Shown here in pieces: positions 1 through 64,000 of a DNA stretch of 64,000 bases (position 1 is its first letter; each line of letters begins with the position of its first letter). A program made the translations under genes and the position numbers. The notes under the pieces are model-generated. The model did no database searches. It saw nothing but the letters and a program-made list of their open reading frames with translations, and had not been told where the DNA came from. Source of the stretch: Acidimicrobiales bacterium (GTDB lineage: Bacteria; Actinomycetota; Acidimicrobiia; Acidimicrobiales; VFJN01); NCBI GenBank assembly GCA_035316325.1, contig DATHJB010000216.1:1-64000 (forward strand), read 5' to 3'.

Positions 1-60
1 CGCCGGTCACCACCACGACGACGACTGCGCCGCCGGTCACCACCACGACGACGACTGCGC
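1..60 (+). repeat. Two exact 30-bp tandem repeats in the Pro/Thr stalk
   Basis: Bases 1-30 and 31-60 are identical. Each unit encodes ten residues of the form APPVTTTTTT. The array probably continues upstream of the window. It is a coding minisatellite that could vary stalk length by slippage. Confidence 0.9.
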
Positions 61-665
61 CGCCGCGGCCCCTGCCCCCGCCACCGACGACCACCACGAC
101 GGTGCCGCCGCCGGTGACGACCGTTCCGCCTCCGTCGACCACGACGACCATGCCGCCACCACTGCCACTCCCGCCACCGCCGCTGCCGCTGCCGCCACCG
201 CCACCCCCGCCGGTGCAGCCGGTCCGTCTCGGCGTGGGCGCGGCGATGGCGCCGTCGCCGCTCGTCGCCGGGGAGACGGCCACCGTGGTGGTCACCGTGC
301 GGAACGACGGTGCGCAGGTCGTCGACGACGTGCGCCTCGTCGACGTGCTGTCGGCGCCCGTCGCCCTGCGCAGCGCGTCGAGCCCGGCGGGGACGTGCGC
401 GGTGGTCGGCCGGCGGGCGGACTGCCGGCTGGGTCGCCTGGCGCCCGGCGACATGGCCACGGCTGAGCTGCGGGTGGTCGTCGACCGCGAGCCCGCGTCG
501 CGCACCGTCGTCCAGCAGATCTCGCTGAACGGGGTCGACCGGTCGGTCTCGACGCTGGTCCGCAGCCCGACCCCGGCCGGCGCGCTGCTCGACCTGCCCG
601 GCCCCACCGTGACCCTGGTGGCGTTCTTCGGGTTCGTCCTCGCGAGCCGCTTCAGACCCGCATGA
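1..665 (+). CDS. 3' part of a cell-surface protein: Pro/Thr stalk, DUF11-like domain, C-terminal anchor (5' truncated)
   Basis: The reading frame is open from the first bases, so the gene starts outside the window. The first 75 codons are a Pro/Thr-rich low-complexity stalk. A domain of about 90 residues follows (nt 225-490) with the alternating beta pattern of DUF11/CARDB repeats, including the stretch VVVTVRNDGAQVVDDV and two Cys that could form a disulfide. The last 20 residues are hydrophobic (LVAFFGFVLA) and end in a short basic tail, as in a membrane anchor. The likely role is a wall- or membrane-anchored surface protein; the ligand is unknown. A GTG at 102 could be called as a start, but the same composition continues upstream of it. 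Confidence 0.75.
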   Translation, partial: PVTTTTTTAPPVTTTTTTAPPRPLPPPPTTTTTVPPPVTTVPPPSTTTTMPPPLPLPPPPLPLPPPPPPPVQPVRLGVGAAMAPSPLVAGETATVVVTVRNDGAQVVDDVRLVDVLSAPVALRSASSPAGTCAVVGRRADCRLGRLAPGDMATAELRVVVDREPASRTVVQQISLNGVDRSVSTLVRSPTPAGALLDLPGPTVTLVAFFGFVLASRFRPA

Positions 666-673
666 CCCCATCC

Positions 674-722
674 GAAATTGCGTTCGAAAACCCGCATGGA
701 GCGGGCCGACGAACGCAATTTC
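674..722. terminator. Palindrome D (GAAATTGCGTTCG arms) at a convergent junction
   Basis: A perfect 13-bp inverted repeat (674-686 with 710-722) encloses a second stem (cccgc 691-695 with gcggg 701-705). It lies between the convergent surface-protein and LLM genes, and its right arm contains the stop codon of the LLM gene. It probably acts as a bidirectional terminator, with A's on one side and T's on the other. The tips GAAAT/ATTTC are shared with five other palindromes in the window. Confidence 0.75.
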
Positions 723-1761
723 AGACGAGCGTGGGGGACGAGGGGGAGGGCAGCCCGGCCGCTTCGGCGACCAGCTGGTAGGAGCGGCGGCGGGCGTCGG
801 CGCCGTGGGTCATGGTGGTGATCATCAGCTCGTCGGCGCCGGTGCGCTCGACCAGCTCGTCGAGCTGACGGCGCACCGAGTCGGGCGAGCCCACCACCGA
901 CGAGGCCGTCCATTCGCGCAGCAGCTCGCGCTCGCCGGGCGTGAACGTGTAGCCCTCGGCCTCCTCGGGCGTCGGGTAGCGCCCGGGCCGGCCCGTCCGG
1001 TGCCGCACGAACGCCAGCGCCCCGGACCCCGCCAGCCACTTGGCGTCCTTCTCGGTCGCGGCGCACAGCACCGATACGCCGAGCATGGCGAAGGGCTCCG
1101 ACAGCACGTCCGACGGCCGGAACGCGGCCCGGTAGGCGGCCAGCGCCGGCAGCGTGTTGTGCGCGGCGAAGTGGTGGGCGAACGAGAACGGGAGGCCGAG
1201 GATGCCGGCCACCTGGGCGCTGTAGTCGCTCGACCCCAGCAGCCAGATCGCCGGCTGGTTGCCCTGGCCGGGGACGGCGGTGATGCGACGGTAGGGATGG
1301 TCCTCGGGGAAGCCGCCGCTGAAGAACGCCTGCAGCTCGCCGAACTGCTCGGGGAAGTCGTCGACGTAGAGGCTCTGCTTCGACCGGCGCAACGCGCTGG
1401 CGGTGAGGCCGTCGGTGCCCGGTGCCCGGCCGATGCCCAGGTCGACCCGCCCCGGGTGCAGCGCCTCGAGCATGCCGAACTGCTCCGCCACCACCAGCGG
1501 GGCGTGGTTGGGGAGCATCACGCCGCCCGAGCCGATGCGGATGGTCGACGTGACCGACGCCGCGTGGGCCAGCAGCACCGCCGGCGCCGAGCTGGCGATC
1601 CCCGGCATGTTGTGGTGCTCGGCCACCCAGTAGCGGTGGTAACCGAGACGCTCCACCTCCCGGGCCAGCTCGACCGAGGCACGCAGCGCCTGGGTGGGCG
1701 ACGAGCCCTCGCCGATCGGCGCCAGGTCGAGCACGGACAGGGGGATGTCGGCGACGGTCAC
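721..1761 (-). CDS. LLM class flavin-dependent oxidoreductase
   Basis: A single-domain luciferase-like monooxygenase fold of 346 residues. It opens with the [15 protein letters not shown] segment typical of the YhbW/MsnO8-like subgroup. Other family marks are [12 protein letters not shown], the glycine-rich [15 protein letters not shown] strand that binds the flavin phosphate, and [13 protein letters not shown]. The family uses FMN or F420; the substrate cannot be read from sequence. I chose the GTG at 1761 because the conserved fold begins right after it. The frame stays open to 1902, and an ATG near 1827 overlaps the divergent crotonase start, so the start is uncertain. No Shine-Dalgarno decides it. 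Confidence 0.88.
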
Positions 1762-1825
1762 GCCATCGTCCAACCCGGTGGACGTACGACTTGTTCCGCC
1801 GGCCGCCCTGGCGGAAGCTCCTGGC

Positions 1826-2572
1826 ATGGCAGCAACACCGATCGAGGTGGAGCGGGACGGGCCGGTGGTGCGGGTGTGGCTCTCCCGCCCCGAGAAGCTC
1901 AACCCGCTGGGTACGGCGACGCTGGAAGATCTCGTCGCCCTCTACGAGTCGTTCGCCACCGACTTCGACGTGCGGGTGGTGGTGCTGGGAGGACGGGGAC
2001 CGTCGTTCTCCGCCGGTGCCGACCTCACCGCCCCGCCGGGGTCGGAGCACATGGCGCGCGGCGGGGGAGCGGGCGAGCGGGAGCGGCGCTGGTGGTCGCA
2101 GCTGGGGCGGCGGGCGGTCGGGGCGATCGCCGACGCCGAGGTGGTGACCATCGCCCGGCTGCACGGCAACGTGCTGGGCGGCGGGCTGTGCCTGGCGCTG
2201 GCGTGCGACTTCCGGGTGGCGGCCGTCGACGCCCGGCTGGGCTTGCCGGAGGTCGACCTGGGGTTGCCGCTGACCTGGGGCGGGACCGCCCGGCTCGTGC
2301 ACGAGGTGGGCGCCGCCCGGGCCCGGCAGCTCATCCTGCTGACCGAGCCGGTCAGCGGGGCCGAGGCGGCGGGCTGGGGTCTCGTCCACCGGGCGGTGCC
2401 GGCCGACGAGCTCGACGCCGCCGTCGACGCCTGGGCGGGTCGTCTCGCGGCCAAGCCCGAGGCCGCCGTGCACATGGCCAAGTCGCAGTTCCGGGCGCTG
2501 TCCCGGCTGTCGGGCCTGGGTGACACCACGGAGACCGACGGCGACCTGCTCTTGGCGACGGGTCTGCGTTAG
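1826..2572 (+). CDS. Enoyl-CoA hydratase/isomerase family protein (crotonase fold)
   Basis: A 248-residue crotonase-fold protein. The oxyanion-hole segments are present: PSFSAGADL in the N-terminal half and [16 protein letters not shown] in the middle. The first catalytic Glu of classical hydratases normally sits in a GGGCELA-type motif, and here that position is Cys (GGGLCLA). The second Glu is kept in [10 protein letters not shown]. This makes a plain hydratase less certain; an isomerase, hydrolase or other crotonase chemistry is possible. The ATG at 1826 gives the usual family N-terminus. It is divergent from the LLM gene and convergent with the Lrp-type regulator across palindrome F. Confidence 0.88.
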
Positions 2573-2580
2573 CGACCCGC

Positions 2581-2631
2581 CGAAATGTGCACCGCTGCGC
2601 ACGTTTTCCGTGCGTTTCCGTGCACATTTCG
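2581..2631. terminator. Palindrome F (CGAAATGTGCAC arms) at a convergent junction
   Basis: A perfect 12-bp inverted repeat (2581-2592 with 2620-2631) encloses an inner stem (cgcacg 2598-2603 with cgtgcg 2609-2614). It separates the convergent crotonase and Lrp-type genes. The two-storey build and the GAAAT/ATTTC tips match the other palindromes of the window. Confidence 0.75.
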
Positions 2632-2640
2632 CTGTCGGGG

Positions 2641-3084
2641 CTACGCCGTGGGGCGGTGGACCAGGCGGGACAGCACGATCTGGCTGTTGGTGCGCTCGGC
2701 GTTGCGGTGGGCCCGGAGGCGCTCGATCACCGACTCCAGCTCGCTGATGCTGCCGGTCTGCACGTGGAGCAGGGCGTCGGCGCCGCCGGTCACCGTGTAG
2801 GCGCCGACGACCTCGGGGAAGGCCGACACCATCGAGCGGATCTCCTCGGGGTCGGTGCGGCTGCGGCAGTGCAGCTCCACGAACGCCTCGGTGCCGCCGC
2901 CGAGGGCTTCGGGGTCGACCAGGGCGGTGAACCCCCGGATCACCCCCGACTCCACCAGCCGGTCGACCCGCCGCTTCACCGCCGGCGTCGACAGCCCGAC
3001 CGTGGCGCCGACCTCGGCGTACGTCGTCCTGGCGTTCTCCACCAGCAGCGCAACGATCTTGCGGTCTAGCTCGTCTCGAAGCAA
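2641..3084 (-). CDS. Lrp/AsnC family transcriptional regulator
   Basis: A 147-residue regulator of standard family length. The N-terminal winged helix-turn-helix spans residues 4-50 (LDRKIVALLVENARTTYAEV, then the recognition helix TPAVKRRVDRL). The C-terminal AsnC/RAM ligand domain spans about 65-140 and includes the glycine-rich GAYTVTGGADALLHV strand that contacts the amino-acid effector. The start is a TTG at 3084, supported by a perfect AGGAGG eight bases upstream. It is divergent from the guanidino hydrolase/RocD operon. Such regulators commonly control adjacent arginine and ornithine catabolism, so that operon is the likely target. Confidence 0.93.
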   Translation of the reverse strand: MLRDELDRKIVALLVENARTTYAEVGATVGLSTPAVKRRVDRLVESGVIRGFTALVDPEALGGGTEAFVELHCRSRTDPEEIRSMVSAFPEVVGAYTVTGGADALLHVQTGSISELESVIERLRAHRNAERTNSQIVLSRLVHRPTA

Positions 3085-3151
3085 CAGATCGACCTCCTAA
3101 CGCAAGATCGACGCATTGTAGTGGCCGTGAAGCGCCCTTAACGTCCAAGGC

Positions 3152-3949
3152 ATGCCCCGTCGTCTCCTGATGTGCCCTCCCACCTACTTCGACGTGGTCT
3201 ACGTGATCAACCCGTGGATGCACACGCAGGTGCCGGTCGACCACCAGGCGGCGATCGACCAGTGGGAGGGGCTGCGGGCGACCTACGAGGCGCACGGGCA
3301 CACCGTCGAGCTGGTCGAGCCGGAGCCCGGGCTGCCCGACATGGTGTACGCCGCCAACAGCGCTCTCGTGCTCGACGGCATCGCCTACCTGGCCCGCTTC
3401 CACCACCCCGAGCGTTGGGGCGAGGAGCCGGTCTACGCCCGCTGGTTCGAGGCCAACGGCTTCCGGGTGCAGCGGGCGAGCCACGTCCACGAGGGCGAGG
3501 GCGACCTCCTGGTGGTCGGCGACGTGATCCTGGGCGGCACCGGGTTCCGCACCGACATCGCCGCCCACGCCGAGGTGTCGCGGCTGTTCGACCGGGAGGT
3601 CGTGAGCCTCGAGCTGGTCGACCCCCGCTTCTACCACCTCGATACGGCGCTGTTCGTGCTCGACGGCGCCGAGGGACGCATCGCCTACCACCCCGGGGCG
3701 TTCTCCGAGGCCAGCCGGCACGAGCTGGAGCGCCGCTACCCGGATGCCATCGTGGCCGACGAGGTCGACGCCAACGTCTTCGGGCTCAACGCCATGTCGG
3801 ACGGCACCCACGTGTTCCTGCCCGCCCCCGCCCACGGCCTGGCCAAGCGGGTGGCCGACGCCGGCTACGAGCCGGTGCCGGTCGAGCTGTCCGAGCTGCT
3901 CCGGGGCGGCGGCAGCGTGAAGTGCTGCACGCTGGAGCTGCGGTCGTGA
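3152..3949 (+). CDS. Guanidino-group-modifying hydrolase (DDAH-like; possible arginine dihydrolase)
   Basis: A 265-residue member of the amidinotransferase/DDAH superfamily. Visible catalytic features are an acidic residue in LPDMVYAAN (D63), the His of FYHLDTALF and a C-terminal nucleophile in GGGSVKCCTLEL (C258 or C259). Actinobacterial relatives are usually called dimethylargininase. The 4-bp overlap with an ornithine aminotransferase and the divergent Lrp-type gene suggest that the product is ornithine. An Asn at position 69 is where, from memory, arginine dihydrolases of the ArgZ type differ from deiminases. Whether the product is citrulline or ornithine cannot be settled from sequence. 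Confidence 0.85.
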   Translation: MPRRLLMCPPTYFDVVYVINPWMHTQVPVDHQAAIDQWEGLRATYEAHGHTVELVEPEPGLPDMVYAANSALVLDGIAYLARFHHPERWGEEPVYARWFEANGFRVQRASHVHEGEGDLLVVGDVILGGTGFRTDIAAHAEVSRLFDREVVSLELVDPRFYHLDTALFVLDGAEGRIAYHPGAFSEASRHELERRYPDAIVADEVDANVFGLNAMSDGTHVFLPAPAHGLAKRVADAGYEPVPVELSELLRGGGSVKCCTLELRS

Positions 3950-5148
3950 ACGCGGGCGACCTCGAGGCCCGCTGGGTCGCCCCCAACTACTCGCCGCTGC
4001 CGGTGACGCTGGTGGAGGGCGAGGGCGCCTGGGTGGTCGACGACGAGGGCCGCCGCTACCTCGACCTCCTCTCCGCCTACTCGGCGCTCAACTTCGGCCA
4101 TCGCCACCCTCGTCTGGTGGCGGTGGCTCAGGCCCAGCTGGGGCGACTGACGCTGACCAGCCGTGCGTTCCGCAACGACCAGCTCGGCCCGTTCGCCGAG
4201 GCGCTGGCGGAGCTGTGCGGCAAGGACATGGTGCTGCCCATGAACACGGGCGCCGAGGCCGTCGAGACCGCGCTGAAGCTGGCGCGGCGCTGGGGCTACC
4301 AGGTGAAGGGCGTGGCCCCGGACCGGGCGCAGGTCGTCGTGTGCGACGGCAACTTCCACGGCCGCACCACCACGATCGTCGGCTTCTCGTCGGACCCGTC
4401 GTCCCGGGACGGCTTCGGGCCGTTCACCCCGGGGTTCGTGTCGGTGCCGTTCGGCGACGCCGCGGCGCTGCGGGCCGCGATCACCGACGACACCGTGGGG
4501 TTCCTCGTCGAGCCGGTGCAGGGCGAGGCGGGGGTGATCGTGCCGCCCGACGGCTACCTGCGGGAGGTGCGGGAGATCTGCTCGTCGGCGGGTGTGCTGC
4601 TGCTGGCCGACGAGATCCAGTCGGGCCTGGGGCGCACCGGGCGCACCTTCGCCTGCGACCACGAGGACGTGGTGCCCGACGTCTACATCCTGGGCAAGGC
4701 GCTGGGCGGCGGGATCGTGCCGCTGTCGGCCGTGGTGGCCGACGCCTCGGTGCTGGGCGTGCTGACGGCGGGGACGCACGGCAGCACGTTCGGGGGGAAC
4801 CCCCTGGCCTGCGCCGTCGGCCGAGAGGTGCTGGCGCTGCTCTCGACCGGCGAGCTGCAGGCCAGGGCCACCAAACTGGGTGACCACCTGGCGACCCGCC
4901 TGGCCGAGCTGGAGGGGCCGGCGCTGACGGCCGTGCGGGTGCGGGGGCTGTGGGCGGGCGTCGACTTCGGTCCGGCGGTGCCGTCGGGCCGGGCGGTCTG
5001 CGAGCAGCTGCTGGCCCGGGGCGTCCTGGCCAAGGACACCCACGGCTCGACGGTCCGCCTGGCGCCGCCGCTGGTGATCGAGGAGTCCGACCTCGACCTG
5101 GCGTTGGACATCCTGGGCGAAATCTCGACAGAACTGGCGGCTATGTAG
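3946..5148 (+). CDS. rocD: Ornithine--oxo-acid aminotransferase
   Basis: A 400-residue class-III PLP aminotransferase that converts ornithine plus 2-oxoglutarate to glutamate semialdehyde plus glutamate. Signatures are NFGHRHPRLV, MNTGAEAVETALKLAR, the PLP-binding LLADEIQSGLGRTG and the Schiff-base lysine in LGKALGGGIVP (K251). The GTG start overlaps the stop of the upstream hydrolase (GTGA), so the two are translationally coupled. The last ten codons and the TAG stop are formed by palindrome A, which also supplies the stop of the convergent gene. The C-terminal residues GEISTELAAM may therefore be recent additions. Confidence 0.93.
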   Translation: MNAGDLEARWVAPNYSPLPVTLVEGEGAWVVDDEGRRYLDLLSAYSALNFGHRHPRLVAVAQAQLGRLTLTSRAFRNDQLGPFAEALAELCGKDMVLPMNTGAEAVETALKLARRWGYQVKGVAPDRAQVVVCDGNFHGRTTTIVGFSSDPSSRDGFGPFTPGFVSVPFGDAAALRAAITDDTVGFLVEPVQGEAGVIVPPDGYLREVREICSSAGVLLLADEIQSGLGRTGRTFACDHEDVVPDVYILGKALGGGIVPLSAVVADASVLGVLTAGTHGSTFGGNPLACAVGREVLALLSTGELQARATKLGDHLATRLAELEGPALTAVRVRGLWAGVDFGPAVPSGRAVCEQLLARGVLAKDTHGSTVRLAPPLVIEESDLDLALDILGEISTELAAM

Positions 5149-5168
5149 CCACCTGTGTCGAGGTTTCG
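5118..5168. repeat. 51-bp palindromic element, copy A, carrying both stop codons of convergent genes
   Basis: The outer arms CGAAATCTCGACAG and CTGTGTCGAGGTTTCG flank an inner perfect stem (ggcta 5139-5143 with tagcc 5146-5150). The rocD stop TAG is at 5146-5148, and the stop of the opposite gene is read from CTA at 5141-5143; both lie in the apex. The element matches copy B at 42 of 51 positions and has the same length as copies B and C. Confidence 0.85.
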
Positions 5169-5578
5169 GGTGAGGCGAGGTCGAAGCGGACCGTCGTCAG
5201 GTCGGTGCCGAAGCCGCGGACCGACGCCTCGTGGCTCCTCCGGCCGAAGGTGGCCAGGCGGGCCTCGGGGTCGTCGTCGGGGAGGACCTCGGCCCGGGCG
5301 TCGCGCCAGCGCCGTCGGATCCGGACCCGCACCTGCGGGTCGGCCTCGATGTTGCTCACGTAGCCGGCGTAGCGGCCCTGCTCGGCGACCACCCAGCCGG
5401 TGTCGCCGTCGAGGAGCATCCCCACCACGTTGCGCCGCCGCTTGCCGCTGCGCCGGCCCCGGGTCTCCACCAGCACCAGGCCGGGGGCCAGGCCCGCCCA
5501 CACGGCGAGCTTCATCGGCGGGTTGAGGACGTAGCGCTGCACCAGGCGGACCCAGCGGCGCTTCCGGTCGTCGGCCAC
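5141..5578 (-). CDS. Deazaflavin (F420)-dependent nitroreductase family protein (DDN-like)
   Basis: A small 145-residue split-barrel protein of the F420H2-dependent quinone/nitro reductase family (DDN, PF04075). Family marks are LVLVETRGRRSGKRRRNVVG, which contacts the deazaflavin, and GWVVAEQGRYAGYVSNIEAD followed by VRVRIRRRWRDARAEVL. Members reduce quinones or nitro compounds with F420H2 and are largely actinobacterial. The GTG at 5578 gives the usual N-terminus. The gene is convergent with rocD and overlaps it by 8 bp, with its last residues encoded within palindrome A. The physiological substrate is unknown. Confidence 0.88.
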   Translation of the reverse strand: MADDRKRRWVRLVQRYVLNPPMKLAVWAGLAPGLVLVETRGRRSGKRRRNVVGMLLDGDTGWVVAEQGRYAGYVSNIEADPQVRVRIRRRWRDARAEVLPDDDPEARLATFGRRSHEASVRGFGTDLTTVRFDLASPETSTQVAT

Positions 5579-5617
5579 CGACGGAACCTACCGCCCGGGC
5601 GCGGTGTAGGAAGGGGT

Positions 5618-6199
5618 GTGTTGACCGGTGCGGTCCGTCGTCGCGGTTCCGACGAGGGGGAGCTGGTCCGGCGCGCCCAGGCGGGCGACGCCGACGCCTA
5701 CGGGGAGCTGGTCCGGGTGCACCGCCGCTCGGCGCTGCGGGTGGCCACGGTGGTCCTCGGCACCGCCGAAGGCGCCGACGACGTGGTGCAACAGGCGTCG
5801 GAGCGGGCCTGGCGCGCGATCGGCCGGTTCCGTCCCGACCGGGCGTTCCGACCCTGGCTGCTGCGGGTGGTCGCCAACACCGCCCGGAACGACCGGCGCT
5901 CCCGGGGGCGGCGGGCGAACCTGGCGCTGCGGGCCACCGTGCGGGCCGCGGCCGAGGTCGTGGCGACCCCGGAGGACCTGGTCGTCACCGAGGTGGAGCG
6001 GCAGCGGGTGGTGGCGGCGCTGAACCGCCTGCGGGCGGACGACCGGCTGGTGATCGCCCTGCGCCACTTCGAGCAGCTGTCGGAGCGGGAGATGGTGGAG
6101 GTGCTGGGCCGGCCGGCGGGCACGGTGAAGTCGCGCCTGTCCCGGGCGGTGGCCCGGCTGCGGGTGGAGCTGGAGCGCGACCGGGAGGAGGAGTGGTGA
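5618..6199 (+). CDS. ECF-type RNA polymerase sigma factor
   Basis: A 193-residue sigma-70 family factor of extracytoplasmic-function type. Region 2 covers residues 10-80 (LVRRAQAGDADAYGELVRVH, then DDVVQQASERAWRAIGRFRP for -10 recognition). Region 4 covers about 130-185 and contains the helix-turn-helix EREMVEVLGRPAGTVKSRLSRA. The GTG at 5618 has an AGGAAGG-like ribosome site just upstream. The following gene overlaps its stop and encodes a single-pass membrane protein, the usual arrangement of a sigma factor with its anti-sigma or signal-receiving partner. Confidence 0.92.
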   Translation: MLTGAVRRRGSDEGELVRRAQAGDADAYGELVRVHRRSALRVATVVLGTAEGADDVVQQASERAWRAIGRFRPDRAFRPWLLRVVANTARNDRRSRGRRANLALRATVRAAAEVVATPEDLVVTEVERQRVVAALNRLRADDRLVIALRHFEQLSEREMVEVLGRPAGTVKSRLSRAVARLRVELERDREEEW

Positions 6200-6894
6200 C
6201 CGACGCCCACCTGGAGGCGGTGCTGGCCAGCGTCGGGGAGCACCTGGTGGTCCCGCCGCCCGTTCCGTGGGAGGGGGAGGGCGACGGCGCCCGTCCGTCG
6301 CGGCCGCGTCGCCGGGCGGTGGGGCTCGTCGCCGCGGCGGTGCTGGTGGTGGCGGGCGCGGCGACGGTGGTCGCCCCGGTGCGCGACGCCGCTGCCCAGG
6401 TCGGCGACTGGCTGGGCATCGGCCACACCCGGATCGAGCGCCAGGCCGCCCCGGGTGCCGACCCGTCGGGCCTCCCGCCCGTGGCGTCGGGCCTGGAGTC
6501 CGTGTCGCCCGCCCGGGCCGAGACCGAGCTGGGGCGGCCGCTGCCGACCGTCGACCTGGGCGACCCCGACCTGCTGGCGGTGATGCCCGAGGGCGGGGTG
6601 CTGCTGGGCTGGGACGAGGCCGCCACCACGCTGTGGGTGCGGCCGACCGCCGATCCCGCGGCCATCCGGGTGACGAAGGTGGTCGACGAGCTCGCCGCGG
6701 CCGAGCGGGTGCCGGGCCTGGGCGAGTCGGCGGTCTTCGTCGGCGGCGACCACGTGCTGGTCACGCCCCACCGCCGAGTCGCCGCCGGGGCCGTGCTGCT
6801 GTGGATCGACGCCGGCCTGGAGTACCGCCTGGAGTCGGACCTGCCCTACGACGAGCTGCTCACCACCGCCCGCTCGGTGTCGATCACTCGGTGA
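6196..6894 (+). CDS. Single-pass membrane protein, probable partner (anti-sigma-like) of the ECF sigma factor
   Basis: A protein of 232 residues. A short cytoplasmic segment of about 40 residues is followed by one membrane helix (GLVAAAVLVVAGAATVVAPV) and an extracytoplasmic domain of about 170 residues. No zinc-binding HxxxCxxC motif is visible in the cytoplasmic segment, so it is not a classical ZAS anti-sigma factor. The assignment rests on position: the GTG overlaps the sigma stop (GTGA), with another GTG three bases earlier. The outer domain is unrecognised. The gene converges with, and overlaps by 11 bp, a lipoprotein gene on the other strand. Confidence 0.8.
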   Translation: MTDAHLEAVLASVGEHLVVPPPVPWEGEGDGARPSRPRRRAVGLVAAAVLVVAGAATVVAPVRDAAAQVGDWLGIGHTRIERQAAPGADPSGLPPVASGLESVSPARAETELGRPLPTVDLGDPDLLAVMPEGGVLLGWDEAATTLWVRPTADPAAIRVTKVVDELAAAERVPGLGESAVFVGGDHVLVTPHRRVAAGAVLLWIDAGLEYRLESDLPYDELLTTARSVSITR

Positions 6895-7462
6895 TCCAGT
6901 CGCGGCACGACGTCCGCAGCGCCGACATGAACGAGTCGAGGTGGGCGTTGGCCGAGGCCTGCAGCATGGTGCCGTCGGGCACGCGCTCCAGGAGCTGGGC
7001 CTGGGGGATGCCGGAGCCGCGGTAGGCGCCGGAGACGCAGCGGGCCTGGGCCTCGGTGAGCCCGTCGGCGGTGAAGTTCTCGACGTCCCGGCTCTCGAAG
7101 TCGAGGCAGCCGTCGTAGGCGGCGTACAGGAGGTCGCCCTCCTCGGCGGTGAGGTCGGGCCCGTGCAGCGTCGGCGGCGTGCGGCCGTCGACGTCGAGGC
7201 CCAGCTCCTCGAGCCGCTCGATCTCCACGACCGTCACGATCGCCTCGGCGACGCACCGGGGCTCCTCGTCGTCGCGGAAGTCGGCCCGCGGCAGCGCGGA
7301 GAGGCCCCGGGCGACGACGTCCACTACAGCCGAATCGACCTCCCCGGCCCTGCCCCCGCCCCCGTCGCCGTCCCCGGCCCCGCCTCCGTCGTCGTCGGAG
7401 CAGGCGGCGGACAGGAGCAGGATCGCCGGCAGGAGGAGCGCAGCACCACGTCGTCGTTGCAT
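6884..7462 (-). CDS. Predicted lipoprotein of unknown function
   Basis: A 192-residue protein with a lipoprotein signal peptide: basic MQRRRG, a hydrophobic run and lipobox LSAAC with the acylated Cys at residue 21. A Gly/Asp-rich linker follows. The mature domain has two clusters suggesting disulfides (CVAEAIVTVVE, CLDFESRDVENF, ARCVSGAY, SCRDW). The region ARCVSGAYRGSG resembles small secreted actinobacterial domains that carry an A-x-C-V motif. No enzyme signature is visible. Its 3' end overlaps the convergent sigma-partner gene. Confidence 0.8.
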   Translation of the reverse strand: MQRRRGAALLLPAILLLSAACSDDDGGGAGDGDGGGGRAGEVDSAVVDVVARGLSALPRADFRDDEEPRCVAEAIVTVVEIERLEELGLDVDGRTPPTLHGPDLTAEEGDLLYAAYDGCLDFESRDVENFTADGLTEAQARCVSGAYRGSGIPQAQLLERVPDGTMLQASANAHLDSFMSALRTSCRDWITE

Positions 7463-7521
7463 GCGCCGTCCTACACCGCCCGTCCATCTCCGGTTCCGGG
7501 AAGGTGAGTACCGTCCGGCGC

Positions 7522-8769
7522 ATGGAGCTCTCCCCGGTCGAGGCCGTCAACGTCTACTTCGCCGAGGCGGCGCGGATCATCGACCTGGACCCGGACGTGC
7601 AGGAGGTGCTGGGCAGCAGCTACCGGGAGGTCGCCGTGCAGGTGCCGGTGCGCCTCGACAACGGCGACCTCACCGTCGTGCGGGGCTTCCGGGTGCAGCA
7701 CAACGGCGCCCGCGGGCCGTACAAGGGCGGCGTGCGCTTCCACCCGTCGGCCGACCTGGGCGAGGTGCGGGCGCTGGCGGCGCTCATGACCTGGAAGACC
7801 GCCCTCCTGGAGGTCCCCTTCGGCGGCGCGAAGGGCGGGGTGGAGGTCGACCCCACCACCATGAGCCAGGGTGAGATCCAGCGCCTGACCCGGCGCTACA
7901 CCCGTTCGATCCACCACGTGCTGGGCGTCTACCGCGACATCCCCGCCCCCGACGTCAACACCAACGCCCAGGTGATGGCGTGGATGATGGACGAGTACTC
8001 GCTGCTGCACGGCTACTCGCCGGCGATCGTGACCGGGAAGCCGCTGGCGTTCGGCGGGGCGCCGGGGCGGGAGTCGGCCACCGGCCGGGGCGCCATCTAC
8101 GTGCTCGACGCCGTGTGCACCCACCTCGGCCTCGAACTGGCCCAGCAGCGGGTCGCCATCCAGGGCTTCGGCCAGGTGGGCTCGTGGGCGGCGCGGGAGC
8201 TGGTCGAGCGGGGCGCCACTGTGGTCGCCGTGTCCGACGTGCACGGCGGCGTCGTCCGTCCCGAGGGGCTCGACATCGAGGCCCTTGCCGCCGCCACCCG
8301 CGCGGGCGGCTCGGTGGTCGACGCGGTCGGCAAGGACGGCGTCGAGGCGGTGGGCAACCCGGAGCTGCTGGAGCTCGACGTCGACGTGCTGATCCCCGCC
8401 GCCCTCGGCCCTGTGATCACCGACGCCAACGCCGAGCGCATCCGGGCGAAGATCGTGGTGGAGGGCGCCAACTACCCGACCACCCCCGGCGGCGACAAGC
8501 TCCTGGCCGACCGCGGCGTGGTGGTGGTGCCCGACATCCTCGCCAACGCCGGCGGCGTCACCGGCTCCTACTTCGAGTGGACGCAGAACATCCAGCAGTT
8601 CACGTGGAAGGAGGAGCGGTTCCTCACCGAGCTGGCCGACCGGCTCGCCAAGGCCTACCGCGACACCCAGGCCTGCGCCGACGAGCACCACATCAGCCTG
8701 CGCACCGCCGCCTTCGCCCTCGGCGTGCAGCGGGTGGCCGACGCCGTCGTCATGCGCGGCTACGTCTGA
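7522..8769 (+). CDS. Glutamate dehydrogenase (Glu/Leu/Phe/Val family)
   Basis: A protein of 415 residues with both ELFV dehydrogenase domains. Catalytic features are the substrate lysine in GARGPYKGGVRFHP, the lysine in MTWKTAL, GGAKGG, and the catalytic Asp in YRDIPAPDVNT. The Rossmann motif GFGQVGSWAARELVE follows, and IPAALGPVITDANA and EGANYPTTPGGDKLL complete the NAD(P) domain. It interconverts glutamate with 2-oxoglutarate and ammonia, fitting the nearby ornithine catabolism. The ATG at 7522 is preferred; a GTG at 7504 would add six residues. The gene ends just before palindrome E. Confidence 0.92.
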   Translation: MELSPVEAVNVYFAEAARIIDLDPDVQEVLGSSYREVAVQVPVRLDNGDLTVVRGFRVQHNGARGPYKGGVRFHPSADLGEVRALAALMTWKTALLEVPFGGAKGGVEVDPTTMSQGEIQRLTRRYTRSIHHVLGVYRDIPAPDVNTNAQVMAWMMDEYSLLHGYSPAIVTGKPLAFGGAPGRESATGRGAIYVLDAVCTHLGLELAQQRVAIQGFGQVGSWAARELVERGATVVAVSDVHGGVVRPEGLDIEALAAATRAGGSVVDAVGKDGVEAVGNPELLELDVDVLIPAALGPVITDANAERIRAKIVVEGANYPTTPGGDKLLADRGVVVVPDILANAGGVTGSYFEWTQNIQQFTWKEERFLTELADRLAKAYRDTQACADEHHISLRTAAFALGVQRVADAVVMRGYV

Positions 8770-8770
8770 C

Positions 8771-8828
8771 CCCCGGAAATTGCGTGGCCTGTGGCCGCTC
8801 CAGGGCCACCACGCACGCAATTTCGGGG
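8771..8828. terminator. Palindrome E (GAAATTGCGTG arms) at a convergent junction
   Basis: An 11-bp perfect repeat (8776-8786 with 8814-8824) is extended by CCCC/GGGG ends with one bulged G. It encloses an inner stem gtggcc/ggccac (8791-8796 with 8804-8809). It lies between the convergent glutamate dehydrogenase and CHAD genes. The ten bases GAAATTGCGT are identical to palindrome D. Confidence 0.75.
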
Positions 8829-8836
8829 TGGGTGGG

Positions 8837-9760
8837 TCACACCGGCGGGGGCGGGGCCATCCAGCGGCGCAGGTCCTCGGCGGCGGCAGCCTCCCAGACG
8901 GCGGGCCACTCGGCGCGGAGGCGGGCGCGGTCGGTGCGCTCCCGCACGATCAGCTCGCCGGCCAGCGGGGCCAGGTGGGGGAGTGCGTCGGCTGCCCGGC
9001 GCAGCGCCGCCTCGGTGAGCACGGTGTCCTGGTGGTCGCCCAGGACCGTCTGCAGGTCGGCGATGGCCTGGGCGAACGCGGCGGCATCCGGCCCGATCGC
9101 CGGCGCCACCGCCTCGGCGGCGTAGCGACAGCGCTTGGCGAGGATGCGCACCTGGTGCAGCTCCTCGTCGGGCGGGTCGTCGGGCAGGTCGTCGACGGCC
9201 TGACGCAGCGTCTCCCACACCCCCCGGCCCACCTCCGCCCCGAGCTCGCGCCCCGACTGCAGGGCGGCGTTCGGCGGCGAGAAGCGGGGCGTCTCGGCGC
9301 CGGTCACGAGGTCGTGCAGCAGGTCGGTGTAGCGCTGGCCGAGCAGGGTCTGCTGCAGCGCAGCGTGGGCGCGCACCCGGGCCCGCCGGAAGTGGCCGAC
9401 GAGCGAGTCGGCGGCGGTCGAGTCGACGGGCGCCAGGGTGGCCACCTGGGCGGTGAGCCGCTCCAGCAGCACGTCGAGGTCGCGCACCGCGCCGACCTCA
9501 CCGCCCAGCCACGACAGCTCGCGGCGCAGCGGCTTGGCCCACTCGGGGTCGAGCACCAGGCGGAAGGTCCCCAGGTCGGACCGGAGGCGGCGGGTGCCGA
9601 CCCGGAACTTGTGGACGTCGTCGGGATCGCCGCGCCGGGCACCCGGGTCGTGGCGCAGCAGCTGGCCGACCGACCGGGTGACGGCCTGCCGCACCAGCGC
9701 GCCGACGCTCAGGTCGGGCGACTCCGGCGACTCGGGCGGCGCAGGCGATGGCGGCTCCAC
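8837..9760 (-). CDS. CHAD domain-containing protein
   Basis: A 307-residue all-helical protein. The CHAD signature appears twice as internal half-repeats. The first half has DDVHKFRVGTRRLRSDLGTF and the second has LHQVRILAKRCRYAAEAVA, each with the conserved His and a cluster of Arg/Lys. CHAD domains bind inorganic polyphosphate through this basic groove. No CYTH/triphosphatase domain is fused here. I chose the GTG at 9760, where the Pro-rich leader begins; the frame is open to 9886. Neighbours do not suggest a polyphosphate operon. Confidence 0.85.
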   Translation of the reverse strand: MEPPSPAPPESPESPDLSVGALVRQAVTRSVGQLLRHDPGARRGDPDDVHKFRVGTRRLRSDLGTFRLVLDPEWAKPLRRELSWLGGEVGAVRDLDVLLERLTAQVATLAPVDSTAADSLVGHFRRARVRAHAALQQTLLGQRYTDLLHDLVTGAETPRFSPPNAALQSGRELGAEVGRGVWETLRQAVDDLPDDPPDEELHQVRILAKRCRYAAEAVAPAIGPDAAAFAQAIADLQTVLGDHQDTVLTEAALRRAADALPHLAPLAGELIVRERTDRARLRAEWPAVWEAAAAEDLRRWMAPPPPV

Positions 9761-9909
9761 GTGGCCCGAGGGTAACGCTGCTCGGCCTGGCCGGCCGCAG
9801 CGTCGCCACGCCGACTCCGACTGTTCACCCACCTGTCGCGCGACCGCAAGGGGGCGTCTGGACACGGGTCGTACTGTCCGGCTCAAGGCGGAGATCTCGG
9901 GGAGGATCG

Positions 9910-12888
9910 ATGGGCAGGTTGTCGGGCAGGGTCATCACCGTTGGCGCGGTCGCGCTCCTGGCGGTCGTCTCGGTCACGCTGGCGGTGCCACCGGTCGCGG
10001 CGGCGCCGACCGAGCTGCTGTTCTCCGAGTACATCGAGGGCAGCGGCTTCAACAAGGCGGTGGAGATCTCCAACGGCACCGGCGCGCCCGTCGACCTGGC
10101 CGCCGGCGGCTACACGCTCGAGCTCTACAGCAACGGCGCCGCGGCGCCCAGCCAGACGGTGGCGCTCACCGGCACCGTGGCGAGCGGCGACGTGTTCGTG
10201 ATGTCGCGGGCCGACGCCGACCCGCTGATCGTGGCCCAGGCCGACCAGCTCGCTCCCGCCGTCGCCAACTGGAACGGCGACGACGCGGTCGCGCTTCGGA
10301 GAGCAGGGGCCCTGGTCGACGTGATCGGCCAGATCGGGTTCGACCCCGGCACCGAGTGGGGCGGCGGCGACGTCGGCACGGCCGACAACACGATCCGGCG
10401 CAAGCCGGGGATCGAGGCCGGCGACACCGACGGCGCCGACGCCTTCGACCCGAGCGTCGAGTGGAACGGCTTCCCCCAGAACACCCTCGACGGCATCGGG
10501 CTGCCCGGCGACCAGACCACCACGCCGCCGCCGGTCCTCCGGCCCATCGGCGAGGTGCAGGGCGCGGTCACCGACACCACCGACGGCGCCACCTTCGAGT
10601 CGCCGCTGGAGGGCCAGCAGGTGTTCGTGCAGGGCGTCGTCACCCAGAAGACCCTGGCCCGTACGTCGTCGGGTGCTCTGCAGCACGGCTTCTTCCTGCA
10701 GAACACCCCCGCCACGGCCGACGCCGACCCGAACACGTCCGACGGCGTCTTCGTGTTCATCGGCGGGTTCACAACGCTGCTGCGGGTCGACGGTGGCCCC
10801 GCCTACCTGCCCCAGGTGGGCGACGAGATGGTGCTGCGGGCGAGCGTCGTCGAGTTCTTCGCCCTCACCGAGCTGAGCAGCCCCCGCCTGGTGGAGGTGG
10901 TGGGCACGGGGCACGACCCCGATGCCGACGTCGTGGTCACCGAGGCCGCCCCGCCCACCGACCTGGCCGCCGCCAACCGCTACTGGGAGCGCCGGGAGGG
11001 CCAGCGCATCCGGGTGCCGTCCGGCTCGGTGGCGACCAGCGGCCGTGACGTCTTCCCCGGGACCGCCGACGCCGAGGTGTGGGTGGTCCGGCCCGACGAC
11101 CCGCTGCTCGACCGCACCGACCCCTACGCCCGCCGGGTGTTCCGCGACCCGCACCCGCTCGACAACCAGCCCGACCCGCTGTTCGACGACGGCAACGGCA
11201 ACCGCATCATGCTCGCCAGCCTGGGCGTGAAGGCCCAGTCGGGCGACTCGTTCACGCTGCTGCCACCCGCTCGCCTGTTCGACACCCTCGAGGGTGACGC
11301 CGTCGGTGGCCTCTTCTTCTCCTTCGAGAAGTTCGGCGTGCAGGTGGAGTCGGCGGCGTTCACGCCGGGCACCGACCCGTCGACCAACCTGCCGCCCGCG
11401 GCGGCCGACCGCCGGCGGGAGGTGGCGATCGCGTCGTACAACGTCGAGAACCTCTACGACTTCCGCGACGACCACAACGACGGCTGCGACTTCGTCGGCA
11501 ACACGGGGTGCCCGGGGGTGGCTCCGCCGTTCGACTACGTGCCCGCCAGCGACGCCGTCTACCAGGCCCGGCTCGGCGAGATCGCCCAGCAGATCAAGAA
11601 CGACCTGCACTCGCCCGACATCCTCTTCACCCAGGAGGGCGAGGACCAGGACATCTGCTCGGTGACAACGGGTGCGCTGGCCTGTGGCGGGGCCGAGGCC
11701 GGCGACGGCAAGCCCGACACCCTGCAGGAGCTGGCGCTGGCCGTCGCCGCGGCGGGTGGCGGCACCTACGACGCCGCCCTCGACCGCGACGGCGCCGACG
11801 ACCGGGGCATCGTCTCCGGCTTCCTCTACCGCACCGACCGGGTGAGCCTCCCGGCCGCCGCGGCCGGCGACGCGGTGCTGGGCAGCTCGCCCGGGGTCGA
11901 CTACCGGGCGCCGGGCCTGGCGTCGAACGCCGACGTCGCCAACCCGAAGGCCCTCAACGCCGACCTGCCCGACGACGTCGACACGTCGACCGGCACCGAC
12001 GGCAGCGACGTCTACACGCGAGCCCCGCAGGTCGCCCGCTTCCGGGTGAAGGCGCAACCGGGTTCGGGTGGCTCGGCCGATGCGTTCGACGTGTGGGGGA
12101 TCAGCAACCACTTCTCCTCGGGCCCCGACGGCCGGGTGGGCCAGCGCACCGAGCAGGCGGCCTACGGCGCCGCCATCGTCGAGGCGATCGAGGCCGCCGA
12201 CCCGAACGCCCGGGTCGTCTACGGCGGTGACCTCAACGTCTTCCCCCGCCCGGACGACCCGTTCGCCCCCGGCGACCCGCTGTTCCCGTCCGACCAGCTC
12301 GGCCCCCTCTACGACGCCGGGCTGCTCAACCTGTGGGACGACCTGGTGGCCGAGTCGCCCAGCGCCGCCTACTCCTACGTGTTCCAGGGGCAGGGCCAGA
12401 CGCTCGACCAGCTGTTCGTCAACGGCCGGCTGCACGACGACCTGGTGGAGGCCCGGATCGCCCACGTCAACGCCGGTTGGCCGGCCGACCACCCCGGCGA
12501 CGGCGCCCGCGGCCTCAGCGACCACGACCCGCAGGTCGCCCGGTTCGACAGCCGGCCGCACCTCACGGTCGCCGACGTGTCGGTGACCGAGGGCGACAGC
12601 GGCCGCCGCCCGGCGACGTTCACGGCCCGCCTTTCGCGGCCCCTGGCCGTCGACACGCCGGTGTGCCTGGTGACCCTGCCGCTGACGGCGTCGGCCGGCA
12701 ACGACTTCGACCTGGCGGTGTTCTGCCGCACGCTGGCGGCGGGGGCCACCAGCGTCGACCTGCCGGTGCAGGTCCGCGGCGACCGCCGCCGTGAGGCCGA
12801 CGAGCAGTTCGCGGTCCTGGTCGTCGCCCCCTCGACCGTCACCCTCGACGACCCCCTGGCGCTGGGCACCATCGTCGACGACGACTGA
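9910..12888 (+). CDS. Secreted LTD / ExeM-NucH-like endonuclease-exonuclease-phosphatase protein with Calx-beta domain
   Basis: A 992-residue exported multidomain protein. An N-terminal signal peptide (cleavage near VAAAP, residue 34) is followed by a lamin-tail domain (about 35-170; LLFSEYIEGSGFNKAVEISN, WNGDDAVALRR). An OB-fold-like region spans 215-340. An endonuclease/exonuclease/phosphatase domain spans about 505-877 (ASYNVENLYDF, the acidic FTQEGEDQD, GDLNVFPRP, LSDHDP). A Calx-beta domain occupies 884-992. The layout is that of ExeM/NucH extracellular DNases, so DNA scavenging or biofilm remodelling is likely. The ATG follows GGAGGA. There is no obvious sorting signal. Confidence 0.9.
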   Translation: MGRLSGRVITVGAVALLAVVSVTLAVPPVAAAPTELLFSEYIEGSGFNKAVEISNGTGAPVDLAAGGYTLELYSNGAAAPSQTVALTGTVASGDVFVMSRADADPLIVAQADQLAPAVANWNGDDAVALRRAGALVDVIGQIGFDPGTEWGGGDVGTADNTIRRKPGIEAGDTDGADAFDPSVEWNGFPQNTLDGIGLPGDQTTTPPPVLRPIGEVQGAVTDTTDGATFESPLEGQQVFVQGVVTQKTLARTSSGALQHGFFLQNTPATADADPNTSDGVFVFIGGFTTLLRVDGGPAYLPQVGDEMVLRASVVEFFALTELSSPRLVEVVGTGHDPDADVVVTEAAPPTDLAAANRYWERREGQRIRVPSGSVATSGRDVFPGTADAEVWVVRPDDPLLDRTDPYARRVFRDPHPLDNQPDPLFDDGNGNRIMLASLGVKAQSGDSFTLLPPARLFDTLEGDAVGGLFFSFEKFGVQVESAAFTPGTDPSTNLPPAAADRRREVAIASYNVENLYDFRDDHNDGCDFVGNTGCPGVAPPFDYVPASDAVYQARLGEIAQQIKNDLHSPDILFTQEGEDQDICSVTTGALACGGAEAGDGKPDTLQELALAVAAAGGGTYDAALDRDGADDRGIVSGFLYRTDRVSLPAAAAGDAVLGSSPGVDYRAPGLASNADVANPKALNADLPDDVDTSTGTDGSDVYTRAPQVARFRVKAQPGSGGSADAFDVWGISNHFSSGPDGRVGQRTEQAAYGAAIVEAIEAADPNARVVYGGDLNVFPRPDDPFAPGDPLFPSDQLGPLYDAGLLNLWDDLVAESPSAAYSYVFQGQGQTLDQLFVNGRLHDDLVEARIAHVNAGWPADHPGDGARGLSDHDPQVARFDSRPHLTVADVSVTEGDSGRRPATFTARLSRPLAVDTPVCLVTLPLTASAGNDFDLAVFCRTLAAGATSVDLPVQVRGDRRREADEQFAVLVVAPSTVTLDDPLALGTIVDDD

Positions 12889-12945
12889 GCTCTGCGAAGA
12901 GGACCCGTCCGCGCGCGGTGGGGTCGCCGGTGCCACGATGAGTCG

Positions 12946-14301
12946 ATGCGCCTCCGCTGGCTCGCCGCGGGGGCCGTGGCACTGGCGGCGACCGCGGCCT
13001 TCGTCGTCCACGACCACCACTCGTCGGTCCCGTCGAAGCAGGCCGCCGGGCCGACGCGGCTGCCGCTGGCCGAGCCCGGGGTGGAGGACTCCGTCGTGCG
13101 GCTGCTGCTCGCCTCCGAGGGTCGCCGCCCCGAGGGCACCCGCGTCGACGGGCTGGTCAGCCGCTACCGCGACGGCGAGCCGCTGCTGCAGCTCGGCGAG
13201 GAGGTCGCCGCCGGCCCCGAGTTCGTGAAGGCCTACGGCGCCCATCGCGACGCCGAGTACGTCGACCGCATCTACCGTGACCTGCTCGACCGGGCACCCC
13301 GGCCCGCCGACCGGACGCTGTGGACGGACCAGCTGGCCGCCGGCGCCAGTCGAGTCGCCCTGCTGGTGGCGCTCAGCGAGTCGCCCGAGTACGTGGCCCG
13401 CACCGGCACGGCACCGCCCGTCCCGCCCCGCCCGCTGCTCGCCCCGCCGGGCATCGAGCACTCGGTGGTACGGCTCTACCTGGGCCTCCAGGGCACGTGG
13501 CCCGACCGTCCGACGCTCGACGCCGCCGTCGCCCGTTACCTGGACGGCACCCCGCTGGCCGCCCTCGCCGACGAGGTGCTGGCCGGCCGCTACGGCTCGG
13601 AGCCCAGCGATCGGTTCGTGTCGTCGCTCTACGAGGACGTGCTGCGCCGCAAGGTCGACCCGACCGGCCTCGCCGCCTGGACCGCCCGCCTCGACGCCGG
13701 CGAGTCGCGGGGCTCGATCGCGGTCGGCTTCACCGAGTCGCCCGAGATGCTCGCCCTCACCCGCACCGCCCCGCCGCTGCCGGCCCCGATCCGCCACACG
13801 CTCCTGGCGGTGGGCGACTCGGTGATGCGGGGCGCGGTGTCGACCATCCAGGGCATCCCGGGCTGGTCGGTGAACGTCGACGCCCGGGGCTGCCGCCAGC
13901 CCACCTGGCGGGGCGACGGCTGCGGCGACGAGGACATCCCCAGCGGGGTCGACGCGCTGCGGGCCGCCCGGGGCGCCGGTCACCTGGGCGGCGCCGTCGT
14001 CATCCAGCAGGGCAACAACGGCCCCATGTCGGCCGAGGAGTTCGACGCCCTGATGTACGAGGTGGCCGACCAGCGCCTGGTGATCGCCCTGACCCTCCAC
14101 GAGCCCCGGTCCTACGAGGCCGGCAACAACGCGGTGATCACCGCCGCCACCGCCCGCTGGCCCAACCTGCGGGTGCTCGACTGGCACACCGCGGCATCCG
14201 CCCATCCCGAGTGGTTCGGCGACGGCGAGGGCATCCACCTGAGCCGCACCGGCGCCCAGGCGATGGCCGACCTGATCGCCTCCGCCCTCCCGCAGTACTG
14301 A
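12946..14301 (+). CDS. Exported protein with two DUF4214 domains and a C-terminal SGNH-hydrolase-like domain
   Basis: A 451-residue protein. A signal or anchor helix lies at residues 4-22. Two DUF4214 units follow (about 45-150 and 165-275), each with the pattern YVDRIYRDLLDRAPRPADR / FVSSLYEDVLRRKVDPTGL and a SESPEY-like end. The last 165 residues begin with LLAVGDSVMRGA (block I of SGNH esterases) and end with GEGIHLSRTGAQAMADLI, where the His matches block V. QQGNNGP could be block III. The C-terminal domain resembles the periplasmic SGNH domain attached to acyltransferase-3 proteins, so a role in surface-polymer acylation or deacylation is possible. Confidence 0.8.
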   Translation: MRLRWLAAGAVALAATAAFVVHDHHSSVPSKQAAGPTRLPLAEPGVEDSVVRLLLASEGRRPEGTRVDGLVSRYRDGEPLLQLGEEVAAGPEFVKAYGAHRDAEYVDRIYRDLLDRAPRPADRTLWTDQLAAGASRVALLVALSESPEYVARTGTAPPVPPRPLLAPPGIEHSVVRLYLGLQGTWPDRPTLDAAVARYLDGTPLAALADEVLAGRYGSEPSDRFVSSLYEDVLRRKVDPTGLAAWTARLDAGESRGSIAVGFTESPEMLALTRTAPPLPAPIRHTLLAVGDSVMRGAVSTIQGIPGWSVNVDARGCRQPTWRGDGCGDEDIPSGVDALRAARGAGHLGGAVVIQQGNNGPMSAEEFDALMYEVADQRLVIALTLHEPRSYEAGNNAVITAATARWPNLRVLDWHTAASAHPEWFGDGEGIHLSRTGAQAMADLIASALPQY

Positions 14302-14317
14302 GCGCCCGCGCCTCGGG

Positions 14318-14866
14318 TCAGGCCCCGTCCCAGGGGCGGAGGCGGGGGATCCAGCCGGGTACGGCGAGGCGGTAGGTGTCGTAGTCGCCGCCGAACTGGC
14401 GTCGCAGCGTCGGCTCCTCGTACCAGCGGACGAAGGCGGCGTTGGCCGCGGTGATCACCGCGGCGTAGGCGAGCAGCACCGGGCGGGAGAGCAGCAGGCC
14501 CTGGCCGACGATCGCCGTCCCCACCGCCAGGTACATCGGGTTGCGGACGTGGCGGTAGAGGCCACCGACCACCAGCTTCTCGGTCGGTGCGGCCGGCGCC
14601 GGCGTACCGACACCCTCGACCACGAACCGTGCGAAGGCGACGAGGATCACCACCCCCGCGGCAACGAGCAGCACGCCGCCGAGGACCCGGACGCCCACCG
14701 CCCACGCCGGCTCGCCGGCATCCCACCCGGTCAGCCACCAGGGGAGGACCCCGGCCACCACACCGGGCGCCAAGGCGAGGAACAACGAGGTCCCCGCCGC
14801 CGCCACCGCTCTCCGTCTCCCCACCCCGTCGCCCGTCGCCATCACCGGGGAAGGTAGCCCGGTCAT
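14318..14866 (-). CDS. Isoprenylcysteine carboxyl methyltransferase (ICMT) family membrane protein
   Basis: A 182-residue integral membrane methyltransferase with 4-5 hydrophobic helices. The C-terminal signature GGLYRHVRNPMYLAVGTAIVG, then RWYEEPTLRRQFGGDYDTYR, is the SAM-binding core of the ICMT/PEMT family. Bacterial members methylate lipids or unknown small molecules. The ATG at 14866 overlaps the stop of a tiny upstream reading frame (ATGA), which favours it over the internal ATG at 14842. It is convergent with the DUF4214-SGNH gene. Confidence 0.87.
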   Translation of the reverse strand: MTGLPSPVMATGDGVGRRRAVAAAGTSLFLALAPGVVAGVLPWWLTGWDAGEPAWAVGVRVLGGVLLVAAGVVILVAFARFVVEGVGTPAPAAPTEKLVVGGLYRHVRNPMYLAVGTAIVGQGLLLSRPVLLAYAAVITAANAAFVRWYEEPTLRRQFGGDYDTYRLAVPGWIPRLRPWDGA

Positions 14867-14994
14867 CTGGCGAGCCGGGCCTCGAGGGCGTCGAGGCGCC
14901 GGACGATCTCTCCTGCAGGGTCGTGTCGGGTGTCGGTGCCTTGGCCGGGGCGGGCCGCGGCTCCCGGGCGTGCACCATGCCGACCACGGCGCAT
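14863..14994 (-). CDS. Possible 43-residue ORF coupled to the ICMT gene
   Basis: An ATG at 14994 opens a 43-codon frame ending in a TGA that overlaps the ATG of the ICMT gene, a typical coupling overlap. The N-terminal half is Arg/Gly-rich; the C-terminal half (DPAGEIVRRLDALEARLAR) is a plausible amphipathic helix. An in-frame TGA lies two codons upstream, so it is not the tail of a longer gene. No ribosome site is evident. It could be a small regulatory or coiled-coil protein, or chance. Confidence 0.35.
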   Translation of the reverse strand: MRRGRHGARPGAAARPGQGTDTRHDPAGEIVRRLDALEARLAR

Positions 14995-15004
14995 GGGTCA
15001 TGTT

Positions 15005-15019
15005 GGGGGTACAACCCCC
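15005..15019. promoter_or_regulatory. Small GC palindrome upstream of the ABC exporter operon
   Basis: GGGGG-TACAA-CCCCC lies about 60 bp upstream of the probable exporter start and just upstream of the small minus-strand frame. It could be an operator in this divergent region. No regulator gene is adjacent. The rest of 14995-15077 shows no other clear signal. Confidence 0.3.
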
Positions 15020-15077
15020 TGCTTCAACCCGGGAATCTCGCAGGACCACCGCACTGGAGGGCGGTCACACTGGGGGT

Positions 15078-16916
15078 GTGGCGGAGGGGAACGGGTGGGT
15101 GGCGGCGGTGGGGGACCGGGCGGTCCTGTTGCGGGCGGCCCGTGATGCGAGCCCCCTCCTGGCGGCTGTCGCCGGCGGGGTGGCGGTCCTCTCGGCGTGC
15201 CTGCCGCCGGCCTTCAACGTGGCCGCCGGAATCGTGGCGGGACGGGCCGAGGAGGCGGTGCGGGCGGGCGACGACACGACCGGCCGGGTGGCGCCCGCCT
15301 TCGTCGTCGCCGCCCTCGTGTACCTCGCCGTGCACGTGGCCGGCCCGGTGCGGGAGGCGCTGAGCTCGGCGCTGATGCGGCGGGTCGACGCCGCGCTGAC
15401 GGTCGACGTGATGCGGGCGGTGTCGCGTCCCCGCGGCGTCGCCCACCTGGAGGACCCGGCCGTGCTCGACCTGATGGCCCAGGCCCAGGGCGTGGTCACC
15501 GTGGCGACGCCGGGGATGGGCGTCTACCACGCCTACCAGGTGCTGGCGCAGCGCCTGCAGGGGCTCCTGTCGCTGGTGCTCCTGGCCGGCTTCTCGCCAC
15601 CGCTGGCCGCCGGTCTCGGCGTCGCCCACGTGGTGGCCTACCGCTGGCGCCGCTGGCACTGGGGCCAGGTGACCGCCGCGGTGATGGGTCGCACCGAGGG
15701 CCTGCGCCGCTCACAGTACGTCCGCCGGCTGGCGGTCGAGCCCGAGGCGGCCAAGGAGGCCCGGGTGTTCTCGCTGGCCGGCTGGCTCCGCGGCAGCTAC
15801 CGCCGCGAGTACCTCGCCGTGATGGACGACGTGTGGCGCCGGCGCCGCAGCGGCGGGCCGGTGGCCCTGGCGGTGGCCGGGATGCTGCTGGCGATCGAGG
15901 GCGGGGCGATCGCCCTGGTGGCGCAGGCCGCGGTCGACGGCCGGATCGGCCTGGCGGCGGCGCTGGTCTACGCCCAGGTGACGATCGCGGCGTCGAGCCT
16001 GAGCCAGTTCGGCGAGGGCTTCCTCTTCGTCGCCGACGCGGCCGCCGCCACCCGCCGCCTCCGGGCGCTGGAGCGAGCCGTGCCCACCAGGGCCACCGTC
16101 GGCGAGCGGGACGCCGACGGCCTGCCCCGGCGGGCCATCCGGTTCGAAGGCGTGCACTTCGCCTACCCGGGTACGACCGTCCCGGTGTACGACGGCCTCG
16201 ACCTGGAGATCGAGGCCGGCCGGTCGCTGGCGATCGTGGGGGAGAACGGCGCCGGCAAGACGACGCTGGTCAAGCTGCTGGCCCGCCTCTACGAGCCGAC
16301 CGGCGGGCGCATCACCGCCGACGGCGTCGACCTCCGCGACCTCGACGCCGCCTCGTGGCAGCGCCGGATGGCGGCCCTGTTCCAGGACTTCGTCCCCTAC
16401 AAGCTGTCGGCCGCCGACAACGTCGCGTTCGGCGCCCTCCACGTCGAGCGAACGCCGGAGCGGCTCGATCGAGCGGCATCGGCGGCCGGTGCCCAGGGTG
16501 TGGTCGCCAAGCTGCCGCACGGCTGGGACACGGTGCTGAGCCGCCAGTTCGACGACGGCACCGACCTGTCCGGCGGCGAGTGGCAGCGCCTCGCCCTGGC
16601 CCGGGCCGTCTACGCCGTGCAGGCGGGCGCCGGCGTCCTGGTGCTCGACGAGCCCACCGCCGCGCTCGACGTCCGCGGCGAGGCCGAGGTCTACGACCGC
16701 TTCCTCGACCTCACCCGTGGCCTCACCACGATCGTGGTGTCGCACCGCTTCTCGACCGTGCGCCGGGCCGACCGGATCGTGGTGGTCGAGCACGGCCGGG
16801 TGGTGGAGGACGGCACCCACGACCAGCTGGTCGCCGCCGGTGGGCGGTACGCGGTGATGTACGACCTCCAGGCCGCCCGCTTCCGCGACGACGACGGCGA
16901 GTTGAGCCGTGCCTGA
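15078..16916 (+). CDS. ABC transporter, fused permease/ATP-binding protein (first half of a pair)
   Basis: A 612-residue half-transporter. The membrane domain covers about residues 1-330. The ATP-binding domain contains Walker A IVGENGAGKTTLVKLL, the canonical signature LSGGEWQRLALARA, Walker B VLVLDEPTAALD and the switch histidine in VVSHRFSTV. This is the exporter type that works as a heterodimer with the next gene, which overlaps its stop by 8 bp. The likely substrate is a peptide, lipid or drug; no biosynthetic gene nearby decides it. The GTG at 15078 is chosen because upstream sequence lacks protein-like character. Confidence 0.88.
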   Translation: MAEGNGWVAAVGDRAVLLRAARDASPLLAAVAGGVAVLSACLPPAFNVAAGIVAGRAEEAVRAGDDTTGRVAPAFVVAALVYLAVHVAGPVREALSSALMRRVDAALTVDVMRAVSRPRGVAHLEDPAVLDLMAQAQGVVTVATPGMGVYHAYQVLAQRLQGLLSLVLLAGFSPPLAAGLGVAHVVAYRWRRWHWGQVTAAVMGRTEGLRRSQYVRRLAVEPEAAKEARVFSLAGWLRGSYRREYLAVMDDVWRRRRSGGPVALAVAGMLLAIEGGAIALVAQAAVDGRIGLAAALVYAQVTIAASSLSQFGEGFLFVADAAAATRRLRALERAVPTRATVGERDADGLPRRAIRFEGVHFAYPGTTVPVYDGLDLEIEAGRSLAIVGENGAGKTTLVKLLARLYEPTGGRITADGVDLRDLDAASWQRRMAALFQDFVPYKLSAADNVAFGALHVERTPERLDRAASAAGAQGVVAKLPHGWDTVLSRQFDDGTDLSGGEWQRLALARAVYAVQAGAGVLVLDEPTAALDVRGEAEVYDRFLDLTRGLTTIVVSHRFSTVRRADRIVVVEHGRVVEDGTHDQLVAAGGRYAVMYDLQAARFRDDDGELSRA

Positions 16917-18705
16917 GACCCTCGCCAACCTCGGGGTGATGCTGCGGTCGTCGTGGCGGGCCGACCGCACCCGCTCGATCGGCGCCCTCCTCGCGACCGC
17001 GCTCGTCCCCGTCACCCGGCCGCTCCGGGCGATCGGCCTCGGAGTCATGGCCGACGGGATCGTGGCCCAGGACTCGGGCACGGCTCTGCGCGGCGTCGCC
17101 ATCGTCGCCGGCCTCACCGCCGCCAACCGGATGCTCGACTGGGCGTCGGTCACCGTCCGTATGCGCCTGCGGGAGCACACCATCCTCTTCCTCGACGAGG
17201 AGGTGATCGAGCTGTCGGCCCGGGCGCCGAGCCTGGAGCACCACGAGCGCCCCGAGCACCAGGACCAGATGGAGCTCCTGCGCAGCGACCGCCACTACCT
17301 GGTGAACCCGTTCATGCCGATCGCCTGGTCGCTGGCCGCGGTGGTGCAGCTGGTGGCCACGATCGCGGTGTTCGCCGGCCTGCACCCGGCGCTGGGGCTG
17401 CTGCCGCTGGCCGGCGTCCCCGCCCTGGTCCTGGGCCTGCGGGCCGAGGCCTGGTGGGAGGACGCCCGCGAGCAGACCGCCCAGGACAGCCGCCTCGGCA
17501 TCCACCTGATGGAGCTGGCCACCCAGCCGGCGGCGGGCAAGGAGGTGCGGATCTTCGACCTCGGCGACGAGCTGGTCGACCGCTACCAGGAGCTCATGCG
17601 CCGCATCGAGCGCCGCCACGCCGCGGTCGACGTGCGGGCCGCCCTCACCCTGTCGGTGGCCTGGGCGCTGTTCGCCGTCGCCTACATGACCGCGGTCGGG
17701 TTCGTGGCGGGCCAGGTGGTCGACGGCGCCCTGTCGGTGGGTGCGGTCGTCCTGACGCTGAGCCTGGGTGCCCAGATCAACGGCCAGCTGGCGGAGCTGG
17801 TGGACAACGCCACCTGGTTCTCGCGCACCTCCCGGGCCGTCAGCCGCTACCGCTGGCTCACCCGCTACGTCGCCGAGACCGAGGCGGCCACCGCGCCCGC
17901 CCGCCCCGCGGCCGCGCCCGACACGCTGCGCGACGGCATCACGTTCGCCGGTGTCGCCTTCGCCTACCCGGGCACCGACCGCCCGGTGCTCGACGGCGTC
18001 GACCTGCACCTCCCTGCAGGGTCGACCGTCGCGATCGTGGGGGAGAACGGTGCCGGCAAGACGACCCTGGTCAAGCTCCTGCTGCGCTTCTACGAGCCGA
18101 CCGCCGGGCGCATCACCGTCGACGGCGTCGACCTGGCCGACATCCCGGTGGACGACTGGCGGGTCCGCACGTCGGGTGCCTTCCAGGACTTCGCCCACCT
18201 CCAGCTGGTGGCCCGCCACTCGATCGGCGTCGGCTGGCTCCCGCACGCCGACGACGACGCGGCGGTGGCCGAGGCGACCACCCGTGCCGCGGCCGGTGAC
18301 CTCCACCAGGTCCTGCCCCAGGGCCTGGCCACCCAGCTGGGACGGGAGTTCGAGGACGGCACCGAGCTGTCGATCGGCCAGTGGCAGAAGGTGGCGGTGT
18401 CGCGGGCGATGATGCGGGCGGCGCCGCTGCTGCTGGTGCTCGACGAGCCCACCGCCAGCCTCGACGCCCCCACCGAGCACGAGCTGTTCGACCACTTCAC
18501 CGGCGTCGCCCGGGTGGTGGCCCAGGAGACCGGGGCGATCACCGTGCTGGTGAGCCACCGCTTCTCCACGGTCCGCACCGCCGACCTCGTGGTGGTCGTG
18601 GCCGGCAACCGGGTGGCCGAGACCGGCACCCACGAGGAGCTGGTCGCCCGCCCCGGTGGCCTGTACGCCGAGCTGTACGGCCTCCAGGCCCGCAGCTACA
18701 CGTGA
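16909..18705 (+). CDS. ABC transporter, fused permease/ATP-binding protein (second half of the pair)
   Basis: A 598-residue partner of the preceding gene with about six hydrophobic helices in residues 20-320. Walker A is again IVGENGAGKTTLVKLL and Walker B is LLVLDEPTASLD. The signature motif is altered to LSIGQWQKVAVSRA, where the first conserved Gly of LSGGQ is Ile. The two halves therefore form one standard and one altered nucleotide site, as in asymmetric heterodimeric exporters. The GTG start overlaps the upstream stop, so the genes are coupled. The Q-loop reads GAFQDFAHLQL in this gene and ALFQDFVPYKL in its partner. Confidence 0.9.
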   Translation: MPETLANLGVMLRSSWRADRTRSIGALLATALVPVTRPLRAIGLGVMADGIVAQDSGTALRGVAIVAGLTAANRMLDWASVTVRMRLREHTILFLDEEVIELSARAPSLEHHERPEHQDQMELLRSDRHYLVNPFMPIAWSLAAVVQLVATIAVFAGLHPALGLLPLAGVPALVLGLRAEAWWEDAREQTAQDSRLGIHLMELATQPAAGKEVRIFDLGDELVDRYQELMRRIERRHAAVDVRAALTLSVAWALFAVAYMTAVGFVAGQVVDGALSVGAVVLTLSLGAQINGQLAELVDNATWFSRTSRAVSRYRWLTRYVAETEAATAPARPAAAPDTLRDGITFAGVAFAYPGTDRPVLDGVDLHLPAGSTVAIVGENGAGKTTLVKLLLRFYEPTAGRITVDGVDLADIPVDDWRVRTSGAFQDFAHLQLVARHSIGVGWLPHADDDAAVAEATTRAAAGDLHQVLPQGLATQLGREFEDGTELSIGQWQKVAVSRAMMRAAPLLLVLDEPTASLDAPTEHELFDHFTGVARVVAQETGAITVLVSHRFSTVRTADLVVVVAGNRVAETGTHEELVARPGGLYAELYGLQARSYT

Positions 18706-18773
18706 TCGTCGCCCAATCCGGAGGGGAACCTGTCATAGTCCAGGGCGGGGACAGGTACTGGGGGGAGAACGAG

Positions 18774-20042
18774 ATGAGTGACGTCCGGTCTGGGCAGGGC
18801 GAGCCGCTCCGCGCATTGTTGGCGGCGTTGTCGGGGGCGGCGGGGGTGATCCACCTGGCGATGGTCCCGTCGCACATGGACGAGTGGGCGCTCGAGGGCG
18901 TCGCCTTCGCGGTCGCCGGCTGGTTCCAGCTGGCGTGGGCGGTGCTGGTGCTGACCCGCTCCCGCCGGGAGCTGCTGCGCCTCGGCCTCGCCGCCAACCT
19001 GCTGTTCGTGGGGGCGTGGGCGGTGACGCGCACCGCGGGCTCGCCGTTCGGGCCGCACGCCGGTCACGCCGAGTCGGCCTCGCTGATCGACCTCACCACC
19101 GTCGGCCTGCAGCTGGCGCTGGTGGCGCTGGCGGCCGTCGCCCTGTTCCGGCCGACGCTCGGGGCCGCGCTCGGACGGTCGCTCCCGACCGTCACCGCGA
19201 CGGCGGCGGTCGTGGTGGTCGTCGCCAGCGTCGCCCTGGCGTCGCCGTCGGCCCGCAACCACGCCCACACCAGCCACGGGGAGCACGGCGACGGCCACGA
19301 CGAGGCCGCCGGCTCGGGCCACGACCACGAGGCGATGGCCAACCCCGCCGCCGCCAGCACGGGTGACGACCGGGGGCTGTCGTCGCTGCGCAACGGCCAC
19401 CACCACGAGATCGTCGCCGAGGAGCTCGACGCCGCCACCCAGGCCGACCTCGACGAGCAGCTGGCCGTGACCCGGGAGGTGGCGGCCCAGAACCCGACGG
19501 TCGCCGCCGCCGAGGCCAACGGCTACCGCCGCATCGGCCCCTACTTCCCCGGCATCGGCGCCCACTACGGGAGGATGGGCCCGGAGGAGACCAACCGCGC
19601 CGGCGTCATGGACCGCACCGCGCTGCTCCACCCGCTGGCCATCATCTACGAGGGCACCGAGCCCACGTCACAGGTGGCCGGCTTCATGTACCTGTCGCTC
19701 AGCGACACCGAGCCCGAGGGCTTCGCCGGGCCCAACGACGTGTGGCACTACCACGAGCAGCTCTGCCTGAAGTACCAGCCCGACGGCGAGATCGACGTGC
19801 CGTTCGGCCTCGACCGGCAGTCGACCGACGCCCAGTGCCAGGCGGCCGGCGGCAACATCCTGCCGGTGAGCCCCTGGATGGTGCACGTCTGGTCGGCGCC
19901 CGGCTGGGACGACGACCCGGACGTCGGCACGTTCGGCGAGGTCCACACCGACCTCACCTGCTCCGACGGCAGCTACCACATGCTGCCGGTCGACCAGTGG
20001 GCCGACCACCAGGACAGCATTTGCAGCAACGGCGCCGCCTGA
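18774..20042 (+). CDS. Membrane protein with His-rich metal-binding-like linker and an unrecognised C-terminal domain
   Basis: A 422-residue protein. Residues 10-160 contain about five hydrophobic helices. A His/Asp/Glu-rich segment follows (HAHTSHGEHGDGHDEA, then GHDHEAM) and looks like a metal-binding linker. The last 210 residues form a hydrophilic domain rich in Trp, Tyr and His (YFPGIGAHYGRM, DVWHYHEQLCLKY, MVHVWSAPGWDDD) with three or four Cys. I do not recognise this domain. If the helices place it outside, it could be a metal-dependent exported enzyme or metal sensor. The ATG has a GGGGGAGA ribosome site. It ends at a strong terminator. Confidence 0.75.
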   Translation: MSDVRSGQGEPLRALLAALSGAAGVIHLAMVPSHMDEWALEGVAFAVAGWFQLAWAVLVLTRSRRELLRLGLAANLLFVGAWAVTRTAGSPFGPHAGHAESASLIDLTTVGLQLALVALAAVALFRPTLGAALGRSLPTVTATAAVVVVVASVALASPSARNHAHTSHGEHGDGHDEAAGSGHDHEAMANPAAASTGDDRGLSSLRNGHHHEIVAEELDAATQADLDEQLAVTREVAAQNPTVAAAEANGYRRIGPYFPGIGAHYGRMGPEETNRAGVMDRTALLHPLAIIYEGTEPTSQVAGFMYLSLSDTEPEGFAGPNDVWHYHEQLCLKYQPDGEIDVPFGLDRQSTDAQCQAAGGNILPVSPWMVHVWSAPGWDDDPDVGTFGEVHTDLTCSDGSYHMLPVDQWADHQDSICSNGAA

Positions 20043-20072
20043 CCGCCCGCCAGCCAGGCGACGCCGTTGCTT

Positions 20073-20115
20073 GCGTGGCCGTGCCTCCCCGGTCAGGAGG
20101 GGGGCACGGCCACGC
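20073..20115. terminator. GC-rich bidirectional terminator
   Basis: A perfect 13-bp stem (20073-20085 with 20103-20115, GCGTGGCCGTGCC) is extended inward by CCCC/GGGG pairs. It lies between the convergent His-rich membrane protein and the hypothetical gene at 20137. It lacks the GAAAT tips of the palindrome family. Confidence 0.75.
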
Positions 20116-20136
20116 GGTCTCGCGCCGGAGCGACCT

Positions 20137-20946
20137 TCAGGAGGCCAGCGACGACGTCGCGATCCTCTCCCGCACGTGCGGGTAGGGGTCGTTGCGCAAG
20201 AGCTCGGGTGCCAGGTCCATGCAGTCCTGGGCGGCGCCCACCAGGCGGTACCACTGGGCGGGGACGGCGGCGCAGCCGTCGCGCAGCCCCAGCAGGCCGG
20301 CGGCCGCAGCGGCGACCCACGGCTCGCACCAGTGGGCGAGGCTGGCAGCCAGGCTGGCCAGCCGGTAGCCGGGTTGGGTGAGCGCCCAGATGCCGGCGTT
20401 CACGGCGTCGATCGGGCCGATGCCGCACAGCCGGGGCCGGGTCGGCTGGGAGCCGCTGGCCGGGCGGGTGGCCTCGGCGACGGCGACGGCGATCGGCTTG
20501 CAGGTGGCGAGCTCGATCGCGACGGGCACGGTCTGCGCGTCGAGGAGCTCGGAGGCGAGGGTCACGTAGGTGAGGCAGGCGCCCAGCACGTCGGGCGTGG
20601 CGCCGGCCGCCGCGGCGAGGAGGAGGGTGTCGTCGACGAGGTCGCTGCCGGCCCGGGCGACCGCCACGGGGAGCAGCCATCCGGTTGCCGGGACGCCCTG
20701 GTGGCGGCAGGCCACGTCGAGTGGTGCCTCGGCGTCGAGGTTGTCCTCGTCGGTGACGTAGCTGCGGCCGAGGTCGAGGAGCGCTGCGGTCACGGGTCCC
20801 CCGGCCTCGAAGCCGCCGGGCGCGCCGCGCCAGGCCTCAGCTCCGGCGACACCGAGGAGTCCGCCGGTCACGCGGCCTGGGCCGCGAGGAGGCTCTGCGA
20901 GGAGATTCACGTCGTTCCGCCACCTGTTGCAACGGCCATTCCCCAT
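20137..20946 (-). CDS. Hypothetical protein
   Basis: A frame of 269 codons with actinobacterial codon bias. The product is Ala/Leu-rich and mostly helical, with scattered Cys (DVACRHQG, GACLTYV, ELATCKP, RLCGIG, HWCEPW). No signal peptide, membrane helix or known motif is evident. The C-terminal half (GYRLASLAASLAHWCEPWVA) looks like packed helical repeats. The start is uncertain: an ATG at 20946 has an AAGG too close to it, and a GTG at 20793 is an alternative. It is probably a cytoplasmic protein of unknown role beside the DUF397/XRE pair. Confidence 0.6.
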   Translation of the reverse strand: MGNGRCNRWRNDVNLLAEPPRGPGRVTGGLLGVAGAEAWRGAPGGFEAGGPVTAALLDLGRSYVTDEDNLDAEAPLDVACRHQGVPATGWLLPVAVARAGSDLVDDTLLLAAAAGATPDVLGACLTYVTLASELLDAQTVPVAIELATCKPIAVAVAEATRPASGSQPTRPRLCGIGPIDAVNAGIWALTQPGYRLASLAASLAHWCEPWVAAAAAGLLGLRDGCAAVPAQWYRLVGAAQDCMDLAPELLRNDPYPHVRERIATSSLAS

Positions 20947-21097
20947 CCTTCATGGCTGCTGTTGATACGGATCGGACCTTGCGTCAGCTCTGCGAGTTGC
21001 ACAGTCCAGAATTACTGACCGTCCTCAGTATCCATCCGTACGGGCCCGACCGCAAGGGTTTCGGCCCTTGGTTGACAGGATTGTCACAAACGGGAAA

Positions 21098-21133
21098 GGC
21101 CGGAGCTGTCGCAGGTGGACGACAGCTCCGGCC
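21098..21133 (-). terminator. Intrinsic terminator of the DUF397 gene
   Basis: A perfect 14-bp stem (21098-21111 with 21120-21133; GGCCGGAGCTGTCG) with an 8-base loop, followed on the minus strand by a TTT tract. It sits 24 bp beyond the DUF397 stop. The rest of 20947-21097 holds no convincing gene; a TTGACA at 21072 has no matching -10. Confidence 0.85.
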
Positions 21134-21156
21134 AGGTATTTCGGCAGGTCAGACGG

Positions 21157-21369
21157 CTACCTGCGGTTGAACTCCCCCTTCGAGGCACCGTCGAGGAACG
21201 CATCCCACTCCGACGGCGTGAACTCCAGCACCGGGCCCAGCCCCTGCTCCTTCGAGTCGCGCACCCCCACGTAGCCGTCGGCAGCGAAAGCCACCTCGAC
21301 GCAGTTGTCGCCCGCGCTCGACATGGTGGATTTGCGCCAGTTGGTAAACCTGCTCGGCTCAGTCACCAC
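21157..21369 (-). CDS. DUF397 domain protein
   Basis: A 70-residue protein consisting of one DUF397 domain: NWRKSTMSSAGDNCVEVAF, then GVRDSKEQG and the C-terminal FTPSEWDAFLDGASKGEF. In actinomycetes such proteins are encoded next to Scr1/DUF5753 XRE regulators. They behave as paired regulator/antagonist systems, described for some pairs as toxin-antitoxin-like. Here the partner XRE gene is divergent, with an AT-richer operator region between. The start is a GTG at 21369, and the gene ends at a strong intrinsic terminator. The biological output of the pair is unknown. Confidence 0.92.
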   Translation of the reverse strand: MVTEPSRFTNWRKSTMSSAGDNCVEVAFAADGYVGVRDSKEQGLGPVLEFTPSEWDAFLDGASKGEFNRR

Positions 21370-21469
21370 ATCACCCCTTTCCGTACTGACCGGTGACTCG
21401 GTCGGACCACTTACCTGTACTGTCCAAACTTCCTGAATGTGCAGTATCTATCGACAGAGGGCATCCTGC

Positions 21470-21488
21470 AAGTGCAGTCGTTGCACTT
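21470..21488. promoter_or_regulatory. Operator-like palindrome between DUF397 and XRE genes
   Basis: AAGTGCA-GTCGT-TGCACTT, a perfect 7-bp inverted repeat, lies in a locally AT-richer divergent region (21370-21563). Its right half overlaps TTGCAC, a possible -35. A similar half-site (TGTGCAG) occurs at 21438. It is a good candidate binding site for the adjacent XRE regulator. Confidence 0.55.
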
Positions 21489-21563
21489 TCTGACGTGGGT
21501 ATCAGTAGCCCGCGCGCGCAAGACCACGTAATGTGCGGGAGAGGCGGCTGTCCGGAGGACCGA

Positions 21564-22421
21564 ATGATCAGCCCTTACGTACGTCGCATGCGACTTGCGG
21601 CCGAGTTGAGGTCGCTGCGAACGCAGGCGGGACTCACCCACGAGCAACTGGCGAAGGCGATCGGTCAGAGCCGCGCACAGATCTCGCGGCTGGAGAACGG
21701 CCACGTGGTCGACCAGGCCGACATCATCCGCATCCTCGACGCGCTCGAGGTCGACGGCGAGCGCTGGACGCAGATCGTCACCATCGCCCGTGAGGCCGGC
21801 GAGCGGGGCTGGTGGGAGTCGAACAAGGCGATGGGCGAGCGCCAGGCGCTGTACGCCAACCTCGAGGCCGGCGCCGAGACCATCCGGGAGTTCCAGATGA
21901 CGTTCGTGCCCGGCCTGCTGCAGACGCCCGAGTTCACCCGGGCGCGGATCGACGCCGAGAAGCGCTCCGGTCCGGCCGGCTACGCCGCCGACAAGGTGAT
22001 CGAGGCCCGCAACCAGCGGCAGCGGATGCTGCGCCGTCCCGGCGGGCCCACCTACGAAGTGATCATCGACGAGCTGGCGATCCGGCGGGTGGCCGCACCG
22101 CCCGAGGTCCTCAAGGCCCAGCTCTACCACGTCGCCGCCCGGGTCAACGGCGAGCCCCACACCACCGTGCAGGTGCTTCCGATCGAAGCGGTGATCGACG
22201 GCTACGCCGTGCCCCGCTCGGCGTTCTCGATCTACACCTTCCCCGACCCGGGCGACCCGGTGGTCGTGGCGGTCGACACCGTCACCGACGACCTGATGCT
22301 CACCGAGGAGTCGGCGGTGAAGCGCTACGACGAGCTGTTCACCCGCCTGCAGGCCGCGGCGCTGCCCGTCGACGTCAGCCTCGAGCTGCTGATCAAGACC
22401 GCCAACAAGACCCGGACGTAG
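21564..22421 (+). CDS. XRE-family regulator with Scr1/DUF5753 domain
   Basis: A 285-residue protein. The N-terminal helix-turn-helix spans residues 8-65 (ELRSLRTQAGLTHEQLAKAI, SRAQISRLENG). The DUF5753/Scr1 domain fills residues 85-280, with its usual landmarks IREFQMTFVPGLLQTPEF, a segment of type RQRMLRR, YEVIIDELAIRR and VLPIEAVIDGY. This is the standard partner of DUF397 proteins in actinomycetes. The ATG at 21564 has GGAGGA seven bases upstream. It is divergent from DUF397 with a shared palindromic operator candidate. Confidence 0.93.
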   Translation: MISPYVRRMRLAAELRSLRTQAGLTHEQLAKAIGQSRAQISRLENGHVVDQADIIRILDALEVDGERWTQIVTIAREAGERGWWESNKAMGERQALYANLEAGAETIREFQMTFVPGLLQTPEFTRARIDAEKRSGPAGYAADKVIEARNQRQRMLRRPGGPTYEVIIDELAIRRVAAPPEVLKAQLYHVAARVNGEPHTTVQVLPIEAVIDGYAVPRSAFSIYTFPDPGDPVVVAVDTVTDDLMLTEESAVKRYDELFTRLQAAALPVDVSLELLIKTANKTRT

Positions 22422-22442
22422 GCGCCGGGCCGGGCTGCCGGC

Positions 22443-23870
22443 TCAGGCCGGGAAGCTGCGGACGACCTGGGTGCGGGAGAAGCGGCCGCCGGTGAGGAGG
22501 CGGGCGATCTCGTCGCTGCCCTTGCTCTCCAGCGACCAGGCGGCGCCCCAGGGGAAGCACGTGGCCTCGATGGCCCGCTCGGACAGGCCGTCGGCCCGGC
22601 CCCGGGCGACCTGGGCCCGCACGCCGGTCAGCCAGTCGAGCTTGCGGCGCAGGGCCTGCTTGGGGTCCTGGCGCACCACCACGCCGGGGACGTCGGGCAC
22701 GTCGGCGCGCTGGGTGTGGACGTGGCCGTGCGCCTCCACCAGCACCGAGATGTCGAGGTCGAGGAGGCGTTCGAGGGTCGTGACCAGGGCGTCGCCGTCG
22801 ACGTCCTCGTTCGGGGTGGAGAAGTAGGCGCCGAGGAACGTGTCGCCGGCCAGCAGGACGCCCTCGTCGGGGTCGTGGAACACCACGTGGTCGGAGCTGT
22901 GGCCGGGGGCGGGGAGCACGTCGAGGGCACCGTGGCGGGTCGGCAGGCGGTCGTCCACCGTCTCGGCGCTCAGGGGCGACAGCGGCGGGATGTCGCCGAT
23001 GACCGCCTTGCGCCACCAGGGCAACCGGTAGGGCTCGTGCAGCTGCCGGGCGACGGCCGGCGGGACGACGAGGCGGGCGCCGGTCCGCTCCGCCAGCCAT
23101 TCGAGGTTGCCGACGTGCTCCTCGTGGGCGTGGGTGGCGGTCACGGTGTCGATCGTGGGGCCGCGGCGAGCGAGGTGGGCGAGGTGACGGTCGATGCTGC
23201 GCCGCATGCGGGTGGCGCCCGGGTCGACGGCGACTCCGTCGTAGACGCAGAGGGTGAAGCGCTCGCCGAACAGGATCGGCACGACGGCCGTGGGCAGGCC
23301 CGACAGGAAGCAGATCGTGAGGCGGTCGTCGAGTAGGTGGACCTGCCGGCCCCACGTCTGGGCGTAGGCGCCGACCTGGCCGAGCTGGCGGGACACGGTG
23401 GCGGCCAGGACGATCGGCAGGCGCAGCAGCAGCTCGGCGGTGTAGCAGGCCCAGAACGGCCCGAACGGCGACAGCGGTCGCGGCTCGACGCCGTGGTGGG
23501 GGATGCCGCCTCGGGCCCGGATCAGCTCCCAGCGGCTCTCGGTGACCGCCCGGGTGATGCGCTCGCCCAGCCGCGATCCGGCCCGGGTGGCGGCCAGCCG
23601 GGCGACCGGGGCGAAGGCGGGCAGCACTCCGAGCAGGTGGCGGACGGCGGGCCAGTTGGTGAGAACCTCGCCGTCGGCGGTGACGAGGTGGAGGTCACGC
23701 AGGCAGGTGAGCTCGTCGAGGTCCGGGTGGAGGGCCTGTACGTCGCTGCGCTGGACCGGCCGGCACTCGGTGGCGCCGAGCCGGTCGAAGAACCGCACCC
23801 AGGCGACGCCGGCCTGGCAGACGACGCACTGCTCGTCGTAGAGCACGATCGTCCGCCCCGGTTCCGGCAC
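22443..23870 (-). CDS. DUF393 (thiol-disulfide DCC family) fused to a metallo-beta-lactamase-fold hydrolase
   Basis: A 475-residue two-domain protein. Residues 5-125 are a DUF393/DCC domain with the redox motif in LYDEQCVVCQAGVAWVRFFD (DxxCxxC). The rest, from about 190, is a metallo-beta-lactamase fold: THAHEEHVGNLEW (HxHxEH, where the usual Asp is Glu), PAPGHSSDHVVFHDP, LLAGDTFLG and EAHGHVHTQ. A C-terminal helical tail is typical of the MBL glyoxalase/SoxH group. I do not know this fusion as a standard architecture. A combined thiol-redox and hydrolase role on a thiol substrate is a guess. GTG start at 23870 without a clear ribosome site. Confidence 0.85.
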   Translation of the reverse strand: MPEPGRTIVLYDEQCVVCQAGVAWVRFFDRLGATECRPVQRSDVQALHPDLDELTCLRDLHLVTADGEVLTNWPAVRHLLGVLPAFAPVARLAATRAGSRLGERITRAVTESRWELIRARGGIPHHGVEPRPLSPFGPFWACYTAELLLRLPIVLAATVSRQLGQVGAYAQTWGRQVHLLDDRLTICFLSGLPTAVVPILFGERFTLCVYDGVAVDPGATRMRRSIDRHLAHLARRGPTIDTVTATHAHEEHVGNLEWLAERTGARLVVPPAVARQLHEPYRLPWWRKAVIGDIPPLSPLSAETVDDRLPTRHGALDVLPAPGHSSDHVVFHDPDEGVLLAGDTFLGAYFSTPNEDVDGDALVTTLERLLDLDISVLVEAHGHVHTQRADVPDVPGVVVRQDPKQALRRKLDWLTGVRAQVARGRADGLSERAIEATCFPWGAAWSLESKGSDEIARLLTGGRFSRTQVVRSFPA

Positions 23871-23892
23871 GGCCGTGATGGTAGATCCCGAC

Positions 23893-23940
23893 CGAAATCT
23901 CGACAGGAGTGGTCGCTATGGCGCCACCTCTGTCGAGATT

Positions 23941-23943
<3 letters not shown>
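23893..23943. repeat. 51-bp palindromic element, copy B
   Basis: Perfect 13-bp arms (GAAATCTCGACAG 23894-23906 with CTGTCGAGATTTC 23930-23942) enclose an inner gtgg...ccac stem around CGCTATGG. It is identical to copy A at 42 of 51 positions. Unlike copies A and C it lies between two genes on the same strand. Its right arm contains the TGA stop of the ECF ATPase. Confidence 0.85.
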
Positions 23944-24701
<758 letters not shown>

Positions 24702-24705
<4 letters not shown>

Positions 24706-25472
24706 GTCGCCAGCCAGGCGGTGAGGGCGGCGGTCGCCGCCAGGGCGGGGACGAGCGCGACGGCGAGCCACTCGCGGGCGTCGGCCCGGTCGTGGGTGGC
24801 CGCCGGCAGTTCGCCGGTGAAGCCTCGGGAGAGCATCGCCACGTGGATCCGTTCGCCACGCTCGTAGGAGCGGATGAAGAGCGTGCCCGCCGACGAGGCG
24901 ACCGCCCGGGCCTGCCAGATCCAGCGGGGGTCGTAGCCCCGGGACAGGCGGGCGATCCGCATCCGCCGGCCCTCGCCGACGATCACCTGGCCGTAGCGGA
25001 CCATGAAGCCGGCGATCGCCGTGAACGCCCGGGGCACCCGCAGTCGGTCCAGGCCGGTCAGCAGCTCGGCGATCGTGGTGGTCGACGCCAGCAGCACGGT
25101 GGCGGCGACGCCCAGGGTGCCCTTCACCAGGATGTTCCAGGCACCCCACAACCCCGGCTCCGACAGCGACAGGCCCGCGACGTCGGTGTGGGGCGCCTCG
25201 CCGACGAGCGGCAGGAAGACGGCGAAGGCGACGAACGGCGCTTCGATGGCGAGGCGCCGGGCCAGCGTCGGCAGCGACACGTGGGCCAGGAGGGCGACGG
25301 TCGCCACCAGCACCGCGTCGAGGCCGAACACCCAGAAGGCGTCGCGGGGCGTGGCCACCACCGCCAGGACGAACGCCAGCGTGGCGGCCACCTTGGCGTG
25401 CGGCCGCAACCGGTGGACGACCGAGTGCCGCGGCAGGTAGAGGCCGTGGGCGTGCCCGTGCCCGCCACTCAT
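24702..25472 (-). CDS. ECF transporter transmembrane (T) component (CbiQ/NikQ type)
   Basis: A 256-residue membrane protein that couples the ATPase to the substrate-binding M component. It begins with a His-rich tip (MSGGHGHAHG), then about five helices. The cytoplasmic coupling motifs carry the A-R-G pattern of T components: RIARLSRGYDPR and VAMLSRGFTGE. It overlaps the downstream ATPase gene (GTGA) and the upstream N component by 4 bp (ATGA), so all are translationally coupled. Confidence 0.93.
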
Positions 25473-25792
25473 GTCGTCTCGCCTTCCGAGGTGGGGCGCA
25501 GGCGGCGGATCACGAGGAACAGGCCGCCGGCGAGGGCGAACGTGGCGCCGACGCCGAGGACTCCCGAGAGGCCGGTGCCGAGGCGGTCGTCGTCGACGCC
25601 TTCCACGCCGTAGCCGGCGAGGGGGCTGTCCTCCAGGTCGTGCGCCTCTTCCTGCTCGGCGAAGCCCTCGTCGATGGCGACCTTGTTGAGGCCGTCGGGC
25701 TTGCTGCTGGCCTCGGGGCTGACGAAGAAGGCAAGCGCCAGCGCGACCAGCAGGCCGGCACCGACGAAGACGGCGAGTCGGGTGCGGCCCAT
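25469..25792 (-). CDS. PDGLE-domain accessory component (CbiN/NikN-like)
   Basis: A 107-residue protein with one helix near each end and an extracytoplasmic segment between them. The segment includes SSKPDGLNKVAIDEGF, the PDGLE signature of small accessory subunits in nickel and cobalt ECF importers. The ATG at 25792 is favoured by AGGTG seven bases upstream; a GTG at 25801 is possible. Its place between the M and Q genes is the standard order. Confidence 0.88.
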   Translation of the reverse strand: MGRTRLAVFVGAGLLVALALAFFVSPEASSKPDGLNKVAIDEGFAEQEEAHDLEDSPLAGYGVEGVDDDRLGTGLSGVLGVGATFALAGGLFLVIRRLRPTSEGETT

Positions 25793-25793
25793 G

Positions 25794-26486
25794 TCAGGCA
25801 CCTGCCTTCGCGGCCACGGGTGCCGGCGTGGGCCGGGGCACCAGGTCGGTGGCGCCGTGCACCAGGTCGGGCCGCACCGCGATCACCGCGCTCACGGTCA
25901 TCGCCGTGATCAACGCCTCGCCGATGCCGATCAGCACGTGGACGCCCACCATGGCGGTGGTCACGCGGTCGACCGAGGCACCGCCCGTGCCCCCGAGCGC
26001 GTACTCCAGGGCGAACGCCAGCGACGCCAGCACGACCGACAGCAGGGCGGCGACGCCGGAGGCCGCGGCGACGCCCGCCCGGGTGGCCGGCAGGACGCGG
26101 CGGGCCAGCACGAACAGCCCGTAGCCGGCGAAGGCGCCGACCAGCGCCATGTTGAGGACGTTGAGGCCGATGGCGGAGATGCCGCCGTCGGCGAACAGCA
26201 GCGCCTGCACCACCAGCACCACAGAGACGCACAGCGCCCCGACCCACGGCCCGACCAGCACGGCGGCGAGCGCCCCACCCAGCAGGTGACCGCTGGTGCC
26301 CCCGGCGACCGGGAAGTTGAGCATCTGCACGGCGAACACGTAGGCGGCCACCAGCCCGGCCAGCGGGGCGAGCCTGTCCTCCAGCACCTCGGCCGAGCGG
26401 CGGAGGCACACGGCGAGCCCTCCGGCCGAGACCGCGGTCGCCGCCACCGACGTCGGCGCGTCGACGAAACCATCGGGAATGTGCAC
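25794..26486 (-). CDS. ECF substrate-binding M component (CbiM/NikM)
   Basis: A 230-residue membrane protein with about seven helices. The mature N-terminus reads M-HIPDGFVD; the His at position 2 and the free amino end coordinate the metal in this family. Other marks are MLNFPVAGGTSGHLLGGALA and LLFADGGISAIGLNVLNMAL. The GTG at 26486 is fixed by this N-terminus and has a GGAGGGG site upstream. The metal could be nickel or cobalt. The adjacent Fur-type regulator and Nur-like palindrome favour nickel, and no cobalamin genes are nearby. Confidence 0.92.
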   Translation of the reverse strand: MHIPDGFVDAPTSVAATAVSAGGLAVCLRRSAEVLEDRLAPLAGLVAAYVFAVQMLNFPVAGGTSGHLLGGALAAVLVGPWVGALCVSVVLVVQALLFADGGISAIGLNVLNMALVGAFAGYGLFVLARRVLPATRAGVAAASGVAALLSVVLASLAFALEYALGGTGGASVDRVTTAMVGVHVLIGIGEALITAMTVSAVIAVRPDLVHGATDLVPRPTPAPVAAKAGA

Positions 26487-26509
26487 GACCCCTCCCTCTC
26501 TCGCGTGAT

Positions 26510-26530
26510 TACTGCAACTCTGTCGCAGTA
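26510..26530. promoter_or_regulatory. Nur/Fur-box-like palindrome between the metal importer and the Fur-type gene
   Basis: TACTGC (26510-26515) and GCAGTA (26525-26530) form a perfect inverted repeat with a 9-bp spacer in the 97-bp divergent gap. The core TGCAA-CTCTG-TCGCA resembles the tTGCaa-N5-ttGCAA form known for the nickel regulator Nur. It is well placed to repress both the importer and the regulator. Confidence 0.6.
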
Positions 26531-26583
26531 GCTTCGTAGTGGCAAGAGCGAATGGATGACGTCTTCTGGTTACGATCGGTCGG

Positions 26584-27087
26584 GTGGACATGCCAGCCCC
26601 ACAGGTCGACGCCGTGCTGCAGCACATGCGCGAGCGCGGCGGCCGGGTCACGACGGCGTTGCGGGGCGTCGTCCAGGTGCTGGCCGAGACCGAGGAGCAC
26701 CTGACGGCGGCCGACCTCGCCGACGCGGTGCAGCAGGCGCACCCGGCGATCCACGTGTCGACGATCTACCGGGCGCTCGACCGGTTGGCCGAGGCGGGCA
26801 TGGTCACCCACCTGCACGTCGGCCACGGGCCGACCGTGTACCACCTGCACGGTGACCACCACGGCCACCTGGTGTGCGGCCGCTGCGGTGCCGTGCGCGA
26901 CGTGCCCACCGCGGTGATGCAGCCGGTGACCCGGCGGGTCGCCCGCGACTACGGCTTCGCCGTCGAGCCCAGCCACCTCGCCCTGGGCGGCCTCTGCTCC
27001 GACTGCGCCGCGGCCGCGGCGTCGGCCACGTCAGCGGGCGAGCCGGTGGGCCGGCGGTCGCACCGACCCGAGGCGCCGGATCCGTAG
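26584..27087 (+). CDS. Fur family metalloregulator (Nur- or Zur-like)
   Basis: A 167-residue regulator. The winged helix spans residues 5-85 (GGRVTTALRGVVQVLAETEE, then STIYRALDRLAEAGMVTHLH). The C-terminal dimer domain carries the metal ligands HGDHHGHLVC and two CxxC pairs (CGRC and CSDC) for the structural zinc. Among Fur-like proteins the specificity (Ni, Zn or Fe) cannot be read directly. Divergence from an ECF nickel/cobalt importer argues for nickel sensing. The start is a GTG at 26584, or an ATG two codons later. Its last 57 bp overlap the convergent P1B-ATPase homologue. Confidence 0.9.
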   Translation: MDMPAPQVDAVLQHMRERGGRVTTALRGVVQVLAETEEHLTAADLADAVQQAHPAIHVSTIYRALDRLAEAGMVTHLHVGHGPTVYHLHGDHHGHLVCGRCGAVRDVPTAVMQPVTRRVARDYGFAVEPSHLALGGLCSDCAAAAASATSAGEPVGRRSHRPEAPDP

Positions 27088-28572
27088 GCCGTTCAGTCCG
27101 ACCGCGGCGGCCGACACCACGGCGAGGACGAGCGCTGGGGTGGGGCCGAGGCGGCCCAGCACGGCGAGCGGGAGGGCGGCGAGGTTCAGACCGACGGCGA
27201 GCGCCACGTTCTGCCGGGTCAGGCGGGTGACGACACGGGCCCGGCGCAGGGCGTCGACGGCGGCCCACAGGTCGGGCTCGACGAGCACGTCGGCAGGGGT
27301 GTCGCGTTCGGAGGCCGCCGTCGCGACGATGCGCCCGTCCTGGCGGAGCTGAGCGACGACCCCGGCGGTCGCTTCCGGCAGCACCAGCGGGACCACCTTC
27401 GTGACGCCCACGGCGTCGGCCATGGCGGTGGCCGCCAGACGGTCGTCGCCGCACGCCAGCACCGGCTCGATCCCGAGCGCGGTCAGCGCGGCCACGGCGT
27501 CGGCGGCGGTCGGGCGGGGCGGGTCGCCCACCACCAGCACGGCGCGCACCGCGTCGTCCCACCCGACGAGCAGGGCGATCTGCCCGGCGGTCTCGGCGGC
27601 GGTCCGGGCCGTGGCCAGGTGCTCGGGCAGCTCCCGGGCCCAGGCGGTGACGAAGCGCTCCCGGCCCGCCACCACGATCGTGCCGTCGACCACGCCCCGT
27701 ACGCCCAGGCCGGGGCGATCGACGAGGAGCTCGACCTCGGCCAGCGGCAGCCCCCGCCGCTCGGCAGCCGCCACGACGGCGTGCGCCACCGGGTGCGGGC
27801 TGCGCCGCGCCAACGACCCGACCAGCCAGAGGATGTGGTCGGGATCGGCGTCGGCGGCTAGCGCCACGTCGACGAGCCAGGGCTGTCCCGTGGTGAGCAC
27901 CCCGGTCCGGCGGAGCACCACCGTGTCGACCTGGGCCGCCAGCGCCGCCGCCTCGCCGTCGACCCGCCGGGCAAGGAGGAGGCCACTGGGACCGGCGAGC
28001 AGGAGGACGCTGGTCGCGGTGGCCGCGGCGACCGGCAGCGGTGCCCCGGCGGCCAGCCAGAACCCCGACGCCGCCGCGGCGACCAGGGTGAGGGGCACCA
28101 GCACCGACACGGCCCGCTCCTCCGGCGCCACCACCCGCCGCGGTTGCCAGCCGGCCGGCAGGCCCCGGGCGTCCCGCCGCTTCCGGACGGGCTGCGTCGG
28201 CGGGTTGGTCGCCACGGCGAGCCAGGCGAGGACGACCGAGACGGCGGTCGACCAGGGGAACGACGCCACGATGGCGAGCGAGGCGGCGAGGTCCACCGAG
28301 GGGGTTGCCCGGCGGAGGTCGTCCCAGGCCCGCCGGTGGACGGGCGCCGCGGCCCAGACGACGACCGGTGCCGCCAGGACCAGCGGCAGCCAGGCGATGC
28401 CCACCAGCGACACGGCGACCGCCGCCAACGTCAGCGCCGTGACCGCCACCAGCCGGGCCCGGGCGGCGGCCCGGTCCGCGGCGACCCACGCCTCGCCGGG
28501 GTCGGTGCGCACCTCGGCCGCGCGGCGCACCGCAGGAGCGACGACCTTCAGGGGTCGCAGGGTGGGGAGCAT
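27031..28572 (-). CDS. Degenerate P1B-type ATPase homologue lacking catalytic residues
   Basis: A 513-residue protein that aligns by order of motifs with heavy-metal P-type ATPases but has lost catalysis. The phosphorylation motif DKTGT is replaced by LRRTGVLT, where the Asp is Arg. The membrane CPC motif is replaced by GPSGLLLARR. The TGD motif is altered to CGDD, and GDGxNDAPAL to ATAASERDTPADV. The nucleotide-domain HP motif survives (RSPHPVAHAV). There is no N-terminal metal-binding domain. The frame is intact and has an AGGAGG ribosome site 24 bp after a His-rich secreted protein. A metal-binding or regulatory pseudo-transporter is likely. Confidence 0.85.
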   Translation of the reverse strand: MLPTLRPLKVVAPAVRRAAEVRTDPGEAWVAADRAAARARLVAVTALTLAAVAVSLVGIAWLPLVLAAPVVVWAAAPVHRRAWDDLRRATPSVDLAASLAIVASFPWSTAVSVVLAWLAVATNPPTQPVRKRRDARGLPAGWQPRRVVAPEERAVSVLVPLTLVAAAASGFWLAAGAPLPVAAATATSVLLLAGPSGLLLARRVDGEAAALAAQVDTVVLRRTGVLTTGQPWLVDVALAADADPDHILWLVGSLARRSPHPVAHAVVAAAERRGLPLAEVELLVDRPGLGVRGVVDGTIVVAGRERFVTAWARELPEHLATARTAAETAGQIALLVGWDDAVRAVLVVGDPPRPTAADAVAALTALGIEPVLACGDDRLAATAMADAVGVTKVVPLVLPEATAGVVAQLRQDGRIVATAASERDTPADVLVEPDLWAAVDALRRARVVTRLTRQNVALAVGLNLAALPLAVLGRLGPTPALVLAVVSAAAVGLNGLRIRRLGSVRPPAHRLAR

Positions 28573-28596
28573 CGGTTCCTCCTAGGAAGCGCGCAC

Positions 28597-29406
28597 CTAT
28601 GGAACGTGCACGGTGAAGGCGGCGGTGTGGACGGCGGCGGCGTGGGCGAAGTCGAAGAAGAGCCGGTAGTCGCCCGGGGTGGGGAGGTGGAGCATGAAGA
28701 CGCCGTCGTCCACCGGGTGGACGTGGGCGTAGGTCAGCTCGCCCGCCTCGACCGCCACCAGGTGGCCCGATGCGCCCAGGTACGGCTCCAGCTGCACGGG
28801 CGCTCCGTCGCGGGCGACGGTGAGCGTCACGGCGGTCGCCGCCCCCGCGACCGGCGTGCCGGTGAGGGTGACCGTGTAGCCGTCGACCGTCAGCGTCGGG
28901 CCGGTCTCGAACAGGGGGTTGACGACCTCCAGCTCCGAGTCGAGCGTCAGGTCCGGTCCGCCCCGGACCGCGAAGCTCGCGAAGGCCCGGTACGAGCCCG
29001 AGACGAGGGCCGGCAGGCCGACCGTCCACGTGCCGTCGGCACCGAGGGTCGGGTGGAGGTGGTGGTAGGTCGCCAGGTCGTGGGACACCACCACGAGGTG
29101 GAGGTCGCGCTCGTGCCGGGGCTCGAAGCCGAGCACCGGATGGCCGTCGGGCCCCACGATGCGGAACGCGAAGGCCTCGTCGGGCGCTCCCGTCAGCGCG
29201 GTGGTCGTCGACTCGAAGCGGTAGGCGGCCGACTCGAGCGCGTGCCGCGGCGCGTGCTCGTGCTCGGGTGGCGACGGGGGTGGCGGCGGCCGGAACGGGC
29301 CGACCTGGTGGCCCACCACGGCGCCACCGCTGAACCCGGTCGCCACCGCGACGGCACAGACCGCGAGACGCAACCCCGGCCGGTGACCGGCAAACCGTAG
29401 GTTCAT
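28597..29406 (-). CDS. Exported His-rich protein of copper-resistance loci
   Basis: A 269-residue protein with an N-terminal signal or anchor (residues 8-32) and a Pro-rich linker (FRPPPPPSPPEHEHAPRH). Two beta-rich domains follow. Metal-ligand-like clusters are ATYHHLHPTLGADG and TYAHVHPVDDG, plus SGHLVAVE and a His near the end. In actinobacteria similar proteins are found beside copper P-type ATPases and chaperones; the exact function is not established. The ATG at 29406 has GGAGGG upstream. It forms an operon with the dead P1B-ATPase homologue and is divergent from a PCuAC-type gene. Confidence 0.8.
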   Translation of the reverse strand: MNLRFAGHRPGLRLAVCAVAVATGFSGGAVVGHQVGPFRPPPPPSPPEHEHAPRHALESAAYRFESTTTALTGAPDEAFAFRIVGPDGHPVLGFEPRHERDLHLVVVSHDLATYHHLHPTLGADGTWTVGLPALVSGSYRAFASFAVRGGPDLTLDSELEVVNPLFETGPTLTVDGYTVTLTGTPVAGAATAVTLTVARDGAPVQLEPYLGASGHLVAVEAGELTYAHVHPVDDGVFMLHLPTPGDYRLFFDFAHAAAVHTAAFTVHVP

Positions 29407-29567
29407 GACCCTCCCGTAGCGCAGCGGCTCGAACACTGCCCGTGAGATTCAGCCGCTACTCGCGAAATCCCGTCGAATCGGCCGATCGGTCCTCCGGCCT
29501 CACCTACTCTCCGCGTAGTGCGACCGTTGCGCTGCGTAGCAGAGCCGGCTGGCCGGAGAGGCGGAGG
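29407..29567. other. Divergent promoter region of the copper-type genes
   Basis: A 161-bp gap between the His-rich secreted protein and the PCuAC-type gene. It contains a weak inverted repeat ctac-tctccgc-gtag near 29509. I see no CsoR-type or CueR-type operator and no clear -35/-10 pair. Confidence 0.4.
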
Positions 29568-30101
29568 ATGAGCGGGGCCCCGGGGCGCGGCCGTTCGTCC
29601 GTTCCGCTGGTCGTCCTGCTCGGGGTGGTAGCGGTCGCCATCCTCGGCGCCGGGGTGGCGCTGCTCGCGAACGGCACCGACGACGAGCCGGCCGCGGGCG
29701 ACGAGCAAGGGACCGGCAGCGACAGCGGCGGCGGCGTCGTCGTCCGCGACGCCTGGACCGCCCCCAACCAGGGCGCCACCGCGGTGTACCTCACCGTCGA
29801 CAACCCGGGCTCCGACGACCGCCTCGTCGCGGTGTCGAGCGACGTCGCCGAGTCGGCGGCGCTGATGGGCGGCGACGTCGACATGGCGCAGGAGAGCAGC
29901 GGCGACGCGGTGAGCCTGGTCGTGCCCTCGGGCGAGACCGAGCTGCGGCCCGGCGCCCCGCACCTGATGCTCCAGGGCCTCGCCGCGCCCCTGCAGCCGG
30001 GCACCACCTTCCCCCTGCGCCTCGACTTCGAGGACGCCGGCCCGATCGGGACCGCCGTCGAGGTGGTCAGCTGGGACGAAGCCGCCGACCGGGAGGGCTG
30101 A
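29568..30101 (+). CDS. PCu(A)C-type copper chaperone, membrane anchored
   Basis: A 177-residue protein. An N-terminal membrane helix (VPLVVLLGVVAVAILGAGVA) is followed by a Gly/Asp/Ser-rich linker and a PCuAC domain from about residue 55. The domain has RDAWTAPNQGATAVYLTVDN, the middle Mets (ALMGGDVDM) and the C-terminal APHLMLQGL. The family copper site is H(M)-x10-M-x21-HxM. Here the first His is missing (SAALMGG) while the later Met and HxM remain, so copper binding may be weaker or different. The family delivers copper outside the membrane. Confidence 0.85.
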   Translation: MSGAPGRGRSSVPLVVLLGVVAVAILGAGVALLANGTDDEPAAGDEQGTGSDSGGGVVVRDAWTAPNQGATAVYLTVDNPGSDDRLVAVSSDVAESAALMGGDVDMAQESSGDAVSLVVPSGETELRPGAPHLMLQGLAAPLQPGTTFPLRLDFEDAGPIGTAVEVVSWDEAADREG

Positions 30102-30121
30102 GCGTCAGGGGCGTCAGGTCG

Positions 30122-30973
30122 TCAGGAGGGAGGGGTGTACGTGTTTACGGTGAACACCGCGCCTGCGGGGTCGGTGAGCGTCGCCATGGTCGCGTTGCCG
30201 GCGTCGAACGGCGGGACGATCACCGTTCCGCCCAGTCGGGCGGCCAGGGAGGCGGTGGCCCTGGTGTCGGTGGCGCTGAACGTCACCGACCAGTGCGCCG
30301 GCACCTCGTCGCTCGTCGTCGTCTCCAACCAGGCGATGGCGTCGGCGAAGCCCTCCGGCGCCCCCTGGTCCGCCTGCCGCTCGCGGAGGCCCGGCTCCAG
30401 GGTGGCCAGGAAGTCGCCGTAGTCGGGCAGGCAGAACATGGTGGCCTCGAAGCCGCCCAGGCTGATCGTCCGCGCCTCCCACCCGAAGACCGCGGCGTAG
30501 AAGGCCTTGGCGCCCTCGGGATCGCCAGTGGCGAGGTTGCTCCAGTTCCACGATCCCGGGGCGTTGACGACCTCGGCCCCGTGGAAGCTGCCCGGCTGCC
30601 ACAGGCAGAAGGTCGCGCCGGCCGGGTCGGCGACCACCGCCATGCGGCCGACGTCGAACACGTCGAACGGCTCCGAGATCACCGCGCCGCCGGCCTCGCT
30701 CACCCTGGCAGCGGTGTCGTCGGCGCTGTCGACGGTGACGTAGGTGTGCCACATCGCCGTCGGCGGCGTCCCCTCGGACTGCGACCCGACGGCGGCCACG
30801 TCGAGGTCCTCCAGGTGGGCGACCAGGTACTGGCCGGGAGCGTCGGGCGGCATGCGGTCGTTGAACGTCCACCCGAAGAGGGCGCCGTAGAACGCCGCCG
30901 CGGCCACGGGATCGGGCTGGGTGGTCTCGACCCAGCTGGGCGTCCCGGCGGGGTAGTGGTCGCGCACGAGCAT
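30122..30973 (-). CDS. Tandem VOC (glyoxalase/bleomycin-resistance fold) protein
   Basis: A 283-residue protein with two vicinal-oxygen-chelate modules. Each begins with a strand-helix unit ending AFYGALFGWTF or AFYAAVFGWEA, and ends with ADPAGATFCLWQP or TDPAGAVFTVNTY. The first has WVETTQPDPVAA and the second NWSNLATGDPEGA, the pattern of the CFP-30B/Rv0577-like actinobacterial group. Few of the metal-binding His/Glu of true glyoxalases are evident, so a ligand-binding role is as likely as an enzymatic one. It is divergent from the UvrA-like gene with a 44-bp gap. Confidence 0.9.
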   Translation of the reverse strand: MLVRDHYPAGTPSWVETTQPDPVAAAAFYGALFGWTFNDRMPPDAPGQYLVAHLEDLDVAAVGSQSEGTPPTAMWHTYVTVDSADDTAARVSEAGGAVISEPFDVFDVGRMAVVADPAGATFCLWQPGSFHGAEVVNAPGSWNWSNLATGDPEGAKAFYAAVFGWEARTISLGGFEATMFCLPDYGDFLATLEPGLRERQADQGAPEGFADAIAWLETTTSDEVPAHWSVTFSATDTRATASLAARLGGTVIVPPFDAGNATMATLTDPAGAVFTVNTYTPPS

Positions 30974-31017
30974 GGGGGGACCCTACCCAAGGCCCGAAAC
31001 TCTGTACGCTGTACTGA

Positions 31018-33273
<2,256 letters not shown>

Positions 33274-33284
33274 CCGACCGCCAG

Positions 33285-33337
33285 CCGAAATATCGACAGA
33301 GATGGCGCTATAGCCACCATTCCTGTCGAAATTTCGG
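33285..33337. repeat. 51-bp palindromic element, copy C, at a convergent junction
   Basis: Arms CCGAAATATCGACAG (33285-33299) and CTGTCGAAATTTCGG (33323-33337) pair at 14 of 15 positions around an inner stem tggc-gctata-gcca. The core 33286-33336 has the same 51-bp length as copies A and B. It separates the convergent UvrA-like and metallo-beta-lactamase genes. Confidence 0.85.
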
Positions 33338-34057
33338 TCACGAGAGGTACGTCGACTCGTAGGCGTCGGCCAGGTCGTTCAGGGCCTGGGCGCAGTTGCC
33401 CTCGAACGACGAGCCGTGCATGACGGCCAGCTTCGTGGGGGCGAGCTCGGCGAGGCGGCGCATGACCGTGGCGGTGTCGGGCGCCATGCAGCTGGCCCGG
33501 AAGATCGCCTCGGCCTCCATCGCCGGGCCGACCACGTCGTCGCTGGTCAGAGCGGCAGGGTTGCCGATGTGGGTGAACAGGTCGCCGCACAGCAGCGTGC
33601 CGGTGGTCTCCTCGTAGAGCACCCGGGCCTCCCAGCCGTGCGGCACGTGGGGGGTGTCGATGTGCCGCACCCGCTTGCCGCCGAGATCCATCACCTCGCC
33701 GTCGGCCAGGGCGCGGGGCGGCCGGTCGGCCATGTCGTTGAGCGACACGAGGCAGCCGACCATCCCGTGGGCGATCTCGGCCTGCGGTGCCGCCGCCAGC
33801 CACTCGTTCATCGACCCGCACTCGTCGGACTCGACGTGGCCGAAGGTGATCCAGCGCACCCGCTCGACCGGCACCACGCTGGCCACCGCCTCCGACACCA
33901 CGGGGAACATCGCCCGGGCGCCGGTGTGGAACAGCAGCGGCTCCTCGGCGTCGATCAGGAACTGGTTGAAGGTGAACCCGGCGGGGGGAGCGACATCGGG
34001 CACCCACGTGGAGATGCGGTAGATGCCGTCCGCGATCTCGTCGACGGTCGTGGACAT
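33338..34057 (-). CDS. Metallo-beta-lactamase-fold protein (flavodiiron/ODP-like metal site)
   Basis: A 239-residue MBL-fold protein. The metal motif is GHVESDECGSMN (HxExDE), as in the diiron ODP/ROO-type subgroup rather than the zinc HxHxDH type. Further ligands are in DTPHVPHGWEA, LLCGDLFTHIG and MHGSSFEGN. A di-iron redox or oxygen-sensing function is possible. The ATG overlaps the stop of the upstream gene (TGATG) and has AGGAGGT upstream. It is the third gene of a TetR-led operon. Confidence 0.88.
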   Translation of the reverse strand: MSTTVDEIADGIYRISTWVPDVAPPAGFTFNQFLIDAEEPLLFHTGARAMFPVVSEAVASVVPVERVRWITFGHVESDECGSMNEWLAAAPQAEIAHGMVGCLVSLNDMADRPPRALADGEVMDLGGKRVRHIDTPHVPHGWEARVLYEETTGTLLCGDLFTHIGNPAALTSDDVVGPAMEAEAIFRASCMAPDTATVMRRLAELAPTKLAVMHGSSFEGNCAQALNDLADAYESTYLS

Positions 34058-34812
34058 CAGAACGGGACCTCCTGGGAGAGGAGGCCGGGACCCGTGTCCC
34101 GGCCGGAGAGGATGCGGCAGAAGTCGACGGCGTCGAGCTCGAGCTGCTCGCCGGCGGTGCCATGGCGGTAGCGCCCGCCCGCCGGGCCGTCGAGGACCAG
34201 GTCGAACGGCTGCCCGTGGGTGCGGGCCCACTCGGCGACGATGTCGGCCACGATGCGGCCGTCGTGTTCCGGGGTCAGCACCAGCTCGAGCTCGGTCGCA
34301 CGGGTGACATCTACCCGGTGCATCCAGTAGTCGCGCCCCATGATGACGTCGATCAGGTAGCCCATCTTCCACGTGCCGCCGAAGGGCTCGCCGGGCTTGA
34401 ACGGCAGCGCTCGCACGAGGCCGGGCGTGCGCCGCCGGCCGCGCACGGCGGCGGGCGCGACCTCGTGGAGGCGTCGGGCCAGCTCGGCGGGGGTCAGCTG
34501 CGCCCGCTCGCGCACCTGCAGGGCGGTCATCTCGTCGATCATGGCCGAGCCGTTGCGCTTCGCTGCCCGGGTGGCGTGCCGGAACAGGCGGACGAACTCG
34601 CGGACGCGGGCGTTGCCCTCCATGTGGCCGAGCACGTGGGAGAGCAGGGCCTTGACGTCCCAGCCGTCGCAGTCGGTAGAGCGCGACCAGAGCTCGTCGG
34701 TGAGCTGGTCGACGACGTCGAGCAGGCGCCGGCTCTCGGCGTCCGCCAGCTCCATCGCCTCGGCGTGACCGATGGCCGGGATCGCGCCGACGTCGGTGAC
34801 GGTCATGGTCAT
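34057..34812 (-). CDS. Maleylpyruvate isomerase family (mycothiol-dependent, DinB-like) protein
   Basis: A 251-residue protein with the helical DinB-like fold of the actinobacterial MDMPI family (TIGR03083 group). Marks are STDCDGWDVKALLSHVLGHM at the N-terminal half, with the metal-ligand His of LSHVLGH, and the later GYLIDVIMGRDYWMHRVDVT. Members use mycothiol as cofactor; many have unknown substrates. The ATG at 34812 overlaps the TetR stop (ATGA) and has GGAGGA upstream. It is cotranscribed with TetR and an MBL-fold protein. Confidence 0.87.
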   Translation of the reverse strand: MTMTVTDVGAIPAIGHAEAMELADAESRRLLDVVDQLTDELWSRSTDCDGWDVKALLSHVLGHMEGNARVREFVRLFRHATRAAKRNGSAMIDEMTALQVRERAQLTPAELARRLHEVAPAAVRGRRRTPGLVRALPFKPGEPFGGTWKMGYLIDVIMGRDYWMHRVDVTRATELELVLTPEHDGRIVADIVAEWARTHGQPFDLVLDGPAGGRYRHGTAGEQLELDAVDFCRILSGRDTGPGLLSQEVPF

Positions 34813-35417
34813 GTCTTCCTCCGGTTTGCCCGCCGCGGCAGGACGTGGTCGGCGTACATATCGATCGCATCGTCGGCCAGGCGCAGCCAGCGGTCGCCGT
34901 TCGGGTCGTTCGTGAGCTGCTGCGACGTGAGGCCGGCGACCAGCGCGGTCCACAGGTCGAGCTGCTCCGGAGTGGTCACGCCGGCATCGGCCAGCGCCTG
35001 CCGGCCCCGCTCGAACACCTCGAGGGCGTAGGCGTACGACTCGGCGGACGGCTCGAAGTCGGGGATCGTCCGCTGGAACATGAGCTGGGACCGCGCCGGG
35101 TCCTCCATGGCGAACTCGATGAAGACCCGGGCAACCTCGCGCAGCCGCGCCCGAGGCTCGGTCGGCAGGTCGCGCTCGTCGATCCGCCGGAGGAGCGCCT
35201 GGTTGCCCTGGGCGAACATGGCGTCGTAGATGGCGTGCTTCGAGTCGAAGTACCAGTAGAGCGACGGCGGCCGCATGCCGATCCGGCCGGCGACGTCGCG
35301 CAGCGACAAGCCCGCGAGGCCGAGCTCCCGGGCGACCTCCCACGCCGCGTCGAGGATCTCGCCCCGCGTCGCCTCACGCCGTTCCGCCTGTCGATTCCGC
35401 TTCGGCTCAGCTACCAC
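34809..35417 (-). CDS. TetR/AcrR family transcriptional regulator
   Basis: A 202-residue regulator. The N-terminal helix-turn-helix spans residues 15-62 (RGEILDAAWEVARELGLAGL, LRDVAGRIGMRPPSLYWYF, SKHAIYDAM), followed by a TetR_C-type ligand domain. GTG start at 35417. It is the first gene of a three-gene coupled operon and has a 17-bp palindrome just upstream, consistent with autorepression. Its effector is probably the substrate of the mycothiol-type or MBL protein. Confidence 0.92.
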   Translation of the reverse strand: MVAEPKRNRQAERREATRGEILDAAWEVARELGLAGLSLRDVAGRIGMRPPSLYWYFDSKHAIYDAMFAQGNQALLRRIDERDLPTEPRARLREVARVFIEFAMEDPARSQLMFQRTIPDFEPSAESYAYALEVFERGRQALADAGVTTPEQLDLWTALVAGLTSQQLTNDPNGDRWLRLADDAIDMYADHVLPRRANRRKT

Positions 35418-35427
35418 GCTTCAAATC

Positions 35428-35444
35428 CTCTAACGAGATTAGAG
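35428..35444. promoter_or_regulatory. TetR operator candidate
   Basis: CTCTAA-CGAGA-TTAGAG, a perfect 6-bp inverted repeat with a 5-bp spacer, lies 11 bp upstream of the TetR start. It is AT-richer than its surroundings. The 17-bp length suits a TetR dimer. Confidence 0.7.
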
Positions 35445-35456
35445 AGATGTCAAGGG

Positions 35457-36875
35457 CTACCCGATGGGAGCGTGGCGGTGGGCCCAGGGAAGGGACTGCT
35501 CCAGCTGGGTGGCGACCTGGAAGACGAGGTCGTCGCGCCAGGGGCCGGCGACCACCTGCACGCCGACGGGGAGGCCCGACGCCTCGTCGGCGTGCACCGG
35601 CACGGAGATGGCGGGCAGGCCGGTGACGTTGAACACCGAGGTGAACACCGCCATCGGGTAGCAGTTGAGCAGCGCCACGGTCGGGTCGGCGTCGGCGCCC
35701 TCCCGCCACGTCCCGACCGCAGGCGGCAGGCAGGCCATGGTCGGCGTCACCACCACGTCGAACTCGTCGAGGAACGGGCGGACGACCGCCTTCGCCAGCG
35801 TCTGCATGGTGCGGATGCCGTCGACGTAGGCCAGTGAGTCGATGTCCCGGGCGGCGGCGCGCAGGGCGGCGTTGAGGGGCTCGATCGCGTCCCAGTCCTC
35901 GACCGGCGACCAGGCGGTCCCGGTGTTCCACACGGCGAGGAACGACGCCACGAACGCGTCCATCTCGGGCACCTCGAGCGCCGTCTCGGTCACGTCGTGG
36001 CCCGCGGCGGCGAGGGCGGCGACCGTCGTGTCGACCGCGGCGACGCACGCCGGGTCGACGGGCAGGCCCAGCGGTGCGACGGTCGCGTAGCCCACCCGCA
36101 GGCGGCCCGGGTCGCGGGTGGCGAGCGTCGACCAGGGCTCGGGCGGCTGCGGTGCCGCGTACCAGCTGTACGGGTCGACCACGGCGACCACGTCGAACGC
36201 CGCGGCGGCGTCGGCCACCGTGCGGGCCACCACGCCGTTGGTCGAGAAGCCCTCCATCTCGACGAGTCCGTTGGGCACCCGGGCCCGGCCCGCCTTCATC
36301 CCGACGAGGCCGCAACACGACGAGGGGATGCGGATCGAGCCGCCGCCGTCGGAGGCGTGGGCGATCGGCGCCATGCCCGACGCCACTGCCGCGGCCGCCC
36401 CGCCGGAGGAGCCGCCCGGCGTACGGGTGGTGTCCCAGGGGTTGCGGGTGATGCCGTGGGCGTCGGACTCCGTGTAGCTGATCGTGCCGAACTCGGGGCT
36501 GTTGGTCATGCCCGACAGCACGAAGCCGGCCGCGACGAAGCGCTCGACGATCGGGTCGGACTGGGCCCGCGGCGCCCGGGACGCACCCTTCGACCCGTAG
36601 GTGCAGGGCCAGCCGCCGACGGCGTTGAGGTTCTTGATCGGCAGCGGGACGCCGTGGAACGGCGGGAGCGTCGCGGGGTCGGCGACGCCCGCGACCACCT
36701 CGGTGGCCTTCGCCGCGGCGGCCCGCACCTCGTCGTCGGCCCGGTGGGCGAAGGCGTTGAGTGCGGGTTCGAGCGTCTCCATGTGGGCCAGGTAGGCGTC
36801 GGCCACCTCGCTGGGGCTCACGTCCTTACGACGTATGGCGGCGGCGGTGTCGAGGGCGGTCGCGAAGAGGTCCAT
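35457..36875 (-). CDS. Amidase (amidase-signature family)
   Basis: A 472-residue enzyme of the Ser-cisSer-Lys amidase family. The catalytic Lys is in GVPLPIKNLNAVGG. The cis-Ser is in the Gly/Ser-rich RTPGGSSGGAAAAVASGMA. The nucleophilic Ser is in SDGGGSIRIPSSCCGLVGMK. It is similar in length to indole-acetamide and 6-aminohexanoate-cyclic-dimer hydrolases rather than GatA; the absence of gatB and gatC nearby supports a hydrolytic amidase. The ATG at 36875 gives the usual N-terminus. The substrate is unknown. Confidence 0.93.
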   Translation of the reverse strand: MDLFATALDTAAAIRRKDVSPSEVADAYLAHMETLEPALNAFAHRADDEVRAAAAKATEVVAGVADPATLPPFHGVPLPIKNLNAVGGWPCTYGSKGASRAPRAQSDPIVERFVAAGFVLSGMTNSPEFGTISYTESDAHGITRNPWDTTRTPGGSSGGAAAAVASGMAPIAHASDGGGSIRIPSSCCGLVGMKAGRARVPNGLVEMEGFSTNGVVARTVADAAAAFDVVAVVDPYSWYAAPQPPEPWSTLATRDPGRLRVGYATVAPLGLPVDPACVAAVDTTVAALAAAGHDVTETALEVPEMDAFVASFLAVWNTGTAWSPVEDWDAIEPLNAALRAAARDIDSLAYVDGIRTMQTLAKAVVRPFLDEFDVVVTPTMACLPPAVGTWREGADADPTVALLNCYPMAVFTSVFNVTGLPAISVPVHADEASGLPVGVQVVAGPWRDDLVFQVATQLEQSLPWAHRHAPIG

Positions 36876-36911
36876 GCCGTCGGAATGTAGGCGGTCGGCC
36901 AGAATCGGGGC

Positions 36912-37394
36912 GTGGGAGAGCGACGAGCGGTGCGGGCGCTGATGGTCGACCGGGACGGGGCCGTGCTGCTGATGCGGGTGACGGAGCCCGCGTCGCGGAC
37001 CCGATGGTGGATCACACCGGGCGGCGGGATCGACGCCGGGGAGGACGACATGGCCGCGCTGCAGCGGGAGCTGCGGGAGGAGATCGGGCTGGAGCTCCCG
37101 GCGGTCCGGGTCGGCCCGGCGGTGTGGCGGCGGCGGGTGGACCTGCAGTGGAACGGCCAGAGCGTCCACCAGCACGAGACCTACTACCTGGTGGAGTCCG
37201 AGCGCTTCGAACCGACCGTGTGCCGCGACGGCGACCCCGACGTCGGCTGGCACGACGCGATCCCCCGCTGGTGGACGCCCGCCGAGATGCGCGGCAGCCG
37301 CGACGACCGCTTCGCACCGGCCGACCTCGCCGATCTCCTCGACGACCTCGTCCGGGTGGGCGCCCCGGCCGAGCCGGTCGACATCAGTCGCTGA
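36912..37394 (+). CDS. Nudix hydrolase
   Basis: A 160-residue protein with a full Nudix box, GGGIDAGEDDMAALQRELREEIGL with the catalytic REEIG helix (reported here by its key residues G, E, REL, EE and G). It hydrolyses a nucleoside-diphosphate-linked or related substrate; specificity is not predictable. It starts at a GTG, divergent from the amidase with a 36-bp gap. Its end overlaps the convergent DivIVA-like gene by 11 bp. Confidence 0.92.
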   Translation: MGERRAVRALMVDRDGAVLLMRVTEPASRTRWWITPGGGIDAGEDDMAALQRELREEIGLELPAVRVGPAVWRRRVDLQWNGQSVHQHETYYLVESERFEPTVCRDGDPDVGWHDAIPRWWTPAEMRGSRDDRFAPADLADLLDDLVRVGAPAEPVDISR

Positions 37395-38235
37395 CGGCCT
37401 CGGTGGGATCGTCGCCGGGGAGGGGTTCGAGCGGGGGCTCGTCGACGGGGTCGACCAGGGCCGGCGGATCGTCGTCGTGGTCATGGTCGCCGTGGTCGTG
37501 GTCGCCGTGGTCGCCGTCGTGGTTGTCGTCGTGGTTGTCGTCGTCGGGCGGCGGCAGCGGCGGCAGCGGCGGTGGTGGTGGCGATGGTGACAGCGGGACG
37601 GGGGCCGGCTCGGGTGACCCGGGTGCAAGGGCGGGTGCGGTCGCCGCGCCCGAGATGTCGCTCAGGTGGTTGACCTCCAGGCCGAACGCCTGCTGGGTGG
37701 CGTTGACCTGCGCCGCCAGCGCGCCCAGCGCCTGCTTGAGAGCGCCGACGTAGGTCTGCTGGCGGCTCAGCCACTCCTGCGCCGCCCGGACGCCGGGCTG
37801 GGACTCGGGGGCGTCGTGCACCAGGCGCTCGGCCTCGTCGCGGGCCCGTTGGCGGGCCTCGGCGAGGATCTCGTCGTAGCGCTGGGCGGCCTCCTCCTCG
37901 CGCTCCCGGCTGAACTGCTCCGCCTGGTCGATCTGCGCCTCGATGTGCTGCTGGGTGCGGGCGATGATCTCGGCCGAGTCGTAGCCGACCAGCTGCCGGT
38001 GCCACTCGCGCAGGGCGTGCTTGAGCTGACGGTTCTCGCCGTCCAGCCGGGCGATCTCCACGTCGCGGGTGGCCAGCTCCTCGGCCACCCGGGTGAGGTA
38101 GGCCTGCACCTCCTGCTCCTCGAAACCCCGTCGGCCGAACGGCGCCCGCTCGAACGACGCCGCGCGCACCTGCTCGGGTGACAGGTGTCGAGGCAGTTTG
38201 TAGGCGGTCACCCCTCCCGAGGCGTCGGTGCTCAT
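37384..38235 (-). CDS. DivIVA-domain coiled-coil protein with Pro-rich and His/Asp-rich tail
   Basis: A 283-residue protein. Residues 20-60 carry a DivIVA-like N-terminal motif (FERAPFGRRGFEEQEVQAYL). A long coiled coil follows to about 175 (TRDVEIARLDGENRQLKHAL, then QAEQFSREREEEAAQRYDEI). Next come an Ala/Pro-rich linker and an extreme Asp/His tail (NHDDNHDGDHGDHDHGDHDH) that could bind metal. DivIVA proteins mark curved or polar membrane; this one is not the housekeeping Wag31 type. Its ATG overlaps the stop of the flavohaemoglobin-like gene (TGATG), and GGAGGG precedes it. Confidence 0.85.
   Translation of the reverse strand: MSTDASGGVTAYKLPRHLSPEQVRAASFERAPFGRRGFEEQEVQAYLTRVAEELATRDVEIARLDGENRQLKHALREWHRQLVGYDSAEIIARTQQHIEAQIDQAEQFSREREEEAAQRYDEILAEARQRARDEAERLVHDAPESQPGVRAAQEWLSRQQTYVGALKQALGALAAQVNATQQAFGLEVNHLSDISGAATAPALAPGSPEPAPVPLSPSPPPPPLPPLPPPDDDNHDDNHDGDHGDHDHGDHDHDDDPPALVDPVDEPPLEPLPGDDPTEAVSD
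37471..37546 (-). repeat. Low-complexity His/Asp-coding repeat
   Basis: A short tandem array of GTGGTC- and GTCGTC-type units encodes 25 residues of Asp, His and a few Asn and Gly at the DivIVA-like C-terminal tail. It looks prone to slippage and could tune metal-binding capacity. Confidence 0.7.
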
Positions 38236-39437
38236 CAGCGTCTCCCTCCCGGGTCGACCACTCCGTAGGCCTCGCCGCCGAGACCCTGGAAACCCTCGTA
38301 GTGGATGCGTTCGTCGGGGCAGCCGGCGTCGCGCAGCCGCTGCGCCGTGGCCAGGACCATGTGGTCGCTGCCGCACACGTAGACCTCGTGGTCGTGCCAG
38401 GGGCCGTGGCGCAGCGCCACCTCGGCGACCTCCCCGTGCTCGACCGGGCGCACACCGTCGAGCGGACCGACCGGCCCTTCGTACTCCGGATCGTCGGCCA
38501 GGGCGGGCACGACCGTGAGCCACGGGTGCTGGGCGTCGAGCGCCTGCAGGGCCGGCAGGTCGTAAAGCTCGCGGGCGGTGCGGGTGCCCACGAACAGCGA
38601 CACGCGGCGGGCGGGCTCGCCCACCCGGGTGCGGTGGGCGACGTGCTCGACCAGGGCCTTCAGCGGCGCCAGGCCGGTGCCGCCGGCGATCAGCAGCAGG
38701 TCGTCGTCGCCTCCGGGTGGGAGCGTCAGCCGGTGGCCGACCGGTGAGGCGAGGCGCACGACGTCGCCCTTCTGCACCTTGTCGACCAGGCCGCCGGACA
38801 CGTGGCCGCCCGGCATGCGGCGCACGTGCAGATCGAGGCTGCCGTCGTCACGGGGGGCGTTGGCGGGGGAGTAGTAGCGCCACAGCCGGGGCCGCAGCGG
38901 GATCTCCACGGCCATCGACTGGCCGGGCGCGTAGTCGTAGCGCTGCTCGGGCAGCACGGTGACCACGGCGATGTCGAACGTGCGGCGCTCCTGGGCCACC
39001 ACCTCGGCGGCCCACCAGGGCGGCGTCTGGCGGGCGGCCAGCTCGGCGGCGTCGATCATGGTGCGGGCCACCCGGCCGTAGGCCTCGGCCCAGTCGTGCG
39101 CCAGGTCGGCCGACCACTCCTGGCCCAGGAAGTCGGCGAGGGTGGCGAGCAGCGACTCGCCCACCGGGCCGTAGTGGTCGGCGACGACGGCGAACTTGCG
39201 GTGGTCGCGGCCGAGCTGCTGCAGGTAGGGGACCAGGCGCTCGAGGTCGTCGATGTGCGACACCGTGTGGCCGAGCGCGGCGACCAGCCGGCCGCGCTGG
39301 GCGCCCATGGCCAGGGGGAACATGTCGCGGGTCTCGGGCGCCATCACGAACAGCCGGCTGTAGAACCGCAGCGCCACCTGGTCGCCGTACGCGGCGACCT
39401 GGGCCCAGCTCCGCTTCAAGCGCTCCACGTCAGCCAC
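38235..39437 (-). CDS. Flavohaemoprotein (globin + FAD/NAD reductase)
   Basis: A 400-residue two-domain protein like Hmp. The globin domain (1-140) has the B10 Tyr in LRFYSRLFVMAP and the proximal His in LGRDHRKFAVV. The reductase part has the FAD motif WRYYSPANAP and the NAD(P) motif IAGGTGLAPLKALVEH, ending EVYVCGSDHMV. It probably detoxifies nitric oxide to nitrate or reduces O2 using NAD(P)H. The GTG at 39437 fits the globin N-terminus (VADVERLKRSWAQV). It is translationally coupled to the DivIVA-like gene, which is unusual. Confidence 0.92.
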   Translation of the reverse strand: MADVERLKRSWAQVAAYGDQVALRFYSRLFVMAPETRDMFPLAMGAQRGRLVAALGHTVSHIDDLERLVPYLQQLGRDHRKFAVVADHYGPVGESLLATLADFLGQEWSADLAHDWAEAYGRVARTMIDAAELAARQTPPWWAAEVVAQERRTFDIAVVTVLPEQRYDYAPGQSMAVEIPLRPRLWRYYSPANAPRDDGSLDLHVRRMPGGHVSGGLVDKVQKGDVVRLASPVGHRLTLPPGGDDDLLLIAGGTGLAPLKALVEHVAHRTRVGEPARRVSLFVGTRTARELYDLPALQALDAQHPWLTVVPALADDPEYEGPVGPLDGVRPVEHGEVAEVALRHGPWHDHEVYVCGSDHMVLATAQRLRDAGCPDERIHYEGFQGLGGEAYGVVDPGGRR

Positions 39438-39693
39438 GGGCGGAAGCCCCGTCCTGCCCTGTGCGCTGTGCCCGCGTGCTGCCCAGTTCCCCCCACCCCT
39501 TTGTGGCGGCCCTCCGCCGCGGTCCGGCGACGGCGCTTTCTCCCCTACCGGAGAAGCAGTCAGAGTCGCACAGGTCCGCCGCACGAGGGGACGATTGGAC
39601 GTGAAATCTGCTGCGTACCGGAGAGCGGACGCATCGTAGTCGTACGCTGTGGGACACTCGTGCGGGTGGCCGAAAGGCCTGGCGGAAAGGGAC
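39438..39693. other. Divergent intergenic region between the flavohaemoprotein and the NLR module
   Basis: This 256-bp gap is the longest in the window and is locally AT-richer around 39590-39650. It holds a stem-loop GCTTTCTCC...GGAGAAGC (39535-39543 with 39550-39557) with one bulge. A possible -35 TTGGAC lies near 39594. I see no convincing gene in it. Confidence 0.5.
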
Positions 39694-40068
39694 GTGGTGG
39701 ACCCGGTGACCCTGGTGGTGACGGCGTTGGCGACGGGGGCGTCGGCCGCGCTGTCCGAGACGGTGGGCCAGGCGATCGTCGATGCCTACGTCGGTCTCAA
39801 GTCGCTGCTGCGGCGCCGGCTCTCCGCCCGTCAGGACGACCCCGAGGCCGTGGCCGCCGACGACACCGAGCCGGAGGCGTGGCGGAAGCGGCTGGCGGGC
39901 CGGCTCGACGCGGCCGACGTCGACGACGAGCTGCTGGCCGCCGCCGAGCGGGTGCTGGCCGTCGCCGACCCGGCGGGGTACGGGGCCGGCAAGTACGTGG
40001 TCGACCTGCGCGGCGCCAAGGGCGTGCAGGTCGGCGACCACAACGTGCAGAACAACACCTTCAACTGA
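39694..40068 (+). CDS. Small effector/adaptor protein with C-terminal RHIM-like (amyloid-type) motif
   Basis: A 124-residue protein. The N-terminal 45 residues are hydrophobic-amphipathic helix (LVVTALATGASAALSETVGQ, then AIVDAYVGLKSLLRRRL), similar to small Bell-like effector domains that precede bacterial NLR genes. The middle is acidic and helical. The end is GVQVGDHNVQNNTFN, which fits the V-Q-V-G-x-x-N core of RHIM and BASS-type amyloid signalling motifs. GTG at 39694 with GGAAAGG upstream. The NB-ARC gene follows after 8 bp. A membrane-active effector triggered by motif templating is inference. Confidence 0.8.
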   Translation: MVDPVTLVVTALATGASAALSETVGQAIVDAYVGLKSLLRRRLSARQDDPEAVAADDTEPEAWRKRLAGRLDAADVDDELLAAAERVLAVADPAGYGAGKYVVDLRGAKGVQVGDHNVQNNTFN

Positions 40069-40076
40069 GCGCGTAC

Positions 40077-42428
40077 GTGGCGGTCGAGCGGCAGGTGAGC
40101 GGATCGGTCGACGCCCGGGATGCCCAGGGCGTGCAGGTGGTGGCGCCGGGCGGGACCGGCGTGCAGAACAACTACTTCCGCGGGCGGCGCGCCGCGGCGT
40201 GGCCCCACCGGGTCGGCGTGCCCCCGCCGCGGGCCGACGGGTTCCAGGACCGGACGGTCGCCGAGGTGCTCGACGACGCCGCCGGCGCCGGCCGCACCAC
40301 GGTGGTGACCCAGGTCGTGTCCGGCATGGGCGGCGTCGGCAAGACCCAGCTGGCGGCCGCCTTCGCCCGGCGCATGTGGGACGAGCAGCAGGTCGACCTC
40401 CTCGCCTGGGTGCCGGCGGGTACCCGCCAGTCCGTCGTGTCGACCTACGCCCGCGCCGGCGGCGACCTCGTGCTCGGGCCCGAGGGCGACGCGCCGGAGG
40501 ACGCCGCTGCCCGCTTCCTGGCCTGGCTGGCGAGCACCGATCGGCGCTGGCTGGTGGTGCTCGACGACCTGGCCGCGGCCGACGACGTGCGGGGCCTGTG
40601 GCCGCCGGACCACCCGACCGGCCGCACGGTGGTCACCACCCGGCGGCGCGACGCCGGGCTCCTGGGCGACTCGCGCGAGCTGGTGGAGGTCGGCGTGTTC
40701 ACGGAGGACGAGGCGGTCGCCTACCTCACCGGCAAGCTGCCGCCCGGGCTCGCCGACGACACCGGCGGCGTGGCGGCCGACCTGGGCCGGCTGCCGCTGG
40801 CGCTGGGCCACGCGGCGGCGTACATGGTCGACCAGGACCTGCGCTGCAGCGCCTACCGCCGCCGCCTGGCCGACGAGCGGCGCCGCCTGACCGAGCTGTT
40901 CCCCGGCGAGCACGACCTGTTCGACGGCAGCACCGGCACGGTCGCCACCACCTGGGGCGTGTCGATCGAGGCCGCCGACCGCGCCGTGCCGGTGGGGCTG
41001 GCGCGGCCGGTGCTGGAGCTGGCCGGCCTGCTCGACCCGAACGGCATCCCCGAGGCGGTGCTGGCAGCCGGGTCGGGTGACGACGAGGACGACGTCCACG
41101 ACGCGCTGCGTGCCCTGCACCGCTTCAACCTCGTGACGCACGACGCCGCGCTGGTGCGGGTGCACGCGCTGGTGCAGCGGGCGGTGCGCGAGGGCCTGCC
41201 GGATGCCCGGCTCGACGCCCTGGCCTGCACCGCCGCCGACGCGCTCATGGAGATGTGGCCCGCGGTCGACCGGGCCGACGACGACTCCCGCCTGCTGTGC
41301 ACCAACGCCCTCACCCTGCACCGCCGCCGGTCTGCCGCGCTGTGGGACCCGGACGCCGGCGCCCACCCGGTACTGCGGCGCACCGCCCGCAGCCTCGGCG
41401 ACGCGGCGCTGCTAGCCGACGCGATCCGGTTCAGTCGGGAGCTGCGCGGGGAGGCGGTCGAGCGGCTGGGCACCGAGCACCGCGACACCCTGGCCATCGG
41501 CAACGAGCTGGCCGTGTGGCTGGGCGACGCCGGTGAGCTGACCGAGGCGATCGCGCTGCTGGAGGAGCTGGTGGAGGAGTCCACGCGGCTGCTCGGGCCC
41601 GACCACGTCGACACCCTGGAGGCCCGGCGGGCGCTGGGCTACACCCGCGGCATGGACGGCGAGCCGGCGGCCGCGGTGCGGGAGCTGCGGGCCGTGCACG
41701 CCGATCGCGCCCGTGTCGTCGGGCCCGAGGACCCGGACACGCTGACCGTGGCCGACCAGATCGGCTACTGGCTGGGCAAGGCGGGCGACGCCGCGGGCGC
41801 GGTCGCCCAGGTCGAGGCCCTGCTGGAGGTGATCGGGCGGGTGCTCGACCCCGACGACCGGATCGCGCTCCAGGCCCGCGGCAACCTGGCGTTCCAGGTG
41901 GGGGCGGCCGGCGACCCCGAGGCAGCCATCGCCGCGCTGGAGGCGGTGCTGGCCGACGTCGTGCGCGTGCTGGGCGCCGAGCACCGCGACGTCTCGGTGC
42001 TGCGCAACAACCTGGCCTACTGGCGGGGCAAGGCCGGCGACCTGGTCGGCGCCCGGGCGGCGATGGAGGAGCTGCTCGTCGAGCGCCAGCGCATCTACGG
42101 CCCGACCCACCGCGACACGTTGGCCACCCGGTCGGCGCTCGCCCGGCTGCACGCCGAGCTGGGCGACCGTGCCGCGGCGATGGCCGAGCTGGAGTGGCTC
42201 GTCGCCCACCACCGGCGCATCGACGGCGACGACCACTCCCACACCCTGAGGAGGCGCTGGCACCTGGCCGAGGCGCACGGCCTCCTGGGCGACGTCGACG
42301 TCGCGGTCGCCCAGCTGGATGACCTCATGGCCGACGTGCTGCGGGCGCTCGGGCCCGACCACGTGACCACCGTCGAGGTCCGCGAGCAGCTGGCGCTCTG
42401 GCGGGCTCAGTCCGCGATGGCGCCGTAG
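40077..42428 (+). CDS. NLR-like STAND NTPase: RHIM-like motif, NB-ARC, TPR repeats
   Basis: A 783-residue protein. Residues 18-34 (GVQVVAPGGTGVQNNYF) match the C-terminal motif of the small upstream protein. The NB-ARC domain spans about 50-390 with Walker A SGMGGVGKTQLA (81-92), Walker B RRWLVVLDDL, sensor VVTTRRR and GLPL-like LGRLPLALGHAAAYM. About seven and a half TPRs of exactly 42 residues fill 465-783 (HRDTLAIGNELAVWLGDAGE and kin, kinesin-light-chain type). It is probably a sensor that oligomerises on ligand and seeds the partner motif. GTG start at 40077; upstream frame is open, so the start is an estimate. Confidence 0.88.
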   Translation: MAVERQVSGSVDARDAQGVQVVAPGGTGVQNNYFRGRRAAAWPHRVGVPPPRADGFQDRTVAEVLDDAAGAGRTTVVTQVVSGMGGVGKTQLAAAFARRMWDEQQVDLLAWVPAGTRQSVVSTYARAGGDLVLGPEGDAPEDAAARFLAWLASTDRRWLVVLDDLAAADDVRGLWPPDHPTGRTVVTTRRRDAGLLGDSRELVEVGVFTEDEAVAYLTGKLPPGLADDTGGVAADLGRLPLALGHAAAYMVDQDLRCSAYRRRLADERRRLTELFPGEHDLFDGSTGTVATTWGVSIEAADRAVPVGLARPVLELAGLLDPNGIPEAVLAAGSGDDEDDVHDALRALHRFNLVTHDAALVRVHALVQRAVREGLPDARLDALACTAADALMEMWPAVDRADDDSRLLCTNALTLHRRRSAALWDPDAGAHPVLRRTARSLGDAALLADAIRFSRELRGEAVERLGTEHRDTLAIGNELAVWLGDAGELTEAIALLEELVEESTRLLGPDHVDTLEARRALGYTRGMDGEPAAAVRELRAVHADRARVVGPEDPDTLTVADQIGYWLGKAGDAAGAVAQVEALLEVIGRVLDPDDRIALQARGNLAFQVGAAGDPEAAIAALEAVLADVVRVLGAEHRDVSVLRNNLAYWRGKAGDLVGARAAMEELLVERQRIYGPTHRDTLATRSALARLHAELGDRAAAMAELEWLVAHHRRIDGDDHSHTLRRRWHLAEAHGLLGDVDVAVAQLDDLMADVLRALGPDHVTTVEVREQLALWRAQSAMAP
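41469..42428 (+). repeat. Tandem TPR-coding array with 126-bp period
   Basis: The 42-residue units start with G-[PT]-[ED]-H-x-D-T-L and end with an R-[LVI]-[LVY] pair. Phase is kept without insertions through seven units and a partial eighth. Units have diverged at the DNA level, so it is an old protein repeat rather than a recent duplication. Confidence 0.85.
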
Positions 42429-43615
42429 ACGAGCTGCTTGAGCTGGGCCCGGAAGTTGAAGGTGCCCGAGGGGATGAGCTGGGTCATGAAGACCACGACC
42501 AGGTCCTCGGCGGGGTCGATCCAGAACAGGGTCGACGCCGCGCCGCCCCACATGAACTCACCGGCGGAGCCGACGGCGTGCGTGGCGACGGGGCCGAGGC
42601 TCACGGCGACGGTCAGGCCGAAGCCCATGCCCTCGAAGCCCACCTCGCCGTAGCCGCCGGGCAGGGCGACGTCGGCCAGCGTCCGGTCGCCGGGCAGGTG
42701 GTTGCTGCGCATCAGCTCGACGGTCTTGCGGCTGAGCACCCGGACGCCGTCGAGCTCGCCGCCGTTGAGCAGCATCCGGCAGAAGCGCAGGTAGTCGGCG
42801 CTGGTGGCCACCAGGCCGGCGCCCCCGGAGAGGAAGGTGACCTCGCCCCGGTAGTGGCTGCTCTCGGGGTCCTCGAGCAGCTCCAGCTCCTTGCGGGCGT
42901 TGCGCGTGTAGCTGGCGGCGAAGCGCCCGATCTTGTCGTCGGGCACGGTGAAGCCGGTGTCGGCCATCCCGAGGGGCTCGAAGATCGTGGTGCGCAGGTA
43001 GTCGTCGAACCGCTGACCGGAGAGGACCTCCACCAGCCGGCCGCACACGTCGGTCGCGAACGAGTACAGCCACTGGGTGCCGGGGTGGAACCGCAGCGGT
43101 GCCTCCGACAGGCGGTCGACCATCGTCTCCAAAGTGCCGCCCTCGCCGAGGCGGGTGGCCGGGGGCCGGCGCAGCATGGCGACGTCGAGGTCGCGGTTGT
43201 CGAGCGTGTAGCCCAGGCCCGACATGTGCATCATCAGGTCGCGCACGGTCATCGGCCGCTGGGGCCGGACCAGCTGGTCGCCGTCGCGCACCTTGAGGTC
43301 GCGCCAGGCGGGGATGAAGCGGTGCACGGGGTCGTCGAGGCGGAACAGGCCGCGCTCGTAGAGGGTGAGCAGGGCGACACCGGTGACCGGCTTCGACATG
43401 GAGAAGAGCCGCCAGATGGTGTCGTCGCCGACGGGGCGAGCGCGCTCCCGGTCGCGCTCGCCCAGCGACGACAGGTGGGCCACGGCGCCGTGGCGGGCGA
43501 CCAGCACCTGGCAGCCGGCGATCTTGCCGGGCCCGACGTAGTGGGTCTGCAGGTGCTGGTCGATGCGCTGGAGACGCGCCGCGTCCATCCCGGCGGCGTC
43601 GGCGTCGATCTTCAC
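42407..43615 (-). CDS. Serine hydrolase, beta-lactamase/D-aminopeptidase (class C) family
   Basis: A 402-residue protein of the class C beta-lactamase fold. The catalytic SxxK is FSMSKPVTG, the Tyr motif is LYSFATD (YxF rather than YxN), and the third motif is around MWGGAASTLFWID. Such proteins are often esterases or peptidases, not true beta-lactamases. GTG at 43615 with GAGGGGGG upstream. No signal peptide, so it is probably cytoplasmic. Its 3' end overlaps the NLR gene by 22 bp. Confidence 0.9.
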   Translation of the reverse strand: MKIDADAAGMDAARLQRIDQHLQTHYVGPGKIAGCQVLVARHGAVAHLSSLGERDRERARPVGDDTIWRLFSMSKPVTGVALLTLYERGLFRLDDPVHRFIPAWRDLKVRDGDQLVRPQRPMTVRDLMMHMSGLGYTLDNRDLDVAMLRRPPATRLGEGGTLETMVDRLSEAPLRFHPGTQWLYSFATDVCGRLVEVLSGQRFDDYLRTTIFEPLGMADTGFTVPDDKIGRFAASYTRNARKELELLEDPESSHYRGEVTFLSGGAGLVATSADYLRFCRMLLNGGELDGVRVLSRKTVELMRSNHLPGDRTLADVALPGGYGEVGFEGMGFGLTVAVSLGPVATHAVGSAGEFMWGGAASTLFWIDPAEDLVVVFMTQLIPSGTFNFRAQLKQLVYGAIAD

Positions 43616-43655
43616 GTTCCCCCCTCTCGACTGTGGGGGGTCAGCATGCCAGGCG

Positions 43656-45032
43656 TTAGCGCCAGGGGCCCCAGATCGCCAGGGTGAGGCCGGGCTCCTG
43701 GATGTTGGCGAAGAGCGTGGAGCGGTCGGGCGAGAAGCAGGCGCCGGCGAACTCCTGGTTGCTGAGCCGGTTGTAGGCCAGCGGGAAGGTGCGGCCGCCG
43801 GGGGTGATGCCGGCCATGAACTGGTCGTCGTCCTCGCCGTCGGTGCACATCACCGCGTAGCCGAACGGCGACACGGTGATGTTGTCGGGGCCCTCGAAGT
43901 CGTGGTCCTGCTCGAAGCGCACGACCAGGCGCAGGGTGGAGCGCTGCGGGTCGTAGCACCAGATCTGGCCCCCGTGGACGCCGTCGCTGCGCTCGCCCTC
44001 CTCCTCGGCGTCGGGTCCGTCGCCCCGCGACGACACCCACCAGATGCAGCCGTCCGCCGCCCACGTGCCCTCGCACTTGGGGATGCGGGTGGCGGTGTGC
44101 AGCTCGCGGATGGTGTCGCCCTCGTCGGGGTCGGGGACGGTGATCGGGACCCAGCGGACGTGGCGGAACTCGGTGCCGGCCTCGGTGACCGACGACAGGT
44201 CGGCGTCGCCGAGGGCGGGCACCAGCAGGGCGCTCAGCTCGCCGCCGGCGCGGAGGGACGCACCCCGGTCGCGGTCGCGGCGGCCGTGGCCGTGGGGCTG
44301 GCGGGGCTCGAAGCGGTAGAAGTAGCCGTGGGGGCCGTCGGCGTCCTCGGTGAGGTAGGCGCGGCCCTTGTCGTCGAACGAGACGGCCTCGTGCTCGAAG
44401 CGGCCCAGCGCGGTGAGCGGGCGGGGGTCGCCGCCGCGCTGCGGGTCGACCTCGAAGACGTAGCCGTGCTTCACACCGTCGATGACCTCGTCGGTCTCCT
44501 CGCAGGTGAGCCACGTGCCCCAGGGCGTCGGGCCACCGGCGCAGTTGGCCGCGGTGCCGGCGAGGCTCACCCGGTGCGACAGCAGGCGGCGGTCGGAGCC
44601 GACCACCAGCGTCGTGGTGCCGCCGGGCCCGTTGGGGTCGTAGGTGTGGCCGGGCACCTGGGGAACGGGCGCCACGCCGTCCTCCTCCACCGCCTCGGGG
44701 TCGATCTCGTGGTTGCGGACGAGGTACGTCCGGCGGCGCTCGGCCGGGAACGCGGCCATGCCGTCGTGGGCGGCAGGCACGGGGCGGCCGTCGTCGAGCA
44801 GGTCGTCGCCGGTGCGGGAGAAGACCCGGTAGCGGAACCCCGCGGGCAGGTCGACGATGCCGTCGGGGTCGCTCACCAGCGGTCCGTAGCCGACCCGGCG
44901 GGCCGGGCCGCCGTGGAGCGGGAGGGCCCCGGCGGGAGCGGACAGCACCTGGCTCAGCGAGCCGGTGAAGGCGAGACCCAGCCCCGCACCACCGGTGCGC
45001 AGGAGGAACGAGCGACGAGCCATGGAAGACAT
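43656..45032 (-). CDS. phoX: PhoX family alkaline phosphatase (Tat-exported)
   Basis: A 458-residue DUF839/PhoX protein. A Tat signal is present (MARRSFLLRTGGAGLGLAFT). Family marks are YLVRNHEIDP, TPWGTWLTCEET, LGRFEHEAVSFDDKG, YLTEDADGPHGYFYRF and GPDNITVSPFG. PhoX is a Ca/Fe-dependent extracytoplasmic phosphomonoesterase induced by phosphate starvation. Two direct repeats of GTTCGC-type spaced 11 bp lie just upstream, matching a PHO box. ATG at 45032, or 45023 three codons later. It is smaller than many PhoX proteins but has the main motifs. Confidence 0.88.
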   Translation of the reverse strand: MSSMARRSFLLRTGGAGLGLAFTGSLSQVLSAPAGALPLHGGPARRVGYGPLVSDPDGIVDLPAGFRYRVFSRTGDDLLDDGRPVPAAHDGMAAFPAERRRTYLVRNHEIDPEAVEEDGVAPVPQVPGHTYDPNGPGGTTTLVVGSDRRLLSHRVSLAGTAANCAGGPTPWGTWLTCEETDEVIDGVKHGYVFEVDPQRGGDPRPLTALGRFEHEAVSFDDKGRAYLTEDADGPHGYFYRFEPRQPHGHGRRDRDRGASLRAGGELSALLVPALGDADLSSVTEAGTEFRHVRWVPITVPDPDEGDTIRELHTATRIPKCEGTWAADGCIWWVSSRGDGPDAEEEGERSDGVHGGQIWCYDPQRSTLRLVVRFEQDHDFEGPDNITVSPFGYAVMCTDGEDDDQFMAGITPGGRTFPLAYNRLSNQEFAGACFSPDRSTLFANIQEPGLTLAIWGPWR

Positions 45033-45054
45033 GGCCGGGACGCTAGGAAGGCGT

Positions 45055-45072
45055 TGCGAACGGGCGGCGAAC
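45055..45072 (-). promoter_or_regulatory. PHO box (PhoP site) upstream of phoX
   Basis: On the minus strand GTTCGCC (45072-45066) is followed by GTTCGCA (45061-45055), an exact 11-bp spacing. This agrees with the GTTCACC-N4 direct repeats of actinobacterial PHO boxes. It is 23 bp from the phoX ATG, so the transcript would be leaderless or nearly so. Confidence 0.65.
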
Positions 45073-45105
45073 GGCTCGGGGCCGCCGGGTTGCGTCGAGG
45101 CGAAA

Positions 45106-45801
45106 TCAGCCGGGTACGTCGGATGGGCCGAGCTCGACGGTGCGGTCGGCGGCGAGGGGCGAGCGCGAGGCGACGACCACCGCGGCCCCGTCGGTGGCGG
45201 CGGCGCGGAGGAGGTCGAGGACCACGCCGGCGTGGCGGTCGTCCTGGTGGGCGACGGGCTCGTCGGCGAGGACGACAGCCGGGCGGCCGGCCAGTGCCCG
45301 GGCCACCATCGTCCGCTGGCGCTCGCCCACCGACACCTCGAAGGCGCCGCGGTGGCGGAGGTGGTCGAGGCCGAGGCGCTCCAGCAGGTGGTCACGCCAC
45401 TCGTCCCGGTCGGGGTGGTCGGGGCGGCCGTCCCGGCGGTGGCCGTCGTGGCGGTCGGCGTGGTCGAAGCGGCCGGCCAGGTCGATGTTCTCCAGCACGG
45501 TCAGCTCCTCCAGCAGGGCGAACCCCTGGGGGACCACGCCGAGGTGCGACCAGGGCGGCGGTGTGGTCGAGCCGTCCCAGCGGACGGTGCCGGCGTCGGG
45601 CCGCGACCAGCCCGCCAGCAGCTCCACCAGCGTGGTCTTGCCCGACAGCGACGGCCCGGTCACCGCCACCAGCTCACCCGGCCGCACCGCCAGGTCGAGG
45701 CCGTCGAGGACGACGACGCCATCCCGGCGGACGGTCAGACCGGTCGCCTCGACGGCGGGGGTCACGGTCGGGGTCGGCGTCGCCGCGGCGGGCTCGGTCA
45801 C
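45106..45801 (-). CDS. ABC transporter ATP-binding protein with His/Asp-rich insertion
   Basis: A 231-residue ATPase, second of two in a MacB/LolD-like operon. Walker A is VTGPSLSGKTTLVELL, the signature VSVGERQRTMVARA and Walker B AVVLADEP. Between the Q-loop (GVVPQGFALLEELT) and the signature lies a charged insert, HADRHDGHRRDGRPDHPDRD, that is not usual for the family and could bind metal. The switch region is ASRSPLA without the normal His, so ATPase cycling may be altered. GTG at 45801 overlaps the upstream ATPase stop. Confidence 0.87.
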   Translation of the reverse strand: MTEPAAATPTPTVTPAVEATGLTVRRDGVVVLDGLDLAVRPGELVAVTGPSLSGKTTLVELLAGWSRPDAGTVRWDGSTTPPPWSHLGVVPQGFALLEELTVLENIDLAGRFDHADRHDGHRRDGRPDHPDRDEWRDHLLERLGLDHLRHRGAFEVSVGERQRTMVARALAGRPAVVLADEPVAHQDDRHAGVVLDLLRAAATDGAAVVVASRSPLAADRTVELGPSDVPG

Positions 45802-46646
45802 GGCTGCTCGATCCGGACGTGGTCGCCGTCGGCCCGGAGCCGCACCCGCCGGCCCGGGAACAGGTCCGACAGGTCCCGGGGCAGGTGCACCCGGTCGGCT
45901 TCGTCGAGCACCGCCAGCAGCTCGCCGCCACCGGTCGACTCGGCGGCGAGGGTGCCGCCGCTGATCACCAGCACCTTGTCGGCGGCGTCGACCACCCGCT
46001 GGTCGTGCGTGCAGATCACCAGCGTCTGGCCGGCCTCGACCAGGCGGGGCAGCAGCTCCACCAGCGCCGCGGCGCCGGTGGGGTCGAGGTTGGCGGTCGG
46101 CTCGTCGGCCACGACCAGCGCCGGGCTCGCCGCCATCGCCATGGCGAACGCCACCCGCTGCTGCTGGCCGACCGACAGGCCGGCGGGACGGCGGCGGGCG
46201 ACCGAGTCGAGGTCGGTGAGGGCGAGCAGGGCGTCGACCGCGCCCTTGGGCTCGGGCGCCCGCATCCGCCAGGCCATCCGCACGTGCTCGACCACGGACA
46301 GGTCGTCGAGCAGGTTGTCGGCGGGCGACTGGAACACGTAGCCGATGCGCCGGGCAACCAGTCGACGTCGGGCCCGACCGCTGAGGTGGGCCGTCGGCAC
46401 ACCGTCGATCACCACCTCGCCGACCGTGGGCCGCTCCAGGCAGGCCAGCAGCCGCAGGAACGTCGACTTGCCGGCCCCCGACGGCCCCACCACGGCGGTC
46501 AGCGAGCGGGCCGGCACCTCGGCGCTGACTCCCCGGAGGGCGTGCACGGCGCCGCCCGTCGACTCGTAGATCTGCACCAGCTCCCGGCACACGGCGGCGG
46601 GGGTCGGGGCCGGGACCTCGGCCGGGTCGACGTCAGCCGGCGTCAC
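45798..46646 (-). CDS. ABC transporter ATP-binding protein (MacB/LolD/FtsE type)
   Basis: A 282-residue ATPase. Walker A VVGPSGAGKSTFLRLL, the Q-loop GYVFQSPADNLLDDLSV, signature LSVGQQQRVAFAMA, Walker B LVVADEPTANLD and switch His VICTHDQ are all present. The C-terminal 50 residues (VLDEADRVHLPRDLSDLFPG) are an extension, probably a regulatory domain. It is coupled to the next ATPase (GTGA) and overlaps the permease upstream by 14 bp. It would drive a mechanotransmission-type FtsX permease. Confidence 0.9.
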   Translation of the reverse strand: MTPADVDPAEVPAPTPAAVCRELVQIYESTGGAVHALRGVSAEVPARSLTAVVGPSGAGKSTFLRLLACLERPTVGEVVIDGVPTAHLSGRARRRLVARRIGYVFQSPADNLLDDLSVVEHVRMAWRMRAPEPKGAVDALLALTDLDSVARRRPAGLSVGQQQRVAFAMAMAASPALVVADEPTANLDPTGAAALVELLPRLVEAGQTLVICTHDQRVVDAADKVLVISGGTLAAESTGGGELLAVLDEADRVHLPRDLSDLFPGRRVRLRADGDHVRIEQP

Positions 46647-49311
46647 GGAGCAGCTCCGGGAGAGAGGTACGGGCGGTGCGCCGCTCGACCACCAGGGTCA
46701 CCAGCAGGGCGGTGACCAGGGCCGCTGCACCGCAGGCGGCGACCACCGACAGGTCGAAGCGCAGCAGGGCGTCGGGCGGCGCGTTGGGCAGCGGGTCGAG
46801 CTGGCGGAACACCAGGCGCACCGCCAACCACGCCAGGCCGACCCCCAGGAGCAGGCCCGCGGCCAGGATGGCGGCCACCTCGAGCGCGGTCGCCAGGGCC
46901 GCCTGCGCCGCCGGCAGGCCCAGCCGGCGGGCCGTGGCCGCCCCGAGCTGGCGGCGCTCGGAGTTGGCCGCGAAGTAGAGGCCGAGCCCGGCGACCGTCA
47001 CCAGGCCCGCGGCCACGCCGACCACCTCCAGGTAGTCGATCGCCCACACCTGGGGCTGCAGCTGGGAACCCGACACGTCGGCGCCGGGCTGGGCGGCGAA
47101 CACGACGTCGAGCCCGTCGTCGGCGAGCTCCTCGGCGATCGCGGGCGACGGGTCGTCGACCCACACCTCGGCGTGGGCGGTGACCCCGGCGCCGGTGAGG
47201 GCTCGGCGGTCGACCACCACCAGTGGCCGCTGCTCGACGAAGCCCAGGCCCGGGAAGGCGTCCGCCCTCCCGACGACCTCGACCGGCAGCTCGACGGGAC
47301 CGTCGTCGCCTTCGAGCGTCAGGACGAACCGGTCGGGCAGCCCGTCGCCCACCCCGATGGCGGGCACGGCGCTCTCGCCGGCTTCGCCGCCAGCGTCGGC
47401 CTCCGGCCCGAGCCGCTCCAGCAGGCCGGCGAGCGACGGGCCGGCGAAGCTGTCGTCCCAGAAGGCGGCGTCGGCGAACGTGTCAGGCTCCACGCCGAGC
47501 ACGTCGGCCCGGTCGTGCCCCGAGGCGATCACGCCGGTCTCGCTCGTCCTGGTCACGAGCGTGCTGACGCCCGGCAGCGGCGGCTCGGTGGGCGGCGGCT
47601 CCGTGATCGACAGCCGCACCACCTGGGCGCTGCCGTGACCCAGGGTGGCCTTGGCGTAGGCCGTCGCGCTCACCGACGACGACATGGCGGTGGCGAACAC
47701 CACGATGCCGATCGAGATGGCCGCACCGGTCACGATCAACCCGGCGCGCAGCCGGGCGGCGGCCAGGCGCCGGAGCGCCAGCCATGCCGGGGTCGGCGCC
47801 CGGGCGGCGAGCCAGCCGAGGGGGCGACCCGACAGTGCCAGCCGCGCCGCCAGCCCCGCTCCGCCCGCCAGCAGGAGCAGGGGGAACAGCAGGAGCAGGC
47901 CGTCGACCCGGGTGTCGTCGACCACCGTCTGGCGTGTGTGCAGCTCGTAGTAGGCGGCACCGGCCAGCGCCAGCACCACCGGCTCCCACAGCGGCAGCGA
48001 CCGGCGGGGTGCCGCGCCGCCCGCGCCCACGCCCACCCGGCGCACGCCCGCCCCGACCACCACGGCCAGGGCCACCAGGGCGACCACCAGCGCCACGGCC
48101 ACCACGACCACGCCGTCGGCCAGCGCCTCCCGGTCGATCCGCGGGTCGGGACCGATCACCCGCACCACCGCCACAGCCGACCCCACCCCGAGCACGGCCC
48201 CCAGCAGCAGCGCGGGCAGGAGCTCGGCCATGCCCTTGAGGGCGAGCGCGGCCGGTCCCGCGCCCCGCAACGACAGCACGGTCACGTCCTGCGAGCGACG
48301 GGTCAGCCAGCTGCGCGCCGCCGCCAGCAGCATCACCACGGCCACGCCGATGGTGCCGAGGGCCACCGGTCCGGCCACCGACTCGACCGACGCCGACGTG
48401 CGCTGCGCCTTGTGGACGCTGCGGGGCAGATCGGCGCTCGTCCGCCCGAACCCCATCGTGGCGCCGAGGTCCGACGAGCGGTTGTTGACGGTGTCGACCA
48501 GCCGATCGAGCGCCGCCGTCGCCCGTTCGGCGGTGGGCAGGTCCCACGCCGACGCGTCCGGCGGGTACTCCCACGAGGCGGGCGTGTTGGCCACCCCGGC
48601 CCCGGCGAGCAGGGGGACGAGCCGGCCGTCGTCGAACAGCGCCACCGGCGGCGGTGCGCTACCGGCAGCGCTGCGGGGCTCGAAGCTGAAGCGCAGCGAG
48701 CACCAGGAGCGGTCGCGCCCGCCCCGCAGGTCGCGGTACACACCGCTGACGGGTACCGGAGTCGCCACGTCGCCCACCACCACGTCGACGCGGTCGCCGG
48801 CGTCGACGCCCAGGCGCTCGGCCACGGTGTCGGTGAGCCACACGCCGCCGTCGCTTTCCTCTGCCTCCCGGAGGACGTCGATGTGGTCCCGGAACCCGGT
48901 CCGCTCGATCAGCTGCACCTGCTCGTCGGCGCCCTCGAACGCCACCTGGCCCAGGTCGCCGATCACGGTGACGACCGCCGGGTCGACGCCCTCGATCGGG
49001 CCGACCGCGGCGTCGAGCGCCTGCGTGCCCTCGTCGACCTGCGGGCCGAACGCCCCGGAGGCATCGGCCACCGACACCGAGCGCTGCACCCGCAGGCCGA
49101 CGTCGAACCGGCAGCCCGTCTCCACGTCGCGGCTCAGCGACGCCCGCGCCGTCGACGCCGCGAACATCGGCCGCGACGCCCCCGCGACGCCCAGCACGAA
49201 CGCCGCCACGGCCACGCCCAGGAACAGCGACGGGCTGCGCCACGCCCGCAACGGCGCCCGTCGCCAGGGCGGCAGCCACAGCATGCGCAACCAACGGGCC
49301 AGGGACGCCAT
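46633..49311 (-). CDS. FtsX-like/MacB-type ABC permease
   Basis: An 892-residue membrane protein with about ten helices and two FtsX domains. One helix at 28-48 (LFLGVAVAAFVLGVAG) leads to a large extracytoplasmic domain (50-315). Helices follow at 320-440 and 455-510. A second extracytoplasmic domain spans about 560-740 (TRTSETGVIASGHDRADVLG), and three helices end the protein. This is the long actinobacterial type in which one polypeptide carries both halves. With its two ATPases it probably moves lipoproteins, peptides or envelope stress signals rather than a small solute. Confidence 0.9.
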   Translation of the reverse strand: MASLARWLRMLWLPPWRRAPLRAWRSPSLFLGVAVAAFVLGVAGASRPMFAASTARASLSRDVETGCRFDVGLRVQRSVSVADASGAFGPQVDEGTQALDAAVGPIEGVDPAVVTVIGDLGQVAFEGADEQVQLIERTGFRDHIDVLREAEESDGGVWLTDTVAERLGVDAGDRVDVVVGDVATPVPVSGVYRDLRGGRDRSWCSLRFSFEPRSAAGSAPPPVALFDDGRLVPLLAGAGVANTPASWEYPPDASAWDLPTAERATAALDRLVDTVNNRSSDLGATMGFGRTSADLPRSVHKAQRTSASVESVAGPVALGTIGVAVVMLLAAARSWLTRRSQDVTVLSLRGAGPAALALKGMAELLPALLLGAVLGVGSAVAVVRVIGPDPRIDREALADGVVVVAVALVVALVALAVVVGAGVRRVGVGAGGAAPRRSLPLWEPVVLALAGAAYYELHTRQTVVDDTRVDGLLLLFPLLLLAGGAGLAARLALSGRPLGWLAARAPTPAWLALRRLAAARLRAGLIVTGAAISIGIVVFATAMSSSVSATAYAKATLGHGSAQVVRLSITEPPPTEPPLPGVSTLVTRTSETGVIASGHDRADVLGVEPDTFADAAFWDDSFAGPSLAGLLERLGPEADAGGEAGESAVPAIGVGDGLPDRFVLTLEGDDGPVELPVEVVGRADAFPGLGFVEQRPLVVVDRRALTGAGVTAHAEVWVDDPSPAIAEELADDGLDVVFAAQPGADVSGSQLQPQVWAIDYLEVVGVAAGLVTVAGLGLYFAANSERRQLGAATARRLGLPAAQAALATALEVAAILAAGLLLGVGLAWLAVRLVFRQLDPLPNAPPDALLRFDLSVVAACGAAALVTALLVTLVVERRTARTSLPELLRDAG

Positions 49312-49349
49312 CGCCGCCGAACCTAGCCTCCGACCTGCTCGTTCACCGA

Positions 49350-49928
49350 TCAGCCGGCGGCCGCGATCCGCTCCTGCAACGACCGCAGCACCTCGACCAC
49401 CTCGTCCCGACGGGTGCGGGGGTCGGTGTCGAAGGTGCCCTCCGCCTTCACGTGGTACTGCAGGGTGACCACCCGTTCGGCGTCGCGGTAGCCGGCCATC
49501 ACCGCGGGGAAGCCCGACGTGCTGGTCTCCACCAGCGCCTCCTCGCCCAGCCCCGGGACCGGCGCCACGTCACCCTCGATCGACAGCGCCTGGTCCAACG
49601 CCGTCCCCGGGTCGCGCAGCAGCAGTCCGACGATGTGCGACGCCCGGGAGCGCGTCTCGTCGTCGACCACCTCGGCGGTCCACTCGCACCCGTCGCCGGC
49701 GTTGTTGGGCGTGGGCCCGGCGGTCACCGGCGCGCCGACCAGCGCCTCCACCTCGACGATCGTGACGATCGTGCACGCCCGGATCCTCGCCGCCGCCGGT
49801 TCGGCGGCGGAGCTCGGGCCGGTGGCCACCGGTTCCTCGGTCGCTCCGCCCCCGCCGTTGCCCCCGCAACTCGCCATGACCACCGTCGCCAGGACGGTCA
49901 CCGCGCCTGCCATCTGCCTCGCCCGCAT
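49350..49928 (-). CDS. Predicted lipoprotein (DUF3558-like)
   Basis: A 192-residue protein. A signal peptide ends with a lipobox (VVMASCGG, Cys at about residue 21). A Gly-rich linker and a domain with ACTIVTIVEVEALVGAPVTA and DGCEWTAEVV follow, the two-Cys layout of DUF3558-type lipoproteins. The function of this family is unknown. It lies just upstream of the FtsX permease gene on the same strand and may be cotranscribed. An earlier ATG at 49949 would lengthen it; 49928 gives a normal signal peptide. Confidence 0.8.
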   Translation of the reverse strand: MRARQMAGAVTVLATVVMASCGGNGGGGATEEPVATGPSSAAEPAAARIRACTIVTIVEVEALVGAPVTAGPTPNNAGDGCEWTAEVVDDETRSRASHIVGLLLRDPGTALDQALSIEGDVAPVPGLGEEALVETSTSGFPAVMAGYRDAERVVTLQYHVKAEGTFDTDPRTRRDEVVEVLRSLQERIAAAG

Positions 49929-50012
49929 CCACACAGCATCCCACCGCACTCTGCGTGGCGCTTCCTCGTTGCCCCACCACGGCCCGCGGCGCGCCGTTCC
50001 CCGGTGGAGCCG

Positions 50013-50447
50013 TCAGTCCAGCAGCTCGGCGGTGGAACGGGCGAGGAAGGTGAGGACCGTGGCGACGACCGGAGCGAACATCGCGCCGAAGGGGATCCTG
50101 GTGGGGTCGCTGCCGGTGACCATGACCGGGCCGAACACGCTCACCGCGGCGGCGACCAGCCACAGGGCGGCCACGGCGACCGACAGCTGGCGGTGCAGCT
50201 GGCCGCCGGTCGGGTTGCGGCGGGCCGCGACCCAGTAGCGGGTCATGCCGTAGGTGGCGACGGCGCCCCAGATCCAGGTGGCGAAGGCGGCGACCGGCAT
50301 GTGCTGCTGCTCGCTGCCGGACACCATGTCGGGCGAGAAGATGCTGATCGCGGCCACGGCGGCCCAGATGCCGCCGAGTGCGATCAGCATGCTGTCGGCC
50401 TCGTCCTTGCGGGTGGTCTGGGCAGGTGGGAAGGGCTGTGCGGACAT
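50013..50447 (-). CDS. Small four-helix membrane protein of unknown function
   Basis: A 144-residue protein with four hydrophobic helices (MLIALGGIWAAVAAISIF, FATWIWGAVATYGM, AALWLVAAAVSVFG, FAPVVATVLTFLA). The first and third pairs look alike: FSPDMVSGSEQQHMP against FGPVMVTGSDPTRIP. It is therefore an internal duplication of a two-helix unit. No family is recognised. ATG at 50447. Confidence 0.8.
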   Translation of the reverse strand: MSAQPFPPAQTTRKDEADSMLIALGGIWAAVAAISIFSPDMVSGSEQQHMPVAAFATWIWGAVATYGMTRYWVAARRNPTGGQLHRQLSVAVAALWLVAAAVSVFGPVMVTGSDPTRIPFGAMFAPVVATVLTFLARSTAELLD

Positions 50448-50482
50448 GTGTCCGACGGTAAGCCCGACGCCGCCCGCCGTCG

Positions 50483-51544
50483 TCACCCCGGGGGCTGAAC
50501 GCGCGCGTCCCCCCGGGGGTGGACGTGCTCGGCATCGCGGACCAGTTCGCCGTCGGCCGCCGCGGAGCGGTAGATGCTGTCGACCAGCCGGTGGGCGGGC
50601 AGCGCGGCGGCGAAGTCGGGGTGGGCGGGGCGGTGGGCGGCGACGGCGGCGAGGAAGGCGCGGGCCGGGTTGGCGTCGTGGTCGTCCCGGCCGGCCAGCT
50701 CGGCGATCAGCTCTGCCCCTTCGACGCGCTGCTCGGGCTCGCCGGTGAACCGCCAGCGCACCGGGCCCACGGCGTCGCCCTCGACCACCACGTGCAGGCG
50801 CTCGCAGAACACCTCGACGTGGCGCATGCTGGGCCGCTCCAGGATGTCGTGCCACACCGACACGAGCGTGGCGGTGGCGCCGGAGGCGAAGTCGAGCCGG
50901 ACGTTGGCCACGTCGTCGATGCCGGGGTGGCCGTGGTAGCTCTGCGTGGTGGCCGACACCGACGCCACCGGGCCCAGCCACCAGCGCAGGATGTCGACGT
51001 CGTGGATCGAGTGCTCCAGCAGGGCGCCGTGGCCGCAGCGCTGGGGGTCGACGCGCCAGGTCGACTCGTAGAGGCCTTGGATCGGGATGAACTGGTCGTC
51101 GCGGAAGACCACGGCGAGGGGACGGCCGGCCCGTTCGTCGGCCAGCAGGTGGCGGACGAGGCGGAAGGGCGCCATGTACCGCAGCACTAGGCCGACCTGG
51201 TTGACGACCTCGGCCTCGGTGACCGTCGCGACCATCCGGTCGACCACGTCGCCGTCGACGCCCAGGGGCTTCTCGCAGAAGACGGCCTTGCCGGCGGCGG
51301 CGGCCTTGGCGACGAGGCGGGGGTGCTCCGAGGTCCAGGCGGTGACGTAGACGGCGTCGACCAGGTCGGGCAGCTCGTCCTCGGTGACCGGCGTGGCCCC
51401 GGTGGCGGCGGCGAAGGCGGCAGCGCGCTCGGGGTCGGGGTCGTGGACGGCGACGATCCGGTGGTCGACGCCGGCGTCACGCAGGTACCCGCGGTGGAAC
51501 CGGGTGATGAACCCCGCACCGTAGAAGCCCACCCCCAGTGACAT
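50483..51544 (-). CDS. Gfo/Idh/MocA family oxidoreductase
   Basis: A 353-residue NAD(P)-dependent oxidoreductase. The Rossmann domain starts GVGFYGAGFITRFHRGYL, and the conserved EKP is in AVFCEKPLGVDGDVVDRM. The C-terminal domain has GHGALLEHSIHDVDILRWWL with the catalytic His-Asp. Substrates are usually sugars or inositols; none is indicated here. The start codon lies inside an 18-bp hairpin, so translation may be controlled. The last 20 residues are hydrophilic and His/Arg-rich. Confidence 0.92.
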   Translation of the reverse strand: MSLGVGFYGAGFITRFHRGYLRDAGVDHRIVAVHDPDPERAAAFAAATGATPVTEDELPDLVDAVYVTAWTSEHPRLVAKAAAAGKAVFCEKPLGVDGDVVDRMVATVTEAEVVNQVGLVLRYMAPFRLVRHLLADERAGRPLAVVFRDDQFIPIQGLYESTWRVDPQRCGHGALLEHSIHDVDILRWWLGPVASVSATTQSYHGHPGIDDVANVRLDFASGATATLVSVWHDILERPSMRHVEVFCERLHVVVEGDAVGPVRWRFTGEPEQRVEGAELIAELAGRDDHDANPARAFLAAVAAHRPAHPDFAAALPAHRLVDSIYRSAAADGELVRDAEHVHPRGDARVQPPG

Positions 51545-51570
51545 CGTCGGATGATGTCACCGGGGGTGGG
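51528..51570 (-). promoter_or_regulatory. 18-bp hairpin enclosing the start codon of the oxidoreductase gene
   Basis: Arms 51528-51545 and 51553-51570 (CCCACCCCC-x-GTGACATC with GATGTCAC-x-GGGGGTGGG) pair at 17 of 18 positions around a 7-base loop. The ATG of the minus-strand gene (51544-51542) and the next seven codons form the 3' arm. It may be the terminator of the upstream gene, a translational control element, or an operator. Confidence 0.7.
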
Positions 51571-51596
51571 CTGCCGCAACGGCTGGCCCGGGTGGG

Positions 51597-52256
51597 TCAG
51601 TCGTCGGAGCCGTGGCCCGAGCTGTCGTCGCCACCGTGGTCGTCGGAGCCGGAGCCCGAGCCCGAGTTGTCGTCGCCACCGTGGTCGTCGAGCCGGTCGT
51701 GGTCGACGACGCCGTCCTCGACGCGGACGTCGGTGCCGTCGGCGTCGTCACGGAGCCGCACCCGCTCACGGGCCTGGCCGCCCTCGAGCTCGACGTTCAC
51801 CTGCACCCGCTGGGAGCCGGAGCGGAAGTCGAGCTCGATCTCCCGGCCCGAAGACTGCTCCACCTCGACGCTCCAACCTGCGGCCGGCATGGCGCTGGCC
51901 AGGTGCAACGTGGCGCCGTCGACGGTGTAGGCCACCGTGCCGCCCGCCGTCGGGATCGTGTGGGAGCCCGAGGAGGCCGGAGCCGGTGCCGGGGCGGGGG
52001 AGGGAGCGGTGGACGGAGTCGTGGTCGGGGCGGTCGGGGTCGTGACGCCGGTGCAGCGGGGGTCGCCCGCGTGCTCGGCCTCGTCGCACGGGCCGCTGAT
52101 GTCGCCGGGCCCGTCGTCCGACGAGGCGGGCTGGAAGCTGGTGGCCGGCGGGTCGTCGGCGCCGGAGCCGGTGGTGGTCAGCGCCACGGCGCCGGCGGTG
52201 CCGAGCAGACCGGCAGCCACCAGTCCGAGGCGTGCGGTCGTGAGGGGGAGTTTCAT
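51597..52256 (-). CDS. Secreted protein with paralogous C-terminal domain and acidic Gly/Ser/His tail
   Basis: A 219-residue exported protein. The signal peptide is residues 1-25 (LGLVAAGLLGTAGAVALTT). A Thr/Pro/Ala-rich linker follows, then a domain of about 70 residues from SHTIPTAGGTVAYTV to ELEGGQARERVRL. The last 45 residues are Asp/Gly/Ser/His-rich (DDHGGDDNSGSGSGSDDHGG), a likely metal-binding or spacer tail. The domain is paralogous to that of the next gene upstream. The ribosome site is GGAAGG. Function unknown. Confidence 0.75.
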   Translation of the reverse strand: MKLPLTTARLGLVAAGLLGTAGAVALTTTGSGADDPPATSFQPASSDDGPGDISGPCDEAEHAGDPRCTGVTTPTAPTTTPSTAPSPAPAPAPASSGSHTIPTAGGTVAYTVDGATLHLASAMPAAGWSVEVEQSSGREIELDFRSGSQRVQVNVELEGGQARERVRLRDDADGTDVRVEDGVVDHDRLDDHGGDDNSGSGSGSDDHGGDDSSGHGSDD

Positions 52257-52326
52257 CGCGTGTCCTTCCGTCGAGTTGCGATGGCTCCACTGTCCGACGG
52301 GGCCCGCTAACGGGTCCTCTATCGAC

Positions 52327-52341
52327 GGTTAAGGGTTGGTT
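52327..52341. promoter_or_regulatory. Putative response-regulator site upstream of the secreted protein
   Basis: GGTTAAGGG at 52327-52335 is followed by GGTT at 52338, an 11-bp spacing as in OmpR-family direct repeats. It is about 70 bp upstream of the 52256 start. The exact 9-mer recurs at 52864 in the other control region of this module. Confidence 0.5.
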
Positions 52342-52808
52342 CAGCGGGGATCTTCACGCTGCTCGTCCTGAGGACCGCCGTCCCACCAGCCCGTCACGCG
52401 GCTGCGGTGCGTCTCGCTCTCGAACTCCACCCGGTAGCCGTTGCCGTCCTCGGGCTCGGTCTTCACGCTGAAGCCGGGGTTCGGCCTCGACCACTCCACG
52501 GTGACGGCCGTGGGCGTGAACCGCAGCGCGGCGCGACCCCCGACCAGGTCGTAGGGCACGATCACCGCCTCGTCGTCGGGGGTGGTCGTCGATGGCGTCG
52601 AAGCGCTGGTGGTGGGCGACGTCGGGGGAGCGGTGGCGGTCGTCGGGGACGTCCCGTCGAGCCTGTCGCTCACGTCGCTGGCAGCCAGGGCCGAGGGCCG
52701 GTCGTCGGTCACCTGGTTGGTCACCAGGCCGACGCCCTGCCACGCCGCCGTCGTGGCCACGGCAGCCGCGGCCAGCCAGGCGGCCGTGAAGGTGAGCGAT
52801 CGCCGCAC
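52341..52808 (-). CDS. Secreted or anchored protein, paralogue of the neighbouring exported protein
   Basis: A 155-residue protein. An N-terminal helix (FTAAWLAAAAVATTAAWQ) acts as signal or anchor. A Thr/Pro/Ser linker follows (TSPTTATAPPTSPTTSAST), then a domain from about 80 (IVPYDLVGGRAALRFTPTAV, PNPGFSVKTEPEDGNGYRVE, FESETHRSRVTGWWDGG). The spacing of IP, GG, P-x-x-G-[WF]-SV, [DE]F-x-S and GG matches the exported protein downstream, so the two are tandem paralogues. GTG at 52808. It is divergent from the response-regulator gene. Confidence 0.75.
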   Translation of the reverse strand: MRRSLTFTAAWLAAAAVATTAAWQGVGLVTNQVTDDRPSALAASDVSDRLDGTSPTTATAPPTSPTTSASTPSTTTPDDEAVIVPYDLVGGRAALRFTPTAVTVEWSRPNPGFSVKTEPEDGNGYRVEFESETHRSRVTGWWDGGPQDEQREDPR

Positions 52809-52863
52809 GCCAGCATCATGCCGGGCCGACCTCTAGACGACGGCCAAACGACCCCTAAGCCTG

Positions 52864-52872
52864 GGTTAAGGG
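52864..52872. promoter_or_regulatory. Putative response-regulator site between divergent genes
   Basis: GGTTAAGGG (52864-52872) repeats exactly the 9-mer at 52327. A near inverted copy, CCCTAAGCC, ends two bases before it. It is 40 bp upstream of the response-regulator ATG and could autoregulate it as well as the divergent secreted protein. Confidence 0.5.
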
Positions 52873-52911
52873 CCGTCGGGCCCGGGTCGCTTGGCCATAG
52901 CGTGCCGGGTC

Positions 52912-53619
52912 ATGGCGTCGGTGCTCGTGATCGAGGACGACCAGCGCATCCGGGAGGTGCTGGCGCGGGGGCTGACCGCCGCGGGCCACGTGGTGCGCGC
53001 CGAGGCGAGCGGCGGGGCGGCCCTGGCGGCGGTGGTCGACTGGCAGCCCGACGTCGTCGTGCTCGACCTGGGCCTGCCCGACCTCGACGGCAGCGACGTC
53101 CTGCGGATGCTGCGCGGCGTCTCGCGGGTGCCGGTGATCGTCGCCACGGCCCGGGACGACGAGGCCCAGATCGTCGAGCTGCTCGACGCCGGTGCCGACG
53201 ACTACGTGGTCAAGCCCTACGCGGCCGCGCAGATCGAGGCCCGGATCCGGGCGGTGCTGCGGCGCGGTGCGGCCGACGGTGACGACGCGGCCGCGGCCGA
53301 GCTGCGGCGGGGCGACCTGGTGGTCGACACGGCGCGGCGGGCGGCCCGCCTGGCCGGCGCCGACCTCGACCTCACCCGCCTCGAGTTCGACCTGCTGGCG
53401 TGCCTGGCCCGTCGCAGCCCCGAGGTGGTGACCCGGCGGGAGCTGCTGGCCGAGGTGTGGCACCAGCCCTACGGCGGCAGCGACAAGACCGTCGACGTCC
53501 ACCTGTCGTGGCTGCGGCGCAAGCTGGGCGAGACCGCAGCCGAGCCCCGCTACCTGCACACCGTCCGGGGCGTGGGCATAAAGCTCGAACCGCCCCAACC
53601 ACACCCGGGTCCGTCGTGA
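52912..53619 (+). CDS. Two-component response regulator, OmpR/PhoB family
   Basis: A 235-residue regulator. The receiver domain has the acidic pair IEDD (8-10), the phosphorylated D52 in VVVLDLGLPD, T79 in VATA and K101 in DDYVVKPY. The C-terminal winged helix spans about 135-225 (LTRLEFDLLACLARR, VTRRELLAEVWHQPYG, KTVDVHLSWLRRKLGE, YLHTVRGVGIKL). ATG at 52912. It overlaps the histidine kinase start (GTGA), so both are made together. Divergent secreted proteins are the likely targets or accessory sensors. Confidence 0.94.
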   Translation: MASVLVIEDDQRIREVLARGLTAAGHVVRAEASGGAALAAVVDWQPDVVVLDLGLPDLDGSDVLRMLRGVSRVPVIVATARDDEAQIVELLDAGADDYVVKPYAAAQIEARIRAVLRRGAADGDDAAAAELRRGDLVVDTARRAARLAGADLDLTRLEFDLLACLARRSPEVVTRRELLAEVWHQPYGGSDKTVDVHLSWLRRKLGETAAEPRYLHTVRGVGIKLEPPQPHPGPS

Positions 53620-54935
53620 GACGGCGGCTGCTGGGCATCACGGTGGCGGCCACGGCCCTGGTGGTGGTGGCGTTCGTGGTGCCGCTGGCGGGGCTGGTGC
53701 GGTCGGTGGCGCGGGACCGGGCGGTCAGCGGCGCCGAGCGCGACATGGCCGCGATGGCCCCGGCCCTCGCCACCACGGACGACACGTCGCGGCTGTTCAG
53801 CGCCGTCGCCGGCACCGCGACGGGACAGGACGGTCGGCTCACCTTGTGGCTGCCCGACGGCTCCCGGGTGGGCGACGAGTCGCCGGCCGACACCGACGCC
53901 CTGGCCCTCGCCCAGCGCGAGGCGTTCAGCCAACACGACGGTGACGGGCTCGTGCTCTACACCCCGGTGGTGACGGAGGCCGGCAACACGTCGGTGGTCC
54001 GGGCGCGGCTGCCGTCGTCGCTGCTGGAGCGGGGTGTGGCCCGGTCGTGGGCGGCGCTGGCGGGCGTCGGACTGGCGCTCGTGGCGGCGGCCGGCCTGAT
54101 CGCCGATCGGCTGGGTCGCTCGCTGACCCGGGAGGCGACCGCCCTGGCGGGCACCGCCCGCACGCTGGCGGCGGGCGACCCGGAGGCGCGCGTCGTCCCG
54201 GGTCGCACGCCGGAGCTGGCCGACGCCGCCCGGGCGTTGAACCTGCTGGCCGACCGGATCGACGAGCTGCGGTCGGCCGAGCGCGCCCGGGTGGCCGACC
54301 TCTCGCACCGCCTGCGCACGCCGCTGACCGCCCTGCGCCTCGATGCCGAGGCGGCCGGCGACGCCGACCTGGTCGCCGACGTCGACCGGATGGAAGCGTC
54401 GGTCACCGAGCTGATCCGGGCCGCCCAGCGCCCGCTGCACGAGGGGGCGGTGCGGTCGCGGGCCGACCTGACCGCGGTCGTGCGGGAGCGGGCCGCGTTC
54501 TGGGGGGCGCTGGCCGACGACGACGGCCGCCCGTGGACGCTCGACGTCGACGCCGAGGTCGCCGCGGCGGGCCCGGTGGAGGTCGAGGCGGGGGTCGACG
54601 AGCTGGGCGCGGCCCTCGACGCCCTGCTCGACAACGTCTTCAACCACACGCCCGAGGGCACGTCGTACGCCGTGTCGCTGGCGCTGGTGGAGGGCGGCGG
54701 CATGGCGCAGGTCCGGGTCGACGACGCCGGCCCCGGCATCGCCGACGCGGCCGCGGTCCTCGCCCGCGGCGAGACGAGAGGTCGGGCCCATTCGACCGGC
54801 CTCGGCCTCGACATCGCCCACCAGACCGCCGAGTCGGCGGGTGGCGACCTGACGCTCACCCCGTCGCCCCGGGGCGGGACCTGCGCCACCCTCACGCTCC
54901 CCGTCGTCGGGGTCGGAGCTACGCGCTCGGCGTGA
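53616..54935 (+). CDS. Two-component sensor histidine kinase
   Basis: A 439-residue kinase. Membrane helices at about 5-27 and 146-166 enclose a small extracytoplasmic sensor region of about 115 residues. A HAMP region follows. The phosphorylated His is H231 in DLSHRLRTPLTALRLD. The N-box is LLDNVFNHTPEG, G1 is VDDAGPGI and G2 is STGLGLDIAHQTAE. The sensor region is not a known PAS or Cache fold by eye. It is coupled to the response regulator. The 3' end overlaps the convergent Hsp20 gene by 17 bp. Confidence 0.93.
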   Translation: MRRRLLGITVAATALVVVAFVVPLAGLVRSVARDRAVSGAERDMAAMAPALATTDDTSRLFSAVAGTATGQDGRLTLWLPDGSRVGDESPADTDALALAQREAFSQHDGDGLVLYTPVVTEAGNTSVVRARLPSSLLERGVARSWAALAGVGLALVAAAGLIADRLGRSLTREATALAGTARTLAAGDPEARVVPGRTPELADAARALNLLADRIDELRSAERARVADLSHRLRTPLTALRLDAEAAGDADLVADVDRMEASVTELIRAAQRPLHEGAVRSRADLTAVVRERAAFWGALADDDGRPWTLDVDAEVAAAGPVEVEAGVDELGAALDALLDNVFNHTPEGTSYAVSLALVEGGGMAQVRVDDAGPGIADAAAVLARGETRGRAHSTGLGLDIAHQTAESAGGDLTLTPSPRGGTCATLTLPVVGVGATRSA

Positions 54936-55302
54936 TCGAGAGCTTCTCGGCGGACTCGCCGCGGAGCACCCGGACGGCGAGCTGGCCGTTGGCGAGGCTG
55001 GCCTCCAGGCTGGCGCCGAAGCCGGTGGGCAGGTCCAGCTCCCGCTCGTAGCCGCCGTAGTTCCACTCGTGGATCAGGTAGTTGCGGGGCGGCGCCGAGC
55101 GGACGGAGGCGGTGATGCGCAGGCGCCCGGGCCACAGCTCGATGGTGACGTCGCTCGGCTGCACGGCCGGCAGCGGCGCCACGATCACCAGCGCCCCGTC
55201 GGTCTCGTACACGTTCACCGGTACGACCTGGGGCCGCATCAGCCGCTCGGTCGCCCGGGTCGCCTCGGTCACGCGTTCCTGCTGGGTCTGGTCGGGAGCC
55301 AT
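54919..55302 (-). CDS. Hsp20/alpha-crystallin family small heat-shock protein
   Basis: A 127-residue protein with an alpha-crystallin domain from about residue 30. It has VPVNVYETDGALVIVAPLPA, VQPSDVTIELWPGRLRITA, the beta-hairpin YGGYERELDLPTGF and ANGQLAVRVLRG. It lacks the usual A-x-x-x-n-GVL motif, replaced by NGQLAVRV, and has a short C-terminal tail. It is a holdase-type chaperone. No HAIR or CIRCE-type operator is visible upstream; CCCGAATCGGC is repeated there. Confidence 0.88.
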   Translation of the reverse strand: MAPDQTQQERVTEATRATERLMRPQVVPVNVYETDGALVIVAPLPAVQPSDVTIELWPGRLRITASVRSAPPRNYLIHEWNYGGYERELDLPTGFGASLEASLANGQLAVRVLRGESAEKLSITPSA

Positions 55303-55392
55303 GGGAGTGCGGTACCCGCCGAACACCGGGCCCAGTCGGCTCCCGAATCGGCACCCGAATCGGCCACGGTTGGCGTCCGCCGGGTGACAGTG

Positions 55393-55424
55393 TTGACAAT
55401 GAGCGGTCAAGGTCTGCCACACTG
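55393..55424 (+). promoter_or_regulatory. Possible promoter of the DUF4388 gene
   Basis: A perfect TTGACA (55393-55398) lies in the 171-bp divergent gap, 75 bp upstream of the DUF4388 start. The -10 is weak: GCCACA occurs at 17-bp spacing. Direct repeats CCCGAATCGGC at 55343-55366 lie upstream and could serve the divergent hsp20 gene. Confidence 0.4.
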
Positions 55425-55473
55425 CGTGAGCTTGCGGGCGGCGAGGCGGTCGAGCTCGATCGGAGGATTTTCG

Positions 55474-56217
55474 TTGGCCCTGCAAGGGAATCTCGGCGCG
55501 TTCGCGCTGCCGGACGTGTTGCGCCTGCTGGCGACCACGCGCAAGACAGGCTGTCTGTACGTCGAGGGCGACCGTGGTCGCGGGAGCGTGTGGCTCGACG
55601 AGGGCGGCGTCGTCGCGGCGACCGCCGGTCGAGCCCTGAACGCCGTGCCCGTCGACGAGGCGGTGTTCGAGCTGCTGCGGCATCGCCGCGGCTCGTTCCG
55701 CTTCTCGCTCGACGAGGCGCCCCCGTTGGAGACCGTCCAGGCGCTCGACCTGGAGTCGACGCTGCTGCGCGCCCTGCAGCTCCTCGACGAGTGGCGTGAG
55801 CTGGAGGCGGTGGTTCCATCGCTGAGCCACCGCGTGGAGCTGGTGCCGGAGCTGGCGGTCGGGCACGTCACCATCGACTCGGCACGGTGGGCGACGCTCG
55901 CCGCCGTCGCCGACGGGGTCTCGGTCGGCAAGCTGGCCGAGTCGCTCGGGATGGGTGAGATCGACGTGAGCCGGGCCGTGCGCGACCTGGTCGACATGGG
56001 TGTCGTGCGGGTCGGCCCCCCGGCGGGGTCGCAGCCCCAGCCCCAGCCGGCGCCGTCGCGCCTCGACAGCGGCCGGACGCCGGTCACCGCCGGGGTCGGC
56101 GTGGGTGCCGGTGCGTCCCGGGGCAACGGTGCCGATCACCACTCGCCGATCTCCGCCCAGGTCGTGACCCGCCCCCGCACGGGGCCGATTCCCGCCATCG
56201 ACGACCTCGACGTCTGA
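55474..56217 (+). CDS. DUF4388 (PATAN-like) domain protein
   Basis: A 247-residue protein. Residues 2-100 form a DUF4388 domain: LQGNLGAFALPDVLRLLATT, KTGCLYVEGDRGRGSVWLDE, GGVVAATAG. A winged-helix-like segment follows near 150-190 (LAAVADGVSVGKLAESLG, VSRAVRDLVDMGVVRV). The end is a disordered Pro/Gln/Gly tail. DUF4388 proteins are linked to Roadblock/MglB and gliding or polarity systems in several phyla. The start is TTG at 55474, set by GGAGG seven bases upstream. Confidence 0.88.
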   Translation: MALQGNLGAFALPDVLRLLATTRKTGCLYVEGDRGRGSVWLDEGGVVAATAGRALNAVPVDEAVFELLRHRRGSFRFSLDEAPPLETVQALDLESTLLRALQLLDEWRELEAVVPSLSHRVELVPELAVGHVTIDSARWATLAAVADGVSVGKLAESLGMGEIDVSRAVRDLVDMGVVRVGPPAGSQPQPQPAPSRLDSGRTPVTAGVGVGAGASRGNGADHHSPISAQVVTRPRTGPIPAIDDLDV

Positions 56218-56231
56218 GATCTGACGCCCGA

Positions 56232-56278
56232 CGCCTGACGTCTGGCGGAGGGGGCCGCGAGCTGCCCTTCGTCAGGCG
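56232..56278. terminator. Terminator candidate between DUF4388 and pirin genes
   Basis: CGCCTGAC (56232-56239) pairs with GTCAGGCG (56271-56278) across a 31-base loop that contains further GC pairing. The region carries three near-copies of CTGACG. The right arm overlaps the pirin stop. Confidence 0.45.
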
Positions 56279-57204
56279 GGGCGCCAGGGTGTCGGCGGCG
56301 CGGGGACCCGGCCCAGCGCACTGACGACGTCGGCGAAGCGCTCGCCGTGCGTCTCCCAGTCGGCGCGGGCGGCGTCGATCTCGTCGTGCGTACGGGCGAC
56401 GAAGTTCCACCACATCGAGATCGGCGACTCGAACGGCACCCCGCCGAGCAGCAGCGCCCGGGCCGGCTCGCGGGCGGTGAGCGCCAGCTCGTCACGGGCC
56501 TCGCCCAGGTAGGCGAGGTTCCCGGGCTCGACGACCGTGCCGTCGACGGCGACGCTGCCGTCGAGCACGATCAGGGCGTGCTCGAACGTGGGCTCCAGCG
56601 GGACGACGGCCGTTCCGGCCCGGAGCGCCAGGTCGAGGCCGATGCCGTCGGTGTCGTGGCGGGCGGGGGAGCGGGTGCCGTCGACGCTGCCCACCAGCAC
56701 GGTCCCGATCGCCGTGCCCAGGTCGACCCGGGGCAGCTCCGGGTGGTGCTCGAAGGCCGGCGGGTCGTGGCGGGTGCGCTCGGGCTGGGCGACCCAGAGC
56801 TGGATGCCGTGGAGGTCGCCGTGGTAGCGGCCCGTCGCCTCCTCGGCGTGGGCGACGCCGTGGCCGGCGGTCATGAGGTTCAGCTGGCCGGGGCGTATCT
56901 CCTGCTCGGAGCCGATGCTGTCGTGGTGGAGCAGCTCGCCGGCGACCAGCCACGTCACGGTCTGGAGGCCGACGTGCGGGTGGGGGCCGATGTCGACGCC
57001 GAGGTCGGTGGCGACGGGGCCCACGTGGTCGGCGAAGCACCAGGCCCCGACGGTGCGGCGGTTCCGCCGGGGGAGGGCGCGGCGCACCTGCAGGGCGCCG
57101 ACCTGCGACACTCGGCTGGGCGTGACCTCCAGCGTGGGGTGGGTGACGTCGTCGACGGGTGCCGGCTCGGCGGTGACGTCCTCGGTGCGCACGGGACCAC
57201 TCAT
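56272..57204 (-). CDS. Pirin family protein
   Basis: A 310-residue bicupin. The metal-binding N-terminal cupin has the pirin ligands: the two His in DIGPHPHVGLQTVTWL, and the His and Glu in MTAGHGVAHAEEA. The second cupin lacks a metal site (ALIVLDGSVAVDGTVVEPGN). Pirins are Fe-binding quercetin dioxygenase-like or redox-regulatory proteins. ATG at 57204. It is divergent from lhr with 71 bp between. Confidence 0.92.
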   Translation of the reverse strand: MSGPVRTEDVTAEPAPVDDVTHPTLEVTPSRVSQVGALQVRRALPRRNRRTVGAWCFADHVGPVATDLGVDIGPHPHVGLQTVTWLVAGELLHHDSIGSEQEIRPGQLNLMTAGHGVAHAEEATGRYHGDLHGIQLWVAQPERTRHDPPAFEHHPELPRVDLGTAIGTVLVGSVDGTRSPARHDTDGIGLDLALRAGTAVVPLEPTFEHALIVLDGSVAVDGTVVEPGNLAYLGEARDELALTAREPARALLLGGVPFESPISMWWNFVARTHDEIDAARADWETHGERFADVVSALGRVPAPPTPWRPA

Positions 57205-57241
57205 GGCGAGAAATTCTGCCGTGTTTCTCCCGGATCCGGGC

Positions 57242-57270
57242 TTGACTGTGACACCCCCCTCTCAGAATGG
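57242..57270 (+). promoter_or_regulatory. Possible promoter of lhr
   Basis: TTGACT (57242-57247) is followed at 17-bp spacing by GAATGG. The ATG at 57276 would be close to the start site, so a leaderless transcript is possible. A weak inverted repeat GAGAAA/TTTCTC (57208-57213 with 57224-57229) lies just upstream. Confidence 0.4.
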
Positions 57271-57275
57271 GGTCC

Positions 57276-60200
57276 ATGAGCGTGCAGCAGATCCAACTCC
57301 CCACCGAACCGACGCCGGGCAGTGCGCTCCGGTACCCCGTCCTCGGGGCCTTCCACCCGGCGGTGGCGGAGTGGTTCCTGCGCCGCTTCCCCGAGGGGCC
57401 CACACCACCGCAGACGGCGGGTTGGCCACTCATCGCCGCCGGTCACGACACGTTGATAGCGGCGCCTACCGGCTCCGGGAAGACGCTGGCCGGCTTCCTG
57501 GTGTCGATCGACGCTCTGTACAAGGCCCACGCCGCGGGGGTCGACGTACGGGAGCGGGCGAGCGTGGTGTACGTGTCGCCGCTCAAGGCGCTGGCGGTCG
57601 ACATCGCCGAGAACCTCCAGCGGCCGTTGGCCGAGATCGCCCAGGTGGCGGTCGAGCTGGGCCTGAGCCCCCCGGCCCTCGAGGTGGGGGTCCGCACCGG
57701 CGACACCACCAGCTGGGAGCGCACGCGCATGGTGCGGCGACCGCCGAGCTTCGTCGTCACCACGCCCGAGTCGCTGTACCTGTTGCTCACCAGCGAACGG
57801 GGGCGCGACGCTCTGCGCACCGTCGAGACGGTGATCGTCGACGAGATCCACGCCGTGGCGCGCGACAAGCGGGGTGCGCACCTCGCCCTCAGCCTCGAAC
57901 GCCTGGAGGCGCTGTGCGAGCGGCGCCCCACCCGGATCGGGCTGTCGGCCACCCAGCGCCCGGTCGAGACGGTGGGCCGGCTGCTGGTGGGCGACCGGCC
58001 GCTGCCCGAGATCGTCGACGTCGGCCATCGGCGGGCGCTCGACGTCTCGCTGGAGCTGCCCGACGGCGAGATGGAGGCCGTCGTCTCGGCGGAGCAGATG
58101 TCCGACGTCCTGGCCGCCATCGCCCGGCACGTCGGTGAGCACCGCACCACGCTGGTGTTCGTGAACACCCGCCGCCTGGCCGAGCGGGTGGCGCACGACC
58201 TGGGTGAGCGCTTGGGCGACGACGTGGTGGCCGCGCACCACGGCAGCCTGTCGAAGGAACGGCGTCATCGGGTGGAGACCCGCCTGCGAGCGGGTGATCT
58301 CAAGGCCCTGGTGGCCACGGCGTCGCTGGAGCTCGGCATCGACATCGGGCCCGTCGAGCTGGTGTGCCAGATCGGGTCCCCCCGTAGCATCGCCACGTTC
58401 CTGCAGCGGCTGGGTCGGTCGAACCACACCCGGTCGGGCACGCCCAAGGGGGTGCTCTACCCGCTGACCCGCGACGAGCTGGTGGAGTGCGCCGCGCTGC
58501 TGGCGGCCGTGCGGGCCGGGCGGCTCGACGCCATCGAGCTGCCGCACCTGCCGCTCGACATCGCCGCCCAGCACGTGGTGGCCGAGGTGGCGGCGCAGGA
58601 GTGGCGCACCGACGACCTCTACGAGCTGGTCCGTCGGGCGGCGCCGTACAACGCCCTCACCCGCGCGCAGTTCGACGAGGTGGTCACGCTGGTCGCCGAC
58701 GGCATCGAGACGGGGCGGGGTCGGCGCGGCGCCTACCTCTACCACGACGCCATCAACGGCGAGGTGCGGGGGCGGCCGGGTGCCCGCATCGCGGCCGCCA
58801 CGTCGGGTGGGGCGATCCCCGAGACCGGCGACTACAAGGTGGTCGCCGAGCCCGACGAGACGCATGTCGGCACGGTCAACGAAGACTGGGCCGTCGAGTC
58901 GATGGCGGGCGACATCTTCCTGCTCGGCACCCACTCGTGGCAGATCCGCAAGGTCGAGCCGGGTGTGGTGCGGGTGCACGACGCCGGCGACACCCCGCCC
59001 ACGATCCCGTTCTGGCTGGGCGAGGCGCCGGCCCGCACGGTGGAGCTGTCCGAGGAGGTGTCGGCCCTCCGGCAGCTGGTCGACCGCCACCTCGCGGCGG
59101 CCGACCCCGACGGCGCCCGGCAGTGGCTGGTCACCGAGGTCGGGCTGCCGGCCGACGCCGCCACGATGATCGTCGACTACATCGCCGCCGGCCGGGCAGC
59201 GCTGGGCGCCACCCCCACCCAGCAGCGCCTGGTGTTCGAGCGCTTCTTCGACGACACCGGCGGCATGCAGCTGGTGATCCACTCGCCCTTCGGCGGCCGC
59301 ATCAACCGGGGCCTGGGGTTGGCCCTGCGCAAGAAGTTCTGCCGCACCTTCAACTTCGAGCTGCAGGCCGCCGCCACCGACGACGCCGTCATCCTGTCGC
59401 TGGGCCCGCACCACAGCTTCCCGCTCGACGAGGTGCCGCGGTACGTCCACAGCCGCACGGTGCGCGACACGCTGGAGCACGCGATCCTCGACTCGCCCAT
59501 GTTCCAGGCCCGCTGGCGCTGGAACCTGAACCGGTCGCTGATGGTGCTGCGCTTCCGCTCCGGTCGGAAGAACCCGCCGCCCATCCAGCGGATGGAGTCC
59601 GACGACCTGCTGGCCGCGGTGTTCCCCCAGGCCGCCGCCTGCCAGGAGAACGTGACCGGGCCCATCGAGATCCCCGACCACCTGCTGGTGCGCCAGACGG
59701 TGGAGGACACGCTGCACGAGGCGCTCGACGTCGACGGGCTGAAGGCGCTGCTGGAGCGGATCGAGGCCGGCGAGGTCGAGGTCCACTGCGCCGACACCAC
59801 CGAGCCGTCGGTGCTGGCCCACGAGATCATCACGGCCCGGCCCTACGCCTTCCTCGACGACGAGGAGCTGCAGAACCGGCGTACCAACGCCGTCACGCTG
59901 CGGCGGGGCCTGGCGGTGGAGCTGGGCACGATCGGCGCTCTCGACCCCGAGGCCGTCGCCCAGGTGCACAGTGAGATCGTCCCGGTGCCCACCTCCGCCG
60001 ACGACCTCCACGACCTGCTGGCCGGGCTGGTGGCGACGCAGCGGCGCCCCGACTGGGAACCGCTGTTCGCCGAGCTGGCGGCCCGGGGCCGGGCGCAGGT
60101 CGTCCCGCGCGACGGCACCGAGCTGTGGTGCACCACCGAGGCCCGCGACGACGTGCGGCAGGCGCTCGACGAGGGCGACGACGACGCCGTCACCCGGATG

Positions 60201-61577
60201 CTGCGAGGCCATCTGGAGATCGCCGGCATCACCACGGCCGCCCGCCTGGGGGAGCAGACCACCCTGCCACCGGGCCGGGTCGCCTGGGGCCTCGCCGCCC
60301 TCGAACAGCAGGGCATCGCCCTCCAAGGTCGCTACACCGCCTCGGGTGGGGCCGGCGAGGTCGGTGCGACCGGCGAGGTCGAGTGGGTCGCCCGGCGGTT
60401 GCTGGCCCGGATGCACTCCTACTCCCGGCGGTCGCGGCGCACCTCGGTGCAGGCGGCCACCGCGCAGGACTTCATGCGGTTCCTGCTGCGCTGGCAGCAC
60501 GTCGCCCCGGGCACCCAGCTCGGCGGCGAGCAGGGCCTGCTGACGGTGTTGGAGCAGCTCCAGGGCTACGAGAGCCCGGCCGTCGCCTGGGAGCCCGAGC
60601 TGCTCACCCGGCGGCTCCGCCACTACGACGCTCGCTGGCTCGACCGTCTGTGCCACGACGGCGAGGTGGCGTGGCTGCGGCTCACGCCCCGGCCCAGCGA
60701 CGACGACGGCCCCTCCACCACCATGGCGCCGTCGAAGGCCACACCGATCTCGCTGGTCCTCCGCAACGACCTGCCGTGGCTGCTTCCGGGCACCCGAGGG
60801 GCCCTCGCCACGGTCCCGCCATCGATCGGGGCCACGGCCGAGGTGCTCGACGTGCTCCGCACCCGGGGCGCCTCCTTCGCCGGCGAGCTGGCCACCGCCA
60901 CTCGTCGACTGGCCGACGACGTCGAGCGGGCCCTGTGGGACGGCATGGCCCGGGGCCTGATCATGTGCGACGGGTTCGGGGCCATCCGGTCCCGGGTCAT
61001 GCCGGAGCGGCCGGCGAGTCGCAGCGCCCGGCCGGCGCGGCTCTCACGGCTGGGGCGTTCGGTGCGACCGACGGCCGGCTCCGCGGGGCGCTGGTCGCTG
61101 GTCCCGGCCGTCGACCTCGACGCCGATGCCGATGCCGACGCCGAGCTCGACCGGCACGAGCTCGCCGAGGCCGTCGCCGAGCAGCTGCTGCAGCGTTGGG
61201 GCGTGGTGTTCCGCCACCTGGTGGCGCAGGACAGCGTCCGCCTGCCCTGGCGGGAGATCCAGTGGGCGCTGCGCCGCCTGGAGGACCGGGGGCTCGTCCG
61301 GGGCGGCCGGTTCGTCGCCGGCTTCAACGGGGAGCAGTACGCCCTGCCCGAGGCGGCCGAGCAGCTCGACCACGTCCGCAAGCTGCCCCGAACGGGCGAA
61401 CGGGTGGTGCTCAACGCCACCGACCCACTCAACCTCGTGGGCGTCGTCGTGCCGGGCGACACCGTCACCGCCGTCCGCACCAACCAGGTCGTCTACGTCG
61501 ACGGCGCCGTTCCCGCCGCCACCACGGAGCCGATCCCGGAGACCGAGACCGAGGCGCTGGCCTCGGTCGGTCGGTGA
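57276..61577 (+). CDS. lhr: ATP-dependent helicase Lhr (full-length)
   Basis: A 1433-residue superfamily-2 helicase. Motif I is IAAPTGSGKT (61-70), motif Ia YVSPLKALAVD, motif II VDEIHAVARD (D189-H192), motif III GLSATQRPV, motif IV VFVNTRRLAERV and motif VI QRLGRSNHT. The winged-helix and Lhr core follow to about 900, and the C-terminal extension fills the rest, as in the long Lhr of mycobacteria and E. coli. It translocates 3' to 5' and unwinds DNA and RNA-DNA hybrids in repair. The ATG at 57276 is preferred to 57267. It ends one base before the convergent kinase gene. Confidence 0.94.
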   Translation: MSVQQIQLPTEPTPGSALRYPVLGAFHPAVAEWFLRRFPEGPTPPQTAGWPLIAAGHDTLIAAPTGSGKTLAGFLVSIDALYKAHAAGVDVRERASVVYVSPLKALAVDIAENLQRPLAEIAQVAVELGLSPPALEVGVRTGDTTSWERTRMVRRPPSFVVTTPESLYLLLTSERGRDALRTVETVIVDEIHAVARDKRGAHLALSLERLEALCERRPTRIGLSATQRPVETVGRLLVGDRPLPEIVDVGHRRALDVSLELPDGEMEAVVSAEQMSDVLAAIARHVGEHRTTLVFVNTRRLAERVAHDLGERLGDDVVAAHHGSLSKERRHRVETRLRAGDLKALVATASLELGIDIGPVELVCQIGSPRSIATFLQRLGRSNHTRSGTPKGVLYPLTRDELVECAALLAAVRAGRLDAIELPHLPLDIAAQHVVAEVAAQEWRTDDLYELVRRAAPYNALTRAQFDEVVTLVADGIETGRGRRGAYLYHDAINGEVRGRPGARIAAATSGGAIPETGDYKVVAEPDETHVGTVNEDWAVESMAGDIFLLGTHSWQIRKVEPGVVRVHDAGDTPPTIPFWLGEAPARTVELSEEVSALRQLVDRHLAAADPDGARQWLVTEVGLPADAATMIVDYIAAGRAALGATPTQQRLVFERFFDDTGGMQLVIHSPFGGRINRGLGLALRKKFCRTFNFELQAAATDDAVILSLGPHHSFPLDEVPRYVHSRTVRDTLEHAILDSPMFQARWRWNLNRSLMVLRFRSGRKNPPPIQRMESDDLLAAVFPQAAACQENVTGPIEIPDHLLVRQTVEDTLHEALDVDGLKALLERIEAGEVEVHCADTTEPSVLAHEIITARPYAFLDDEELQNRRTNAVTLRRGLAVELGTIGALDPEAVAQVHSEIVPVPTSADDLHDLLAGLVATQRRPDWEPLFAELAARGRAQVVPRDGTELWCTTEARDDVRQALDEGDDDAVTRMLRGHLEIAGITTAARLGEQTTLPPGRVAWGLAALEQQGIALQGRYTASGGAGEVGATGEVEWVARRLLARMHSYSRRSRRTSVQAATAQDFMRFLLRWQHVAPGTQLGGEQGLLTVLEQLQGYESPAVAWEPELLTRRLRHYDARWLDRLCHDGEVAWLRLTPRPSDDDGPSTTMAPSKATPISLVLRNDLPWLLPGTRGALATVPPSIGATAEVLDVLRTRGASFAGELATATRRLADDVERALWDGMARGLIMCDGFGAIRSRVMPERPASRSARPARLSRLGRSVRPTAGSAGRWSLVPAVDLDADADADAELDRHELAEAVAEQLLQRWGVVFRHLVAQDSVRLPWREIQWALRRLEDRGLVRGGRFVAGFNGEQYALPEAAEQLDHVRKLPRTGERVVLNATDPLNLVGVVVPGDTVTAVRTNQVVYVDGAVPAATTEPIPETETEALASVGR

Positions 61578-61578
61578 T

Positions 61579-62745
61579 TCAGGAGACGAGCAGCAGCACC
61601 AGGAGGATGAGCACGGCCGTTCCGAGGATGGCGGCCAGGATCACGACGTTGCCGACGAGCGACTGGATGAGCAGTCCGGCGATGCCCAGGCTGACGCCGA
61701 TCAGGGCGAGGATCGCACCGAGGTGCACCCGGTCGCCCCGGGGCTCTGAGGTCGACGGGCGGGAGGTTGCCCGTCCCTGGCCCGACCGTCGATCGGGCAC
61801 CTGGCGCGGCTGGCGCAACGTCGGCTGCGGCCCGGCCGCCGGGGTCGTCGTCACACCCGCGGCGGGCAGCGTCGCCGGGACGTCGGGCACGTCCGGCAGC
61901 TCGGGTGCCTCGCCCTGAGCGCTGGTAGTTGCGCTGTCGGGTTGGCGGAGCCAGGTGAGGAGCTCCTCCGCGGTGTGGGTGCCGTCCGCGCCGATCAGGG
62001 CGGCGACGTAGCCGCGCCACCTCGGGTCGAGACGCGGCGAGATCGTCGGCGGCATGTCGAGGATCAGCTTCACGTACTCGCTGTCGGTCATCTCCGGCGA
62101 ACGCGGGTGGAGCCGTTCGCCGCACAGGGCCTCGTGGATGGTGACGCCGAGGGCGTAGAGGTCGGCGGCCTGGTCCTGGCGGCCCCGGTGCGCGGCCGGC
62201 GACATGTACGGGAACGTCCCCACCACCGCCGTGCGCGGGTGTGACTCGCCGGCCGGGATCAGCCGGGCCGTGCCGAAGTCGCACAGCTTCCACACCCCCG
62301 AGCTGTGCCGCAGGATGTTCGCCGGCTTCACGTCACGGTGCACGCAGCCGCTGGCGTGGGCGGCGGCCAGGGCACTGAGCATCCCGTCGAGCAGCTCCCG
62401 CGCCTCGTCGGACGACAGCCGGTGGTCGTCGCGCCGGTCCAGCTCGTCGGCCAGCGACCGCTCGCACAGCTCGGTGGCGATCCAGGCGTAGTCGTCGTAG
62501 CGGCCCCCGTCGCCCACGATGTCGGCGTCGTAGAACCGCACGATGTTGGGGTGCGACAGGTCCTCCAACCGGCTGATCTCGTGACGCCAGCCCGCGAACG
62601 CCTGCTCGTCGGCGATCGGCACCAGCTTCAGCGCCCGGAACAGGTCGACGTGCCGGCGTCGCGCCTTCCACACCTCGCCGAACCCGCCCGATCCGAGCCG
62701 CTCCTCGAGGATCCAGCCCGCCACGACCCGGTTGGTGGCGTCCAT
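61579..62745 (-). CDS. Membrane-anchored Ser/Thr protein kinase (Hanks type)
   Basis: A 388-residue kinase. The kinase domain spans residues 10-270: the glycine loop [14 protein letters not shown]40 in RALKLVPI, the catalytic loop [11 protein letters not shown] (D138) and DFG at D156. The activation-segment APE is replaced by MSPAAHRG. A Pro/Thr/Ser-rich linker follows. Two helices ([19 protein letters not shown] and [18 protein letters not shown]) end the protein, with only a few residues between and after, so it lacks the PASTA sensor of PknB. The lipid-embedded C-terminus suggests a membrane-tethered cytoplasmic kinase. Confidence 0.92.
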
Positions 62746-62792
62746 CTCGTCATCGACGCTACCGCCTGGCCCCGGTCGGCGAGACTGCGGGG

Positions 62793-63221
62793 GTGACCAG
62801 CCGACCGGTGTCGCCGTTCCACCTCGCCTTCACCGTCGACGACCTGGCCCGGGCCCGGGAGTTCTACGGCGGGGTGCTGGGCTGCCCGGAGGGGCGGTCG
62901 AGCGAGCTGTGGGTCGACTTCGACCTGTTCGGGCACCAGATCGTGGCGCACCTGGCACCGGTCACGGCCCGGCACCACAACCCCGTCGACGGCCACGACG
63001 TGCCGGTGCCGCACTTCGGGGTCGTCCTGCCCTGGGACGAGTTCCACCCCTTCGCCGAGCGGCTGCGGGCGGCGGGGGTCGACTTCGTGATCGAGCCGAC
63101 GGTCCGGTTCGCCGGGCAGCCGGGCGAGCAGGCCACGATGTTCTTCCTCGACCCCGCGGGCAACGCCCTCGAGTTCAAGTCCTTCCGCGACCTCGACGCC
63201 CTCTTCGCCACCCAGGGCTAG
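62793..63221 (+). CDS. VOC family protein (glyoxalase/dioxygenase fold)
   Basis: A 142-residue single VOC protein with [20 protein letters not shown], then a helix, and the C-terminal [20 protein letters not shown]. Putative metal ligands are His10, the His of PHFGVVLPW and Glu of ALEFKS. It is close to the dihydroxybiphenyl dioxygenase/glyoxalase-like group. GTG start at 62793. Its TAG stop shares the palindrome CTAG with the stop of the convergent gene. Confidence 0.92.
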
Positions 63222-63970
63222 CTCTGACCCGAGCGGAACTGGGACTGTTGGTGCTCGTCGAGCTTGATCCAGGTGGCGCGGGACTCGGCGAGGACCTCGC
63301 CGGTGTCGTCCCACACCGCCGAACCGGCCAGGCGCTTGCGGCCCTCGGCGGAGATGCCCCAGGCGCCGACCACCAGGCGGTCGCCCACCCGGGGACGTCG
63401 CCGCACGACCGCGGTCATCCGGCCCATCACGTGGGGCGGTACCGGCGGGTCCTCGTGGTACCAGACCAGGCCGGTCGGGCAGTCGAGCGCCGACCACAGG
63501 AAGATCGGCTCGACCAGGCCGTCGGCGTCGGCCAGCGACGGGTCCGGTGACCACGGCCAGGCCGTGCGGTCCGTGCCGGACCACCCCGGGAAGAGCCGCA
63601 GGCCGTCGCCGGGCGCCCGGTGCGGTCCGCAGGCGAAGCAGCCCGGGAACCAGTGCTGCGCCCCGTAGCGGTCGACGTCGAACGTCGCCGCCAGCTTCTC
63701 CGCCTCTTCCCAGCTGACCGGTTCGGGAGAGGTGCCGTCGTCGAGGTCGGGCGCGACCACTGCCTCGGCGACCAGGTGCTCGCCGTCGAGCAAGGTGACC
63801 CGGTCGGGCTCGGGTGACAGCTGCAACGGGCGGTCGATCGGGGGCGGGCGGCGGAGGGTCACCTGGACGGCGTCGGGGCCCAAGGACGCGGCGACCAGGC
63901 CGCAGGCGTAGCCGCCGTGGCCCGAGTCGGGCGGCCCGACGAAGCGCCGGGAGATCGTCACGTTCTCCAC
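63218..63970 (-). CDS. Hotdog-fold thioesterase-like protein
   Basis: A 250-residue protein of the two-hotdog type. The linker carries [20 protein letters not shown], a motif typical of this actinobacterial thioesterase group (CFxCGP...GLRL). The C-terminal half ends with [20 protein letters not shown] and [10 protein letters not shown] catalytic Asp or Glu is not obvious. A role in acyl-CoA or acyl-carrier hydrolysis is likely but unproven. GTG start at 63970; upstream bases to 64000 show no other gene. Confidence 0.85.
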
Positions 63971-64000
63971 CGGAGGGGATACTAAGAGCCGAGCCGACAG

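Follow-up and report, generated by a model that had tools for sequence, protein, structure and literature searches.

Bacterial copper homeostasis offers two described systems with which the locus reported here can be compared. The closest is CopA, a Cu+-ATPase of the P1B-1 type. The second is CcoI/FixI, a P1B-ATPase whose gene adjoins that of the small, membrane-anchored, Ig-like protein CcoH/FixH. CcoI itself actively pumps Cu+ (PMC8475189). Outside bacteria, the guanylate cyclase beta of Plasmodium contains a degenerate P4-ATPase domain that has lost most of its signature residues and is nevertheless retained in a functional protein (PMC6592433). In the literature searched, we found no report of bacterial pseudo-P1B ATPases.

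In the following, we describe a candidate for such a protein, pATP. It is encoded in a window of 64,000 nucleotides, which is the whole stretch of DNA analysed, from an Acidimicrobiales bacterium (GenBank assembly GCA_035316325.1, contig DATHJB010000216.1, positions 1 to 64,000), and is known from this one MAG-like draft genome of 244 contigs. Its gene follows that of a secreted or membrane-anchored protein, secrW, a member of what we refer to as the secr family.

Features of the window and losses in pATP

Judged by its sequence, pATP is a P1B-ATPase homologue by descent, with a similarity far beyond chance: it matches TIGR01525 with E=4e-41, far under the curated cut-off of that family, the CopA of PDB entry 3rfu with E=8e-29, and the Pfam HAD hydrolase with E=1e-12. 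It measures 513 aa; the intact CopA of this genome, encoded on contig C15, has 755 aa. An earlier note on this DNA had described a stop-free frame of 513 codons, translated from a perfect AGGAGG 24 bp behind the secreted-protein gene, and both observations hold (Table 1). The copper-type operon in which it placed the gene is found at the paralogous C15 locus, but not in the window, which has only the two genes and a divergent PCu(A)C gene.

Table 1. Coordinates of the features discussed, in positions of the window unless residues are given
Feature	Position	Strand	Remarks
Fur-family regulator gene	26584..27087	+	convergent with pATP, divergent to cbiM
pATP, degenerate CopA-type P1B-ATPase	27031..28572	-	513 aa, ATG start
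pATP N domain and flanking P-domain parts, residues ~214-423	27304..27933	-	ungapped against intact CopA
A-domain remnant of pATP, residues 119-149	28126..28218	-	alignment and AF2 model
pATP internal deletions	near residues 59, 110-152, 169, 204-213, 424-429	-	alignment
Intergenic gap secrW/pATP, 24 bp with AGGAGG	28573..28596	-	AGGAGG 5 nt before pATP ATG
secrW, 269-aa secreted/membrane-anchored tandem Ig-like protein, weakly YtkA-like	28597..29406	-	directly upstream of pATP
PCu(A)C-type copper chaperone gene	29568..30101	+	Pfam E=3e-20; divergent from secrW

Residue losses were read from an alignment of pATP with the intact C15 CopA and 34 further P1B relatives. Those that had been proposed are confirmed: DKTGT has become RRTGV (residues 221–225), CPC has become GPS (residues 194–196), and the GDGVND loop of CopA, with the hinge and the Mg2+ site, is deleted or replaced. 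They understate the extent of the degeneration, as the HMA domain is deleted and M2 is gone together with the whole actuator (A) domain, including TGES. In the alignment, pATP matches 3 of the 61 invariant A-domain columns, and a low-confidence linker of ~30 residues, rich in Arg, Lys and Pro, stands where M2 and the actuator domain were. All copper ligands but the M5 Asn (N463) are lost, the M5 Tyr being replaced by Leu (L462) and the M6 Met and Ser by Ala (A484 and A488). Furthermore, TGD is changed to CGD, the P-domain Lys to Thr and the conserved N-domain Glu to Ala (Ala255). By contrast, the HP of the SEHP-type motif is kept at H260–P261, as had been claimed, and so is the N-domain GxG (G288, G290). 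The fold order, likewise said to be kept, is maintained for the remaining helices and the P and N domains, but not for the deleted A domain, M2 and HMA domain. From these losses it is clear that pATP is without catalysis, unable to run the E1/E2 cycle, to pump or to carry copper.

Three roles had been suggested for such a protein, namely a metal sensor, a scaffold for the secreted protein and a passive channel. A copper sensor or a passive copper channel would suit a gene whose neighbours encode a secreted protein of the metal-binding type and a PCuAC chaperone; yet CPC has turned into GPS, the HMA domain is deleted, and of the M5 and M6 ligands the Tyr, Met and Ser are gone and the M5 Asn alone is kept, so that we consider both very unlikely. 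A scaffold is the best of the three.

The AF2 model of pATP has a mean pLDDT of 79.7, reaching 93–98 across most of residues 210–420, which comprise the P and N domains; the alignment behind it included intact homologues, so that it is biased toward the intact fold. Its P/N part resembles 2b8e, the ATP-binding domain of Archaeoglobus CopA, with a target TM-score of 0.86, while a low-confidence stub at residues 116–146 takes the place of the A domain. As M2 is absent, the number of helices before this stub is odd; the strongly positive charge of the stub suggests that it may still face the cytoplasm.

Proteins of the secr type carry two H...HxHP-type motifs, and all six family-conserved His residues are present in secrW (H103, H116, H118, H215, H228 and H230). 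A fold search with secrW returned generic tandem Ig-like folds only; ubiquitin, which appeared among the PDB profile matches, was dismissed as spurious, since no stretch passes alone. We searched upstream of secrW for promoter and terminator patterns and found none; the genome has a single CsoR gene, a member of the C15 operon, and no CsoR operator emerged here, for which reasons the idea of a shared regulator was rejected. At the other loci examined, no PCu(A)C chaperone gene was found beside secr. On the opposite side, the 3' end of the Fur-family gene overlaps the final 57 bp of the pATP coding sequence. Its product, a possible Ni/Co regulator of the adjoining cbiM-PDGLE-cbiQ-ATPase genes, more likely belongs to these Co/Ni (cbi) genes.

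The intact paralogue and the origin of the locus

On contig C15, the genome carries the gene order copZ, a secr paralogue, copA, csoR and copB, in which copA has all motifs; the order has about 20 more loci at which an intact copA likewise comes directly after secr. In the ATPase tree, pATP is the sister of C15 CopA (bootstrap 81), and secrW groups with the C15 secr. Because both trees pair the window copy with the C15 copy, a duplication of the secr-copA two-gene unit in this lineage is the most likely origin of the locus. The branch of pATP is very long (4.43 compared with 0.08 for C15 CopA, i.e. ~50-fold faster), so that its placement calls for caution, although the concordance of the two genes speaks for it. 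The branches of the secr pair measure 0.66 (secrW) and 0.37 (C15 secr).

The earlier note had regarded intact DKTGT pumps beside the same neighbours as evidence against its reading, and such pumps are what we find at C15 and at the ~20 related loci. Since they follow the same secr protein both in this genome and in these relatives, pATP is, as far as the sequences tell, a single-lineage degenerate duplicate and no conserved class. Accordingly, the notion that all relatives beside the secreted-protein gene might share its losses was not borne out: no pATP-like losses were found among 397 genomes of the order, 395 of the class and 396 of the phylum, sets that partly overlap. A search of genome contigs with pATP peptide words had a 27%-identical planctomycete protein, no orthologue, as its sole match, and a search of plasmids gave no match covering 80% of pATP.

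Among the related loci, one in genome G239 (L080, 3192–6266) has a secr-type protein in frame behind an intact CopB, with an extra TM between them and 1,025 residues in all. It is apparently a CopB-secr fusion, in which an internal start is possible. Genome G203 contains a second secr-copA copy (L082, G203:C172, 3888–6415), whose copA is split across two frames near residue 187 by a frameshift or a sequencing error; its other copy (L081) is intact. In G232, copA and secr pieces lie in several frames (L103, G232:C85, 2674–5878) and are likely pseudogenes or poor sequence. Lastly, in a second copper cassette of G210 (L101, G210:C1:3847000-3861000), an intact copA is preceded by separate genes to which the two halves of secr correspond.

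Constraint and decay in pATP

Given the intact CopA in the same genome, pATP could be the decaying relic of a redundant copA duplicate, with a frame that is open by chance at high G+C. The open frame itself cannot serve as proof of selection: zero stops occurred in 8–60% of the runs of a neutral simulation (P = 0.08–0.6, not significant), and an ORF of 741 aa overlaps pATP in another frame. With a G+C content so high and neutral runs so often stop-free, missing stops are uninformative. Further points in favour of decay are the extreme branch length of pATP, its raised GC1 (0.84) and GC2 (0.57), which exceed those of every intact homologue as relaxed constraint predicts, the frameshift-split extra cassette copy of G203, from which it appears that spare copies may decay, and the single draft genome, with no orthologue found to attest long-term retention. 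Also to be set against retention are the odd helix count left by the loss of M2 and the replacement of the conserved N-domain Glu by Ala255.

Several other findings are at odds with simple decay. The internal deletions of pATP, of which at least five are separate and well anchored, are all multiples of three. In codon branch models with the pATP branch as foreground, omega=1 was rejected in every block (2dlnL 39 for N/P2, 24.5 for TM, 10.4 for N and 31.8 for P), and thus we do not find the dN/dS near 1 that had been named as the mark of a decaying gene; saturation at synonymous sites, with fitted branch lengths of 12–20, makes omega a whole-branch average here, with which recent decay after constraint is still compatible. 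In the membrane and N blocks, it lies above background. The membrane segments keep their hydrophobicity beyond the neutral simulation (MA/MB/M1 and M3/M4, p<=0.013; M5/M6, p<=0.027), an excess that persists when the simulation is begun from other functional relatives, and replacements in MA–M1 and M3–M4 are more conservative than neutral.

Finally, the N domain is nearly normal. Together with the flanking P parts, it is 52% identical to that of the C15 paralogue over 209 codons; for the N domain, the identity between the two is 0.55, compared with a mean of 0.65 and a minimum of 0.53 among working pumps. Differences amount to 4.35 times the normal in M5–M6 and to 2.9 times in M3–M4, and retention differs between N and TM parts (p=0.015). 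As the best-preserved part of the protein, with HP and GxG in place, the N domain might bind ATP/ADP and make pATP a nucleotide-responsive regulator, which would tune the intact CopA, for example through pATP/CopA hetero-oligomers, or signal the energy state to the copper system. We find this regulator, including the route through hetero-oligomers, improbable in view of Ala255, the CGD and a heterogeneity that is only moderate across all six domains (chi-square p=0.07).

Weighing these observations, we consider pATP more likely retained than a relic, the latter being unlikely, if with a real share of the probability.

A possible non-pumping partner and its known counterparts

That pATP is retained as a non-pumping protein appears probable from its sequence. 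Somewhat probable, too, is a history in which secr and copA were duplicated and the ATPase copy was then kept as a non-pumping membrane protein. The two-gene unit would have been copied out of a copZ-secr-copA-csoR-copB operon. The secr copy has held its conserved His residues, while the ATPase copy has lost the HMA domain, M2, the actuator domain, the phosphorylated Asp, the Mg2+ loop and every copper ligand except one, staying in frame through all indels and keeping its hydrophobic membrane segments and a well-conserved N domain. Its product may still be made and sit in the membrane, the P and N domains facing the cytoplasm, and could serve as a non-pumping anchor or scaffold for the adjacent secreted metal-binding protein and perhaps still bind nucleotide weakly.

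We prefer an anchor or scaffold role mainly because the CopB-secr frame of G239, in which a secr-type protein continues from CopB, makes a physical partnership between secr proteins and P1B pumps plausible; secr proteins are probably able to function when tethered to a pump of this kind. That pATP is the membrane scaffold or anchor of secrW specifically is a more tentative proposal, and that it represents an actuator-less pseudo-P-type ATPase with a stable scaffold role for an extracytoplasmic metal-binding protein, possibly nucleotide-sensing via its N domain, is doubtful. If retained, pATP would show a bacterial P-type ATPase that has become a pseudo-transporter, in a genome that also has the working paralogue with the same partner gene; the two would form a clean pair with which to study the part played by the N and P domains and by the secreted partner when no pumping takes place. 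If decaying, it would be an ordinary duplicate relic. Likewise, secrW points to an uncharacterised family of secreted tandem Ig-like, His-motif proteins that is tightly linked to CopA in the order.

Compared with the known systems, CopA (PDB 3rfu, 4bbj, 7r0g, and the C15 paralogue) is homologous across most of the length of pATP; MA, MB, M1, M3–M6 and the P and N domains follow one another in both, and C15 copA likewise has a secr gene directly upstream. Unlike CopA, pATP is devoid of the HMA domain, M2, the A domain with its TGES, the phosphorylated Asp, GDGVND, CPC, the M5 Tyr and the M6 Met and Ser. The CcoI/FixI and CcoH/FixH pair resembles the locus in that a P1B-ATPase gene lies beside that of an Ig-like protein; this is a weak lead. 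One secr family member matches FixH, very weakly (E=0.064). CcoI pumps, whereas pATP is dead. Conceptually, the known relatives of pATP are pseudoenzymes at large and the Plasmodium guanylate cyclase with its degenerate P4-ATPase domain, although this domain is eukaryotic, of the P4 type and fused to a cyclase, while pATP is a stand-alone bacterial P1B protein.
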